Shown here in pieces: positions 1 through 64,000 of a stretch of DNA of 64,000 bases. Source of the stretch: Sycon ciliatum (taxonomy: Eukaryota; Porifera; Calcarea; Leucosolenida; Sycettidae). The number at the start of each line of letters is the position of its first letter. Position 1 is the stretch's first letter. Below the pieces are notes generated by a model. That model worked only from the letters and a program-made list of their open reading frames with translations, was not told the DNA's origin and searched no databases. The stretch covers positions 45,922,313 through 45,986,312 of the forward strand of contig NC_088645.1 in assembly GCF_964019385.1 (NCBI RefSeq), read 5' to 3'. Made by a program: the position numbers and the translations under genes.

Positions 1-23
1 TCATACTCTCCGTCACTCCCCAG

Positions 24-218
24 CCTGGTGTCCACGGAGGAAGAAAACAAACGAATCAAGACCGAGCTAGCAGAGCTCACAGCACGGCACACCTACCAAC
101 TGAAGAGAGTGGAGGAGGAAAAGCAAGCACAGCTGCTGACTGTTCAGGACGAGAACAAAGAAGCCCTTGTCAAGCTAGAGGAAGACAAACAGAAGGAGAT
201 GCAAGCTCTGCATAACAG
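24..218 (+). CDS. CEP131: CEP131/AZI1 internal exon (coiled coil), partial gene
   Basis: Exon of a centrosomal/centriolar-satellite coiled-coil protein. The reading frame is open from a CAG acceptor (AG at 22-23) to a GT donor at 219-220 and ends in phase 2. The peptide is highly charged and heptad-like (EEENKRIKTELAELTARH, then many E/K/Q residues), with no globular domain. The order of blocks over this and the next two exons (EENKR-KTELAEL-ARH, then KQAIAKKDETI, then KKADHLNSLLQQQRK and stop) fits my recollection of the C-terminus of vertebrate CEP131, which works in cilium formation and satellite transport. The rest of the gene lies left of the window. An alternative is another long coiled-coil centrosomal protein, but the C-terminal KADHL-LL-Q block is specific enough that I favour CEP131. 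Confidence 0.8.
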
Positions 219-654
219 GTGTGTACTGGAGGAGATTTGGGAATGACATAATCAAAGTTTGAGAATGATGTCAGCAAAGGTGTTCAAATGCCATAAGGTT
301 TGGATGTGTTATCTCAAAGCCAGCCCTGAGTCAGTAAAATGCTGACTCAGTGATTGTACGGATCCATACAATGCATTTCGGTGATCCTCCTTCACAGCAT
401 AGTGCCACATCCAGTGGCAGTGACTGGACTGGACCCTCAAACCGGTCAGGGACTCACTCCTGGTACACAACAAATTACCGTGCGACGCGGGGAGGCGGAG
501 GGGGGGGGGGGGAGGGACTCCACCCACTACATCCCGTAATCCTCCGTGGGCAGCGTGGGTCAAAAAGTCGGTACTTAACGTTAGATTTGGACTTGTGATG
601 TCATCGCTCTCAAGACCTATTCACTTTGCCAAGGTTATTGCTCCCTCCCACCCC

Positions 655-712
655 TCCCACCCCCCCCCCCCCCCACACACACACACACACCCACACACCA
701 CCACCACCACCC
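655..712. repeat. C-tract, CA and CCA simple repeats in CEP131 intron
   Basis: Poly-C followed by (CA)n and (CAC)n in the 633-bp intron between the first two CEP131 exons. A poly-G stretch lies at about 500-512 in the same intron. I see nothing else in this intron. Confidence 0.9.
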
Positions 713-851
713 CAGCGTTCGGGATGAGTAGAATATGTTTCATGCATACTATTTGCGTGCATACAGCTTATATAATGGTGACGTTGTTAGTTGGTAAGCA
801 AGTCTGACACGGCCGTTGTCCATTCTTTGTCCATTCATGTTTCACTCACAG

Positions 852-912
852 GATCAAGCAGGCTATTGCCAAGAAAGATGAAACTATCTCGAAGCTCAAA
901 GCGGAGGTTCTG
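852..912 (+). CDS. CEP131: CEP131/AZI1 penultimate exon
   Basis: Small exon between a pyrimidine-rich CACAG acceptor (AG at 850-851) and a GTAAGA donor at 913. Its first base completes the split AGG (Arg) codon left by the previous exon, and twenty codons follow (IKQAIAKKDETISKLKAEVL), ending in phase 0. It is too short to stand out as an open frame, and is supported by phase continuity on both sides and by similarity to the CEP131 C-terminal coiled coil. Confidence 0.8.
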
Positions 913-1465
913 GTAAGAATCAGCTAGTCGTGTTGCACTGACGAGTTTGTCTTTCAAGCTTTCAGTACACAATTATGAAGGTCTGGAATGCAAAGCCAGC
1001 TAAATCCATTTCAACCGTTTTCGGATAATGGCTCAAAAAATGATTCATTTTGTGTGCGGTTTGTATCAAAATCCATGTTTAAGTTTTAGTTTTGAAATGG
1101 TTGCACATGTAGTAAGATTCGAATTTTGGCAGCTTGTGCCTCTAGATCTTTTTGATTACACTGGGATCAAAAGATGCTTTTCTCAAATCCGGCGCTTATC
1201 AGGTCTTGTATCTCAGCTCTTCCTACTCAATGATGCAGACAGCCAGACTGTTTCGGCCAATGAGGCCTCATCAGTGCAACTCCGAGCGTAAAATAGGATT
1301 GAACTGTCAGCCATGGCTACGAGAACCACAGACATTAGGACAGCTCAATGTACTAGCGCTGAGAGTGCTCAAACTGCTAGAAGCAGCGGGCAAAGCATGA
1401 AGCTAACCAGCGCAAGTGCGTCCTATTCTCTCCCCCCCCCCCTCTCTTCATATGTAACCTAGATG

Positions 1466-1646
1466 CAGTCAAGTTCGCTAAAAACGACTGCGGATATAAC
1501 CACAGTTCGCCAGAATTTCCATGCCCAGAGCAAAGTCCATTCTACCTGTATACATACAAGTAGACTTTGGGTGTAACGACACTTCGCGAATAAGAACACT
1601 GTTCTGATACCCCGCCGCTGAGTGTCGTTATACGCAAAGTTGACTG
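1466..1646. mobile_element. pogo-like MITE, family A copy 1
   Basis: About 180 bp with inverted ends beginning CAGTCAAGTTCGCT and ending CAAAGTTGACTG. It aligns along its length with a second copy at 62203-62400, including shared interior CCATGCCCAGAGCAAAGTCC. The CAGT-type ends resemble pogo/Tigger elements. The right flank is TA; the left is TG, probably a mutated TA duplication. It sits in the 1.18-kb last intron of CEP131, which otherwise holds only a tandem repeat and a poly-G run. Confidence 0.75.
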
Positions 1647-1795
1647 TATACCTGTCAATCTTAATGCCAGGTTGTTATGACGGGGTACCGGTCACGGTTT
1701 GGAAGATTAACTATACTATAATGAGGAGGAGGGGGGGGGGGGTTGATATAGTCGATTAATACGTGAGAGGTTAATCTCGCAGCAATCTCTTTCCG

Positions 1796-1935
1796 ATTGT
1801 TGTGAAAACCACAGCTGTGTCTTTGTGGTTGTTGTGAAAACCACAGCTATGTCTTTGTGGTTGTTGTGAAAACCGCAGCTGTGTCTTTGTGGCTGTTGTG
1901 AAAACCACAGCTGTGTCTTTCTGATTGTGGTGAAG
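1796..1935. repeat. Minisatellite, about 32-34 bp unit, four copies
   Basis: Imperfect units containing GTTGTGAAAACCACAGCTGT followed by GTCTTTGTGG, in the CEP131 intron. Open frames across it are repeat artefacts. Confidence 0.9.
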
Positions 1936-2094
1936 ATTATGGTTATCTCTTTCTATTTTGGCTGCCATTGTACTACAGTACTTGGAAGTATGTGTGACTC
2001 ACAGGCTTCCATTGTACTATTTATGTGACTTACAGGTTCCCATTATACAATTTATGAGACTTAAGGCTTCCTTTGTACTGTGTTTTACCTGCAG

Positions 2095-2166
2095 GCTGCC
2101 AACAAGAAAGCTGATCACCTCAACTCCTTGCTTCAACAGCAGAGAAAAATCATGACCAAGAAGTAG
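2095..2166 (+). CDS. CEP131: CEP131/AZI1 last coding exon with stop
   Basis: Terminal coding exon after a strong ACCTGCAG acceptor (AG at 2093-2094). Phase 0 reading gives AANKKADHLNSLLQQQRK, then IMTKK and TAG at 2164-2166. The KADHL..LL.Q..R block followed by a short basic tail is the characteristic end of CEP131. The 3' UTR runs into a tandem repeat at 2199-2378; I could not fix a polyadenylation site. Confidence 0.82.
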   Translation, partial: AANKKADHLNSLLQQQRKIMTKK

Positions 2167-2198
2167 TGGACGTGGGGCCATACTTCCTGTCTTGACTC

Positions 2199-2378
2199 CA
2201 CTCCCTACGTGTATATTTGTCTCATTCTCCCTGTAGCATGGGTGATTCACTCCCTACGTGTATCTTTGTCTCATTCTCCCTGTAGCATGGATTCACTCAC
2301 TACGTGTATATTTGTCTCATTCTCCCTGTAGCATGGATGATTCACTCCCTACGTGTATATTTGTCTCATTCTTCCTCG
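2199..2378. repeat. Minisatellite, 46-49 bp unit, 3.7 copies, in CEP131 3' UTR region
   Basis: Units begin CACTCCCTACGTGTATATTT at 2199, 2248, 2294 and 2343. The array starts 33 bp past the CEP131 stop, so it is probably transcribed as 3' UTR. Confidence 0.9.
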
Positions 2379-2922
2379 CTCCTTTCCACTCAGTAGACGT
2401 TTCTTTGAGAGCAGTTGAGGCAGTTGAGACCATAGCAGGCATTCAGGGCTTTTTCTTCAGATTCTTGGCATTTTGTTAATTTTTTTGTATTGAGATTTTG
2501 TGTCATAATAATTATTATGGAAGCACATTTGTTTTGCCCATACAAGAGGCTTTTGATATAGCAGGCATTATCATGGTGGTGAAACTCACATCTCATGTTA
2601 GATCCCCAATCCGGCATGCTGAGCTGTAGACCTCTAGTTGATGATCTTTCTGTGCACACCGGCGCAACAGCCCTTGTGACCAGTTTCTTACTATTGTACA
2701 TGCATTTGGGGACACCTGCAAGAATGGAATGTATCCATTGTGCTCTCATTCTAATTTCATGATTTCGGCGACTGCTTGTAGCTAGCGATACTGATTTTTA
2801 GGTTGAAACCGTTTTGGTCGTGTGACTGTATATTTTCTTATGTGAATATGGATATTGTGTTGTATAGTACTCGAGTCGAGGCTGCTACAACAACCGAAGA
2901 TCTAATATTTATGCAACTGAAC

Positions 2923-2960
2923 CAGGGAGTCGTAAAATACCGGTATTTTGCGACTCCCTG
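2923..2960. mobile_element. Micro-palindromic element, copy 1 (38 bp)
   Basis: Two 19-bp arms with no spacer: CAGGGAGTCGTAAAATACC followed by its reverse complement with one mismatch. It is flanked by a perfect 8-bp direct repeat AACTGAAC (2915-2922 and 2961-2968). The CAGGG end and 8-bp duplication match the hAT superfamily. There is no internal sequence at all. Confidence 0.85.
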
Positions 2961-3149
2961 AACTGAACTATCTCACACTCACCCCAGGGTAGCGCTGAAA
3001 CAGGAAATCAGCTCTGAACGTTCCCGCCAAAAAAGGTGCTAACAGTTGTCTTGTCTCTTGTCTCTCAAATTTGTCTTTCAAACACTGTTGTCTCTCTGTT
3101 CTCAGTTGACATCAGCATTGTGATAGATCTGATTGTCTTTCTCAAGGCG

Positions 3150-3222
3150 CTTCAGCAATCTCAGTCGGTAGAGCATGAGACTCTTAATCTCAGGGTCGTG
3201 GGTTCGAGCCCCACGCCGGGCG
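3150..3222 (+). pseudogene. tRNA-Lys(CTT) pseudogene or tRNA-derived SINE head
   Basis: Anticodon arm TGAGA-CTCTTAA-TCTCA carries CTT, the T arm GTGGG-TTCGAGC-CCCAC is intact, and the 3' acceptor strand is GCCGGGC with discriminator G. The genome then encodes CCA at 3223-3225. The 5' acceptor strand (CTTCAGC) pairs poorly with the 3' strand and the first D-stem base is changed. A perfect 3' half, a broken 5' end and a genomic CCA suggest a retrocopy or SINE head rather than a working gene. No T-run terminator follows closely. Confidence 0.65.
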
Positions 3223-3534
3223 CCAATTGTCGTCTGAGGGGTTATATCCAGACGATAGGCCCTTCTGATTACTCTCACATATCGCGTGCGCTACAAACAG
3301 AGGATTGATAAATAGGTTTCACTCCAAAGAGATTCTCAAGAAGAAGGCAAAGAACAACAACAAGAAGAATGAATGTGTACAAATGCACGCATGCGCAACC
3401 TGCGCAGTCCGCGCAGGCACGGACAACATCAGTACCTCTGCAAGACGGAGAGGCACATACACGATGACTCCTAATGGCGACGACTGTTTTCATATCAGTG
3501 CTGATTTCCACTACCAACGTTCACATCTCTAAAT

Positions 3535-3562
3535 CAGGGAGTCGTAAAATACCGACTCCCTG
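3535..3562. mobile_element. Micro-palindromic element, copy 2 (28 bp)
   Basis: The left 19-bp arm is identical to copy 1; the right arm is cut to its last 9 bp (GACTCCCTG), as if 10 bp next to the centre were deleted. It is flanked by a perfect 8-bp direct repeat CTCTAAAT (3527-3534 and 3563-3570). Confidence 0.85.
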
Positions 3563-3642
3563 CTCTAAATTTAATAAGAGTTATTATTGATATAAAGAGA
3601 ACAAATTCTGCTGTCATCGCCACACTACAACAAAGTCATGAA

Positions 3643-3687
3643 GGTTTACCAAAATCGATTTTCTTGTCACAATCATCAGTGGAAAGC
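3643..3687 (-). ncRNA. Hammerhead ribozyme motif in PLE 3' region (left arm)
   Basis: Minus-strand mirror of the motif at 5091-5136. It has the core CTGATGA, a 3-bp stem II (TTG-TGA-CAA), GAAA, a palindromic stem III ATCGAT, and a stem I that closes over nine positions with two mismatches. It lies about 200 bp downstream of the ORF stop. A self-complementary stem III is what is described for PLE hammerheads thought to act as dimers. Confidence 0.75.
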
Positions 3688-3883
3688 CGTGACTGAAGAG
3701 TAACCATGCTGAATCAATGATTAATATACATTCAATAATGTGTTACGAGAACAAAACAAAGTGCTAAAATAGAATGAGGGAAGGTGAGACAATAGAAGTG
3801 AAGTGAGAGCTAAGTGCAACAGGGGTGAGGAACTAATTACAACGCTAGAACTGTGTATTGAGACAAACAATCATGCTGTGCAC

Positions 3884-4516
3884 CTACGAAAACAATCTTA
3901 ACGCAACTACATGTTTCTTCTGCTTACAAAGATCAGGCTTATGCAAACGAATACAAACAGCCTCAAGTACTTTCAACTGACTAGCGTACCGTGCACGACA
4001 AAGAACAGAAAAACTAAAATCATCATACACCTGCAGACACTTAGGGTGAGACAACAGATGAAGAAAAACGGCAGACTTCTTACGATCACAATCACCATCC
4101 GATTCCTCGTCTCCACCAACCGCAACCTCGTCCTCCGTCTCATCTTCCAACTCGTCCTCAGTGTCGTCCCCCGTGTCATTCTCCTCATCCACACCGATCG
4201 GTCCCAGGCTCGCTTCATGTTGCTTAACCTCTGTTCGTTGACTCCTCCTTTGATCTTGATGGTAATTTGTTACCATTGTTGTTGTTGTTATTGTTGTTGT
4301 TCCTGTTGTTGTTAAATCTTCTGTTCCCAGTGTCTTCGCCGGTGCTTGACATCCAGTACTGTAATAATTCATTGAATAATTAGCCGTTGAACGTCTAGGT
4401 CTTTGAATGTTGATCGTGTTGTTTTCTCTGTTGAATTCCGTTCCCTTCAGCTTTCTTTCTCCTTGTTCATGTTCAGTGCTTGCCTCTTCCATATTCACCT
4501 GTGCCACCGACCCCAC
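3884..4516 (-). pseudogene. Penelope-like element C-terminal region, left copy
   Basis: Open for 210 codons on the minus strand. A low-complexity Thr/Glu/Asp-rich linker (DDTEDELEDETEDE) precedes a conserved tail: SAVFLHLLSHPKC, then FSVLCRARYASQLKVLEA and LHKPDLCKQKKHVVALRLF. In PLEs this tail follows the GIY-YIG endonuclease. The RT and GIY-YIG cores are missing, so it is a 5'-truncated dead copy. Related tails occur at 4529-4895, near 9240 and at 56151. The ATG at the right end lies in the unique spacer and is probably not a true start. Confidence 0.8.
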
Positions 4517-4528
4517 AGACCAAGATCA

Positions 4529-4895
4529 AAGGAGGAGTCAACGAACAGAGGTTAAGCAACATGAAGCGAGCCTGGGACCGATCGGTGTGGATGAGGAGAA
4601 TGACACGGGGGACGACACTGAGGACGAGTTGGAAGATGAGACGGAGGACGAGGTTGCGGTTGGTGGAGACGAGGAATCGGATGGTGATTGTGATCGTAAG
4701 AAGTCTGCCGTTTTTCTTCATCTGTTGTCTCACCCTTAGTGTCTGCAGGTGTATGATGATTTTAGTTGTTCTGTTCTTTGTCGTGCACGGTACGCTAGTC
4801 AGTTGAAAGTACTTGAGGCTGTTTGTATTCGTTTGCATAAGCCTGATCTTTGTAAGCAGAAGAAACATGTAGTTGCATTAAGATTGTTTTCGTAG
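4529..4895 (+). pseudogene. Penelope-like element C-terminal region, right copy
   Basis: Plus-strand mirror of the copy at 3884-4516, starting at the arm border in the acidic linker. A single base change turns the lysine codon of the HPKC motif into TAG near 4738; the frame then continues unbroken through the FSVLCRAR-equivalent block and HKPDLCKQKK to TAG at 4893-4895. The left arm keeps the lysine, so this nonsense change arose after the inverted pair formed. Confidence 0.8.
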
Positions 4896-5090
4896 GTGCA
4901 CAGCATGATTGTTTGTCTCAATACACAGTTCTAGCGTTGTAATTAGTTCCTCACCCCTGTTGCACTTAGCTCTCACTTCACTTCTATTGTCTCACCTTCC
5001 CTCATTCTATTTTAGCACTTTGTTTTGTTCTCGTAACACATTATTGAATGTATATTAATCATTGATTCAGCATGGTTACTCTTCAGTCAC

Positions 5091-5136
5091 GGCTTTCCAC
5101 TGATGATTGTGACAAGAAAATCGATTTTGGTAAACC
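5091..5136 (+). ncRNA. Hammerhead ribozyme motif in PLE 3' region (right arm)
   Basis: Stem I strand GGCTTTCCA (5091-5099), core CTGATGA (5100-5106), stem II TTG-TGA-CAA (5107-5115), GAAA (5116-5119), palindromic stem III ATCGAT (5120-5125), then TT as the UH cleavage step before TGGTAAACC (5128-5136). The last segment pairs with stem I at seven of nine positions. All conserved hammerhead core bases are present in type I order. Minimal hammerheads with palindromic stem III are established in PLE terminal repeats, and activity probably needs two RNA copies. Confidence 0.78.
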
Positions 5137-5352
5137 TTCATGACTTTGTTGTAGTGTGGCGATGACAGCAGAATTTGTTCTCTTTATAGCTATTATAAAA
5201 TTGTTGTCTCCACGTCGATTATTTAGAGTTATTATTATTATTATTTTTTCTTATTTTGTTAGGGAAAAATTTATCGCGTCCTGTTCTAGCTCCGTTGAAT
5301 TCGTCGTTTGTACGTAGCCCTTTCCCAAAGGTGCTCTTTTAGTTCGCACTTA

Positions 5353-6015
5353 CAGTCCATTTCAAAACTATAGACGGGTACCTAGGCAAAAACCGTTATG
5401 CCAGCATCTATGCCACATAAAATCTGTGTTCACTTTGTGCATAAATTTTTCCAAATTGGGCGTCTGTTATCCAATCGTTTTATTTATTTATTTATTTATT
5501 ACAGCATCTCATAGCACAGTGAGAACACCGGCCAATACAAAGAGAGAGGGTGTTAGCCAACTATGGCAAGGAAGGGAGAAGGGGAGAAGAAGAAGAAGAA
5601 AAAAAAAAAAAAAAAAAAAAAAAAAGGAACCGGCATGGATAAGTAGTGATTGCAACAAAATGAGAAACACAAATTCAAAGTCAAGGCACGACAAGGCTCT
5701 TAAAAAGGCGGAGGGAAGAAAGGTCCTTAGCTTCTTGGGGAAGTGCCAGCCACGCAGAGTACGCAGTGAAAAGGGGAGAGTGAAGTAGAAAGGAGGACTT
5801 GGGTTTCGGAAGGAAAAGGGAGTTTCTCGTGCTACGGGAAGAAAACCAGTTGAAACAGTGGAGGTGAGGTGGACACAGATTGAGTTGTTTAGAAACTATA
5901 TGAGAGTAATCGTGGAGCGGTCCTGAGCAATATTCCGAAAACTATTCTCAAAAGGTTCCAGCCAAATTTGAAATATTTCAAAAACCCTACGCGTCTATAG
6001 TTTTGAAATGGACTG
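5353..6015. mobile_element. TA-flanked inverted-repeat element (Tc1/mariner-pogo type)
   Basis: Ends CAGTCCATTTCAAAACTATA (5353) and its inverted copy finishing ATGGACTG (6015), with TA on both sides (5351-5352, 6016-6017). The inverted repeats are about 24 bp. The 663-bp interior holds a (TTTA)n run and a poly-A tract (5590-5625) and no transposase. Type inferred from the TA duplication and CAGT start. Confidence 0.8.
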
Positions 6016-6118
6016 TAGTGCTTTTCGCGTCCCTCAAAATATGCTGAAAAGTGCTCTTTTTTCAGTGAAAACAGGCAAAAAGTGTTTTTTCAAAGTTACA
6101 GTTGCTGGACTACAGTGG

Positions 6119-6987
6119 TTAAAGGGGAAGTTAAGGCAAAAATTAAAATTTCACCAGTTGTAGTCTTCGGGGTGCTGAGTCGAATGGTCTTGGTCCGAGG
6201 AAGCTGAGACGCTCCCTTCCTACTTGAATCCCAATCGAACTCGCGCACTTCCACCGAAACTGGGTGACTGCGCCCTATTAGATGGGGATTTGTATGCAAA
6301 ATGTCACTTAAAGCGCCATTTCGTTCTTATAAAAGCACGGATGACCGCGATTGGCCGATATGTTGTAGTCTTTTGGACGCTGAGTCGACTGGTTTTGGTC
6401 CGAAAAGGCTGCGATGCAGCGTTCCTCCTTTATTCCCAATCGAACATGGCTGAACAAGCGGTCACGTGCTCCTGGGTGCCCAAATCACCTGGTCACCACG
6501 CCAGCAGGCGACAACTTTCACACCAAGGTTCAACTCGAGTTCAACTCGAGTGACAGGACTGCTCCCAAAAAGGTCAAACAGGCTAGTAAATTGCACCCTG
6601 GAGGCACGGTGACCAGGTGACTGGCGTACGCAGGAGCACGTGACCGCTTGTTCAACCATGTTCGATTGGGAATAAAGGAGGAACGCTGCATCGCAGCCTT
6701 TTCGGACCAAAACCAATCAACTCAGCGTCCAAAAGACTACAACATATGGGCCAATCGCGGTCATCCATGCTTTTATAAGAACGAAATGGCGCTTTCAGTG
6801 ACATTTTTGCATACAAATCCCCATCTCGTAGGGCGCAGTCACCCAGTTTCGGTGGAAGTGCGCGAGTTCGATTGGGATTCAAGTAGGAAGGGAGCGTCTC
6901 AGCTTCCTCGGACCACGACCATTCGACTCAGCACCCCGAAGACTACAACTGGTGAAATTTTAATTTTTGCCTTCACTTCCCCTTTAA
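6119..6987. mobile_element. TTAA-flanked foldback MITE (piggyBac-type target site)
   Basis: TTAA at 6119-6122 and 6984-6987 bracket inverted arms of nearly 400 bp starting AGGGGAAGTTAAGGC; the arms meet around a centre at about 6510-6600. The TTAA duplication is characteristic of piggyBac-like transposition. Open frames in the arms are mirror images of each other and are not genes. No transposase. Confidence 0.8.
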
Positions 6988-7560
6988 GGGGGCAGCCTAC
7001 CCATAAATTTCATATGGCATTCAATTGACCGTAACTTTGGTGTTTCTCAATGGATTTGAGTGAAATTTTGACCACACGCTCCAGCCACTATGCTGGCCCT
7101 CAGGACATGATTTACAAGTTCTTGCGCCTCACTGACAGGCTTTCCAGGCCGGAAAAACTCAAATTTCCGGCATAGTGCCACGGTGTGCGAGCCACCCAGG
7201 AGCCAAACAAATGCATTTACAATTTTTTCACATCTTCGTGCTCATTCTGTTCGTGCGCGGGACTCAAACCTAGAACAAGTCCAGAAGCAGCCATGGGTGA
7301 TGGGGTAGGGCCCCTCAACGAGGCCCTGGAATCTGTCACAACGGAACGAGTGGGCGTTCTCTCACACACTCCCACAGACCCAAGTCAATTTTTGAATTTT
7401 TTTAGGTTTAGCACGTGCTACGAGGTCGTACCTTTGATACAACATCCAGTGCTGGGACCTCCACAGCAAGCCATTCCCACAGCGCTGCACACCAAATCCA
7501 GGATACCCTCAGAAACCGGCAAAGACTACCACTCACGTTTCACTACTGCCTAGTACTGAA
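6988..7560. other. No recognised gene or element
   Basis: Unique-looking sequence between two transposons. The 122-codon frame at 7185-7553 has no recognisable domain or splice context, and I do not call it. Confidence 0.5.
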
Positions 7561-7671
7561 TCCTACCTGACTTCTTGACACGACTCAGACTTGCCAAAGT
7601 CACTAAATCAACGTCAACTACACTAATCAAGCCACATATCTGCAACGTCACGAGGGTGCTGGCAAAAGTCC

Positions 7672-7706
7672 TGCTGCACGGCGGGCTTCGCCCGCCGCCG
7701 TGCAGC
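7672..7706. other. Very GC-rich hairpin followed by a T-tract
   Basis: GCTGCACGGCGGGC, TTCG and a matching right arm ending CCGTGCAGC form a long stem capped by a C(TTCG)G-type tetraloop, followed by about 20 T (7710-7728). It resembles an intrinsic terminator, but the genome is eukaryotic. It may be part of an unidentified repeat. Confidence 0.7.
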
Positions 7707-8107
7707 CCAATTTTTTTTTTTTTTTTTTGTAAGAAAAATAATAAGGCACCCATTTTGATCCGTGCAGCCCAATACGTGGCTCAAAAACCTGATTCTTTTA
7801 CGTCAAAAAGTGAAAAAACTCACGTAAAATTTGACGTGTTTTACGTGAGTTGACTGTCCCGCAAGTAAGTTCATGACGTGAGTTTTTGGAAGTTTCGCTT
7901 GGTTATTCCGACCGAATTTGTGTGAGTTTCCGGATTTTATCGAGTTTGTTGGAAGATTTGATATTTGTGCGAACTAAACCCGAATCCTGCCAAGCAAAAT
8001 TTCACGTCACGTCGCACGTGTAACTTAACCTCTAAAAATTACACGTAACGTGAGATTTGCACCGCGTTTTGAAAAAGGGCAAAAAGCGTGTAACTTAACC
8101 TCTCTAA

Positions 8108-8945
8108 TACCGTACTGGCAATATGTTGCCGCAGTGAGGCCATGAAGCGTTACATTGGCACATGTTTGCCGCACGCAGGGCGTTACATGCAACGTCGCAC
8201 AGGAGCCGCTAGCCGTTACACAGGTTTCTATATTGCCGCAGTCCTTTTTTTGCTATTGCCGCATCACTTTTTTTGCGATTGCCGCATCATTTTTTTGCTT
8301 TTGCCGCATCATTTTTTCTTTTCATCCACATTGAAGGCACAGAAATTCAGTTGCTATCCAACTGTTACAAACCCGACGGCAAAGGGCGACAACGATATCA
8401 ATAGAAGACTGTATATTTTAACTATCAGAGTGATCTGTTCACAAAAACACGCTTTCTCGTTTGCTCACGAACTTTCTTCTGCTTCACTAAAACTTTCTTT
8501 GCACGATCAGCAGCAATCCTGTTTTTCGTCTCCTTTCTCTCCTCATCCTTTCCTTTTTCACTTTCCTTGGGCGTGATTTTCTTCACGCCGAAGGCGAATA
8601 GAGACTTCTGCATTGTCACAAGGAAACTGGTAAACACATCGCTCTTCTTCGCAAAACGACCTCGGGAAAGAAGAAACCATTGAGATCGCCAACCACTGAA
8701 TGATGCGCCTTCGAGTGTCAGGACTTCCTGCTGCGTCCAGTTTTGAACTTTTCACCACGCGGTACACGTGCTTTCACAGTTTTCAGCCTTTTTTTTGCAG
8801 TGCAAGCTGCAATGAAAAGATCGCCGCACCCCGCCGGACGCGCGTTACGAACTCTACGAAAATTTGTCGCACTAGCCTGGTCGCGCGTTACGCCGCACCC
8901 CCCTGCGTTACGCGTTACGCGGCAACATATATTGCCAGTACGGTA
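8108..8945. mobile_element. Inverted-repeat DNA transposon with 3-bp target duplication
   Basis: Ends TACCGTACTGGCAATATG...GCCGC (8108-8132) and the inverted copy (8919-8945) are nearly perfect. If the ends start at ACCG, the flanks are AAT on both sides. The interior has repeated GCGTTAC and TTGCCGCATCA motifs, including a short tandem of TTGCCGCATCA plus T-run at about 8232-8325. No transposase seen; superfamily unassigned. Confidence 0.7.
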
Positions 8946-9020
8946 ATAGCTAAGAAAAGTATGAATGCCGCAGACATCACAACGCAACATGACAATTTGT
9001 TCAAGGTTTGGTTTTGTGTG

Positions 9021-9063
9021 TTTCCGAAATCGATTTTCAAACTCCGATCATCAGTGGAAATAC
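9021..9063 (-). ncRNA. Hammerhead ribozyme motif, divergent PLE copy
   Basis: Minus strand: stem I TTTCCA, CTGATGA, nine bases, GAAA, palindromic ATCGAT, TT, then CGGAAA, which pairs with TTTCC. Stem II (TCGGAGTTT) no longer folds, so the copy is probably inactive. Position relative to the PLE tail upstream matches the 3.6-kb copy. Confidence 0.65.
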
Positions 9064-9310
9064 GGAACTAAAGTGATCAAGGGAAAAACAAAGGTTAAAA
9101 TCCAAAGAAGTGTGACACATGACGGGTAACTTGTGGTAAGTATTACAAAAAGTGAGAACTAAGATAAAGAGTAAGTGTGACAAACGGGCATGAACAGTGC
9201 AGAAACAACTCATGAACACGGGGTGCAAACTCACAAAATAACCTAAGTGCTAAAATATGTTCTTTTTGCTTACACAAATCGGGCTTATGCGTACGAATAC
9301 AATTTATATA
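9064..9310 (-). pseudogene. PLE C-terminal fragment with 3' UTR
   Basis: Minus-strand peptide CIRTHKPDLCKQKEHILALRLF (about 9240-9310) matches the end of the PLE proteins at 3884 and 4895, but the stop is lost and the frame runs on. The downstream sequence resembles the other PLE 3' UTR and ends with the hammerhead at 9021-9063. The copy is truncated at its 5' side by the inverted repeat starting at 9321. Confidence 0.7.
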
Positions 9311-9320
9311 ATTATTATAC

Positions 9321-9806
9321 ATTATCCATATAAAACCGCTCTGTGAGCGGTCCTGAAAAACCTTTACTGGTGCTGCCCCGTCGTAAAAGTAAGAAATTAG
9401 AACTGGAGCATTGTCCCCCAAATGCGAACAGATCCACCTAAATCGCGAATGACGGGACCCGAACGCACCAGTAGCACGAGATCGGGAGGGCACAGGATCA
9501 CAGCAATTATCATAGGGTAACACCACCACTACTATAGTGCAGTACATTGCACATTGCATCAGTGGCAGTGTATTGCTAGTACACGTACAATTATCGACGA
9601 CCATGGCCTATTGTCTGGACCAACGTCCCCATCTGCATCCACAGCTAGGAACCTCGTGCTACTGGTGCGTTCGGGTCCCGTCATTCGCGATTTAGGTGGA
9701 TCTGTTCGCATTTGGGGGACAATGCTCCAGTTCTAATTTCTTACTTTTACGACGGGGCAGCACCAGTAAAGGTTTTTCAGAACAGAGCGGTTTTTATATG
9801 GATAAT
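9321..9806. mobile_element. Foldback element with 155-bp inverted arms
   Basis: Arms 9321-9480 and 9653-9806 are near-identical reverse complements, with outer ends ATTATCCATATAAAA, around a 172-bp centre. The left arm has a short extra TGAGCGG. No coding capacity; target duplication not clear. Confidence 0.8.
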
Positions 9807-11430
9807 TTCAGTTCTTTTTCCGTTCCCTCCCCACCCCAACCCCGAAGGTAAACATGATGAGCACGCGCGCGATGTATTGTATGTAGCCATGAGACTGCAA
9901 TAACACACTGATACATACCAGCCCTAACCACCTCGCTACCCCGCACACAGATACACAAACACGTGGGTGCACACGGCACACGCACGTGGCCACGCACACA
10001 TACGCACATGAACACGACACAAACAGGAAACTCTTCATGTATATAAATGCCATGCAAAGCAGTGGCCACCATACACCAGAAAGTGCAGAAAGTCACATAT
10101 CCAACAGATAGAGAAGTGAACAGCAATCTGGTACAGCCCACACAAGACAAAGCTGACCTGATACTCGTCCCAGGATCGCAAGTGGCAGATCATTTTCAAT
10201 GCATAACATGCAGGTGTACGTTACACGCATGGACAAAATCTGACCATGTCGCCAGCACACAATGTAATCACAAGTATACCCCACAAGTTACACACATGCA
10301 CACTAGAAGCACAATGAAAGCAATGGAAAAGTACGATGTGGTTGCTGAAGCATCTTCACAATTCAAATTCAGACTTCAATGTGGTCGTCACAGGATGATA
10401 TACCTGCAAGATACAAGTGATGCAGAAAGAAAGCAGAAGGTCGTGAGGTAGACTATGAGACACCACAAGCGGGTCACGTACATGTATGTTCAGGGCTAGT
10501 GCACTCACACGCGGAATTATCATATTCGAGCATTTCCCAAACTGAAAAGTGCAATGAAATCCACTTGCATGCAGAGGAGCAATTTTGCAGTGTGATGCGT
10601 AATTCGACACGATCTGCGATGCTGCGTGCGATGCAAACTCGCGCAAAATATCATTCACGGAATGACTGCAAGAGGTCAGTGATGCAACAACGCCCTGCTG
10701 ACATGTGTCTCAAAGCTCAATAAGAATGCGTTTATCACCATGGCACTCGCATAGCCGGTACAACTGGTACAAATGTGCAAGCAATTCCATCTTTTGTCTC
10801 GCCTCCTCAGATAACCACCGCAAGGGTGCGACGACAACCTTCGGCCTGACAAGGTGCTTCCAGACAATCTTCGCACTGGTTGGTACACAGTTCACTATGA
10901 TGTTTGTATTGTCAGCACACAAGTCATGCATGAGACGCGGGTTGCCGTCAATTGGCAATGGAAGGTGGAGTATTTTGTTCTTGGCACCTCACTCGCTTTG
11001 AATGCGGTCGACTGGGCCATGCTTTGTGTCTAGCTTGTAACATGTCTGGAAGGGTTCCACTTTTTGAGTGAGTTTAGTCGCGACAAGCACTGGGGTACAG
11101 GGTCAAGGTGCAAGTCATTGAGAACGCAAGATGGCGGTATGCTGTCTTTCTTCACGTACAGTTTGCAAACCCTGCAAATGAACATGGCGTCTGTAGCGTG
11201 CGACTGTACACCATTAACTATTGGCAAGATATACACACGCACCTTTAAAAACGTAACGAACTACAAGAATAGAGTGAGTACAATGCGCTGTCGACCTGAT
11301 AACGTGTTGGAAGATAACAGGTCTACCGTCCCACCTAACCGTACCCTTCATCATTCCTCATTCACCATCGCGCGATACTATGGCACACACTGGCTGCGGC
11401 TACATATCAAGGGATGCCTTACCGTCGTCT
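9807..11430. other. No recognised gene
   Basis: Contains a CA-rich stretch around 9940-10020 and otherwise unique-looking sequence. Frames of up to 134 codons occur on both strands without recognisable domains or convincing splice sites. Confidence 0.5.
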
Positions 11431-11431
11431 A

Positions 11432-11560
11432 GAGGGGACGTCTTCGCAGCAATGTTTTTCGTCCTGCGCATTCAGTCCGCCGACGCGACAGAGTTTACGG
11501 GGCCGTTCCAGTTGCAGAAGACATTCGATTCATCGGGCCAGTGCAGCAACAGGGCCGTGG
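11432..11560 (+). repeat. Diverged single copy of the 150-165 bp repeat
   Basis: Shares GGACGTCTTCGCAGCAATGT, CCTGCGCATTCAGTCCGCC and TTGCAGAAGACATTC with the tandem array at 14745-15230. It lies just outside the left end of the 3-kb inverted-repeat element, while the array lies just outside the right end. Confidence 0.8.
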
Positions 11561-11659
11561 GCACTCAGGGGCAGAGGAGTGACATTGTGAATGGACAAGA
11601 AATATGCAGTGGCAAGTGGCAAGTGCCATGAATGTCAAGTTCTCATTTCTAATTGAGCT

Positions 11660-14633
11660 ATGGGGCTGTTAAGTGTGACGTCACGGCTCCTTCGATACGC
11701 ATAGCAACGGAGAGCACTGGGGACAAACAAAAGTCGCGTCCTCTGGATGGAACCAGATGTCAAGGGCAACAGCATCTAAATGACTGGAGAGACAGTTGTT
11801 TTTCTTTGCTTTTTCTTCAAGCGATTGTTGTCGCTCTTTACTCCTTGTTCTTTCCTCTACAAAACTCCTGTAGTCGTCGAGTGCCTTCATGATGGCTGTG
11901 AAATTGGCTGCCCACAGTAAAACTCCGTGTTTGAGAGTACTTTGAAGATGTTTCGCGTCCTGATGGATCAAAGTATGAGCTCTCCTTGTGGATTCGATTA
12001 TATATAGGTGAGTTGTTCAAGAAATCAGTGTCTTCTTTCTGTCTCTGCCCTCACGCTGGCACAATATCAGCCTCTATATCCATGACAGCTCGTACCTCCC
12101 GTAAACTGCATGACTTAGATATATTTTCGCCCTCCGTGGTGATTGAAGACCCATGGAAGAATTTATTATGTTCAGAATGATGTCCTAAGAATATAAAATA
12201 AAATAATTCTAGGGAATTGTCATAGGGTATTTTTGGAAGGATGGAGACAGAGAGAGAGAGAGAGAGAGCACTGTTTGAAGTGTTTGTCTCACTGTAATTA
12301 CTCCAGATTATTGAATGTTGTATGATCTACTTCAAAAAGAAGTACTCTATATTTTCCATAATGTTTTTTCCTGATTTGCGGGATCTCTTCTTTTGCTGTT
12401 TGCGTGTTTACAGGAAGTGGCTGTCTGGTGTAACTGCACCAGATCCTGGGGAAATTAAGTCAGATGCAGAGGCAGGGTCGTCCAGTGATGCAACACTGCC
12501 GTTCTGTATGCAACGTTACCGCTAATACCCCCGGCGAAAACACAAAAAAGACAAACACGTGAAAAGACTACAGTATTGACCGTTCTGCTAATAAATGCAG
12601 GACTGCTCCGACAGTCGATAATCGAAACACAGAGCACCAGCATGATGTTTTCATATTGGGAACCACACAACAGCTCAATTCTCAAGCCCAAAAATTGATG
12701 AATACAAATACAGAGCGACGCAACAAGAGGTCATCCGGCAACCAAACAAACCTGGGTCTAATGCACTGAATAGTCCTGAAATACGCAGGCCGGACAAAGC
12801 AATGCAAGCACATAATGTTACAAGGTACATGCATTGCAGAACAAAGTGTAACCAAAGATACACAGGGTTATAGCTGCACACTTGTGCATGTGCTCGCTCA
12901 GCCCAAGAACACACGATCATGATGATAGAAACAATCCGGGGGAAACACGCTAACACCGAAGTAAGCGTCAACACGTAAATAGTGCAGCTCTGAAAAAATT
13001 ACATTGACATGAACATTGGTGTGTCGAGTAGTATCAGGCTTGAATAATCATCCAACCAAGACTTCATCAGGTCCCAGACGCTGAGATCGCACGCCGAATG
13101 TGAAGTGCATCTAGCCTTGAACCTGTCGCACAAGGCACACATATATGGCAAAATGACATCCACTCTGATTATTTCCAGAGGCCAATCATGACAGAACACA
13201 GAAATGAAACCACGGGCTCAACCAAGTAAACGCAAAGGAAGTTCGTCAAAATAATCCATGCAGTGCTCTTTTAATTGCAGCGCTGATTGCAGTGTTGCGT
13301 CATAGCCCGATACCCGCTGAGCACAGACACAACTCCATTCGTCAGGGGCAAGACATACTCTTTTGGAATAAAGTCATAAAGTACAGCGTTCCAATGACAT
13401 TACGGACACCTTGTGTAAATGCATGGTCTGTTCATCTGGCCGACTCGGCCACGCATGAGAGTGTGTGCATGTACATGCGCGCGCTTGCGCGAAGCGCGCG
13501 CGCACACACACACACCATGTATTCGGTGCGTATGGTGTACCAGTTGCGGGACAATGAAGATGGAATCATTATCATGATGTTACATGTACACAAGAGTACA
13601 TAACCCCCCAGAGTGTGCAACGCCTGATCCAGCTCTGCATAGGGTCTTGGTCGAGCGGAATCGGATCTTTGCGTCATAATACCGTACACATCTGAGGGGA
13701 ACCCGGGGAGTCGCGGGTACTCTTGGATCAAAAACAATGGTGCCCTGCCTCGAGACCGGCCTTGCGCTGGTGTGGAGTGTACGCATGACATCAGAAGATC
13801 CGATTCCGCTCGACCAAGACCCTATGCAGAGCTAGATCGGCGTTGCACACTCTAGGGGGTTATGTACTCTTGATGTACATCTACAGTGTATGTTTGAGTG
13901 TAAAGTAAATTTTATTTTATTGGACATTTCTTCGACACAACTAATAATATTACTTACTTCACATGTTCGCATTTCTCATAAGCGATCCACCTGCGCTCCG
14001 TATCAGTCGAGGAAAAATTATCCCAGATATACACTAGTCACCACAGCCATGTGATGACATTGGGATGGGCCCCAAGCAGTGCACGATTGCACTCTCTAGT
14101 TACAATAAATTTGGCCAGATTATCTGTGAAGACAAAATGCAATGCATAGCGGCAATCGATGGATGAAGAGAGAGTTTGTAAATACCCATATCTTTCCACT
14201 TGTTCAGGAGCTTACCTTTTGGAGTTCACATCGTTTACACGATCTCTCATGCTGTCTTGCACCTTGGTTTTGTTGACCATGGATACGCCAACCCAGAAAA
14301 CATTCTACAGGAGCTACTAATGCAGAGCGTTTTTCACGCTCGATCTCGGCGATCTACCTTGTCACGCCAATAAAATCCTCCATGACACTGGCTACAGTCA
14401 CAAGAGACGTCTCAGTAAGGTAATGAGCACGACAACATCGTCGAGATCAAGGACAAAGAGAAAACAAAACACTCACTGAAAACAGCAAAGAAGAAACGAA
14501 GAAATGTACACGATTCCTATATGTTGCCACTGACAACTGGGTCGGTGGGGACGACGCTACTTTTGTTTGTCCCCAGTGGGATCGTTGCTATGCGTATCGA
14601 AGGAACTGTGACGTCATCACTTAACAGCCCCAT
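11660..14633. mobile_element. 3-kb terminal-inverted-repeat element
   Basis: About 85 bp at each end are inverted copies: ATGGGGCTGTTAAGTG at 11660 and the reverse complement ending CAGCCCCAT at 14633, with shared CTTCGATACGCATAGCAACG and TGGGGACAAACAAAAGT. A TGACGTCA palindrome lies within both repeats. I recognise no transposase in the 2.8-kb interior, which has an (AG)n run at 12247-12269 and a nested MITE at 13592-13871. Target duplication uncertain. Probably non-autonomous. Confidence 0.75.
13592..13871. mobile_element. MULE-type MITE, copy 1 (9-bp target duplication)
   Basis: Ends AAGAGTACATAAC and GTTATGTACTCTT, long inverted arms including GAGTGTGCAACGCC, and flanks CATGTACAC / GATGTACAT that agree at seven of nine positions. 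Related to 34888-35169 and 43159-43357. Long inverted ends with 9-bp duplications fit Mutator-like elements. Nested in the 3-kb element. Confidence 0.75.
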
Positions 14634-14744
14634 TACTTACAGTCCTGCCATTGCTCGCTCGTCTTGATTCCTCCTCGTTCGTCTGCGTCCACTTCTGCCG
14701 TCCTCCCCGTCACGGCGTCAGGTCAGTGCATTCTCATTAATTTC

Positions 14745-15230
14745 TCAATGGCACTTTTCGGGACGGGGGTACCGGAAGGAGTTCGCACGATGCCTCCAAA
14801 GGCCTAGAGCGGACGTCTTTGCAGCAATATGTTTCGTCGGCCACGGGACAGCGTTTAACGCAGTAACGGGGCACTTTGCGGTACGGGGGTACCGGAAGAA
14901 GTTCGCACCATGTCTCCAAAGGCCTAGAACGGACGTCTCTGCAGCAATATATTTTTCGTCCTGCGCATTCAGCCCGCCGACGCGACAGCGTTTACGGGGT
15001 CGTTCCACTTGCAGAAGACATTCATCGATCATCAATGGCACTTTGCGGTACGGGGGTGCCGGAAGGAGTTCCCACCTCCAAAGGCCTAGAGCGGACGTCT
15101 TTGCAGCAATTCTTTTTGCCCTGCGCATTCAGTCCGCCTACGCGACAGGGGGGGGGGGCTTTCCAGGTGCAGAAGACATTCATCAATGGCACTTTGCGGT
15201 ACGGGGTACGGAAAGGGGCCTCCTCGTTCG
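14745..15230 (+). repeat. Tandem repeat, about 125-165 bp unit, three and a half copies
   Basis: Units start at about 14748, 14869, 15035 and 15186 with GGCACTTTGCGGTACGGGGG, followed by CCAAAGGCCTAGAGCGGACG. Frames across it (up to 232 codons) look like products of the repetition. Confidence 0.85.
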
Positions 15231-15599
15231 ACTTCGTCGACTGCTGCAGTTCTCCTTCCCGTCAGGGGTACCGAAAGGGGCCTCCTCGTTCGTCTTCGTC
15301 GACTTCTGCAGTTCTCAACTATTTCGCGTACGGGAAAGTCATCGCGCGACTGTCGCTCGATGGCTTTCTCGCACGTGACATCGACGTTTACCAAGTGACA
15401 TTGGCACAAAGCAGACCGCTGACGGGGTCACGTGTCAACAAAGTATCAACAAAGACAAGTGTCGACAACGTGTGGACCACGTGTATAGCGGTACACTACA
15501 AGTCCTCTTCTTTCCTCAATGTTCACCCTCCAGTCGGCTGCTACTTGCACCGAGAGGCGCACTACAAATTGTAGAGGGCAATCATTCTCTTCACTTTCT

Positions 15600-15796
15600 T
15601 TGCCCGCTGCTACCACTAGATATGCATGTTCTCTATTTCTTTCCTTGGCGCTGATAGGTGGAATTCTCTGCCTGTCTCGTGTCGTTAGGTTGAGCATCTA
15701 TCCGTTTTTGTTTCGCTCTGTAAAGAGCACTTAGGGTTCCCTGTAACAAGACGGCAACGTCAGTCTGTAGGGCCTTCCCTATCAAAATAATAAATT
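15600..15796 (+). mobile_element. CR1-like LINE 3' terminal fragment
   Basis: The translation across a frame change carries the LINE C-terminal signature LGADRWNSLPVS and a V..TLRVPCNK block. It ends with CCCTATCAAAATAATAAA and a (CTA)n tail. The LINE at 21.9-25.9 kb has the same end arrangement (GSDRWNSLPADI, then CCCTATCAAAAATTTAATAA). Confidence 0.7.

Positions 15797-15842
<46 letters not shown>
15797..15842. repeat. (CTA)n microsatellite at LINE tail
   Basis: Fifteen CTA units directly after the LINE 3' end, as expected for LINEs with simple-repeat tails. Confidence 0.95.
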
Positions 15843-16079
15843 ACTCAGCGGTACACTAATTCTCGTGCCATTCTCGTGTCACAAAACTGGAACATCGAGT
15901 ACCAGTATGGAAAGGCTTCAGACAGGAAGCCTTTCCAATGTTTCGTGCATAGCCATGATACGTGTTCAGATATGAACCCCAGCTGAGAAATGAATAAGCA
16001 TTCTAACATTTATGCATTTATGGGTCTACGAAAGGCAAAACAGGGAAGTAAAGTAAAAAAAAAACACTTTTTACAGAAT

Positions 16080-16342
16080 TGTGTAGACCGGGTACGGTAC
16101 AAGCTTCACCAAGTAGTAGATTCGCTGTCTGCATGGTTTATCTAGCCCACTTCTCAGCCTCCTATTACAGTCCTATTCACTCCCCGCTGCACTGGCCCAC
16201 ATTCTGCTGCCACAACCCGGGGCCAAGCTACACCTGCTCTTGTCTTGCCTGCCTGCCACTCCCCGGTATGGTTTCCATTCCATTGCGTATCTTGGTGCCG
16301 ACAGGTGGAATGCGCTGCCTCCATCTTGTCGCCTGGCCGAGT
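16080..16342 (+). pseudogene. CR1-like LINE C-terminal fragment, 5' part of split copy
   Basis: Carries the LGADRWNALPPSCRLAE block (with frame changes upstream) and stops abruptly at the left end of the element at 16343. The reading resumes at 20520 in the same frame. Confidence 0.75.
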
Positions 16343-16575
16343 TAGGCCTCGGCGGGTAATGCTAGTTATTTCAGCTCAAAATGCTTTTAGCATTGCTAGT
16401 TATTCGGTCATATAATGCTCGTTAGAATGCTAATTTGGACTTGTAATGCTAGTTGAAAAGGCAATGTGAACCACTCATATGGCATTGTGTCATAATGTAA
16501 GTCACACTGCACGGAATACTGCTATTGGAAGTACCTAGTACTTTGAAAGTAGATTATAATTATGGTGATGCTATT

Positions 16576-16920
16576 TCAAAATGATGTGGAACTGAAGTTG
16601 CTATCATGAACTAGCAGTGAATAACAGTAAATCAGAACCCTACGTCGACAGTCTTCAAAGTACTTTGAGGGTGCATACGGAATGCTATTTTGGAAATTTA
16701 GTATATTGTGTGGTATGAAAAAGTACAATATAAGTGATCTAACCCTCGATATGCTTGCTCCTTTGGCTTTGGGCAGTCGTGAAGCCTCACCGGGCTCATC
16801 CTCCACCTCTGCCTCGTTCTCGTCTTTCTTATTATCCTCCTCTGTCTCGTACTCATCTTCCTCACTCTCTTCCTCCGAAGAATCAGAGACTTCCAACACA
16901 TTTCCATTTGATGTACTCAT
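16576..16920 (-). CDS. Small acidic ORF inside the hAT-like element (uncertain)
   Basis: From ATG at 16918-16920 on the minus strand the frame gives a Ser/Glu-rich stretch (DSSEEESEEDEYETEEDNKK) and PGEASRLPKAKG, then loses character. The strong acidic composition is unlikely to be random and could be an exon of the element's own gene or of a captured gene. I do not recognise it, and a frame this short with low complexity can also be fortuitous. Confidence 0.25.
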   Translation of the reverse strand: MSTSNGNVLEVSDSSEEESEEDEYETEEDNKKDENEAEVEDEPGEASRLPKAKGASISRVRSLILYFFIPHNILNFQNSIPYAPSKYFEDCRRRVLIYCYSLLVHDSNFSSTSF

Positions 16921-17037
16921 GGTGCAAGCAAGCCGGCACTGCATGACTCTGTGAATAGGAAAGACAAGGTTTCTTTCCGTTTCCCATGATGGCATCAACG
17001 TGGTACGTCTATACCTAGCAGCTGCCACTAAGATTTT

Positions 17038-17367
17038 CCCATTTCGCTAGCAATGGTACATTGCGACGGGAAGTGGGAGTTGTGCTAGGAGCTGAGAGCG
17101 AGATATAACAGTGTATTGCCTATGACGTCATAAATATCCAACCGGAACTTCACAGCATGAAAAAATAAAATCACGCAACCACATCACTACAGTTGCCTTT
17201 TTTAGTGAAGCGAGACTACGGATATGTGACAGGAAAAAATGAATCATTCCCAACACATCCACCAACCCATAATGGGAGGGCGGGTGGGACACTGTTATAT
17301 CTCGCTCTCAGCTCCTAGCACAACTCCCACTTCCCGTCACAATGTACCATTGCTAGCGAAATGGGAA
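17038..17367. repeat. Inverted repeat, 77-bp arms
   Basis: Arms 17038-17114 and 17291-17367 (CCCATTTCGCTAGCAATGGT and its reverse complement) flank a 176-bp centre. They overlap the left copy of the longer inverted repeat shared with 20066-20170, so the left flank of the DIRS-derived block is rearranged. Confidence 0.85.
17113..17206. repeat. Inverted terminal repeat of DIRS-derived block, left
   Basis: CCTATGACGTCATAAATATC through GTTGCCTTTTTTAG is repeated in inverse orientation at 20070-20165. DIRS-type elements end in inverted repeats, so this pair probably delimits the retroelement that carries the ORF at 18870-20015. The stretch 17400-18870 between holds no recognised RT or recombinase. 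Confidence 0.65.
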
Positions 17368-18869
17368 ATTACGCATCGGAGCTTCAAGCTTCGATATAAC
17401 AGTGTATACTTCAAAGCGCACACGACACATAAACACATGTGGGATAAACATATTCATTCCCATGCATGGATAACATTCTAGTCACGGGACAGGCACCTAA
17501 GTGTCCTGATAGCAGCAGGTCAGGCTATAGCCCAAACCCCGGAGCTGAGAACGGCTGCACTGTAAGTGGCTGCTGCCGCTGATGCCAGGCCCCCCGGAAT
17601 GACCCTAAGAGGGACGGCTACGTGCTGTCCGCCGTACGCCACGATGCGGAGCGCGAAACCTACGCCAACACACATGCTGTACCGAGCAGAGCTCCGGTAC
17701 TGGAAAAGGCGCGAAACACACCTGCGAGAGAGGCAAAGCCCAGTCTTGAGCCAATACGATGAACCGCATCCGCCAGTCCAGACCTCCTCTGGCACTATAG
17801 TCTGTTTCAAAAAGATTTACAATCAGGTTTGGGTCTTAAAAAGTATGAAGATAAGGGAAATTTGGACAACAAAGTACATACAATGGCTTGTTAGGACACG
17901 GCAAATTGTTCTGTGAAGGTTTCGGAACAATTGGACCAGCCGTTGAGGAGTTAGAAGTTCGGCCAGGTTTCCGGCCTTTTCCCATGGTTTACAATTTGCC
18001 CAGGAAGCCAGTATCGATTTTTTATCAAAACCCACGATTTATCCTTTCCTTTTTGTTCTTGTGGTTATGAATGCTGTCTGCTGACCATGAATGATGAAGT
18101 TGTGAGTTCAAATCCCAACCTATCCTCAAGTCAAACTTTTTTTCTTCATTGTTTTGGACTTTTGATGATCAAGCTGGTACAAGACAAAGAAGATGGCTGC
18201 ACCCAACGACTTGTTCTTGGAGCTCGCGCTTCCTGCCGAACTGACTGCCACTTGACTGGCTCACGCCATGTGAACACCATGAACACACCCACAACACTGC
18301 AATGGTACGTGGTGTGAGTGAATATGGAAGTCATCGCGCAGTAGCTTTTTGAGATTTATTCTAGTATTTCAAGATCGCCAATTTATTTGAATTTAGCAGT
18401 CAACGCCGTCTTCTATCAGCGTTCACAAGCGTCTGCTTTTCTCAAAATGTCGTCGAAGTCACACGGATAGCTTTGCCAAGTCATGGCCTTGGGAATGAGT
18501 CCGTGTCGATGTCGTTTTCGTCACACGGTGAGTAAATTGTAGCGCAGCTCAAAGAAACTATTTTGGTCACAAAACGAATTAGGACCCATGCCGCTCGTCA
18601 ACATTTACAACACTTTCGTTTCGACATGTCCTCTTTGACTCCTTTATCCGATACGAGTAAGAACTCGTTTGTTGTAAACCAGACGTACATGACTGTATCA
18701 ACGTGAGTGAGTTGTCATTTTTCCTGCTTTCGCGCGGAATATTTCTTCGAGTTCACAGTGAGTTTTTCCAGGCAGCGCTCGAGTGCTCATACGGTAAGAC
18801 GCCAAACTCCCCGGGCAATCGCCAGGATTGCAAATCTTTTTGAAACGGACTGTAATATCCACACTGCCG

Positions 18870-20015
18870 CTATGCTGAGTAGCTGGTGTCCGGTCCGTGA
18901 CCGTCCTGTTGCTCTGGTGGGGGAAGCATCCGGCTTCGGTTAGCATAGCCACGACCGGCTTGGCTATATTGAGTCTGGTTGTACGGGCTGGTGTAAGGCT
19001 CGTACCGGGAGCCACCGCCGTACCTGCTGACCCCAGTACCTCGGAAAAACTGGCGTTCACCCGCTGACGCCCCTCCAGAGCCAGACTTGCTGTCGCTCGA
19101 CTGCGGAGGAGCTCGAGCGTCCTTGTATTGTTTCACAACCAAGCCCAGCGCCTCCTGGGACTCTGCCTTGGACTGGATGCGCTCCAATAGTTCCGGGCCG
19201 AACAGGGCCGTGCCCGCTTTATCAAATGGCTCCTCCGCCATGGGTACCAGGCTCTTATCTAGATGCTCTAGGAACTCCTGGCGCCTCAGCACCGAGAGCT
19301 TACTGTTGGCATTGCCCAGCAGAGACAAGCCAGCCGGAACCATGTCCAATACAGCTTGCGGGTCTAGGCCTGCACCAGCGTCCTGCGCTGCCTTGGCCTC
19401 CATCATCAGGGCAGAGAGAGGACCCAAACAATCCAATACGCTGCTCTGTAGCGAGTACAACATGTTGTCTCGCGACCTCTTGAATGACTGCCTTACACCA
19501 GGTAAATTCAGCACCTCGTGGTCTAGTTTAGGTGTGACCGCCACGTCCACCTCTGGTCGGGAAAACTGCTCTACTAGGTCCCTGCGCTCCTTTCCCTTCA
19601 AGGGCTTCCTGAAGCGAGTCTGAAGGAACTGTTTTATATCTGAGGACACCGGAGCATGCTCCGGGTCGTCCGTGCTCACGTCCACACACGAGGGTACCTG
19701 CCCACTCGTGGTGTCGTTCAAATCAGCATCACTCGAGCAGGCCTGCCCACTCGAGGAGCTAGGTGGAAGCAACAAACTTCCACCTGACAAACCAGACTTG
19801 GGCATGCCCAAGGAACTGGCGATTTCCCGGGGTTGAGTGCCTGCACTCAACCTGGAAAGTTTTGGCTCCGATCCATTGGACTGCGAGGACTGGCCCCTGG
19901 CCAGATCCCTTCTACATTCCGCTGTCGCTTCCAAAGCACGTAGACGATCATTGATCGGAGCAAGGAGATCCATAACGGCTGATGAAACAGCTTGCCGGAT
20001 TGAGTTTTCATCCAT
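18870..20015 (-). CDS. DIRS-type gag-like protein (ORF1)
   Basis: Uninterrupted 381-codon frame, minus strand. Residues 1-130 are low complexity and Ser/Pro rich; 130-320 is helical with FLQTRFRKPLKGKERRDLVE, DMVPAGLSLLGNANSKLSVL-RRQEF and FDKAGTALFGPELLER; the C-terminus is Gly/Tyr/Ser/Arg rich (GTGVSRYGGGSRYEPYTSP), like an RNA-binding tail. The LLGNA-LS-RR and LFG blocks are what I associate with gag-like ORF1 proteins of DIRS retroelements in invertebrates, which package element RNA. No RT, RNase H or tyrosine recombinase follows. The intact frame suggests recent arrival or a retained function. An uncharacterised domesticated derivative is the alternative. Confidence 0.6.
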   Translation of the reverse strand: MDENSIRQAVSSAVMDLLAPINDRLRALEATAECRRDLARGQSSQSNGSEPKLSRLSAGTQPREIASSLGMPKSGLSGGSLLLPPSSSSGQACSSDADLNDTTSGQVPSCVDVSTDDPEHAPVSSDIKQFLQTRFRKPLKGKERRDLVEQFSRPEVDVAVTPKLDHEVLNLPGVRQSFKRSRDNMLYSLQSSVLDCLGPLSALMMEAKAAQDAGAGLDPQAVLDMVPAGLSLLGNANSKLSVLRRQEFLEHLDKSLVPMAEEPFDKAGTALFGPELLERIQSKAESQEALGLVVKQYKDARAPPQSSDSKSGSGGASAGERQFFRGTGVSRYGGGSRYEPYTSPYNQTQYSQAGRGYANRSRMLPPPEQQDGHGPDTSYSA

Positions 20016-20065
20016 CTCTAATCGCGAGAAGAAGAGCTCAGATTTTCTAAATCACTTCGTATCGA

Positions 20066-20170
20066 GCGGAAATAAAAAAGGCAACTGTAGTGATGTGGTT
20101 GCGTGATTTTATTTTTTCATGCTGTGAAGTTCCGGTTGGATATTTATGACGTCATAGGCAATACACTGTT
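20066..20170. repeat. Inverted terminal repeat of DIRS-derived block, right
   Basis: Reverse complement of 17113-17206, followed by an AT-rich tract (20165-20205) and CGAAGCTTGAAGCTCCGATG, which recurs inverted at about 17371-17395. Confidence 0.65.
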
Positions 20171-20519
20171 ATTTTTTTTTATTTTTTAATAAAAATAAAA
20201 ATAAATCGAAGCTTGAAGCTCCGATGCGCAATCGCAACAAGAGACGCATGTTGCGAAGTCGCAGGCTAACGACTAACGTTTAAGCAAAACTGCCAAAAGC
20301 CGCTGGTACAAAGTACATGTACAGTGTGTACGTTACATTGTAGAGCTCCTGTTTTATTCAGTAATGCACACTCATGAAGTGAGAAAATGACACTTTTGGG
20401 CCCTAATGCTTGTTTTGGCTCCAAATCCGGGTACAATGCTGGAGCATTGCTAGTTCTCAAAACGATGCTCGTAATGCCAGTTACAATGCTAGCATTAACC
20501 GCCGAGGCCTAGGCCGAGT

Positions 20520-20640
20520 CGCCTGCTTTGTTTCGCGCTCACACAAAGTCTCATTTAGGGTTCCCAGTAAAAAGGCAACATGCCTGTTGGGAAATCCCTA
20601 ACAAAATAAGAAAAAATAATAATAATACAAACTTAGAAAA
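20520..20640 (+). pseudogene. CR1-like LINE C-terminal fragment, 3' part of split copy
   Basis: Continues the frame broken at 16342 (SPACFVSRSHK, then FRVPSKKATCLLGNP and stop) and ends with CCCTAACAAAATAAG and an ATAATAATAAT tail. Confidence 0.75.
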
Positions 20641-20886
20641 GGACATATGGATACGAGTTAAGAGTAACTCTCCATCACTGTAACATGATACTATATACAG
20701 TCAGAAAGTGCAATAACTAGGCACAAAACTGACAGAGTACTGAAACATTCGACGTCCTGACACCTACGTCGAATGTTTCAGTACTCTGTCAGTTTTGTGC
20801 CTAGTTATTGCACTTTCTGACTGTATATAGTATCATGTTACAGTGATGGAGAGTTACTCTTAACTCGTATCCATATGTCCTTTTCT
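20637..20886. repeat. Near-perfect 250-bp palindrome of repeat family R1
   Basis: Two R1 copies joined head to head: 20637-20757 on the minus strand and 20765-20886 on the plus strand, arms about 120 bp and almost identical, with only a few bases between. R1 copies contain CAGTACTCTGTCAGTTTTGT and end CTCGTATCCATATGTCCTTT. Other copies: 21294-21412, 21681-21815, 28115-28215, 29044-29185, 40490-40630. Confidence 0.9.
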
Positions 20887-21165
20887 CTTCCACATTTATT
20901 TATGGCTCAACATCCGAGTTACAAACTTAGAAGTTGCGACTTCGGCGGTAATAGTCATGAAGTTGATTGTTCCAACTAGTTCGGCAAGAAGCGTGTGTTC
21001 CTAGTTGGAACAATCAACTTAATAATAATACAATAATGATAATAGTAGTAGTAGTAGTAGGAGTAGCCAACTTGTTGCCCCCCCCCCCCCCCAAAAGCGG
21101 CGTTCCAATGCCATCGAGCACTGCAGTACTGGGAAACTGTGATCGCATGCATGAGCAAACAGATC

Positions 21166-21265
<100 letters not shown>

Positions 21266-21293
21266 ACTCGGATGTTGAGCCATAAATAAATGT

Positions 21294-21812
21294 AGAAGAG
21301 AAAAGGACATATGGATACGAGTTAAGAGTAACTCTCCATCACTGTAACATGATACTTTATACAGTCAGAAAGTGCAATAACTAGGCACAAAACTGACAGA
21401 GTACTGAAACATTTCTTTACTTATCTTTGATATTTATGACCCACCCAAGTTGGGTGGTGTGCTGCTTTGCTGCTTCGAATTGTAGTTAGACCGCTTTGTC
21501 AAATATCGTACTGGTCTCGTCATCGTCCAGTAACAATCGACATTCTTTGTTCCGTTGGGACTGTAGCTTTTGCTCGTTTTCGTTGCGCTTGCCTTCCCCT
21601 CTTTGGTCTTTCCGTAACCTTGAACCTTCCAAGTTGGAAGGCTGTCGGTTAGCGCTATGGAGATGTGTTGAAGCTAGGTGTCAGGACGTCGAATGTTTCA
21701 GTACTCTGTCAGTTTTGTGCCTAGTTATTGCACTTTCTGACTGTATAAAGTATCATGTTACAGTGATGGAGAGTTACTCTTAACTCGTATCCATATGTCC
21801 TTTTCTCTTCTA

Positions 21813-21815
<3 letters not shown>
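21294..21815. mobile_element. Repeat family R1, outward-facing copies 3 and 4
   Basis: A minus-strand copy (21294-21412) and a longer plus-strand copy (about 21467-21815), which extends upstream through TTTGCTCGTTTTCGTTGCGC and the palindromic CCTTCCAAGTTGGAAGG. The (ATT)n at 21814-21863 is the shared tail with the LINE at 21866. R1 looks like a LINE 3' end or SINE; no Pol III promoter is evident. Confidence 0.7.
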
Positions 21816-21866
<51 letters not shown>

Positions 21867-21893
21867 ATTTTTGATAGGGCAATCCCCACAGGC

Positions 21894-24701
21894 CTAAGGC
21901 CTTCTTACAGGGTACCCTAAATGTGCCAGTACAAGGTAACGGAAGCGAGAAACAGATGTGCAAAGGCGAATGTCAGCAGGTAGAGAGTTCCAACGATCTG
22001 AGCCTAGAAAACTAAGAGAAAAAAGACCATACCGATTTAAAGCAGCGGGAAGAGTAAGGGCTTTAGAAACTTGAGAGCGTGTGCGGGAGTTTGTGTGTGA
22101 CGATGCACTGCGCAACGAAAAACAACTAGAGAGTAGGGGGCTTGCTAGATCATTTAGTGAACGAAAAATAAGAACAAAAAGTCTGAGCTGATACTGAGCG
22201 GCCAGTGGGAGTAAATGGTTGCGTTTTTGTAGTGCACTGATGCTGTTGAAGCGAGTGAGGTTGAACACCGTGCGCAAGGCACGTCTACTCAAGCGAACCA
22301 GGCGCTCATATTCACCCTCACGAAGGCAGTGGGCAAACGCATTCGACCCATACTCGAGAACTGATTGGATGGACGATATGTAGAATGTTTTCTTGGCGTG
22401 CTCCGTGAGTTGGTGTCGTATCTTCCTGAACACAGCGATCTTGTTTCCAATCTTGCGCTCAAGGTGGGCGATGTGGGCACCAAAAGTAAGGTGTTCATCC
22501 AAAACGATTCCAAGATACTTCACTTCAGGCAAAGGGGCAATTGAGGTGTTGTTCAGTTGAAGGCTGACGTCAGGGGTCAAAGGTGTGGACTTCGACCTGA
22601 AGATTATGAACTGAGTCTTGTCCGGATTGAGGCAGAGACCTCGTGCAGCCAGGAAATCACGAACAATGGTAATATCCTCAGCGAGATCGAGTGTGAGTTG
22701 GTTTAGGTCCTTGCCAGCTTTGTAGAGGGAAACATCGTCTGCGTATTGCCGTGCCTTGCAGTGCTTCGTTGCAGAGGGAAGATTACGAACTGATATATTG
22801 AATAAAGAGGGCCCAAGGACAGAGCCTTGCGGCACACCTCTGTTTCCTGCTTATGTGTCTCCCTGAGCTGTCTTCGTGACGACACGCTGTTCCCGGTTCT
22901 GTAGGTACGTAAGGAACCATTGCAAAGCTGTACCTCCCACGCCAATGTCTGTCAATTCTTGTAGGAGCATGCTATGGTTTACCGAGTCAAATGCCTTGGA
23001 CATGTCCAGGAATGCAGCAACAACAAAATGTCCTTGATCAAGGGATGTGTGCCAGTCGTTCACTACACACGCCAGTAGGTCTTCACCGGAGTGGTGCTTG
23101 CGGTACGCAAATTGCTCCGGAGGGAGTAGTGGTGTCTCAGTCGGAGCAGTGTAGATGTGATCCATGAGTTGTTCATGTGCCAGTGTCTCCATAAGCTTAG
23201 CCATCTGGGGCAACAGTGATATCGGCCTGTAGTTGGTAGCAATGGACTTGTCACCTCTCTTGTAAATGGGACGTACATGCGCAAATTTGTAACATTCGGG
23301 GAACTCACCAGTGGAGAGAGAGGACGAGAAGAGCCGTGCAAGTGGTTCTGATATTTGTTCTCCAAGTGTCTTGTAGATGGTGGGAGGGATCAAGTCAGGA
23401 CCTGTGGCCTTGCGGTTGTCAAGACGTCGTAGGAGAGCCAGGATGTCATCGGCTGTCACAGCGGTGAACTCCGAGAAAGAGTGTAGAGGCAGTGGCCCAT
23501 GTGGAACTGTCAGAGGGATTTGTGAATTGAGTGAAGGGTCTGTGATGACCTTGGCAAACGTAGTTGTGATATCGTGCAGACTTGCAGCAGGATTTTGCGA
23601 GATCTTCTTCCTTCCAAGTAAAGTGTTGAGAATGAACCACTGGGCACGTGGATTGCGTCGATGGTCATGCAGTTGTTGCTGGAAAAACGCAGAGCGCTTT
23701 TTCTTAGTAAGCAATTTACATTGCCGTCTAAGGCTTCTGAAGTTCTGGACAAGACGTGCACAGTCTGGGTGTTTGATCATGGCACGGTGGGCACGTTTTC
23801 TTCGGAAAAGCAGTTGACGGAGTTCATCATCGACCCAGGGTTGCGGCATCTGTTTCCTGGTAGCACGTACTTGTACCAACGGGCAGTATTGGTCTAGTGA
23901 AGAAGTGATCTTGTCCTGCAAGCTCTGGAGATCATCGTTGTGAGTTTGTAAATTGTCCAGTTGTTGAGCTACACTTGTCTGGAATTCACAAATAGGTAGC
24001 GTACGAATGGGTGGTTTGCGAGTGTAGAAGTGATGTTGGGAGCGTACGATTGGTAGTGAGGAGGTGCATAGTTGTACAGTTATAAGTTGGTGGTCGGACA
24101 CGTCGCACGGTTCTACTGAGCAGGTATGGAGATAGAGGTCGGTGTGTGCTTGACTATTAGGTGAGATGTATTGCAATGTATTCGGTACTAGGACTAAGTC
24201 TAGAGTGGATTGGCTGGGAAATCTCGTTGGTGCATTGACTATGTTACGGAGGCCTAGATCATGACAATATGTTTCCAGATGGTGGTAATGTGGATGTTGC
24301 CTGTCTTGCACATTGACATTGAAATCACCAACCACAATAAGAGTAGACTTTGGTGGTGAAGACTGAAGTGTGTCATCTGTCATTTCGGTGAGCTTCTGCC
24401 AGAAATTGACTGTCTGTGTAGGAGGGCGATATGCACAGATGACTGTCAGTGGATGTTGTGGTAGGGAAATGTGGACAGAGAGTGCTTCAGTGTCATGGGT
24501 AAGACTAATCATTCTGCTCTTGAATTCGTCACGAACATAAATGCATACTCCTCCGCCTTTCTTGCATGATCGGTCTAAGCGATGGAGATCATATCCCGGC
24601 AGGTGTATACAGTTGTCAGTTACAGCATCAGACAGCCACGTCTCCGTAACACCAAGGACATCAATGTTATACTTATGCAATAGGGAGGAAACGTAATTCA
24701 A
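21894..24701 (-). CDS. CR1-like LINE ORF2: endonuclease and reverse transcriptase, one in-frame stop
   Basis: Minus strand, about 935 codons, interrupted only by TAA at 22851-22853; the five codons after it rejoin the same frame. The N-terminal APE-type endonuclease shows VTETWLSD, GGGVCIYVRDE, VICAYRPP and VVGDFNV. The RT shows KATGPDLIPPTIY, NYRPISLLPQ, FLDMSKAFDSVNH, the stop, then PQGSVLGP, active-site YADDVSLY and PEVKYLGIVLDE. The C-terminus has GSDRWNSLPADI. It would nick target DNA and copy element RNA. The 3' end has CCCTATCAAAAATTTAATAA and an (AAT)n tail. One nonsense change means a young but inactive copy, unless the stop is read through. I cannot decide between CR1, Jockey and nearby clades. 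Confidence 0.9.
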
Positions 24702-24803
24702 TTTACTAAAAAGACTACAAATGTTGATGTGCGCAATTACAAAGCCTGAGGTGGGAGCAGTTACAATGCATGAGGTGGGAGGCTGGGGTACCCTGGCAAT
24801 ATC

Positions 24804-25938
24804 CTATTGGTCTTTTAGGAGACCTTCAACTTCACTGGGGGTGAGGCTCTTACCGTTCTGGGTTATTGTGTCCTTTGGTAGATGGCATATAATGCCTTTA
24901 GAGCGCAGGGCCTTGTACTGGGGTACCAAAGCACGTCGGCGTTCCTGTTCTCCTCTGGTCAGGTCGTGTGACACGTACACATTTACATCATGGTGCTTGG
25001 CCCTTGTCTTGTTGCGCATCAGTTTCGCTTTGCCATGGCTGGTGAGGGTGGCGCGCACCAGGCGCGACTGCTCCGTTTGGCGTCTTGGAGTGATGCGCTC
25101 CGCCGAGAGGATATCACTGGTGTCCAAATCCGGCACCAGGTGAGCAACAGTACGTTTTAGGTCTTCACCTGTGTTCTCCGTGATCCCGCGCAGGATCACA
25201 TTATCAGCACGTCTTCGCTGTTCACTGGCCTCTTCCACCAGGTCCCGTATGAGGGAGACATTCGCTGTGCCGATTTTGGCAGTACCTGCCATTTGTTGCT
25301 GTTGGGTATCAGTGGTGGCGTCTGGCTGTCTAGACGTCACGTCATCCAGCTTCTTCTCAAGTTCCGTATATACGCGTAATGGCGGAACGAGCTCCATCAT
25401 CTATTTTTGATACATTCTGTACCTGTCTCTCAACAAGGCCTTTCAGTTTGCGTGTCTCGGCATTGAGACGGTTGAGCTCGATAGCGTGCTCCGCGATGAG
25501 CTTCTCGGCGGCTGTGAGGCGCTTGTCTAGAGCCTGGACCAGTTCTTTTCCGATCGTCGTGAGGTCTGCACGAATTTCTTGTTTGAAGTCTGCGAAGAGC
25601 ACTTGTAGGTTCGCCACCAGATCCTGGTGCGCACAGTCGTTTGCGCTAGCTGTTACAGGAGCGCTGCCCAATTTGCGGACCACTTTCGGCGCGCCTGACT
25701 GACTGCAGGTGATATCAGTGCTCGCGTCCGAAATGCAGTGCAGACTTTCCGTCGGACTTTCAGGCTTACGCTTGCCGCAGAGGGGCTGAGGGCTAGACCC
25801 ACAGGACACTTCTGATTCTAAGTCACTAGACCTTCTCTTTCTTAAGCTTGCATTCAGTTTCGGCGGGGACAATGCCCCCGACACACGACCAACAAAATCC
25901 TTAACTGTCTTTGACGCCATCATACAAGATCTTAGCAC
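24804..25938 (-). pseudogene. LINE ORF1 (coiled coil plus RRM-like), frameshifted
   Basis: Two overlapping minus-strand frames (25938-25357 and 25400-24804) make one ORF1 with a single frameshift near 25380. The first half starts MASKTVKDFVGRVSGA after a few codons, is Ser/Pro rich, then a coiled coil (KELVQALDKRLTAAEKLIAE). The second has RADNVILRGI, LVRATLTSHGKAKLMRNK and YVSHDLTRGEQERR, the nucleic-acid-binding block typical of LINE ORF1 proteins, which coat element RNA. It lies 100 bp upstream of ORF2. Sequence at 25939-26040 (AAAGGGCGA repeats) may be the 5' UTR. Confidence 0.8.
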
Positions 25939-26462
25939 TTTTTCAGCTAAAAAAGCTCAAAAAGGGCGATATTCACCAAAAATTGCAATAAAGGGCGAAA
26001 GAAACGGGCTTTTCCAAAAGGGCGAAAAAAAGGGCGAGCTCCGTTGAATTCGTCGTTTGTACGGCACCATCCACAAACGGGTGCGCATGTAAGTGCACAA
26101 GCGCTTAAGCGCAGAAACCCAGGCCGTATACGGCCGGGGGTACGGGTTGTGTAAATTGCCCCTGACATCACGTCCCGTTAACGTTGCACGTTGCGCCCCA
26201 CGCCCCTAGCCCTTTCGATTCGTCAGGACGGTCCGGTCCGTAAACGGATTTGCATATGCATAAGCAGCGCCCTTTAATTACCCTCTCGTGACAAATAGAG
26301 AAAAGTCGGATAAAATTTGCAGGTGCGCTTCCGGAATTCCCTGATTTCCTGACCTAGGCCTCATATAGATCATAGCAGGTACTAGGTGTCCTAATATTGA
26401 CCACAAACAACTCTATCCCAGCCCTGCAGGCCTGGTCATTCTCCACTTGACTGGGCATGGGA

Positions 26463-26500
26463 TATAAGGTGCTGCAGTATCTTCAGCATCTTCATTCTGT
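26463..26500 (+). promoter_or_regulatory. TATA plus initiator core promoter of lectin-like gene
   Basis: TATAA at 26463-26467 (GGGATATAAGG) lies 31 bp upstream of an initiator match TTCATTCT whose A is at 26494, and 150 bp upstream of an ATG whose exon ends at a consensus donor. The spacing is what a TATA/Inr promoter needs. Function is inferred. Confidence 0.5.
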
Positions 26501-26610
26501 CTAACTGCGATTTCGCTCTTCGCCTTGTGCTGCAATACTGCTTTCGTCGGCCATCTGTGTGTGCTTTTTCGCTTGTGTCGAGCGGCTGGAACGTTAACTG
26601 TCCTTCCACG

Positions 26611-26622
26611 ATGATGAAAATG
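26611..26622 (+). CDS. Lectin-like type II membrane protein, exon 1
   Basis: ATGATGAAAATG followed directly by donor GTAAGAG at 26623. It encodes only MMKM, the cytoplasmic start of a signal anchor completed by the next exon. The predicted 5' UTR is 26494-26610. Chosen because it places a start codon just after a TATA/Inr promoter and joins in phase 0 to the membrane-segment exon at 27484. Confidence 0.55.
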
Positions 26623-27483
26623 GTAAGAGTCCGCGATTGATCCTTGTCAGAACTTTACAGCTTGGAGAGCGTTTTTAAGTGGACAGACTTGTATCTGCAG
26701 CCAATTAATTTGTCAAAGAATGACGAAGTTTTTTGGTGGAAGAAGCACCTCCCAGTACCTCGCAGTACCTCCCAGCTGGTAATTGAAATATTAATTTTGC
26801 AAAAGAGGCACACTGCCGAGTGTCAGAGGGGTCGAGGTGCGAATTTGAGTCACAGCAAATGTTTCCCCAGCAGCTGCGTACACAGATATGTGTTAGGGAT
26901 TATCCCACATACCTCCCTGGCCATGCAGGGAAGTCGATGCCGGTACTTGTGGTAATTCGTAAAAATAAAATAAAAAGAACTTGTTGCAAGGAAGGAAAAT
27001 GAAATGGCTGGGACAAGATGACGTTGATGGAAATGCTGGGGCGGTGTGCCAACTAAGACATTGAGTTGCGGAACGGGTGCTTTCAATTCTCTGTTCTTGT
27101 TGCTGCTGCTGCCGCAGTTACTAAAAGGGGTGTTATTTTAAACGCACAAACTGCTGATGATAGGAAAGCAAGAGAATACAAAATTCAAAAAGAGAACAGA
27201 AAGTGATTGATGAAAATGTGAATTGCAACAGCATTGTTGCAGTAATGTCTAAAGGTAATGTCACCATGCTCTGCAAAGCATGGGGTAGGGAGTATGGGGT
27301 GGGGCGGGGGATAGGGGGTAGTTGGGGCAGGGGCATATGGCAGATAGACTCGAAAACATATAACCAAGAGTGCCAGCACAGTTTTGTACGCGGGTCTCAG
27401 GGATGCCGTCGGCAAAGAGATTTCTCCATTCGCAAGCTGATATGCACCCATGTTTTTTGTCTGTTCCGTTGTGTGGCTTGTAG

Positions 27484-27574
27484 GTAGCGGCATTGCGCGT
27501 ATCATTCATCCTGCTCACCCTGCTCATCCTCCTCACATACATCATTGTCTTCTCTTCTGCGAACAATGCTCCAG
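27484..27574 (+). CDS. Lectin-like type II membrane protein, exon 2 (signal anchor)
   Basis: Acceptor GGCTTGTAG at 27481-27483, donor GTAATG at 27575, ending in phase 1. The peptide VAALRVSFILLTLLILLTYI then IVFSSANNAP is a basic start, a 16-18 residue hydrophobic core and a polar exit, as in a signal anchor or uncleaved signal peptide. With exon 1 it makes an N-terminus of about 34 residues for a secreted or type II membrane protein. Introns on both sides are filled with repeats. The link to the later exons rests on strand, shared phase 1 and lack of another candidate gene, so it is inferred. Confidence 0.6.
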
Positions 27575-28009
27575 GTAATGTTTTGTATGTGTCACACAGT
27601 TAGAGTATGGTCCATCGTCACACAGTTTTAGTATGGTCCATTTTCACGCATGATCTCTTGTAGAGAGCGTAGGTTCCAAATGGAACGCATGCAAGAAAAT
27701 TCAAAGACTCACTTTCACCGGCGGGGATGTGCGCATCATGTTGAGAAATTAGATTAAATTGTGAAAACAAGAGTTCAAATTATCAGTTCTCGTGCCATAT
27801 CTACAGTCTCTACCTTCAGTTGCAACTTTAGAAGACGCAAAAAATGCTTATTTCTACTCACACAAGTCCTCCAGCAATCCAGAAACACCGCACTTTGTTA
27901 CAAAAATATTGAGAACTGGCGCTGAAACGCATACACCAACTATTTCGTAGTTGAACTCAGATGGTGTACCGATTAATCATGGTTAAAAGCAGAAGGAAAA
28001 ATTCGTTGC

Positions 28010-28215
28010 CGTTGGACATAGCTTGTGCTCTTTTTCGTTGCGCTCTCCTTCCCTTCCTGGACCTTTCCTTACCTGACTCAGGCCTTCCAAGTTGGAAGGT
28101 TGTTGGTTTGCGCCTCTGAGGAGTGTTGGAGTTAGGTGTCAGGTTGTTGATTGTCTCGGTACTCCTTGTCAGTTCTGTGCCATATTGTCGCACTCGCTGA
28201 CTGTATATGATCTGG
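28010..28215 (+). mobile_element. Repeat family R1, diverged copy 5
   Basis: Shares GCTCTTTTTCGTTGCGCTCT, CCTTCCAAGTTGGAAGG and the GTCAGTTCTGTGCC / CTGACTGTAT blocks with the 21.5-kb copy, with many substitutions. Confidence 0.75.
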
Positions 28216-28801
28216 TTACGTTGATATACAATTAGTCATAAATCGCTAATAATCTTCCTCCCCTTTTTTACTTGGTAATTGTCACTAAGTGATGAATATT
28301 TCCTAACAATCAACCAGTTGTTACGTTAGACCTTGAGCCCAAAACGCAATGAAAACACTCATTTTGTGAAGTTTGAATCAGTTTCCGTTGTGAGTATGCA
28401 GTTGCCAGGTGTATGGTTCGTGTTCTGAGATTCAATTGAATTCAAAACTGACGTGTTTCGGAGCTACTCTTTCACTAATGCAGATTGTTGATATTACAAA
28501 TTCAGAGCTTGAAGAAATGCAGTAATGTTTGTGGCAAAACCTGACATTGTTTTCCAACAATTATAATCAGAAATCAAACGTCAAACTAAAAAGTCATCCA
28601 TAGGTGAAAATCCACGATCGTTTCAGCCCCATTACTATTAGGATCAAAATGAAAATCCAGAACACCGTATATTTGCACTTCTACTAACAAAAGCATATTA
28701 TGTAAAAAAGTATTTAAACAATCGACGAGGAGACAATAGTCGTAAAATGGCAATAAATAAGATAAATTGTGCACTCATAACAACAGCAAAAATGAAGAAA
28801 G

Positions 28802-28845
28802 TCAAGTTCCATAACGTTTTCTTGTGACTGTCATCAGTGGAACGC
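28802..28845 (-). ncRNA. Hammerhead ribozyme motif, left arm
   Basis: Mirror of 28940-28980: GTTCCA, CTGATGA, nine bases, GAAA, ACGT, TA, TGGAAC, read on the minus strand. Confidence 0.7.
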
Positions 28846-28939
28846 CGTCACATAAAAATGTAATCAGGTTATGTTTGTAGGTGTATTGCGTTTAATGTGG
28901 CGTTTCTCAAACAATGCCTGATTACATTTTTATGTGACG

Positions 28940-28980
28940 GCGTTCCACTGATGACAGTCACAAGAAAACGTTATGGAACT
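28940..28980 (+). ncRNA. Hammerhead ribozyme motif, right arm
   Basis: Stem I GTTCCA (28942-28947), CTGATGA (28948-28954), nine-base stem II region CAGTCACAA, GAAA (28964-28967), palindromic ACGT (28968-28971), TA cleavage step (28972-28973), then TGGAAC (28974-28979), fully complementary to stem I. Stem II is weak. Sequence differs from the 5.1-kb motif yet keeps every core position, which argues for selection. Confidence 0.72.
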
Positions 28981-29043
28981 TGACTTTCTTCATTTTTGCT
29001 GTTGTTATGAGTGCACAATTTATCTTATTTATTGCCATTTTAT

Positions 29044-29185
29044 GTAAAAAAGAGAAGAAAATACATTAGAACGAGTTAAGCAGCAACTATCCACGACTGT
29101 AACAAGATGATAAACGGTCAGAAAGTGCGATAATAGGGCACAAAACTGACAGGCTACTGAGACCTTCAGAGACCCGAGACCTAGC
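29044..29185 (-). mobile_element. Repeat family R1, copy 6
   Basis: Minus-strand R1 (GGTCAGAAAGTGCGATAATA, GGCACAAAACTGACAGGCTA), directly abutting the PLE inverted repeat. Confidence 0.75.
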
Positions 29186-29310
29186 TCTAACACATCTCCA
29201 GTGCGCAAACGTTCTGCATAACTCGTTCCCGTGTGTTTTCTTCTCTTTTTCACACTTACTGTGACTTAGCACTGGCTCAGTATCCGAGTTAAAAAGCATA
29301 TGCAACTATA

Positions 29311-29455
29311 TATAATTATGTGAATAGTATATTATGTGAATAGTATATTATGTGAATAGTATATTATGTGAATAGTATATTATGTGAATAGTATATTATG
29401 TGAATAGTATATTATGTGAATAGTATATTATGTGAATAGTATATTATGTGAATAG
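29311..29455. repeat. 16-bp AT-rich minisatellite, about nine copies
   Basis: Units ATGTGAATAGTATATT, nearly identical. Confidence 0.95.
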
Positions 29456-29654
29456 CTGCTGTTTTTGGCTGAAACGAGACGTCATTTTTGGTCATGTACA
29501 TGTATAGTCACACGCTGTGGATGCACTGGGAATCTTTAAAGTGGACTTTGCCATTTATGGGTGCACAGCAGATCTTATAATTATGTCCCTTTTATGGGTG
29601 CAGAGTGATTCCTTAAAGTGCACATGCCCCTTTGCGGGTGCAGGGTCAGCCTTA

Positions 29655-30290
29655 GGGTGTAGGTGTACTGGCAGACTGTGTGCATAGGCAGACTGTGTAC
29701 ATAGGCAGACCAGCCTCTGTGTGTATGTGTACTGGCAGACTGTGTGCATAGGCAGACCAGCCTTTGTGTGTAGCTGTACTGGCAGACTGTGTGCATAGGC
29801 AGACCAGCCTTTGTGTGTAGGTGTACTGGCAGACTGTGTGCATAGGCAGACCAGCCTTTGTGTGTAGGTGTACTGGCAGACTGTGTGCATAGGCAGACCA
29901 GCCTTTGTGTGTAGGTGTACTGGCAGACTGTGTGCATAGGCAGACCAGCCTTTGTGTGTAGCTGTACTGGCAGACTGTGTGCATAGGCAGACCAGCCTTT
30001 GGGTGTAGGTGACTGGCAGACTGTGTGCATAGGCAGACCAGCCTTTGTGTGTAGGTGTACTGGCAGACTGTGTGCATAGGCAGACCAGCCTTTGGGTGTA
30101 GGTGTACTGGCAGACTGTGTGCATAGGCAGACCAGCCTTTGTGTGTAGCTGTACTGGCAGACTGTGTGCATAGGCAGACCAGCCTTTGGGTGTAGGTGTA
30201 CTGGCAGACTGTGTGCATAGGCAGACCAGCCTTTGTGTGTAGGTGTACTGGCAGACTGTGTGCATAGGCAGACTGTGTGCATAGGCATCT
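29655..30290. repeat. 48-bp minisatellite, about 13 copies
   Basis: Units contain GTACTGGCAGACTGTGTGCA and GGCAGACCAGCC. Because 48 is a multiple of three, open frames of up to 258 codons cross the array on the minus strand; these are artefacts. Confidence 0.95.
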
Positions 30291-30385
30291 GGTGCTTTGC
30301 TTGTCAGCTGCACACTCTTGGTTTCATGCACCCTTGATAAAACATTGGAGAGATCTGAGAAAGGGGGCGGCAGAATAGTCCAATG

Positions 30386-30842
30386 CAGGCCTGTCGCACC
30401 GACTTTGGAGGTGGGGTGGCCATGAAAGGGGGTGGCGGTCCTCCCTGGGGAAAAAATTCTAAAATTCTAAAATTGAAGCAAATTGCAAGCATTTCCGGGC
30501 ATTTGCTGTCATTTCGGAGTAATTACCATGAAAGACTTTTTGATTCTGCAACAAACCAAGAAGACGCTACGATCGGGGACAAACATTACCCTTCCCCGGG
30601 AAAACATTTCAGAAATTGAAGCCAATTGCAAGCATTTCTAGGCATTTGGTGCCATTTCAGTGTAGCTGCAATTAAAGACTTTTTTGTTTCTGCAACAAAC
30701 CACGATTGGGAACAAGGATTTGCCACGTTTAGGCTGAGCTGCGATCATTAACATTGTGCTTTGTTGCAGCGTGCTCCAAAAAAACGGCCGAAAAAGTGGG
30801 GCGGCCTCGGCCGCCCCAGCCACCCCGGCTGTGACGGCCTTG
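30386..30842. mobile_element. Non-autonomous DNA transposon, family B copy 1 (5-bp target duplication)
   Basis: Ends CAGGCCTGTCGCACCG and, inverted, CAAGGCCGTCACAGCCG, flanked by CAATG on both sides (30381-30385, 30843-30847). The interior holds partial repeats of AATTGCAAGCATTTC.GGCA and ACGATCGGGGACAAACATTA. It ends with GGCGGCCTCGGCCGCCCC. The second copy is 35970-36488. Superfamily not assigned. Confidence 0.8.
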
Positions 30843-30992
30843 CAATGTGTGACGAAGAAAAGAAGGCGGAAAAGTCACCCCCTTCAGGGACTGTCGAGAA
30901 AGAGTTGTGCAAAAGTTATGGTGGAATGCAGTAGAGTGTTTAGCGTGGTGGATAAGAGCTTTTTATTTTTTTATTTTTTATTTTTTTATATA

Positions 30993-31178
30993 CAGTGGTC
31001 CCTCTATAATCCGGCACCATTTGTGCCACGAAAATCTGCTGGATTAGGGAGGGTGCTGGATTAACAAATCTGATTTACTGCTGCAATGTACATGAAGGGG
31101 ACATTTTGGCTACTGAAAATTGTGCTGGTTTATCGAGGGTGCTGGATTATAAAGTGCCGGATTAGAGAGGGACGACTG
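30993..31178. mobile_element. Tigger/pogo-like MITE, copy 1
   Basis: CAGTGGTCCCTCTATAATCC at the left and GGATTAGAGAGGGACGACTG-type inverted end at the right, with TA on both sides. Nearly identical to 62449-62627, which lacks 7 bp. The ends match the Tigger terminal pattern. Confidence 0.88.
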
Positions 31179-31375
31179 TACTATGTGCACATCCCTACAA
31201 AGTAATAGGGGTAATAAAAGAGACAAAGACAACAAAGGAGTAGTAGGTGCTACAAGAGCTGTGCTGGTCAGGCGCAGTGCACTCTTCCGACCATTTCGGT
31301 CTCGGAATCGACATGGACTGTGCGGGCCAAGGGGGCATACTATGAATGATAGACTTATGGGAGCATCTGAGAATG

Positions 31376-31511
31376 CTGTGTGTGTGTGCGTGCGTGCGTG
31401 TGTGGCAATGTGTGTGGGAATGTGTGGGAATGTGTGGGAATGTGTAGGTAAACATGTGCCTGTGCGTTCATGCATGTGGGTGTACGCAAGCATTTGTGTG
31501 CATTTGCGTGT

Positions 31512-31563
<52 letters not shown>
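31376..31563. repeat. (TG)n microsatellite with GTGGGAAT units
   Basis: Imperfect TG repeats with four AATGTGTGGG units, then pure (TG)n from 31517. Confidence 0.95.
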
Positions 31564-31565
<2 letters not shown>

Positions 31566-31719
31566 CAGCTAGTTCGGTTGGTGGGTACGCTTATGCCTGA
31601 TTGTGTTGGGTCTGTTGCCAACGGGCTCGGCTACTTGATGGTGTAATGTTGTACCTGCCACCTTTGTTGGTTCCAGGGTTCATATACTTTCTATTTGAAG
31701 TATACATACCCGTTAATTT

Positions 31720-32138
31720 AACCATGGACTGCTTCTGGCTAGATTAACTCTTGGGTAATCAATGGTGCTAGTGAAGCTTATATCAGATCCACTCTGATTT
31801 AGCCACCCACACTAGTAGCAAGTATTACCTTCACTGGGGGCAGGGGTAACTGCAGTTGGATCCCTGAACGTGACCCTGATGCCGTCAATCCTTTTTCTGC
31901 ACCTTGTCCTCACCCACTTACTGAGGTGCGGTGAGCCCATAAGTGAGATCATTTTCAAGTCCACCCAGAGTTTTGGGGATTTCAGGGGGTGTCGGCCGTT
32001 GGGCGGTTCAATAGCCAATTGAGTCATCTTTCCAAGATTCCTTTTGAGTCTCTCTCCCCTCTCCCGGGAAGACCCACGTGACCAGTTTTGGCAGGGAGCA
32101 ACAAGTACAAGTACAGGTGTGTGTGTGTGTGTGTGTGT
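31720..32138 (+). mobile_element. Repeat family R2, copy 1, ending in (TG)n
   Basis: Contains AGATCCACTCTGATTTAGCC, GGGGCAGGGGTAACTGCAGT, CACTTACTGAGGTGCGGTGA, AAGTCCACCCAGAGTTTTGG and ends in (TG)n. Related copies: 38290-38640, 39715-39800, and 52765-53105 in the opposite orientation. Probably a non-autonomous retroelement whose end seeds microsatellites. Confidence 0.75.
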
Positions 32139-32149
32139 AAAAATAGTTT

Positions 32150-33000
32150 TTGCCAAGAGGAAGCAGATTTGTTAGCTCCTGGTTTTCTCTTTGTTGGCCT
32201 CCTCCATGGGGCGGCCCTGGCCTTCTGGGCAGGGTTGTCCCTGGGTATTGAGTGGCAGTAGGCTTTTCATGCCTTGCAGCCGGTTTCGCGCGCGCGCGCG
32301 CGCGCGTGGAAGGACATTCAGGGAGCTGACGACCAGGGCGGGTAATTTGTTGCTGTCACCGTCTTCTTGCGTCCTTTCCGCATCCTCTGCAGTGGTGTGG
32401 CGAGCCCTCGGATCAACCCCCAGCCAAAAATAATGCAGTGGCGTTCGGCAAAGCAAGTGGACTCCTGGATGAGAAAGGAAACAGGTCAGACTCACAGAAA
32501 TTTCTGCCTGCGCGGTGTATCGCCGGAATCGTGAATTTGTCCTTGGTCGTGTTGTTTGGACCTGAGTGGCCAGTCGTCGTGCGGCGATGGTGTAGTGTTA
32601 TTAGCTTGCTGTGCACACTCCTCATCGCTCGTGAAAGTACGTCTTGTGGAGCCCTTGTGCGACGTTCGGTGCCCACCCTCCAGCTCAAGATTGTGTTTTC
32701 CTCATTCACGAAGGCCGAAGCAGCACGCGTACAGACGTTTGTTGAACAGAACATCATGTTCACATTTATTTTTTATATTGTTCCTTTTCAGTCGTTGCAT
32801 GTTATAGTGGACCTGCAGCAGACTGTTCATCTGGTTTGTGATATTTCTTTCCTCAGTTGGTGAGTTCTTTTCCATCAATATGGCAGCTTGTTTTGATTTC
32901 CTTTTTTTTCAATTCATGCTGCTGTACTTCCTGTTTTGTTTTGCGCCACTGCCCCTCACCTTGCGCTCAGTTCTCTGAGTGGAGGGTGGCGTGACCCCAC
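32150..33000. other. No recognised gene; (CG)n run
   Basis: Contains (GC)n at 32287-32307, rare in a genome that methylates CpG. Frames of about 140 codons at 32438-32863 have no recognisable domain. Confidence 0.5.
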
Positions 33001-33015
33001 TGGGGTAGCTGATTG

Positions 33016-33209
<194 letters not shown>

Positions 33210-33223
33210 CATCTTTTGAACAG

Positions 33224-33538
33224 AGGTGACACGGTGTGAACAAACCTGCTCCGACATCAGTATATTTCCTCTTCAGAGAATAAGCGCTAGCGAGACAGAG
33301 GGGGTGTGCAAAGAGAGAATTGGAACTTACAAGTATGCACGTGTTGCCAGTGTGGAGAGCGAGAAGTTTGGATGTGTGTCTCGCCATCTAGAGGAGACCC
33401 ATATGGAAGATGAAGCCATATTTGGTGGATACGGTAAAACCTCCGGGTTACATCGTGTTAGGTCCAATGGCACAACAAGAGATTCGAACAATGCAGAAGA
33501 GAAGGCTTTTGTTGTGTGCGAGTACGGACGACAGTGCA
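33224..33538 (+). CDS. Lectin-like protein, exon 3: divergent CTLD-like module 1
   Basis: Acceptor TTTTGAACAG (AG at 33222-33223), donor GTAAGT at 33539, phase 1 at both ends. The peptide of about 105 residues opens CEQTCSD, continues GVCKERIGTYKYARVASVES and FGCVSRHLEE, and closes FVVCEYGRQCS. The pattern C-x-A-R-V-A-S-x-E-x-x-x-F-x-C-V...V-C-E-Y resembles a C-type-lectin-like fold (first helix cysteine, E-rich loop, final CEY). The WIGL and calcium-binding EPN/WND motifs are absent, so sugar binding cannot be claimed. It matches the exon at 35629 in length, phase and cysteine spacing, which shows exon duplication. Confidence 0.7.
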
Positions 33539-33622
33539 GTAAGTCCAACTTGTATTTCCTCCACTGACTGGTCTTGCACAAGTATTGCGAAAGAATTGCA
33601 TAACTTATAGCGAAGCAAAGTT

Positions 33623-33769
33623 CCAAGGAACTACAAGTTACACTATAATGTCCACTAACACCACCAGTTACTAAACAATCCGCTCATGCGATAACATTGC
33701 ACGACACTGACCGACTGACGGACGGTACTAACGCTTTCCAACTAACTAGCGTAACTTGCAGTTCCTTGG
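33623..33769. repeat. Inverted repeat, 19-bp arms
   Basis: CCAAGGAACTACAAGTTAC and its reverse complement with one mismatch at 33751-33769; centre unique. Possibly a small MITE. Confidence 0.7.
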
Positions 33770-33895
33770 TCCTTTTCTTTAATATAATCCTTGGCTCTCC
33801 ATCCGAGTCTATAGTTGCATAACTGTATGCCGAACATGAAGCCTTTTTGCTGGCTAACCTGGCTGTATCGTATTGGCTGCCGCAGAAGTCGTATG

Positions 33896-33972
33896 TTTTT
33901 GTGCATTCATGGGTGCATTCATGGGTCCATTCATGGGTGCGTTCATGGGTGCGTTCATGGGTGCGTTCATGA
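33896..33972. repeat. 12-bp minisatellite
   Basis: Six units of TTCATGGGTGCA type. Confidence 0.9.
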
Positions 33973-34060
33973 TGCAGGCTGGTAATAAGATCGGTTACCA
34001 CAATACGATCGGCAACGCCATCTTGTGTATTATACTGTATGTGCGAGATTTACAAGCCTC

Positions 34061-34217
34061 CCTCCTTTCCCCCCCCCTCCCCCCTCCTCCCCCCTCCTCC
34101 CCCCTCCTCCCCCCTCCTCCCCCCTCCCCCCCCCCCCCTCCCCCCTCCCCTCCCCCCCCTCCCCCCTCCCCCTCCCCCCTCCCCCCTCCCCCTCCCCCCT
34201 CCCCCCCTCCCCCCCTT
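34061..34217. repeat. Pure polypyrimidine tract, C5-8T / CCTCC units
   Basis: About 157 nearly uninterrupted C/T bases; the complementary strand is G-rich with many runs of five or more G. Followed by imperfect AATA(A/G)AGCCC-containing sequence to about 34560, with a second short C-rich tract at 34490-34519. Confidence 0.92.
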
Positions 34218-34887
34218 CGAATAGAGGCCCTCTCAAATGGAGCCCGTGTGTCAGAGGGAATCGGAATAATAAAGCCCCGTCTCGTCTAAAAGCCCGGGGC
34301 TATAATCGAATGCACAATGTCCGTACCATGCAGTGCAGTCAGGGCCAGTCAGGGCCAGTCAGGGGTACTTTACAGTACAACAATCGAGTTAGTCATTGTA
34401 TGTACTGATCAGCATGAATAGTGTGAAACAATCGGTGTTTCTATTTAAAAATTAAGTCCCCTCTCGAATAAAGCCCTCTCTGAAATATAACCCCCTCCTC
34501 CCCCCTCCTCCCCCCCCACCCTCTCGATGTGTTTTCTGGAAAAATAGAGCCCCGGCGCTTCTATTTGCGCCTATACCATAGTGCTTGGCATCTGGGTCTG
34601 CCTTTAGTTCCAGATATTGCACATTATGATAACTGCTGGGCATGGGGTTCTTCTGGGTGCTTATATCATGACGACTCATCAAGCCACGGACTGCCGAGAA
34701 ACTCATTGTTACTGCAATTTTCGTGCAAAAGCTCTCATCACACAACTTCTTTATATCTCGCGGCTGTCCATTACCCGATGTCTTATGTGACATTTATCCA
34801 TATTGTTATTTTGATGTCGAGCACCCTTTTCGAGGCTGTGGGACCAGACCTTACTCTGTATTTATCTATGTGTACATGGATATATCC

Positions 34888-35169
34888 AAGAGTAAATAAC
34901 CCCAAGAGTGTGCAATTGCCTGCACAACCTCTATTCTGTGCTGTGACGGCAGAACTTCACATCACGTGACATGGTTCAAAAGGTTACACTGGCAAGCAGT
35001 GCAAAGTGACCACAAGAGAGTTGTACCCAAAGCCGGGTTACGTACAACCCCGTATCAATCATGCACAGAGTGCAAAAAATTATGTGTACGGGTTCATCAC
35101 GTGATGTGAAGTTCTGCCGTTGCAGACCCCATAGCTGGAGTTGCACACTCTTGGGTGTTATGTACTCTT
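34888..35169. mobile_element. MULE-type MITE, copy 2 (perfect 9-bp target duplication)
   Basis: Ends AAGAGTAAATAAC and GTTATGTACTCTT; perfect GATATATCC at 34879-34887 and 35170-35178. Inner arms pair through GCAGAACTTCACATCACGTG. Best-preserved member of the family. Confidence 0.85.
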
Positions 35170-35371
35170 GATATATCCCATAACCATTCTGGGGATAGGG
35201 GTCCCTGGTTCGAGTCCTGGTGGTGATGGTCAGGTTTTTTCAGACTTTTTCCGTTTCTGTCTTTCCCTCAAACAAGTCAATATTTTTCTCTTGAGTTTGT
35301 AAATTGAGCAGGGACTGTGTCTGGTGGTGTTGATAACACACATCGAGAGTTCACGAGTGTGTCTTTGTTGA

Positions 35372-35373
<2 letters not shown>

Positions 35374-35422
<49 letters not shown>

Positions 35423-35426
35423 ATGC

Positions 35427-35459
<33 letters not shown>

Positions 35460-35572
35460 CGCGTACGTGCATGTGTGTGTGTGTGTATTTGTGTGTGTGT
35501 GCGCGCGTGCGCGTGCATGTGTGTGTGTGTGTGTGCATGTGTGTGCGTGTGTGTGTGTGTATGAGCGCCGCC
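35374..35572. repeat. (TG)n microsatellite with GCGC/GCAT interruptions
   Basis: Imperfect TG repeat ending about 55 bp before the acceptor of exon 4, similar to the TG tract before exon 3. Confidence 0.95.
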
Positions 35573-35628
35573 CGCCTGTGTATTCTCGTGTGATTTGCGC
35601 ATCTGTTTGTATTGGTCCTTTTGAATAG

Positions 35629-35949
35629 TGACACACTGCAAACAAACATGCTCGGACATCAGCATATTATTTCCTCTTCACAAAGTAACGGCTCGATATG
35701 CAGACCATGAATGCTATGTTAGCAAGGATCTGCTCGGCAAATACGAAATGGCTCATGTTGCCAGTCACGAGAGCGAGATTTTCGGATGTGTGTCCCGTCA
35801 TCTCAGGGAAACGGGTATGCAGGCTGAGAGTGTGTTTGCCGAACACAGCCAATACCATCACCCCAGAGTTAGAACGAATGGTGTGGCCCGAAATGCTATT
35901 CATCTGGACGAGCAGGCATACGTTGTATGCGAGTATCGCAGTCGTTGCA
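35629..35949 (+). CDS. Lectin-like protein, exon 4: divergent CTLD-like module 2
   Basis: Acceptor CTTTTGAATAG (AG at 35627-35628), donor GTAAGT at 35950, phase 1 at both ends. Peptide blocks: THCKQTCSDIS, ECYVSKDLLGKYEMAHVASH, IFGCVSRHLRETGMQ, YVVCEYRSRCS. It is a clear paralogue of exon 3 at a similar length (about 107 residues); the shared CSDIS, VAS.ES..FGCVSRHL.ET and VVCEY blocks are kept while the middle diverges, a pattern of selection after duplication. The intron after it received the element at 35970 only 20 bp past the splice site. Confidence 0.72.
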
Positions 35950-35969
35950 GTAAGTCTTTGTTTCTGTCC

Positions 35970-36488
35970 CAGGCCCGTCGCACCGACTTTGGAGGTGGGG
36001 CGGCCATGGAAGGGGGTTCCGGGGGTCCTCCTGCAGGAGAAAATTTCAAAAATTGAAGCCAATTGCAAGCATTTCCGTGTATTTGGTGCCATTTCAGTGT
36101 ACGGTAACTACAATGAAAGTCTTTTTGATTCTGCAACAAACGAAGAAGATGCTACGATCGGGGACAAACATTACCTTCCCCCGGGAAAAAACTTCAAAAA
36201 TTGAAGCCAATTGCAAGCATTTCCAGGCATTTGGTGCCATTTCAGTGTAACTGCAATGAAAGACTTTTTTCTTCAACAAACCACGATCGGGGACAAGGAT
36301 TTGTACTTGTCACGTTTGCGCTAAGCTGCGATCATTGTGCTTTGTTGTAATCAGGGAGTAGTACATGTACTATACCTACGGTATTGTACTACTCCCTGAT
36401 TGTAATGTGCTCCAAAAAAAAAAAAAAAAAAAAAAAAAACGGCCGAAAAAGTGGTGCGACCTCAGCCGCCCCGGCTGTGACGGCCTTG
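35970..36488. mobile_element. Non-autonomous DNA transposon, family B copy 2, with nested micro-palindrome
   Basis: Same ends as 30386-30842 (CAGGCCCGTCGCACCG; inverted CAAGGCCGTCACAGCCG), flanked by TGTCC (35965-35969, 36489-36493). About 62 bp longer than copy 1, explained by the micro-palindrome plus its duplication and by a longer A-run (36412-36440). Confidence 0.82.
36352..36398. mobile_element. Micro-palindromic element, copy 3 (47 bp), nested
   Basis: The right arm is a 19-bp unit (GGTATTGTACTACTCCCTG). The left arm is its complement with 6 extra bases (TGTACT), and TAC lies between. Flanks are GTTGTAAT / ATTGTAAT (7 of 8). The paralogous transposon at 30386-30842 has the uninterrupted site (TTTGTTGCAGCGTGCTCC near 30760), so this is a true insertion. 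Confidence 0.88.
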
Positions 36489-36499
36489 TGTCCTTACAG

Positions 36500-38280
36500 A
36501 ACTATTGCAGTGTTTCTGCTAAGTATTTTCCCTAGCCCCTTTTCACTTCCCTTTCGTCTCATCCACCCTTCGAGGAAACTTGTCGCGAACCATGGACATA
36601 CCTTTACATAAAGCACTCGAAGCAGACCATATTTTCCTTAGTGCCCAATTTTCTTGTGAATCAAGACTGAAGAATATTTACGAGGGGAGAGCGATAATAT
36701 AGGTGAGTCGGAGTGCATGCCTGTAGCAGTAGTGTGCCATGAAAGTGTCTTGCGTACAGCATCAGCAAAAAATATACAAGCGATAAATATACAAACGCAT
36801 CGAAATAAGCTCCCAAGGAGTAGCGAAGAATCAAAGAGAAGCAAGAAGAGCACCAAGTTGTGGAACTAAAACAGCTCCACGTGCATGTAGCTGAAAGGGT
36901 GACACATAAAGATACGCACTGTGAAACGAGTCCAACTGTCAGCATGAAAATGGATAGTGAAGGCCATCAAAGATGCCGATAGTCGTACACACAGTCTGTG
37001 TTGGATGTCAGTGCGTGTGCAAGCCAAAGTGCATGGGTTCAAAAGGTGCCCGGAACGGAAACGAAGTGCAAGGTGAGAAAATGGTGCCCAGAATTGAACC
37101 TTAGAAATGCAACGAAGTGCAAAGTGAAAAAGGGGTATCACAAAGGGATGCGAGTGATTGAACGTACAAATCATGCACTGAACAAGGATACATGTATACG
37201 TAGCTGTGAATTCTTGGTTATATACATGCATTGTGCTCGTGACTACGAATAAATCCGATCGCATTCGCGACAAAACTCCCCCGATAAGTATCCATTTCCT
37301 TTTTGGAGAATCCTTCAATTAAAGTCTAAATGAAATGAACAATGAATTGTGTAATGCTTATGCAATCATTTTTATTTTCTTTTCTTTATGCAATCATTGC
37401 ACAACTACAGTCAATTCATGAAACACATGGACTCTGGCAGGCCTGACTCTGCCGAGCTCCCGTTTTTGGCGATTTTTTGTACATGGTGCCGTGCCGTGAA
37501 ATTTGAAACTTGAAAATGGGTCCCAACTTTCTACCTCGACTTGTGTTCGAACCACACAACCACACAACCACACAACCACACAATGTACTGCTGAAAATAG
37601 AGTGAAATAGCGCCAGTAGTTTCTTGCCGGTCCTTTTTCTTCTTTACTATAAATTTGTCCTTGGCTCTCCATCCGAGTCCATCCTTTGAAGGTGTTACAA
37701 ATAAATTTAATCTCAGGCCATCCTTGGCAAAGATTGGCTCACATTTCGCTGCAACACCCCCCCACAGCGTCGGGATCAGTGTCATGTATAGTGGTCACGG
37801 TCATCTGCATCACAGTAGTGTGAGAAATGAGTAGGCAGGCATGAAGGCCGGGAGCTTCAGCCCACTCTCACCTGTCTCATTGCCCTTTTCTGCATAGACA
37901 ATGAACATGGCCGCTGAGGAGACACACACACATGTTGATTTTAAAATGTGTGAAGTAAAATTCACACAAACAAACAATGAAAAAGGAGAAGGACGAAATA
38001 TTACGAGTTATGACTAATTTTGCCCATCTCCTTTTTTTAACCATAATTAAATTGGCTCACCATCTGCTGAGTTCAAACAAACAATAAACAAACAAATATT
38101 GGGTTTCCTGAACCACGCCGACATTGGTCAAGAAGAAGACAGGGAGTTGCATAACGCCAGGGGCATGAGTACATAACCGCCGCGTGTTATGTACTCATGC
38201 TACCGGTAGTCATGTATGCTGGCGAGTGCTGCAATTGGCAAGCTACAATGACAAATGAGGATAGGAAACCGGCCAGAATG
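36500..38280. other. Intron-like sequence, no further exon recognised
   Basis: Holds a short CACACAAC tandem (37552-37580) and two copies of the GGCTC..CATCCGAG motif (37663, 38053). Nothing else supportable. Confidence 0.45.
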
Positions 38281-38289
38281 TATTTTAGA

Positions 38290-38640
38290 TCAACTCTTGT
38301 GAAATCAATGTTGCTACTCACTAGTAAATAAGATCCACTCTGATGTACCCTTTCTCTTTTTCTCTTGTATCTACTTTTTTCCACAATATCCTTTAACATG
38401 TTATTCACAGTGGGTCCAATGTTATTAGGCATTTTGCCTGTTTTGATTTCCACTATAAATAAAGTATACAACAACAACAACAAAACCCAACCAGAGTCAT
38501 AGTGAATATTACCATCCCTGGAGGCAGGGGTAAAAGCAGTAGGATCCCGGGACCGATACCCTGATGCTATCATTAATTTTCATTTTTCTTCACCTTTTCC
38601 TTGCCCACTTACTGAGGTGTGAATAAGCAACAAGTACAGT
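38290..38640 (+). mobile_element. Repeat family R2, copy 2
   Basis: AAGATCCACTCTGATGTACC, GGAGGCAGGGGTAAAAGCAG, CACTTACTGAGGTGTG align with copy 1, with an internal insertion at about 38345-38495. Confidence 0.7.
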
Positions 38641-38649
38641 CAATTGTCC

Positions 38650-38745
38650 TATCCGGTAAACCCTAGCGGCACATGCAGCATATCCGGTAAACCCTAGCGG
38701 CAGATGCAGCGTATCCGGTAAACCCTAGCGGCAGATGCAGCGCCT
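38650..38745. repeat. 31-bp minisatellite, three copies
   Basis: TATCCGGTAAACCCTAGCGG units. Confidence 0.95.
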
Positions 38746-38807
38746 AACGGTGGGGGTGAGTGGATAAGTCTCACAACCACTGGCACAAGTGCCAAGAAAC
38801 CACATTA

Positions 38808-39702
38808 GAGAGGTTCGGCTACAATAACGCGTACGTGACGCAAGTGTTGGCCACACGTTGCAAAGCCACGCGGGTGCAGAGTTTGATTCCGCTTCGCGTT
38901 GTGGCAAGCCAAGCCGCATCTCCGGGACAACCAAAATGGCGACATCGACAGCTCGATTTTGGTATAATGGATATCGACCGTTGGTTCAAAATAATTGATT
39001 TTACTCAAGCGCAGACTGTGGTTTTTGTTCCATTTTTTTCAGCTTGTTGCTTGCTATCTTCAATCATGGATTTGTGGGACGCTCTTGTCCAAGTGGCAGC
39101 CGCTGAGCTGGCGGTCGCGAACTTGGAGCTATGACGCCGCATGAATTCCAACACACCCGACCAAACGTTGCTAGTGAATTTAATTAAATGGCCGGTCCCT
39201 AGTTGCCTCCTCTGTCAGCAAGACCACATCATCAGCCAGGCTGAAACGGAGTTGGGGTTTCTTCCCCTGGGCCACTGGAGATGCAATGACGTCCAGGGTC
39301 AGTGGAGAATCCGGAGCTAGACTAGATTCCGCCATCCTTCACATATCACAGAAAAAACAGAAGTGAAACCTTCGACAGCTGCACGTGCCTTGTCTTTTCG
39401 CATGAGAGATGTTTGTACTTCGCGGGGTTTTCTCCAGTGATGTCATGGTGTTCTCCAGTGATGTAATGGTTTTCTCCAGTGATGTCATGGTGTTCTCCAG
39501 TGATGTCATGGTGTTCCTTATTCCCACACTCGAGTGCTGCTCAGAACGAAGGTTCTTGAAAAACTCTTCGCGGAGCACGATCCGTGTAGATCGCCAGATT
39601 CACGTCAAGTCGTGAGCTCCAGACCGCGTACTTTTCATCCTCGAACCCAGTTGATAGGTCTACACGTCGAGTTTGGCCCAAAAACGCGTAGCCGAACCTC
39701 TC
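38808..39702. mobile_element. TA-flanked inverted-repeat element
   Basis: GAGAGGTTCGGCTAC at 38808 and its inverted copy ending 39702, TA on both sides. The 124-codon frame at 38760-39134 starts outside the element and is not credible. Inside lie an RT fragment (39180-39330) and a 21-bp tandem repeat (39424-39520, TTCTCCAGTGATGTCATGGT). Confidence 0.75.
39180..39330 (-). pseudogene. Reverse transcriptase fragment
   Basis: Minus strand reads FSLADDVVLLTEEAT, an RT active-site block ([F/Y/L]ADD) with flanking residues of an RTE-like LINE. Only about 40 residues remain. Confidence 0.5.
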
Positions 39703-39959
39703 TATTAGCCACATCCATGTACTGAGGTGTGGTGAGCCCATAAGTGGGATCCTTTCTAAGTCCACCCAGAGTTTGGTGGTTTCAGAGGGTGTTGGTCCGT
39801 ACCTGTGTGTGTGTGCGTGTGTATGTGCCCACGTGTGCTCAAGGGTGTATAACTTTCTGTGCATGTGTGTGCGTGTGTGTGCGTGTGTGTTTTTGGGTGT
39901 GTTTTTGAACTTGTTGTATGTGTTGTTGATTGTGTGTGTGTGCATATCATGACTTTCAG

Positions 39960-40378
39960 CTTACAAGTGTACTACAGCCTACAGCAATGGCGTAGGTTTC
40001 ACATCCAAACTACACTTTATACCTCAATACTATGGCTTACACTACGAAGCAGCTGTCAGGTTGTGCAAGGCCAATTATCTGAAGCTTCCATCTATAGAGG
40101 AAAGATCATGCTTGAATGATTTCCTCACCCACACCTTGGGAACCATGGGTTCCGGTTGGATTTTAACACCAGGAGCCTCAAGATATGCCCTCATAAGCCG
40201 GCCGAAACAAAATGACATGACTCAACCGCAACTAATCCCGGCATCTCAAACACTAATGATAGGCATCTGTTCAAGTAACCGGGTAAGTGACACTGTTATT
40301 TCCAACAGCCACCCGGCTTATTTTGGTGTGCATATGTATACCTTACCACCTCCAATTTCTTCTTGTGGACACGATTAG
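39960..40378 (+). CDS. Lectin-like protein, exon 5: CTLD-like module 3, possibly last exon
   Basis: Acceptor GACTTTCAG (AG at 39958-39959), entering in phase 1 as exons 3 and 4 do. The peptide has YKCTTAYSNGVGFTSKLHF, HYEAAVRLCKANYLKLPSIE, ERSCLNDFLTHTLG, GWI and LMIGICSSN. The A-x-x-L-C-K...L-P-S-x-E-E...C-L-x-D-F-L order is close to C-type-lectin-like domains, nearer the usual pattern than modules 1 and 2. A consensus donor GTAAGT lies at 40283; if unused, the frame continues to TAG at 40376-40378, ending the protein. A (TG)n tract precedes the acceptor, as with modules 1 and 2. Confidence 0.65.
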
Positions 40379-40489
40379 CTCAGAAATCAGAGAGCACATC
40401 ACAAACTGACAAACCTCTGTTTTTTTTCTTCGAGTGATTGCACAGGCTTAATGTAAACTATAGAATATTCGCTGACTGTGACTGTATAA

Positions 40490-40630
40490 AAGAGAAGAAA
40501 CACACGAGAACGAGTTATGCAGCAAATATCCACGACTGTAACAAGATGATAAACGGTCAGAAAGTGCGATAATAGGGCACAAAACTGAAAGGCTACTGAG
40601 ACATTCAGCGACCCGAGACCTAGCTCTTAA
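40490..40630 (-). mobile_element. Repeat family R1, copy 7
   Basis: GGTCAGAAAGTGCGATAATA and the R1 end CACGAGAACGAGTTATGCAG; closest to the 29.1-kb copy. Confidence 0.75.
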
Positions 40631-40784
40631 CACATCTCCAGTGCGCAAACCAACAGCCTTCCAACTTGGAAGGTTCATGGTTACGTAGGACCGAAGAGGG
40701 AAGTTTTTTAAATCTATTACTGGCTCAGTATCCGAGTTTACACTCAGACTGTAGTTGAATAATTCTTCACGTGCACAGGTTCCA

Positions 40785-43090
40785 CACAACATCAGGTTCC
40801 ACACAACATCAGGCTTCACACAACATCAGGCTCCACACAACATCAGGTTCCACACAACATCAGGCTTCACACAACATCAGGCTCCACACAACATCAGGCT
40901 TCACACAACATCAGGCTTCACACAACATCAGGCTCCACACAACATCAGGCTTCACACAACATCAGACTCCACACAACATCAGGCTCCACACAACATCAGG
41001 CTCCACACAACATCAGGCTCCACACAACATCAGACTCCACACAACATCAGGCTCCACACAACATCAGACTCCACACAACATCAGACTCCACACAACATCA
41101 GGCTGCACACAACATCAGGCTCCACACAACATCAGACTCCACACAACATCAGACTCCACACAACATCAGACTCCACACAACATCAGGCTCCACACAACCG
41201 TCAGGCGAAATAGCACGTCATAGTACATTTGAGATCAGCGGGAAGAAGATGACGACGTCCACTAATTTAGGATCTGTGCACACGAATCTGCTGTGTGTGT
41301 GACTCTGTGTGTCAGCTATGATATCATCTTCTGTGGTTCCATGCCTAGCATGTACGTCTGAACCATCCTGCAAAGTTTGAATGACGTAGGTTGAGCGATC
41401 GCTCCGCGAAACATACTTTTTGAAATTCTCTTCATAGTATATCTTCCACCACTGAAATTTCGAATTTCTTCAAAAAAAGTGCTGAGAGGGGTGGCTTGCA
41501 ACCTCGATATGGCTTGTTCCAGGCATGCTTTGGAGCCATCTTCTGTTGAAGTAGTGGCAGGGATCTGCCCTGCAACTGCTACAACAAAAAATGATTCCAT
41601 CTGAGAAAGGGTGAGACCGCGAATCTCGGTTGAATATTGAGTATTTCAAGCCTTTTCACGACGAAGATGGAGTTCTTTTTGGAGATGGACGTCGCGGCAA
41701 AGGACATGGTGTCCGACTTCTGGCGTCTGGTGAAGCCAGGGATCATTTGTCCAGTCAGGTCGGCAGCCTAACCGTCGGTAAGCTTGTGTTTGGATCCCGT
41801 TCTGCTCGATGTGGTAGATCACAAACAATTTGATATCGCACAAATTGATCTCAGCATCGTGCGTACAGTATTTTATATTCAGAAAATCCCAAAGTGTCTC
41901 TGTGTGGCCGTCCTATGCCACGAGAAACTCCAATCAGGCTCCTATGTCCTCTGCCTTCATGATTGAATGTCCACTTCGTTTGAACAACGAACACATCAAT
42001 CGAGGAGGGCTTTGCAATGAAAAATACAGCTATACTGGAGCTGAAAAAAGAAAGAAAAAACGTGCTCAGGATGAGACTCGAGTACACGCATACTCTCCCA
42101 GCAGGTGAAACGCAAATTTTTGTGAAAAATGCGTGTCGCCGACTGACCAGTAATTTCGCCTGACGATCAGGCTCCACACAACATCAGGCTCCACACAACA
42201 TCAGGCTCCACACAACATCAGACTCCACACAACATCAGACTCCACACAACATCAGACTCCACACAACATCAGGCTCCACACAACATCAGGCTCCACACAA
42301 CATCAGGCTCCACACAACATCAGACTCCACACAACATCAGGCTCCACACAACATCAGACTCCACACAACATCAGGCTCCACACAACATCAGACTCCACAC
42401 AACATCAGGCTCCACACAACATCAGGCTCCACACAACATCAGGCTCCACACAACATCAGACTCCACACAACATCAGGCTGCACACAACATCAGGCTCCAC
42501 ACAACATCAGGCTCCACACAACATCAGGCTCCACACAACATCAGGCTCCACATAATATCAGGCTCCACACAACATCAGGCTCCGCACAACATCAGACTCC
42601 ACACAACATCAGGCTCCACACAACATCAGGCTCCACACAACATCAGGCTCCACACAACATCAGACTCCACACAACATCAGGCTCCACACAACATCAGACT
42701 CCACACAACATCAGGCTCCACACAACATCAGGCTCCACACAACATCAGGCTCCACACAACATCAGACTCCACACAACATCAGACTCCACACAACATCAGG
42801 CTCCACACAACATCAGGCTCCACACAACATCAGGCTCCACACAACATCAGACTCCACACAACATCAGACTCCACACAACATCAGACTCCACACAACATCA
42901 GGCTCCACACAACATCAGACTCCACACAACATCAGACTCCACACAACATCAGGCTCCACACAACATCAGGCTCCACACAACATCAGGCTCCACACAACAT
43001 CAGGCTCCACACAACATCAGGCTCCACACAACATCAGGCTCCACACAACATCAGGCTCCACACAACATCAGGCTCCACACAACATCAGGC
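40785..43090. repeat. 18-bp minisatellite, interrupted
   Basis: Units ACATCAGGCTCCACACA with GGC/GAC and CTCC/CTTC variants, about 24 copies before and 51 after an inserted element at 41199-42165. Frames of about 150 codons are artefacts of a period divisible by three. Confidence 0.95.
41199..42165. mobile_element. Insertion with 13-bp inverted ends inside the 18-bp array
   Basis: CGTCAGGCGAAAT and its exact inverted copy bound 967 bp of unrelated sequence. The left flank ends CACACAAC and the right begins ATCAGGC, exactly one array unit, so no target duplication is visible. Small frames on both strands (for example 41316-41600 minus) match no family I know. Confidence 0.7.
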
Positions 43091-43158
43091 CACAGCAACT
43101 CAGTACAGGAAATAAATAATCAACTATCACGGTATTAAGAATGTGTAAAGGTACTATC

Positions 43159-43357
43159 AAGAGTCCATAACTCCCAGGGTGTGCAACGCCACACAAATCT
43201 CTGTCACGACTCGTTTTCAACATTACGTCATCTTCATGCACATGTAGCTGCGCGCGTGCACGCCGCGACATTCGCTACACGAAAATGACGTAATGTTGAA
43301 AACGAGTTGTGACAAGACCCTATCGCTCGTTGCACACTCTGAGGGTTATGGACTTTT
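43159..43357. mobile_element. MULE-type MITE, copy 3
   Basis: AAGAGTCCATAAC...GTTATGGACTTTT, flanks GGTACTATC / GGTACTAGG (7 of 9). Inner arms pair through GACTCGTTTTCAACATTACG-type sequence. Confidence 0.8.
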
Positions 43358-43894
43358 GGTACTAGGTTGAGACAAGGAAAGTAATCAGAACTGTCGGAAG
43401 ACTCTAGGTTCAAGAATAACAACAAGCCAGACCAAGACCTCGCTGACTTCACTGCTGTGTATGCGTGCGTTCGTGCATCGAAACAACAAAACTGAACTGT
43501 GATTGTCACCGAAGTCACAGATTGCGTAGTGACAGAAATAACTAATCTGACATTAAAATATCGAGAGTACAAAAAATACATTATCGTTCGAAACGATAAT
43601 CGGTGTGAGTAAACAATATCAAGACTGGAGAGACAAAGTCAGAGTCATAGAGTAGGAAGACAAAAATGACAAAGAGAAGTGAAATGTAATCACAATGCAC
43701 AAGATCAGTGACCATTTCATAACATGACCATTATCACTTATTTTTATGTCATATCGAGGGAATCAAGAACATCTCGATCCCTAGTCTCGGTAGCAAGAAA
43801 CACTCAGAAAAGTTGAAAAAATGAAAGGTACACAACGAAGTTATGCAGACTTTTGTTTAGTACATAAACCCTGCGTATACATAACATGATTTTT

Positions 43895-44930
43895 CAAATC
43901 CCAGAGATTAAACATTTTTCAAATCCCAGAGATTTTAAACATTTTTCAAATCCCAGAGATTAAACATTTTCAAATCCCAGAGATTAAACATTTTTCAAAT
44001 TATTTATTATTTATTTATTATTATTCTCGTATCCGTCCCGAATGGGACTCACGACGGCAGAACTAACCGTGAGCATGTGTGTGTGAGAGTGGGAGAACGA
44101 AATGAAAAAGAAAAGAAGTCTTGTAATAAGGTCAAATTTAAGAAGAGCAGTACTAGACTAAATGGCTGAGCAGATGTTACTCCATTGTTTTCTGTCGCGG
44201 GCATAGGTGCCGAGATCACGAAGGCAGCTGGGCTTAAAAATGCAGATAGGTGTGAGGCGGACGTCTCGCTGGAGACTTGTGGTGAGGCAAGAGCGGGGTG
44301 CACCTATTCGAAAGGGCTGACTGGTAGCATATGTACAGAAAGCAGTGAGAGCAACATTCGCAGGGATGTCACTTGGCTGGCGTAATATATGTCCTAATAG
44401 CTTCCACCTGTCCCGCTTGGCCATTTCAGATACAGAGCACTGGCCAGTAACAGCATATAAATCTGCATTCGAGATGACATCTGGGTAGGTAATTCCAAGG
44501 GTACACCGCAGCTGTTTCCTATGAAACACATCTAGGCGCTTTTCTTGTGCACGGGACAGGCCATGGCAAGCAAGGTTGTAGGTCAAGATTGGTAGAACGA
44601 AAGTGTTGTATAAACGAATTTTGATGGGTGTAGAAAGCAGGTTGTGTCCCAGAGATTAAACATTTTTCAAATCCCAGAGATTAAACATTTTCAAATCCCA
44701 GAGATTAAACATTTTTCAAATCCCAGAGATTAAACATTTTTCAAATCCCAGAGATTAAACATTTTCCAAATCCCAGAGATTAAACATTTTTTCAAATCCC
44801 AGAGATTAAACATTTTCAAATCCCAGAGATTAAACATTTTCAAATCCCAGAGATTAAACATTTTTCAAATCCCAGAGATTAAACATTTTTCAAATCCCAG
44901 AGATTAAACATTTTTCAAATCCCAGAGATT
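43895..44930. repeat. 23-24-bp minisatellite interrupted by a LINE fragment
   Basis: Units AATCCCAGAGATTAAACATT plus T/C run, at 43895-44000 and 44646-44930. The LINE fragment at 44001-44645 splits one unit. Confidence 0.92.
44001..44645 (-). pseudogene. 5'-truncated LINE C-terminal fragment
   Basis: Minus-strand frame 44586-44158 has LDVFHRKQLRCTLGITYPD, then EMAKRDRWKLLGHILRQPSD, the zinc-knuckle-like C-terminal region found after the RT in many LINEs (L..RR.RW.GH). The 3' end is a TAATAAATAA tail at 44001-44030. Insertion into the minisatellite left no clear duplication. Confidence 0.75.
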
Positions 44931-45104
44931 ATGTATTAACGAGGGACAACCTGTACTAGTAATTTTCTTTTCTTTTAGTTTTACTCTGAAACCCGGATCG
45001 CTAAATATGTCATCGCAAATTGGTCCTGATTCCGAAAACGCTAGTTCTTTTTACCCGCTAAAATTAACCTTTCTACAGTACATGATATTATGCTTGCCAA
45101 TTTA

Positions 45105-45736
45105 GGCTGCGTTTAGATGAGAAATTTCAACCCGGGTCGAGTTCAGCCCGGGTTGAAAGTCTGTACGATAGACAAAATAGGTGAGCGTTTACATAAAGAC
45201 AGTTGACCAGGGTCAATATGCCGGCAAAAAGTCCAGTTGTAGAGTCCTGTATGGTCACGGGAATCCTTTCGTGCGAAACTTATTTGCATGTGCAGAGCTA
45301 TTCTAACCTGTCACAAGATACGCAGTACGATTTCTTGCCCAGGGTTGATTTCAACCCTCCCGGGGGGGGGGGAGGGAGGGTTGATTTCAACACTGGCTAA
45401 ATTTCAACCCGGGTCAAGCGCAATGTGTCATGTAAACGCGCCAGTCGATCTGTGTACATGGCGGGTTGAAATCTGACTCTGGGCAATCTCGACCCAGGTT
45501 GAAATCTGACTCGGGCAATCTCGACCCAGGTTGAAATCTGACTCCGGGCAATCTCGACCCAGGTTGAAATGTGACTCCGGGCAATCTCGACCCAGGTTGA
45601 AATCTGACTCCGGGCAATCTCGACCCAGGTTGAAATCTGGATCCGGGCAATCTCTATCCAGGTTGAAATCAGACTCCGGGCAATCTCGACCCAGTTTGAA
45701 ATCTGACTCCGGGAAATGCATCATGTATACACAGCC
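45105..45736. mobile_element. PIF/Harbinger-type MITE with internal minisatellite
   Basis: GGCTGCGTTTAGATG and inverted CATGTATACACAGCC, flanked by TTA on both sides (45102-45104, 45737-45739). The TTA duplication and GGCTG.GTTTA ends fit Harbinger elements. Inside, a 33-34-bp tandem (CCAGGTTGAAATCTGACTCC; 45460-45715, eight units) expanded from the element's own CAACCCGGGTTGA-like sequence. Confidence 0.8.
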
Positions 45737-45844
45737 TTACATTGACTTTTGGACTAACGGCTGCAAAACAACTCTTCATTGTGAATATTTGCTTCCTTTG
45801 CCTTATGTATTTTGTGTGTGTGCTGTGTTTGTGCTGTGTGTGTG

Positions 45845-45970
<126 letters not shown>

Positions 45971-46504
45971 GTGCCTATGTACAGTGGGACTCGCTCAGTA
46001 GGCAAGCGGGTGATTGGCGCAAACGGCTCGTGAAGTCCTTCACAGGCAGATAGGTGCCATGAGTGCACATACAAACGTGTACTGTAATCTGCGTGGGGAC
46101 ACTACTGCAGAGACAAAATGCATGTCGTGAGCACGTACATGCTGGATATCCTTCATCAAGCTGCAATTGCCATCCGAATTTCGGCACAGAACTTCAAGTT
46201 GAGCAAAATTCTCAACCTGCCTGCATTGTTTTAAACACATCAAGGCTGGTGAAGCTCCACCAAAATGGCAATATGCACTTGAGCAGATGTTGTGCCTGTC
46301 AGCTCTGCACATCCCACATGCTTAAGCAGCCTCTTTTGTTACTTTTGTGTTCTATCCGAGTGCATGATACTATTTCTATTGTCATAGTACTTATCTCTTC
46401 TTCAATTGCACTCTGAAGAGGAGTGAAGTTCTTGCTGCAGCATGCACGACTGAAGGAAGGGGAGCAGGAACAATACCCCGCTGTTTTATCGCAACCTCTT
46501 CACT

Positions 46505-46745
46505 GCACAGTTTACCCATTGCTCCTGTTGTTGACTACTCTCTTCTTGCCTGCCAACATCACCTGCCATTGCTCCTCTGTTCTTGCCTGCCAACATCACC
46601 TGCCATTGCTCCTGTTGTTGACTACTCTGTTCTTGCCTGCCAACATCACCTGCCATTGCTCCTGTTGTTGACTACTCTGTTCTTGCCTGCCAACATCACC
46701 TGCCATTGCTCCTGTTGTTGACTACTCTGCTCTTGCCTGCCTACA
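46505..46745. repeat. 50-bp minisatellite, about five copies
   Basis: CCATTGCTCCTGTTGTTGAC and TTCTTGCCTGCCAACATCAC units; one copy is shortened. Confidence 0.92.
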
Positions 46746-46805
46746 TCACCTCTACCAGAGAAGGCACAAGAGTTGTCTTGTGAAACTTGTCATAATGTTG
46801 CTGTT

Positions 46806-49800
46806 GAGGAGCCTGAAGTGTGTGTGTGCTGTTGTGGAGCCTGACGTGTGTGTGCTGTTGTGGAGCCTGACGTGTGTGTGCTGTTGTGGAGCCTGACGTG
46901 TGTGTGCTGTTGTGGAGCCTGACGTGTGTGTGCTGTTGTGGAGCCTGACGCGTGTGTGTGCTGCTGTGGAGCCTGACGTGTGTGTGCTGTTGTGGAGCCT
47001 GACGTGTGTGTGTGCTGTTGTGGAGCCTGACGTGTGTGTGCTGTTGTGGAGCCTGACGTGTGTGTGCTGTTGTGGAGCCTGACGTGTGTGTGCTGTTGTG
47101 GAGCCTGACGTGTGTGTGCTGCTGTGGAGCCTGACGTGTGTGTGTGCTGTTGTGGAGCCTGGCGTGTGTGTGCTGTTGTGGAGCCTGACGTGTGTGTGTG
47201 CTGTTGTGGAGCCTGACGTGTGTGTGCTGTTGTGGAGCCTGACGTGTGTGTGCTGTTGTGGAGCCTGACGTGTGTGTGCTGTTGTGGAGCCTGACGTGTG
47301 TGTGCTGTTGTGGAGCCTGACGTGTGTGTGTGCTGTTGTGGAGCCTGACGTGTGTGTGCTGTTGTGGAGCCTGACGCGTGTGTGCTGTTGTGGAGCCTGA
47401 CGTGTGTGTGCTGTTGTGGAGCCTGACGTGTGTGTGCTGTTGTGGAGCCTGACGTGTGTGTGTGCTGTTGTGGAGCCTGACGTGTGTGTGTGCTGTTGTG
47501 GAGCCTGACGTGTGTGTGCTGTTGTGGAGCCTGACGTGTGTGTGCTGTTGTGGAGCCTGACGTGTGTGTGCTGTTGTGGAGCCTGACGTGTGTGTGCTGT
47601 TGTGGAGCCTGACGTGTGTGTGTGCTGTTGTGGAGCCTGACGTGTGTGTGTGCTGTTGTGGAGCCTGACGTGTGTGTGCTGTTGTGGAGCCTGACGTGTG
47701 TGTGCTGTTGTGGAGCCTGACGTGTGTGTGTGCTGTTGTGGAGCCTGACGTGTGTGTGCTGTTGTGGAGCCTGACGTGTGTGTGTGCTGTTGTGGAGCCT
47801 GACGTGTGTGTGTGCTGTTGTGGAGCCTGACGTGTGTGTGCTGTTGTGGAGCCTGACGTGTGTGTGCTGTTGTGGAGCCTGACGTGTGTGTGCTGTTGTG
47901 GAGCCTGACGTGTGTGTGCTGTTGTGGAGCCTGACGTGTGTGTGCTGTTGTGGAGCCTGACGTGTGTGTGCTGTTGTGGAGCCTGACGTGTGTGTGTGCT
48001 GTTGTGGAGCCTGACGTGTGTGTGCTGTTGTGGAGCCTGACGTGTGTGTGCTGTTGTGGAGCCTGACGTGTGTGTGTGCTGTTGTGGAGCCTGACGTGTG
48101 TGTGCTGTTGTGGAGCCTGACGTGTGTGTGTGCTGTTGTGGAGCCTGACGTGTGTGTGCTGTTGTGGAGCCTGACGTGTGTGTGCTGTTGTGGAGCCTGA
48201 CGTGTGTGTGCTGTTGTGGAGCCTGACGTGTGTGTGCTGTTGTGGAGCCTGACGTGTGTGTGCTGTTGTGGAGCCTGACGTGTGTGTGCTGTTGTGGAGC
48301 CTGACGTGTGTGTGCTGTTGTGGAGCCTGACGTGTGTGTGTGCTGTTGTGGAGCCTGACGTGTGTGTGTGCTGTTGTGGAGCCTGACGTGTGTGTGCTGT
48401 TGTGGAGCCTGACGTGTGTGTGCTGTTGTGGAGCCTGACGTGTGTGTGCTGTTGTGGAGCCTGACGTGTGTGTGCTGTTGTGGAGCCTGACGTGTGTGTG
48501 CTGTTGTGGAGCCTGACGTGTGTGTGCTGTTGTGGAGCCTGACGTGTGTGTGCTGTTGTGGAGCCTGACGAGTGTGTGCTGTTGTGGAGCCTGACGTGTG
48601 TGTGTGCTGTTGTGGAGCCTGACGTGTGTGTGTGCTGTTGTGGAGCCTGACGTGTGTGTGCTGTTGTGGAGCCTGACGTGTGTGTGTGCTGTTGTGGAGC
48701 CTGACGTGTGTGTGCTGTTGTGGAGCCTGACGTGTGTGTGCTGTTGTGGAGCCTGACGTGTGTGTGCTGTTGTGGAGCCTGACGTGTGTGTGCTGTTGTG
48801 GAGCCTGACGTGTGTGTGCTGTTGTGGAGCCTGACGTGTGTGTGTGTGCTGTTGTGGAGCCTGACGTGTGTGTGCTGTTGTGGAGCCTTACGTGTGTGTG
48901 CTGTTGTGGAGCCTGACGTGTGTGTGCTGTTGTGGAGCCTGACGTGTGTGTGCTGTTGTGGAGCCTGACGTGTGTGTGCTGTTGTGGAGCCTGACGTGTG
49001 TGTGTGCTGTTGTGGAGCCTGACGTGTGTGTGTGCTGTTGTGGAGCCTGACGTGTGTGTGCTGTTGTGGAGCCTGACATGTGTGTGTGCTGTTGTGGAGC
49101 CTGACGTGTGTGTGCTGTTGTGGAGCCTGACGTGTGTGTGTGCTGTTGTGGAGCCTGACGTGTGTGTGCTGTTGTGGAGCCTGACGTGTGTGTGCTGTTG
49201 TGGAGCCTGACGTGTGTGTGCTGTTGTGGAGCCTGACGTGTGTGTGCTGTTGTGGAGCCTGACGTGTGTGTGCTGCTGTGGAGCCTGACGTGTGTGTGTG
49301 CTGTTGTGGAGCCTGGCGTGTGTGTGCTGTTGTGGAGCCTGACGTGTGTGTGTGCTGTTGTGGAGCCTGACGTGTGTGTGCTGTTGTGGAGCCTGACGTG
49401 TGTGTGCTGTTGTGGAGCCTGACGTGTGTGTGCTGTTGTGGAGCCTGACGTGTGTGTGCTGTTGTGGAGCCTGACGTGTGTGTGTGCTGTTGTGGAGCCT
49501 GACGTGTGTGTGCTGTTGTGGAGCCTGACGCGTGTGTGCTGTTGTGGAGCCTGACGTGTGTGTGCTGTTGTGGAGCCTGACGTGTGTGTGCTGTTGTGGA
49601 GCCTGACGTGTGTGTGTGCTGTTGTGGAGCCTGACGTGTGTGTGTGCTGTTGTGGAGCCTGACGTGTGTGTGCTGTTGTGGAGCCTGACGTGTGTGTGCT
49701 GTTGTGGAGCCTGACGTGTGTGTGCTGTTGTGGAGCCTGACGTGTGTGTGCTGTTGTGGAGCCTGACGTGTGTGTGTGCTGTTGTGGAGCCTGACGTGTG

Positions 49801-51806
49801 TGTGTGCTGTTGTGGAGCCTGACGTGTGTGTGCTGTTGTGGAGCCTGACGTGTGTGTGCTGTTGTGGAGCCTGACGTGTGTGTGTGCTGTTGTGGAGCCT
49901 GACGTGTGTGTGCTGTTGTGGAGCCTGACGTGTGTGTGTGCTGTTGTGGAGCCTGACGTGTGTGTGTGCTGTTGTGGAGCCTGACGTGTGTGTGCTGTTG
50001 TGGAGCCTGACGTGTGTGTGCTGTTGTGGAGCCTGACGTGTGTGTGCTGTTGTGGAGCCTGACGTGTGTGTGCTGTTGTGGAGCCTGACGTGTGTGTGCT
50101 GTTGTGGAGCCTGACGTGTGTGTGCTGTTGTGGAGCCTGACGTGTGTGTGTGCTGTTGTGGAGCCTGACGTGTGTGTGCTGTTGTGGAGCCTGACGTGTG
50201 TGTGCTGTTGTGGAGCCTGACGTGTGTGTGTGCTGTTGTGGAGCCTGACGTGTGTGTGCTGTTGTGGAGCCTGACGTGTGTGTGTGCTGTTGTGGAGCCT
50301 GACGTGTGTGTGCTGTTGTGGAGCCTGACGTGTGTGTGCTGTTGTGGAGCCTGACGTGTGTGTGCTGTTGTGGAGCCTGACGTGTGTGTGCTGTTGTGGA
50401 GCCTGACGTGTGTGTGCTGTTGTGGAGCCTGACGTGTGTGTGCTGTTGTGGAGCCTGACGTGTGTGTGCTGTTGTGGAGCCTGACGTGTGTGTGTGCTGT
50501 TGTGGAGCCTGACGTGTGTGTGTGCTGTTGTGGAGCCTGACGTGTGTGTGCTGTTGTGGAGCCTGACGTGTGTGTGCTGTTGTGGAGCCTGACGTGTGTG
50601 TGCTGTTGTGGAGCCTGACGTGTGTGTGCTGTTGTGGAGCCTGACGTGTGTGTGCTGTTGTGGAGCCTGACGTGTGTGTGCTGTTGTGGAGCCTGACGTG
50701 TGTGTGCTGTTGTGGAGCCTGACGAGTGTGTGCTGTTGTGGAGCCTGACGTGTGTGTGTGCTGTTGTGGAGCCTGACGTGTGTGTGTGCTGTTGTGGAGC
50801 CTGACGTGTGTGTGCTGTTGTGGAGCCTGACGTGTGTGTGTGCTGTTGTGGAGCCTGACGTGTGTGTGCTGTTGTGGAGCCTGACGTGTGTGTGCTGTTG
50901 TGGAGCCTGACGTGTGTGTGCTGTTGTGGAGCCTGACGTGTGTGTGCTGTTGTGGAGCCTGACGTGTGTGTGCTGTTGTGGAGCCTGACGTGTGTGTGTG
51001 TGCTGTTGTGGAGCCTGACGTGTGTGTGCTGTTGTGGAGCCTTACGTGTGTGTGCTGTTGTGGAGCCTGACGTGTGTGTGCTGTTGTGGAGCCTGACGTG
51101 TGTGTGCTGTTGTGGAGCCTGACGTGTGTGTGCTGTTGTGGAGCCTGACGTGTGTGTGTGCTGTTGTGGAGCCTGACGTGTGTGTGTGCTGTTGTGGAGC
51201 CTGACGTGTGTGTGCTGTTGTGGAGCCTGACATGTGTGTGTGCTGTTGTGGAGCCTGACGTGTGTGTGCTGTTGTGGAGCCTGACGTGTGTGTGTGCTGT
51301 TGTGGAGCCTGACGTGTGTGTGCTGTTGTGGAGCCTGACGTGTGTGTGCTGTTGTGGAGCCTGACGTGTGTGTGCTGTTGTGGAGCCTGACGTGTGTGTG
51401 CTGTTGTGGAGCCTGACGTGTGTGTGCTGTTGTGGAGCCTGACGTGTGTGTGCTGTTGTGGAGCCTGACGTGTGTGTGCTGTTGTGGAGCCTGACGTGTG
51501 TGTGTGCTGTTGTGGAGCCTGACGTGTGTGTGTGCTGTTGTGGAGCCTGACGTGTGTGTGCTGTTGTGGAGCCTGACGTGTGTGTGCTGTTGTGGAGCCT
51601 GACGTGTGTGTGCTGTTGTGGAGCCTGACGTGTGTGTGCTGTTGTGGAGCCTGACGTGTGTGTGCTGTTGTGGAGCCTGACGTGTGTGTGTGCTGTTGTG
51701 GAGCCTGACGTGTGTGTGCTGTTGTGGAGCCTGACGTGTGTGTGTGCTGTTGTGGAGCCTGACGTGTGTGTGTGTGCTGTTGTGGAGCCTGACGTGTGTG
51801 TGTGCT
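46806..51806. repeat. 5-kb minisatellite, 26/28-bp unit, with higher-order duplication
   Basis: About 190 units of TGTTGTGGAGCCTGACG plus GTGTGTGTGC, with TG-slippage variants of 26, 28 or 30 bp. Rare variants recur exactly 2154 bp apart: CTGCTG near 47117/49271, CTGGCG near 47159/49313, GACGCG at 47373/49527, GACGAG near 48570/50724, CTTACG near 48886/51040, GACATG near 49074/51228. Frames of 60-102 codons are artefacts. Confidence 0.97.
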
Positions 51807-52600
51807 CTTTCTTAAAACGAACTACACGTACAGTGCAGTATTATACTGCACCGTTTGGACAAACGCGATGGCAATTTCCGAAGAAATCACCGTCCCCTGG
51901 GGACGGAAGTCACGCTTTTGTCCATGGAATTGAGTTTTAACAAAGCAATGAATAAAACATTTGAAGCCGACATAGATATAATACCATGAGGGAATAATAA
52001 AATATAATAATAAAATATTATAATATGTTAGTAACGCAACATAAAATAGAACTGACTCTGCCGTCATGACGATGTATCAATGAAGTTAAATGTTTTCCGG
52101 ATTGGGCAGCTTTTTAGGCTTCCCGTCAGATTATTGTTGTTGTCTTGGAAACTTCCATGTAAACGTAAAATTTTGATGTGACTTATAGGCTGTTTGTAGC
52201 TAGTCTGAAGAGGGCCTAAACACCGTCATGTGTCCCCTTGCGGGGCTGACAATATGGAACGACGAGCGACGGCAAAATCGGAAAGTCGGCAGTCCGCTGA
52301 GAGATAGGGCAGGGACCATGTTCAATTTGCACCACTAGAGAGCCATCTCTGGCAGCTATGGATCTGGCTTATCATCGGAAACGATTCCTCTCACGGCTGC
52401 CGCTTGAACTGGTCCATCACTCTCCACAAGAGAGCGAACATTCCATGGGCCAATGCTCAGAGTCGTTCCAAGTCGTCGTCTTCGTGCAGTAGTTTGCTCC
52501 ACCCGCGGGCTTGCAAGGCCTCGCGAAGGACTCCAAGGTGGGGGCGACGAGGAGAGTTTCGGCATCGTAACTATCCGACCAAGTCTCCTGTCGTTGAAGA
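51807..52600. other. No recognised gene
   Basis: Contains a small hairpin CCGTCCCCTGGGGACGG (51890-51906) and an AT-rich stretch near 51980-52030. Confidence 0.5.
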
Positions 52601-52606
52601 GACTGG

Positions 52607-52705
<99 letters not shown>

Positions 52706-52760
52706 TACATACACACACATACACACACGCACACGCACGCACGCATGCTCACACATACAC
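52607..52760. repeat. (CA)n microsatellite at end of R2 copy
   Basis: About 47 pure CA units, then imperfect CATA/CACG repeats. Confidence 0.97.
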
Positions 52761-52764
52761 ACAC

Positions 52765-53105
52765 TTGTACTTGTACTTGTTGCTCACTGCCAAAACAGGT
52801 CACATGGGTCTCCCCAGGAGAGGGGAGAGAGACTCAAAAGGAATCTAAGAAAGATGACTCAATTGGCTATTGAACCGACCAAAGGCCGATACCCCCCCCC
52901 CCCCCGAAATCCCCAAAACTCTGGGTGGACTTGGTTTTTATTGTTTCAGTTCGTGGCATCAACAGTACAAAGTACAAAATCAAGAGGGTCGAACTACTTG
53001 AAAATGACCCCACTCATGGGCTCACCACACCTCAGTAAGTGGGCGAGGACAAGGTGCAGAAAAAGGATTGGCGGCATCACGGTATCCGTCCCGGGATCCA
53101 ATTTG
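52765..53105 (-). mobile_element. Repeat family R2, copy 3 (reverse orientation)
   Basis: Reverse complement of R2: CCAAAACTCTGGGTGGACTT, CTCACCACACCTCAGTAAGT, with a 60-bp insertion after GGACTTGG. The adjacent (CA)n corresponds to the (TG)n of copy 1. Confidence 0.78.
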
Positions 53106-53257
53106 ACTGCTTATTAGGGGTTGCACAGTTGAACGGTGCCTTGTGCAGCATTGTCACTGCATGAGTAGGTGGTGGTGCAACGGTTGTGCAATCATAAAAC
53201 CGGGATTCATGAGGTTATCGTTCTGGAATTTGAAATACGGACTGTTTGTCGTGATAA

Positions 53258-53383
53258 ATCTAATATTGACTTCGTACTTGGTCAGTATAGGAAATAAAAA
53301 CCTCGTAAAAGACCTCGGCTTCGCCTCGGTCTTTTACTCGGCTTTTATTTTCCTATTGACCTCGTACTCAGTCAATATTAGAT
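53258..53383. repeat. 126-bp foldback palindrome
   Basis: ATCTAATATTGACT at both outer ends in inverse order, closing over about 60 bp per arm to GACCTCGG-CTTCG-CCTCGGTC. Arms differ at several positions, so it is not an assembly mirror. Confidence 0.85.
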
Positions 53384-53439
53384 ACTTACTGGAGGCAAAG
53401 AGAAACAAATCTAGATGAAGAATTAGCAGTTATTAGAAC

Positions 53440-53996
53440 ACGAGCTTCATTATTATTATTATTATATATATATATTTGAGGATTTCCCAAAGACGTAGTC
53501 TAAATTGAAGGGAGTTCCATTATAATGGGAGGCTGTAGGGTTGAGATAGCAGACAGCGGAGGGCTAATAATTCGTAATGAACAGCCTAGCAAGAGAAATA
53601 CAATTATGCTGAATGTTCCAGAATGGTCCTTTAATCAATGATACCTATAGCCTCGGGGTATGCCTTGAAATGCCTTGAAGGAGGACAGAGGCATGTCAGT
53701 GCGGAGTGGCATTGTGTTTGGTGTCAGAGAAGTGCGTGCAAATGTGACTGTGAAACAGGGACTGCGAGGTTGTGGCTCTCAGGTCTGCGGGCAAGGCATT
53801 CCAGACAGTAGCGGTGCGGAAGAGAAATGACCTCCCGGCGTGTTTCCCAACCCGTGGCAGAGTGAATGCGAGTTGGCGGCGGCGACTACGCGTGGGGCAG
53901 TATCCCGCTGCTTCAAAAAGTTCTGGTTGGGTGGTGACCAAATGGAAGAATTCCATAAGGCAGGCGATCTTCCTGCGCCAGGAACTTCATGTTGGC
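53440..53996 (-). pseudogene. LINE 3' fragment, family D copy 1
   Basis: Minus-strand RT C-terminus ARVGKHAGRSFLFRTATVWN-type block (PRVGKHAGRSFLFRTATVWN, ALPADLRATTSQSLF) and a 3' UTR ending in an ATT/AT tail. Paralogue at 57346-57900. Confidence 0.75.
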
Positions 53997-54003
53997 CTTG
54001 AAA

Positions 54004-55880
54004 TCATTTAGCGTACAAGACGATTTTTACTGATAGAGGCAGGCCCAGCCAGAGAGAATAGGCAGGGAAAAACGGAGATCTGGTATAAGCTGGTGTTCGG
54101 GCTTTAGGTAAAGTGCAGGGATTGCGCGTAGGACGAGTGGGAAGAAACCAGTTATATTTACGCAAGTATGGCGGGGCTTTGTCAAGACGAATAGAATGAA
54201 CAACAATACACAGTTTTCGATCCGTTTGACTAGAGATAGGGAAGGTGTTAAACATATCATACAGCTCGGCAGAAGGAAAGTATGATGGTTTGCGGAAAAG
54301 GACTTTGAGTATCCTCTTATTGTGGACTTCCACTGGGTACTCATTAACGATTTACTTAGTAGGGATGACCAGGCGGTTGAGCAATAGAGAAAAATGGGGA
54401 GAATATAGCGATGATAAAAAAGGCGAATGCATTCAAGCGGTAGGTGGGAGCAGTGAGACACGAGGTAGCCAACAGCTTTACTGACTTTGCTACAGATATA
54501 GTCGACATGTCTACTAAACGATAAGTCCGAGTCAATGACCAAACCAAGATGTTTGTGTTGTTTTACCCGTGACTGTGAGGTCTGTGAGTGATCCGGGAAG
54601 AGTGAATGCATAGGTTGGCTCTGAGTTCGGCAGGAATAATATTTCAGTCTTGGCGATATTAGGTCTTAGTCTCCAGGTAGTCATCCACTGGTGGACTTCG
54701 TTGATACCGCGCTGGAGACTGTCTCGCAGCCTGTCTAGACACTCATTGAACCGGAGCAGTGCAGTATCGTCCGCAAATAAGGACACACCTTCAACATGAC
54801 TAGGAAGATCATTAATATACACTAGGAAAAGGAGAGGCCCTACGATGGATCCCTGGGGCACTCCGGACACAACAGGTGAAGCATCTGAGAGAAGTCCACC
54901 TACAAAGACAACTTGCGTTCTGTCGGATAGGTAGTCTGTAATCCACTCCAGCACTGCGCCACACACACCGAAAACTTTGGAAAGTTTAGCAAGTAATGCA
55001 CGGTGCCACACGGTGTCGAAAGCTTTCTCGAGGTCGAAAAAGCACATGGCAACTTTCCGCCCCATATGACGATGGTCGGCAATGTTTTCGATCAGCTTGG
55101 TGAGCTGTAGAGCGGTCGAGTCACCACGACGAAACCCAGATTGCGCGGGATCCAGAGCAGGAGAAATATGATTATATAATTGATTGAAGAAGAGCCGTTC
55201 GCAAAGTTTGGAAATACAAGACAGGAGGGAAATTGGGCGATAGTTAATAGCTTGGGATTTGCTGCCTTTGCACTTGTAAATAGGCACAATTTTAGTCAGT
55301 TTCCAGTCGGTAGGGAACTTGCCTGCGGTAAAGGAGAGGTTAAATAGGCGGCTAAGTGGAAAAGAAATCGCAGGAGCTAGCTTCTTTATCATTATTGTTC
55401 GTGATACCGTCTAGCCCTGGCGCTTTCCCAGATTTCAGGTTTGAGATTGCTTTACGAACATCTGCTGTAGTGGTATGAACGCGGGTGAATTGGCGAGTAA
55501 GACGAGTGTCATATTGGAGAGGGGGTATTACTAAACGTGGGTCATCAGGCACCGCGACAGAGGTAAACTGCTTGTTGAGGATGGTTGCTTTTTGGAAGCT
55601 GTAAGACACCAGCAGTCCATCAGGGCTTGCAATGTCAGGGATGCCAGTTTTACTTTGTGCGATCGCTGACTGCGGACAAACTGGTGAAGCGTAGTGCTGC
55701 CTGAGGTAAGTGTTGTTTTGATTGAACGAATGCACTGGCGGTGGCACCAGCGGGAGAGATGTCTGACCTTGTTCAGCTGTGCCTTAAATGCTGATAGGTT
55801 GCAGTCCGTAGGGAATTTCTTGGAGAGGCTGAATAGGTCACGCCTCAACTTGACAGCCTTCCAATTTTCTCATCACGTAC
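54004..55880 (-). pseudogene. LINE B, reverse transcriptase, 5'-truncated and frameshifted
   Basis: Minus strand. Separate frames carry consecutive RT blocks: KSGKAPGLDGI (about 55430), NYRPISLLSCISKL, FFDLEKAFDTVWH, SGVPQGSIVGPLLFLVYIND, active-site FADDTALL, then KHLGLVIDSDLSF and the C-terminal domain to TAA near 54004. At least two frameshifts (near 55390 and 54600) separate them. No endonuclease remains. It differs from the LINE at 21.9 kb and from the one at 58 kb. Confidence 0.85.
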
Positions 55881-56004
55881 ATGTAGAAGTGACAGCGACG
55901 TAACGATGTTGTTTGTAAAACGAGTACGGACTTTCGGCATGTCAGTGTTACTTACCATGGTCACTGCAGACGACCATGGTTTATTATTATTATTTTTATT
56001 ATTA

Positions 56005-57301
56005 GTAAGAACTAAGCGTGACAAGTGTGTATCAGCAACAAAAACAAAAAAGTGAGAACGAATGATAATAACAACAATAATAAACAAGAAGGTGACAAAA
56101 CACATTTAGGCACAAGTGGCAACAACGTTGCCACACTACACAAAAGAACATTATTTGAACAATTTTAGGGTAATAACACTATCTTTCTGGACACACAAAT
56201 TCGGCTTATGAATGCGCTGACAAACAGCTTCCAAAACTTGTAACTGCAAAAGATAACCATGACGAGCACGGCACAAAACAGAAAAACAGGAATCAGAATA
56301 AGTACGACAACAGTCAGTACTAGAAACCAAATGATTGTATACTGAAGACTTATTACGAGACGGACGCACACAATCTCGACTCACGCGCACACCCTCACAC
56401 TCACTCTCACCCTCACTCAGCTCACCTTCTCCCTCACTGTCCGAATCAGAACCTGCTCCGTCATCCACAGCGGTTCGACTCTCCTCCTCACTTGCATCGT
56501 CCTGCGTCTCACCTTCACCACCCACGCCAACCGTGAATGCCGTTGCCTTCATGTCAGTCGTCGTCCTTTCCGATTGTTTCCTTTGTATTTTTACCGTGAA
56601 TTCATAGGTCCGGTTGTAATCTGCTGTAGATCTCCGTGGTCTGTCATTTGCTGCTTTGTTTTGTGGATTAGTTGTTGTTGTTGTTGTTGAATGTGAACCT
56701 GGTGTTGTTGTTGGATGTGAAGCTGGTGTTGTTGTTGCAGCCATGGTTGTTGGTCTTTTTGTTGAATCCAGCTCTAGTTCCGGTGGGACAAATCGACCGC
56801 CGCGGGTGCTCTCCACCAACACATACCTCGAAGGAGGAGGGTCAGGGGGAGGCAGAGGTGCTGTCACCACTCGAGGCACAGCCCCATGCAAAGCACCCAG
56901 AGGCACAGACTTAGGCACACCCGAGGGCTGCACCAATGGCGGTTCCGCACGCACCTCCAAAGAGCTGCCAAGCTCAAGCCCGTCCAACACAGATGTCAGA
57001 GGGGGAGCGGCAGACAGCGGCAGGGAACTATCCTGCCGTGTAGGTGATGGGTTTTTCCTAGGCCTCCCGCGTTTGGGCCTCTCAGATTGCGCACTGGGTG
57101 GAAGGATGTGAAGTGGAGTGTGTTGTTTGATACGTGCGTTCAGGTGCTGAACAGTCCTACCAACATACCGACTAGCACAATGTCGGCATTCGAAGTTGTC
57201 GATAACATGACTGAGGTTTGTTTATTATTGTTGTCATTATCATTCGTTCTCACTTTTTTGTTTTTGTTGCTGATACACACTTGTCACGCTTAGTTCTTAC
57301 T
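56005..57301 (-). mobile_element. Second Penelope-like element type, with inverted terminal segment
   Basis: The PLE 3' UTR (56005-56100, minus) is repeated inverted at 57217-57301 (TCATTCGTTCTCACTTTTTT, GCTGATACACACTTGTCACG), joined directly to the 5'-truncated coding end. This is again a head-to-head layout. No hammerhead core (CTGATGA) is present in this type. Confidence 0.78.
56151..57212 (-). CDS. PLE GIY-YIG endonuclease region and C-terminal tail (5'-truncated)
   Basis: Continuous minus-strand frame of about 350 codons. It opens with FECRHCASRYVGRTVQHLNA then RIKQH, the second half of a GIY-YIG nuclease (the YVGRT..HL..RI..H block of PLEs); then an AT-hook-like KRGRPRKN, a long low-complexity linker with an acidic stretch (SDSEGEGELSEGES), and the tail SSVYNHLVSSTDC, FSVLCRARHG, VLEAVCQRIHKPNLC, VITLKLF, stop. 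In PLEs this nuclease cuts DNA to prime reverse transcription. The GIY motif itself and the RT are missing. The intact frame suggests recent insertion or selection. Confidence 0.78.
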   Translation of the reverse strand, partial: SHVIDNFECRHCASRYVGRTVQHLNARIKQHTPLHILPPSAQSERPKRGRPRKNPSPTRQDSSLPLSAAPPLTSVLDGLELGSSLEVRAEPPLVQPSGVPKSVPLGALHGAVPRVVTAPLPPPDPPPSRYVLVESTRGGRFVPPELELDSTKRPTTMAATTTPASHPTTTPGSHSTTTTTTNPQNKAANDRPRRSTADYNRTYEFTVKIQRKQSERTTTDMKATAFTVGVGGEGETQDDASEEESRTAVDDGAGSDSDSEGEGELSEGESECEGVRVSRDCVRPSRNKSSVYNHLVSSTDCCRTYSDSCFSVLCRARHGYLLQLQVLEAVCQRIHKPNLCVQKDSVITLKLFK

Positions 57302-57345
57302 TGTATACCCTTGTGTTCTACACACTTTTGTGAGAAATCGCACCT

Positions 57346-57900
57346 CGATATTTTTATTATTATTATATATTTGAGGATTTCCCAAAGCCATGATATCAAT
57401 TGAAGGAAGTTCCATTATAATGGGAGGCTCTAGGGTGGAGAAAGCAGACAGTGGATGGCTAATGAACAGCCTAGCTAAATTTTACACAATATGGGCTGAA
57501 TATTCCAGAATGGTCCTCTACTCAATAATACCTATAGCTCGGGGTATGCCTTGAAATAGAAAAAAATAAGTGCAAAAAATATGGAGAACAGAGGCATGTC
57601 AGTGGGGAGGAATGGCATCCTGTTTGGTGTCAGAGAAGTGCGTGCAAATGACTATGTGGCTGCGAAACAGGGAGTGCGAGGCTGCGGCTCTCAGGTCTGC
57701 TGGCAAGGCATTCCAGACGGTAGCTGTGCGGAAGAGAACTGACCTCCTTGCGTGTTTCCCCACCCGTGGCGGAGTGAATGCGAGTTGCCGGCGGCGACTA
57801 CGCGTGGGGCAGTATCCTGCTGCTTCAAGAAGTTCTGGTTGGGTGGTGACCAAATGGAAGAACTCCACGAGGCAGGCAATCATTCCTGCGCCAGGATAGA
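57346..57900 (-). pseudogene. LINE 3' fragment, family D copy 2
   Basis: Same C-terminal block as 53440-53996 (RSRRRQLAFTPPRVGKHARR, TATVWNALPADLRAAASHSL) and same 3' UTR with ATT tail. The two copies flank LINE B and the second PLE. Confidence 0.75.
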
Positions 57901-57980
57901 CTGGGCCACCCCAGCTGTCTAAACAATGGCGATTTGGGGTCGTCTGATGGGCAAGGGCATCTCTCAAGCCGCATGTTTGT

Positions 57981-58460
57981 ATGGCTCTGCCAATTTCACT
58001 GCTTTTCGAGCAGAATCTGCCACCTTCTCGAGCATTATCTACCTTTGGTTCGTGCTTAGCCTACGGCGGTATCATCCGCAAACTGCATGATTGCAGTGTC
58101 CGTGAAAAAAAGAAGGGAATGATGATAGGAAGAGTAACTGTTGATGCTGATGCCCTCCCCACAGTCACCTCTGTAAACATTTGGCTTAGACCACTGTATG
58201 CGAGGGAGTGGACATTCCATGAAAAACGTCATGGGCCTGAACCAGGAAAGGGAAATGGACAGTCTGTGCTGTCGAAGAAGTCAGGCAAGGACTCAGCCAC
58301 TCACAGCTCCGACCTGACAGCATTGTCTCCCGACCGCAAGCGGCGGCATGGGGATTCACCTGACTCCGGCAGCCCACTGCCCAAGAAACTGGACGAAGAC
58401 CACCAGCAGCAAGAGTCTGCCGAGCAACAACAACTGAATGCAGATATCCAGCAATCATGA
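57981..58460 (+). CDS. Possible ORF1 C-terminal part of LINE C (uncertain)
   Basis: A 159-codon frame ending TGA at 58458-58460, overlapping the ATG of the endonuclease ORF at 58457 (ATGA overlap), a common ORF1/ORF2 junction in LINEs. The C-terminal half is charged and Gln rich (DRKRRHGDSPDSGSPLPKK, HQQQESAEQQQ); WLRPLYAREWTFHEKR precedes it. I do not recognise a domain; the call rests on position. Confidence 0.45.
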   Translation: MALPISLLFEQNLPPSRALSTFGSCLAYGGIIRKLHDCSVREKKKGMMIGRVTVDADALPTVTSVNIWLRPLYAREWTFHEKRHGPEPGKGNGQSVLSKKSGKDSATHSSDLTALSPDRKRRHGDSPDSGSPLPKKLDEDHQQQESAEQQQLNADIQQS

Positions 58461-61334
58461 AGCTCCTTCTGACCAATGCAGGCGGGCTGCTGTCCAAGTT
58501 CGGAGAGTTTCAGCACACCCTGTTGCTCTCAGGTGCGGATGTTGCCATAGTGACTGAGACGAAACTAACAGTGGATTAATGCTCTCACAGTGCATCTATG
58601 ATCCCGGGATACTGTGGCCCGATTCGCCGAGACCGAACAGAATACGGAGGTGGCATTGGAGTCTGGATCTAAGCCAGCATCGCGTACCAGCATCTGGATC
58701 AGTACCAGTCTGCTGAATTCGAAACAGCCTGGCTCACCGTTGGCCAGTGCAACAGCAAAACTGTCATAGCTGCAGTCTATCGCCCTGGTTCCTGCGCTGA
58801 CAATGATCTGGCTCTACTCGAGCACTTAGAAGAAAACATAGATACCATGCGGCAGCGCATGGTAAGCACATGATTCTGGCTGGAGATTTTAATGTTCACA
58901 GCACGTCCTGGCTTGGCAGCTCTCGAACGACAACCGCAGGGGAGTTCTTGGAAGAAATCAGTGCAACACACTGTCTTGTCTAGCACGTGACCCAGCCAAC
59001 CCGTGGACCAAACACATTCGATCTCGTCTTGTCCGACTTTCCTGGCACTATCCACACAGCAGTATCATCTCCCATCGGTCGCTCTGACCACTGTGTAGTA
59101 TTGTCCAACTTTCAGGAAATCACTCCTGTACTGGAGCGGCCAACAAGCAGGAAAGTATGGCGCTATGGCCAAGCAGGCTGGGGCAGACTGAGGGCACATT
59201 TCCGCAGCTTTGACTGGGCTGCTGTCGTCTGCGAGGACCCCGAACTTGCATATGAACAACTCACAACTGTAATTCTGGATGGAATGGACGCGTTTATACC
59301 ATCTAAGACCCTGACAGCACGAACGACAGACCCTTGTTGGTGGACACCTGAGTGCAGCACTGTAGTTCAAGCAAAGACTCGTGCATGGAAACGGTGGCGT
59401 CAGCACCCCGATGATGGAGACTTGCGAGCTTCATTCATCGACCTAGTGGCCTGAGCAGCTGCTATTTTGCTGCGCGCCCAATCATCACATGATGCTCGTG
59501 TCAAAGCTAAACTCAGCTCAGGCTCACTTAACGACAAGCAATGGTGGTCTAACATGAAGAGAGCTGCTGGGATGGAACGTGCCTCTGAGATACCTCTTCT
59601 GAAGGACACCGACGGCACAGAGGATCCAACTCGCCAAACCAAGGCCGGTTGCCTCGCCAGGTACTACTCCCAGAAGTGTAGCCTTGCAGATGCTGACATC
59701 TCTCCAGACGATCTGCCAGAAATGCAGCATTTGGACCGCCATGGTCTTGACCGCAACCATTTCCGGCTTGCTGATGTACGCCGCCGTCTAGCCAAGCTGA
59801 ATACATCGAAGGCAACAGGACCTGACAATATTCCAGCAAGAGTCCTAGCTCAGTGTTCCAGTGAGCTTGCAGAACCAGCCACCAAACTGTTCTCACTCTG
59901 CTTTCGCCACGATGTTCAGCCTGCCAAATGGAAGCTGGCCCATGTGGTTCCAGTCTTCAAGAAGAGCCCCCGCTCGGATCCCAAGAACTACCGGCCAGTC
60001 TCACTACTATCCATCCTGTCAAAAGTAATGGAGAGTATAGTAAACAAGCAGCTCGTGAATTTCTGGAGCGTTTCAATATTCTGCCCGTTAGTCAATATGG
60101 CTTTCGGCAAGGAAGAGGCACGCGCGACATCCTCACTGCTTTGCACACTGAGTGGGTCAAGACTGTCAGCGATGGAAGGTACGCTCACATGGTGGCGGTG
60201 GACATAGCAGGAGCATTTGATCGGGTATCACACTCTGGACTGATTTTCAAAGCCAAGAACGTTGGCATTGGTGGCTGCCTGCTGCACTGGCTGCAGGATT
60301 ACCTCCTGAACCGCAAACTATCAGTCCTGGTCCACGGCGACTCATCCTCCCCGGCGCCCATAACAGCAGATGTGCCCCAAGGCAGTATCCTTGGCCCGAC
60401 ATTTTTCCTCTTGTATGTGTCTGACCTGGATCAGTGCCTGTCTCCCGAGACACGACTAAGTTCCTTTGCAGACGACACGACCCTCTACAGCCTCATCCGC
60501 ACGCAGGACAATATGAATGACATGACTGCCGCCTTGCAATCCAGCCTCAAGCATCTTGAAGAGTGGGGAGAACGCTGGCGCATCAGATTCGAGCCCTCTA
60601 AATCGCAACAGCTGCTGATGACTACGAAAGCCACACACCCTGCTGTCCCGGACATCAAGTTTGGAGGTATCGAGGTTCCGGAAGCCAACACTATCAAGCT
60701 TCTTGGAGTGACATTTGACGCCAAGCTGTCATTCCGGGATCACTTGCACTCGATTGCGACACGTGGCTGCCAGAGACTGGGTGTTCTCCGTCGGGCTTGC
60801 CGTGTGTTAGATTACCATGGCCGGCTTTGTGCGTACAAGGGATTTGTGCGACCTATCCTTGAGTATGCTCCCCTTGTGTGGATGGGAGCTGCATCCAGCC
60901 ACCTCGCCCGACTCGACCGTGTGCAGAAGCGTGCAATGGCCATTATTGGCCCTGGTGCCCTTCTCCAAAGCCTGTGCCACCGCCGGATTGTATCTGGGCT
61001 GGTATACCTGTACAAGCTCCAGTGCATCCCAGGACCACCCCAGCTCACCGCCATGATCCCCCCTCCAGCCAACCATGTAGAAGCTCGGCGCACCCGGAGT
61101 CAACCCCCTCCTGGCCAGCAGCATCATGTGCAGCTGCAGCAAGTCCTGGACAGGAGAGCACCTGCCTATGCTTCTCGCTCCTTCCCGTTTTCTGTCATCT
61201 CAGTATGGAACAGCTTGCCAAGCGAAATTGTACGGGCTCCACTCAGCTTGAAGCGGCTCCACATGTTCAAAGAAGATGTCCATAAGTACCTCACGCACCA
61301 ACACTGGCTGATGGCTACCGACTTCTACGGATGA
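58457..61334 (+). pseudogene. LINE C ORF2: endonuclease and reverse transcriptase, degraded
   Basis: Plus strand. Endonuclease blocks: LLTNAGGLLSKFGEFQ, VTETKLTVD then TAA at 58577, EYGGGIGVW with TAA at 58670, VIAAVYRPGS, ILAGDFNVHSTSW, and PNTFDLVLSDFP with GRSDHCVV. TGA at 59452 splits the linker. RT blocks: TSKATGPDNIPARVL, KNYRPVSLLSIL, frameshift near 60060, RQGRGTRDIL, AVDIAGAFDRVSH, DVPQGSILGPTFFLLYVSDL, active-site SSFADDTTLY, IKLLGVTFDAKLSF. Frame 59928-61334 then runs to TGA with VWNSLPSE near its end. Several stops and at least two frameshifts make it inactive. The 3' UTR runs to an A-rich tail at 61808-61842. Confidence 0.9.
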
Positions 61335-61867
61335 ACTCTTGATTGTGGCACGGGTCATGTTCCTTGGTTCGGCTCTGCTGATGATATTGGGCTTCATTTA
61401 CCTTTTATTATTAGTTTGTTTTGTTTGTTATGATTTCTTGGTTTTCCACCCAGTTTAGTTATAATTTAAATTATTATTTGGTGCAGCTTTAGCGCTATGT
61501 GGTTTATGATTTCCCTTTTTCTTAAAATTTCGTATTTAGCGCTTTTGGGCGTCATTATTTTCTTCTCATTATTTCGCACCAAGTTATTATTTTTGTGGTA
61601 TCCTCTAGCTTCTGTTTGTTTTGCAGTTGTTCTTGTGCAACCCCCCACCCATTTTTCGATGCCTAGTTGCAACGCTGACGCCGAGACCTCTGGTCGGTTG
61701 AGTTGCTCCCGGCACATCAGCAAGTCGTCCCTACATCCCCTATGTGTTGTCCTTTTCCTCGTTTCTTTCTGTTCTCCACCTGTTTTCCAGTAGGGCTGTG
61801 TCAATAGTAATAAAAAAACAAAAAAAAACAAAACAAAAACAGGTAAACATCAGTGTGCTGGTTGCGT

Positions 61868-62180
61868 TTAAATTAGACTGGGCACTGGGTGACTGGGTAT
61901 GCTGTTGATATGCACCAGGAAAAGCAATGGTCCGAGATGCCGGGACCCCTGGGATACTTCAGACTCGACCGGATGTGGGGAGGACAGAATGGTGTTGAAC
62001 GCGGACGTGCCGCTGAATGTACGTGTATTGAGGTAGCCAACTCGTAGCCGGAATGCCGGATCATTGCAGATTATGACTGTAGTCTGTGTGTAGAGTGTAG
62101 TCCTGAGTTGCTGGAGAAGCACCCGGCACTTTATCGAAAGCCTCTGCAGAGCTCAGTCTGAGCGAACGCAGCAGCATGTA
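61868..62180 (-). pseudogene. LINE RT fragment
   Basis: Minus strand: AFDKVPG, LLQQLRTTLYTQ, PHPVESEVSQGS, HLGPLLFLVHIN, equivalent to the AFD and PQGS-LGPLLF RT blocks. Truncated at both ends. Confidence 0.7.
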
Positions 62181-62202
62181 TGGGTATAATCAAGTACTAG
62201 TA

Positions 62203-62400
62203 CAGTCAACTTCGCTAATAACGATTGCGGATATAAGGACAATTCGCGAATAACGACAGCATTTCCATGCCCAGAGCAAAGTCCCATCCCACTGTAATAC
62301 AAATAATGACACTTCGGATATAACGACACTTCGCGAATAAGGACACCTTTTTGACGCCCCGCCGAGTGTCGTTATAAGCGAAGTTGACTCAAGTTGACTG
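62203..62400. mobile_element. pogo-like MITE, family A copy 2
   Basis: CAGTCAACTTCGCTAATAAC...GCGAAGTTGACTCAAGTTGACTG, with TA on both sides. The right end is duplicated by 11 bp. Confidence 0.82.
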
Positions 62401-62448
62401 TAACTTAAGTTAGTTATCAACCGATTCACGTGACCTTCAAAACTACTA

Positions 62449-62627
62449 CAGTGGTCCCTCTATAATCCGGCACCATTTGTGCCACGAAAATCTGCTGGAT
62501 TAGGGAGGGTGCTGGATTAACAAATCTGATTTACTGCTGCAATGTGCATGAAGAGGACATTTTGGCTACTGAAAATTGTGCTGGTTTATCGAGGGTGCTG
62601 AAGTGCCGGATTAGAGAGGGACGACTG
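62449..62627. mobile_element. Tigger/pogo-like MITE, copy 2
   Basis: Near-identical to 30993-31178, with TA flanks; lacks GATTATA-type 7 bp before the right end. Only 48 bp from the family A copy. Confidence 0.88.
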
Positions 62628-62639
62628 TAGTAACAATGA

Positions 62640-64000
62640 CAGCTAGCCCTGCACGGCTGCATGCACTCCACTGATACTAGTGATAGTGACACCAGTGTTG
62701 ACACTGTTGTGACGTTGTGTCTTGCTTCATTTTTTCTATGGCAGTATGGCTACTATGGGGCGATGTAGAACCTGACTGACAGTCAGTATCACAATCAAAA
62801 AAAAAGTCATGGGATCAGCTTCGAACACGTGCCCGGACGTGAAGGCCTTGACTTGAACTAATTACTTGAAGTAGTCGAGCTGGAGTTGGAGCTGGAGCCT
62901 GGAGGTGGAGGTGACGATGTAAACACGGTAAAGACTAAGTCAAAAGTAGCAAATCACACGAATGTAGATTTTTGGGAATGAGCTGTTATTTTGTGATTAT
63001 TGTTGCAGCAAATAGCTGCTGAAGCTCTCAGCTCAGTGCAGGCACTGGACTAGGACGCGGTTGTTTTCCATGCACTTCACTCTCTCTTCTCTCTCTTCAG
63101 TCTTTACTGACGCTCTGGAGATACTACAGTGGCGCATTCTCGTCACACTTCTCAGCCAAAACGAGAGCAGAACAAACACGGAAGGTACGAAATAATTAAT
63201 TTTGCTTTGTATCAGCAGACTCATCACTCGCTGTAGTGGGAGCTGTGCTCCGCCAGCAGCTACTGGGGCGAGGAAAGCGTCCTTTCGACTCCGGCATCTC
63301 ATTCTGTCGTGTGCTAGTGTTGTATCGTACGTGAATAGCAGAAAGTGGATTAGCTGATTTCGTCACCTGTTCAAGTGTAGCGTGGCCCAAGTGGTTGGGC
63401 ACACAACAACCAACAAGTCTCACCAGAGCAAGGAGAAGTTTGAAGAAATGAAGGATGATCTTTCTTCAGAGACAGAGCTTTTTATATGTGCCAAGACTAA
63501 GAGAGTTCAGGTTTCACATAACAACGAGCAACGGTTTAGACCAATCAGGAGATAGAGAGATGGCACAGATTCGGCCAATCAGAAGACATGTATTGGAAGA
63601 AAGTAAAGAAAAAAGGAAAGCTTCTGAAAAAGGTAGGTTCGAACTTCACATGCAAAGGATACTAGTCCTATTACTGTACAGGTTTTAACACACCAAGCTA
63701 CAGTGACACAGGCACTAGACTACAATGCAACAGGTACAAGGTTGAAGAATCTGCATGCTCTACATGGCCCCCTCCCAGATTGAATCACGTCCTCGTGATA
63801 AGGTGAATATTGTAAAAATAAAAATAATGAAACGAAAGAACCCAAGGAAGAAGCTATATAAACTGTGTGTTAAATGCCAACCCAACACTATATATCTAAA
63901 AAAAACTCAAATCTCAATCTCTCAAATCTTCACGAGAAAATTGTACATATCAATTGTTCTTGGCTCTCATTGACGGTATCGCACCGGCCTCTGGAGATTT
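62640..64000. other. No firm gene; one weak exon candidate
   Basis: The sequence becomes less repetitive. A frame at 63455-63688 has a charged segment (ESKEKRKASEKG) ending at a possible donor AAAAGGTAGG (63630). An acceptor-like AGTTCAG lies at 63505-63511, but the frame from it stops. I see no protein family. Confidence 0.35.

Follow-up and report, generated by a model that had tools for sequence, protein, structure and literature searches.

In this study, we analysed three micro-palindromes in a 64,000-bp stretch of the Sycon ciliatum genome (C3:45922313-45986312, hereafter the window) together with their relatives elsewhere in the genome, and we conclude from sequence comparison that each of them is very likely the repair scar of one excision of a P-superfamily element. 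The micro-palindromes are probably not mobile themselves and probably not of hAT origin. This reading rests on the 8-bp duplications that flank the palindromes, on a full-length element with the same ends and a P-like transposase domain, and on the structure of the junctions between the palindrome arms.

Micro-palindromes and their target-site duplications

All three palindromes pointed out by the sequence-only reading are present in the window, with the 8-bp flanking direct repeats it had described; the 19-bp arms that it took them to share are complete on both sides in the first copy only. This copy (2923-2960, 38 bp) consists of two 19-bp terminal-repeat stubs joined at CCGG, the right one carrying one substitution, and stands between two exact copies of AACTGAAC (2915-2922 and 2961-2968). 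The second (3535-3562, 28 bp, on the + strand, the other window features having no assigned strand) retains one complete 19-bp stub and the outer 9-10 bp of another, possibly joined through a CG microhomology, and is likewise flanked by exact repeats, CTCTAAAT (3527-3534 and 3563-3570). The third (36352-36398, 47 bp), of the AGTACAA type, combines a left stub that diverges after 13 intact bases, about 15 bp of filler, and a complete 19-bp right stub; its flanks, GTTGTAAT (36344-36351) and ATTGTAAT (36399-36406), agree at 7 of 8 positions. At up to three mismatches, the arm pattern has 4 matches in the window, against 0.01 expected. The window also holds a 5-kb tandem array of about 188 copies of a 26-bp unit (46799-51802), open reading frames that we read as resembling non-LTR retrotransposon polyproteins, and a sequence around 3144-3222 that we read as tRNA-Lys-like, which ends in GGTTCGAGCCCCACGCC and is possibly a tRNA-derived repeat; ARAGORN makes no call there.

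Searching the whole assembly (538,412,230 bases in 313 contigs) bore out the expectation of many copies. The 19-bp arm has 9,648 + 9,865 = 19,513 matches with up to three mismatches, compared to 188 + 199 = 387 for the reversed arm. With the same tolerance, the spacerless 38-mer occurs 1,136 times in its CGTAAAA type and 370 times in its AGTACAA type, two sets that may overlap slightly, each against a control of 0; a spacerless core of 28 positions occurs 2,708 times (control 1). The exact 28-mer of the second window copy is found 45 times, that copy included (control 0), and five of these copies cluster in 38 kb of C13, possibly as local duplicates. Some scars sit inside larger repeats: a 38-mer occupies a homologous place in two long AGTACAA-type elements (L117, element positions 2081-2118, and L118, about 1909-1946), and, judging from list coordinates, further 38-mers lie within long end pairs at C1:38084916 and C2:7949835. 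Being inside a mobile element, such a scar can be multiplied passively as a passenger. In two tandem arrays (C1:70398015-70398223 and L043:1327-1538, with periods of 57 and 87 bases), a scar is part of the repeated unit.

The 8-bp repeats behave like the target-site duplications of a DNA transposon. Among 19 distinct perfect 38-mers picked without regard to their flanks, the duplication is exact in 11, matches at 7/8 in 3 (14/19 at 7/8 or better) and at only 6/8 in 3, and is not recognisable in the remaining 2, which match at 4/8. When left flanks were compared with the right flanks of other copies, none of 342 pairs was exact and the best had two mismatches. Of the repeat lengths from 5 to 10 that we tried on these 19 copies, exact matches appeared at 8 only. 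That copies across the genome would carry their own 8-bp duplications, as the sequence-only reading had anticipated, is thus borne out, and the duplication is kept outside two inverted stubs, as expected of excision scars.

A larger sample covers the 100 exact arms that come first in the genome listing (C1, 0-12.6 Mb), 96 of which were examined; merging second arms gave 82 rows. Eight rows are ends of five long elements, and 50 are scars with a duplication at two mismatches or fewer, a set in which the scar end was picked partly by its duplication and some members are paralogs of one another. By eye, 12 more rows are scar-shaped with no clear duplication, and the last 12 are single arms, copies of repeat families or disrupted sequences, among which intermediate sizes are possible. 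In the 50 resolved cases the duplication is exact in 29, has one mismatch in 12 and two in 9; for one of the 50 (L021) the automatic choice of end was wrong, and its 38-bp scar has three mismatches. The 29 exact duplications have T at position 2 in 21 cases, A at position 7 in 22, and C or G at position 1 in 22. Two palindromes stand apart: a perfect 38-mer at L032:1489-1550 has inverted instead of direct flanks (ACATGTTTGTAC ... GTACAAACATGT), and a 40-bp near-palindrome beginning CAGGAAGTCGTACCCAAACTGG at L041:1758-1797, with four mismatches between its flanks and hence no duplication, is perhaps the scar of a third family.

A parent element of the P superfamily

The scar arm recurs, lengthened to 32-bp terminal inverted repeats, at the ends of long elements. 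These 32-bp ends have 290 + 309 = 599 genome matches with up to three mismatches (control 0), which makes about 300 long elements, assuming two ends apiece; in the 100 ends listed, pairs are spaced 2.1-3.5 kb apart, with one pair at 4.9 kb. The eight long elements that we read fall into two families with mosaic interiors. Six of them have an exact 8-bp duplication, which is absent in L114 and L116; by eye, the duplications of these six and of the parent element described below have T at position 2 and A at position 7 in 6 of 7 cases. We recognised no transposase in the eight, and seven translated fragments from four of them gave nothing over the Pfam cut-off.

The coding element was reached through a remnant. 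A profile search had returned 44 P-like RNase H matches in the genome, and a sibling P-like family (L119, C3:27706000-27711200) has a 983-aa transposase frame with a second gene tail to tail, the latter containing a SAP domain (E 2.3e-9). A search with the product of this second gene gave a match to L114 (E 1.8e-6) and a weak one, of 12 residues, to L118 (E 0.005); the best of 20 shuffled queries reached E 0.08. Used as a query, the 117-residue gene remnant of L114, a deleted long element, found 127 genome places, three of them at 99% identity (C5:12817545, C5:19789119 and C11:9290084). All three lie about 1.55 kb from a P-like RNase H match (C5:12819445, C5:19787239 and C11:9288204, respectively), and each of these matches is in a 1,002-aa frame. 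In the second of them, the right end of the element was predicted beforehand at about 19790620; in the 401 bases read there, an exact 32-bp repeat ends at 19790618 and is followed by GTTCGAAT. A 33-base word made of GTTCGAAT and bases 1-25 of the left repeat, searched with one mismatch allowed, has a single genome match, which is exact and starts at C5:19783685, so that the left repeat is matched over its first 25 bp.

The parent element thus spans C5:19783693-19790618 (6,926 bp), with GTTCGAAT on both sides. According to the search coordinates, this interval between matching duplications holds both the RNase H gene (PF21787 at C5:19787239-19787568, E 6.0e-18, in the 1,002-aa frame) and the second gene (the L114 remnant at C5:19789119-19789469, 99% identity). 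Because a TNP-like RNase H domain lies between its terminal repeats, we assign the CGTAAAA-type parent to the P superfamily on sequence grounds; its target-site duplication of 8 bp and its inverted terminal repeats, about 30 bp long, are P-superfamily traits as well. The AGTACAA family is tentatively tied to P by a near-identical end (29/32) and the 12-residue match. The full-length element that the sequence-only reading had asked for therefore exists, but its transposase domain is P-like, not hAT. As for the sibling family L119, the genome has four 983-aa frames of its kind with equal domain scores. Two of its three TNP-like domains are under the Pfam cut-off, among them the GTP-binding insertion PF21788 (E 5.4e-4, 20.8 bits against a cut-off of 24.8), and a THAP domain gave no match at E 0.1.

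Two further elements deserve mention. L115 (C3:37817463-37822372, 4,910 bp) has the same ends and the duplication ATGAAAAC and contains stretches that look foreign, with frames judged by eye to be EGF-like and C2H2-like, a possible case of gene capture. At L005:1501-1930 (C1:285527-285956) lies a 430-bp element with the duplication ATGCGGAT. Its start is formed by 25 bases of the 38-mer and its end by almost the last 16 bases of that palindrome, as though a scar had been the target of a different element with AGGGACC...GGTCCCT ends.

Junction structure and the probable origin of the palindromes

Scars in the larger sample measure 21, 23, 28, 37-39 or 45-57 bp, and 38-mers make up 34 of the 50 resolved cases. 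The shorter, trimmed forms of 21, 23 and 28 bp include copies with exact duplications of their own (L002, L109, L015, L095 and L103); the last three belong to four other exact 28-mers that we read, the fourth of which (L086) has none. Genome-wide, 116 + 66 = 182 scars carry a filler between full inner arms, and of those read, L024, L078 and L088 have exact duplications. In the 100 fillers listed (50 from the 116 and 50 from the 66), 47 are a single base, 21 are two or three bases, and 32 are four or more. The long fillers listed are 82-84% A+T and nearly all private, with 29 kinds among 32 when pooled: 7 kinds in 8 for the CGTAAAA type (ATAT twice), 23 in 24 for the AGTACAA type (AGTAT and its complement ATACT), and the 5-mer ATTAT/ATAAT once in each type, pooled by eye. 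Together with the lengths of 21-57 bp, these fillers give the heterogeneous, independent junctions expected of excision scars. In the AGTACAA type, 15 of 230 junction 5-mers are shared with the arms (shuffle mean 3.9, and none of 2,000 shuffles reaches 15); the eight CGTAAAA-type fillers show no such templating (0/67, shuffle mean 1.5). L001 (57 bp, exact duplication ATTATGGT) retains at least 40 bp of one L009-type end followed by a doubled ACTCCCTG, and has the look of partial copying and then joining.

Paralogous scars keep their centres, which are identical in the pairs L079/L111 and L112/L113 and differ by one base in the trio L016/L075/L094, so that scar centres show little sign of having been reworked in place. 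Rework in place is accordingly disfavoured as a source of the fillers, in this small sample of two pairs and a near-trio; abortive gap repair with random internal deletions is disfavoured by the dominance of stubs.

We propose that an element of the P superfamily with CAGGGAGTCGTAAAATACCGGGAGGCGACACG at its ends, or a member of the sister family with CAGGGAGTAGTACAATACCGGGAGGTGACACG, would insert with an 8-bp duplication and later be excised by a transposase that cuts one strand at the element's very end and the other some 19-21 nt inside. The donor flanks would be left with identical 3' overhangs, which could pair only via a self-complementary stretch, that is, the CCGG at the tip (nt 18-21) or the CG within it. 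Fill-in after pairing at CG or CCGG would give the exact 38-bp palindrome, the arithmetic being 20+20-2 for overhangs ending in ...ACCG and 21+21-4 for those ending in ...ACCGG, and 19-nt overhangs joined end to end would give the same 38-mer. Pairing at a CG further in would produce the 28-mer, and failure to pair would result in trimmed arms or AT-rich filler. The self-complementary CCGG tip can thus explain the constant 38 bp. From these products we infer the stagger length, the polarity of the overhangs, the repair pathway, and excision rather than stub insertion as the source of the palindromes. The stagger may be 19, 20 or 21 nt; 19-20 is favoured by the base that follows ...ACC in fillers of at least two bases (66 A, 21 G, 12 C and 7 T; n = 106, both sides and both types), since a full CCGG tip of 21 nt would call for G at this position, which is mostly A.

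The sequence-only reading had proposed hAT mobilisation, and the CAGGG start of the ends, the 8-bp duplication and its T at position 2 and A at position 7 do fit a hAT element that has been cut down to its ends. hAT genes are also common in this genome, with 150 scored PF05699 matches of 422 candidates. None of these 150 falls in C5:19783693-19790618, however, and the full-length element with the exact ends and a matching duplication carries a P-like domain. In 30 hAT loci (about 3.2 kb each, reaching 1.5 kb from the domain), one arm match with three mismatches was found (L072), which faces away from the hAT domain, and five hAT loci have matches with four mismatches. Stretches of CAGGGAGTTG near hAT genes (L045/L047/L048) were considered as ends, but these three loci stay similar beyond them (99.9% over all 3,240 bp), so that the stretches are not established as boundaries. 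Further, hAT excision forms flank hairpins and is not known to leave long stubs of the terminal repeats, unlike what we see here. hAT MITEs share the CAGGG-like start and the 8-bp duplication, whereas the palindromes in Sycon have a parent with a TNP-like domain and no interior at all. Taken together, a hAT origin appears extremely improbable.

Two other readings keep the palindromes as products of transposition, and we consider each of them very unlikely. In one, the 38-mer is a micro-element moved in trans by a transposase, and scars of other lengths are its decayed copies. Its many copies, a good number of them perfect (1,136 + 370 within three mismatches), with their own 8-bp duplications (exact in 11 of 19 perfect copies), agree with this, and in a single genome the filler-free 38-mers and the recurrent exact 28-mer (45 copies) are compatible with a mobile unit. 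Yet such a unit should carry a private centre to many sites, as a MITE does with its internal variants, and the long fillers are nearly all found once; the two sequence types, each with its own symmetric 38-mer, would need separate origins; and the 21-, 23- and 28-mers keep exact duplications too. The ends touch and should be hard to pair, a puzzle of synapsis that disappears under excision because a long element lay between the ends during pairing. In the other reading, a transposase complex that has lost the interior DNA inserts two end stubs, which are then joined at the new site. Judged from one genome, this explains the duplications, the fillers and the near-constant stub length equally well; we know of no precedent for it. 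That some of the 38-mers are fresh insertions of two bare stubs or of a 38-bp unit is unlikely; if they were, they would perhaps be the smallest known insertions made by a eukaryotic transposase. Excision repair yields the same product as stub insertion by a documented route (PMC2895639), and the 38-mer has nothing internal, while in Drosophila the P transposase binds sites that lie further in than the terminal repeats (PMC7776569). Overall, the claim that the micro-palindromes transpose is not supported, because their long fillers are nearly all private, their lengths vary as they do in end joining, and their architecture is that of Drosophila P excision.

Relation to known P elements and significance

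As described in PMC7776569, the Drosophila P transposase cuts one strand at the element's 3' end and the other 17 bp inside the terminal repeat, so that excision leaves 17-nt non-complementary 3' overhangs at the donor site. In Rad51-deficient (spn-A) flies, 68 excision junctions have been sequenced (Table 1 of PMC2895639): 14 isolates read TSD-CATGATGAAATAAC(AT)GTTATTTCATCATG-TSD and 5 are joined at TA, a further 14 + 4 arose through longer microhomologies with loss of the stubs, and others contain AT-rich insertions for which a template could almost always be identified. What the scars in Sycon share with these junctions is a duplication of 8 bp, inverted stubs from the two terminal repeats, a short microhomology where the stub tips meet, and AT-rich fillers that are often templated. 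They differ in the length of the stub (about 19-21 here, compared to up to 17 bp in the fly), in the single dominant product of 38 bp, whose share (34/50) exceeds that of any junction class in the fly table, and in that they arose naturally and number thousands within a single genome, as opposed to isolates from Rad51-deficient flies (PMC2895639).

Other P elements offer parallels for the parent. The autonomous elements of Anopheles gambiae (4,178-7,545 bp; repeats of 27-31 bp, duplications of 8 bp) are similar in size, repeat length, duplication and the existence of non-autonomous relatives; the P-MITEs of this mosquito keep their interior, whereas the palindromes here consist of stubs only (PMC1562414). 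The words "footprint", "palindrom" and "CAGGG" are absent from the main text of that paper. Zebrafish Pdre2/THAP9 also combines a P-type transposase with 8-bp duplications and deleted copies, but has 13-bp terminal repeats (CATACCTGTCAAC) and at least 50 related sequences (PMC10983969). In the literature that we searched on natural P scars and stub palindromes, we found no genome-wide description of such scars. Fly genetics has already documented this type of lesion; what is new, as far as this literature goes, is the scale, the longer stub, the end sequence, and a uniform product of 38 bp that passes for a repeat family.

If our reading is correct, repeat annotation may list excision scars as mobile elements, and what looked like a record-small "transposon" would instead be a census of thousands of independent repair events on identical broken ends in a non-model genome. 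The outcomes of end joining (microhomology, filler and trimming) would become measurable over evolutionary time, and the stagger of an unstudied transposase could be read from sequence. It would also become possible to compare the departures of P-like elements with the survivors, that is, about 2,700 filler-free scars with about 300 long elements.
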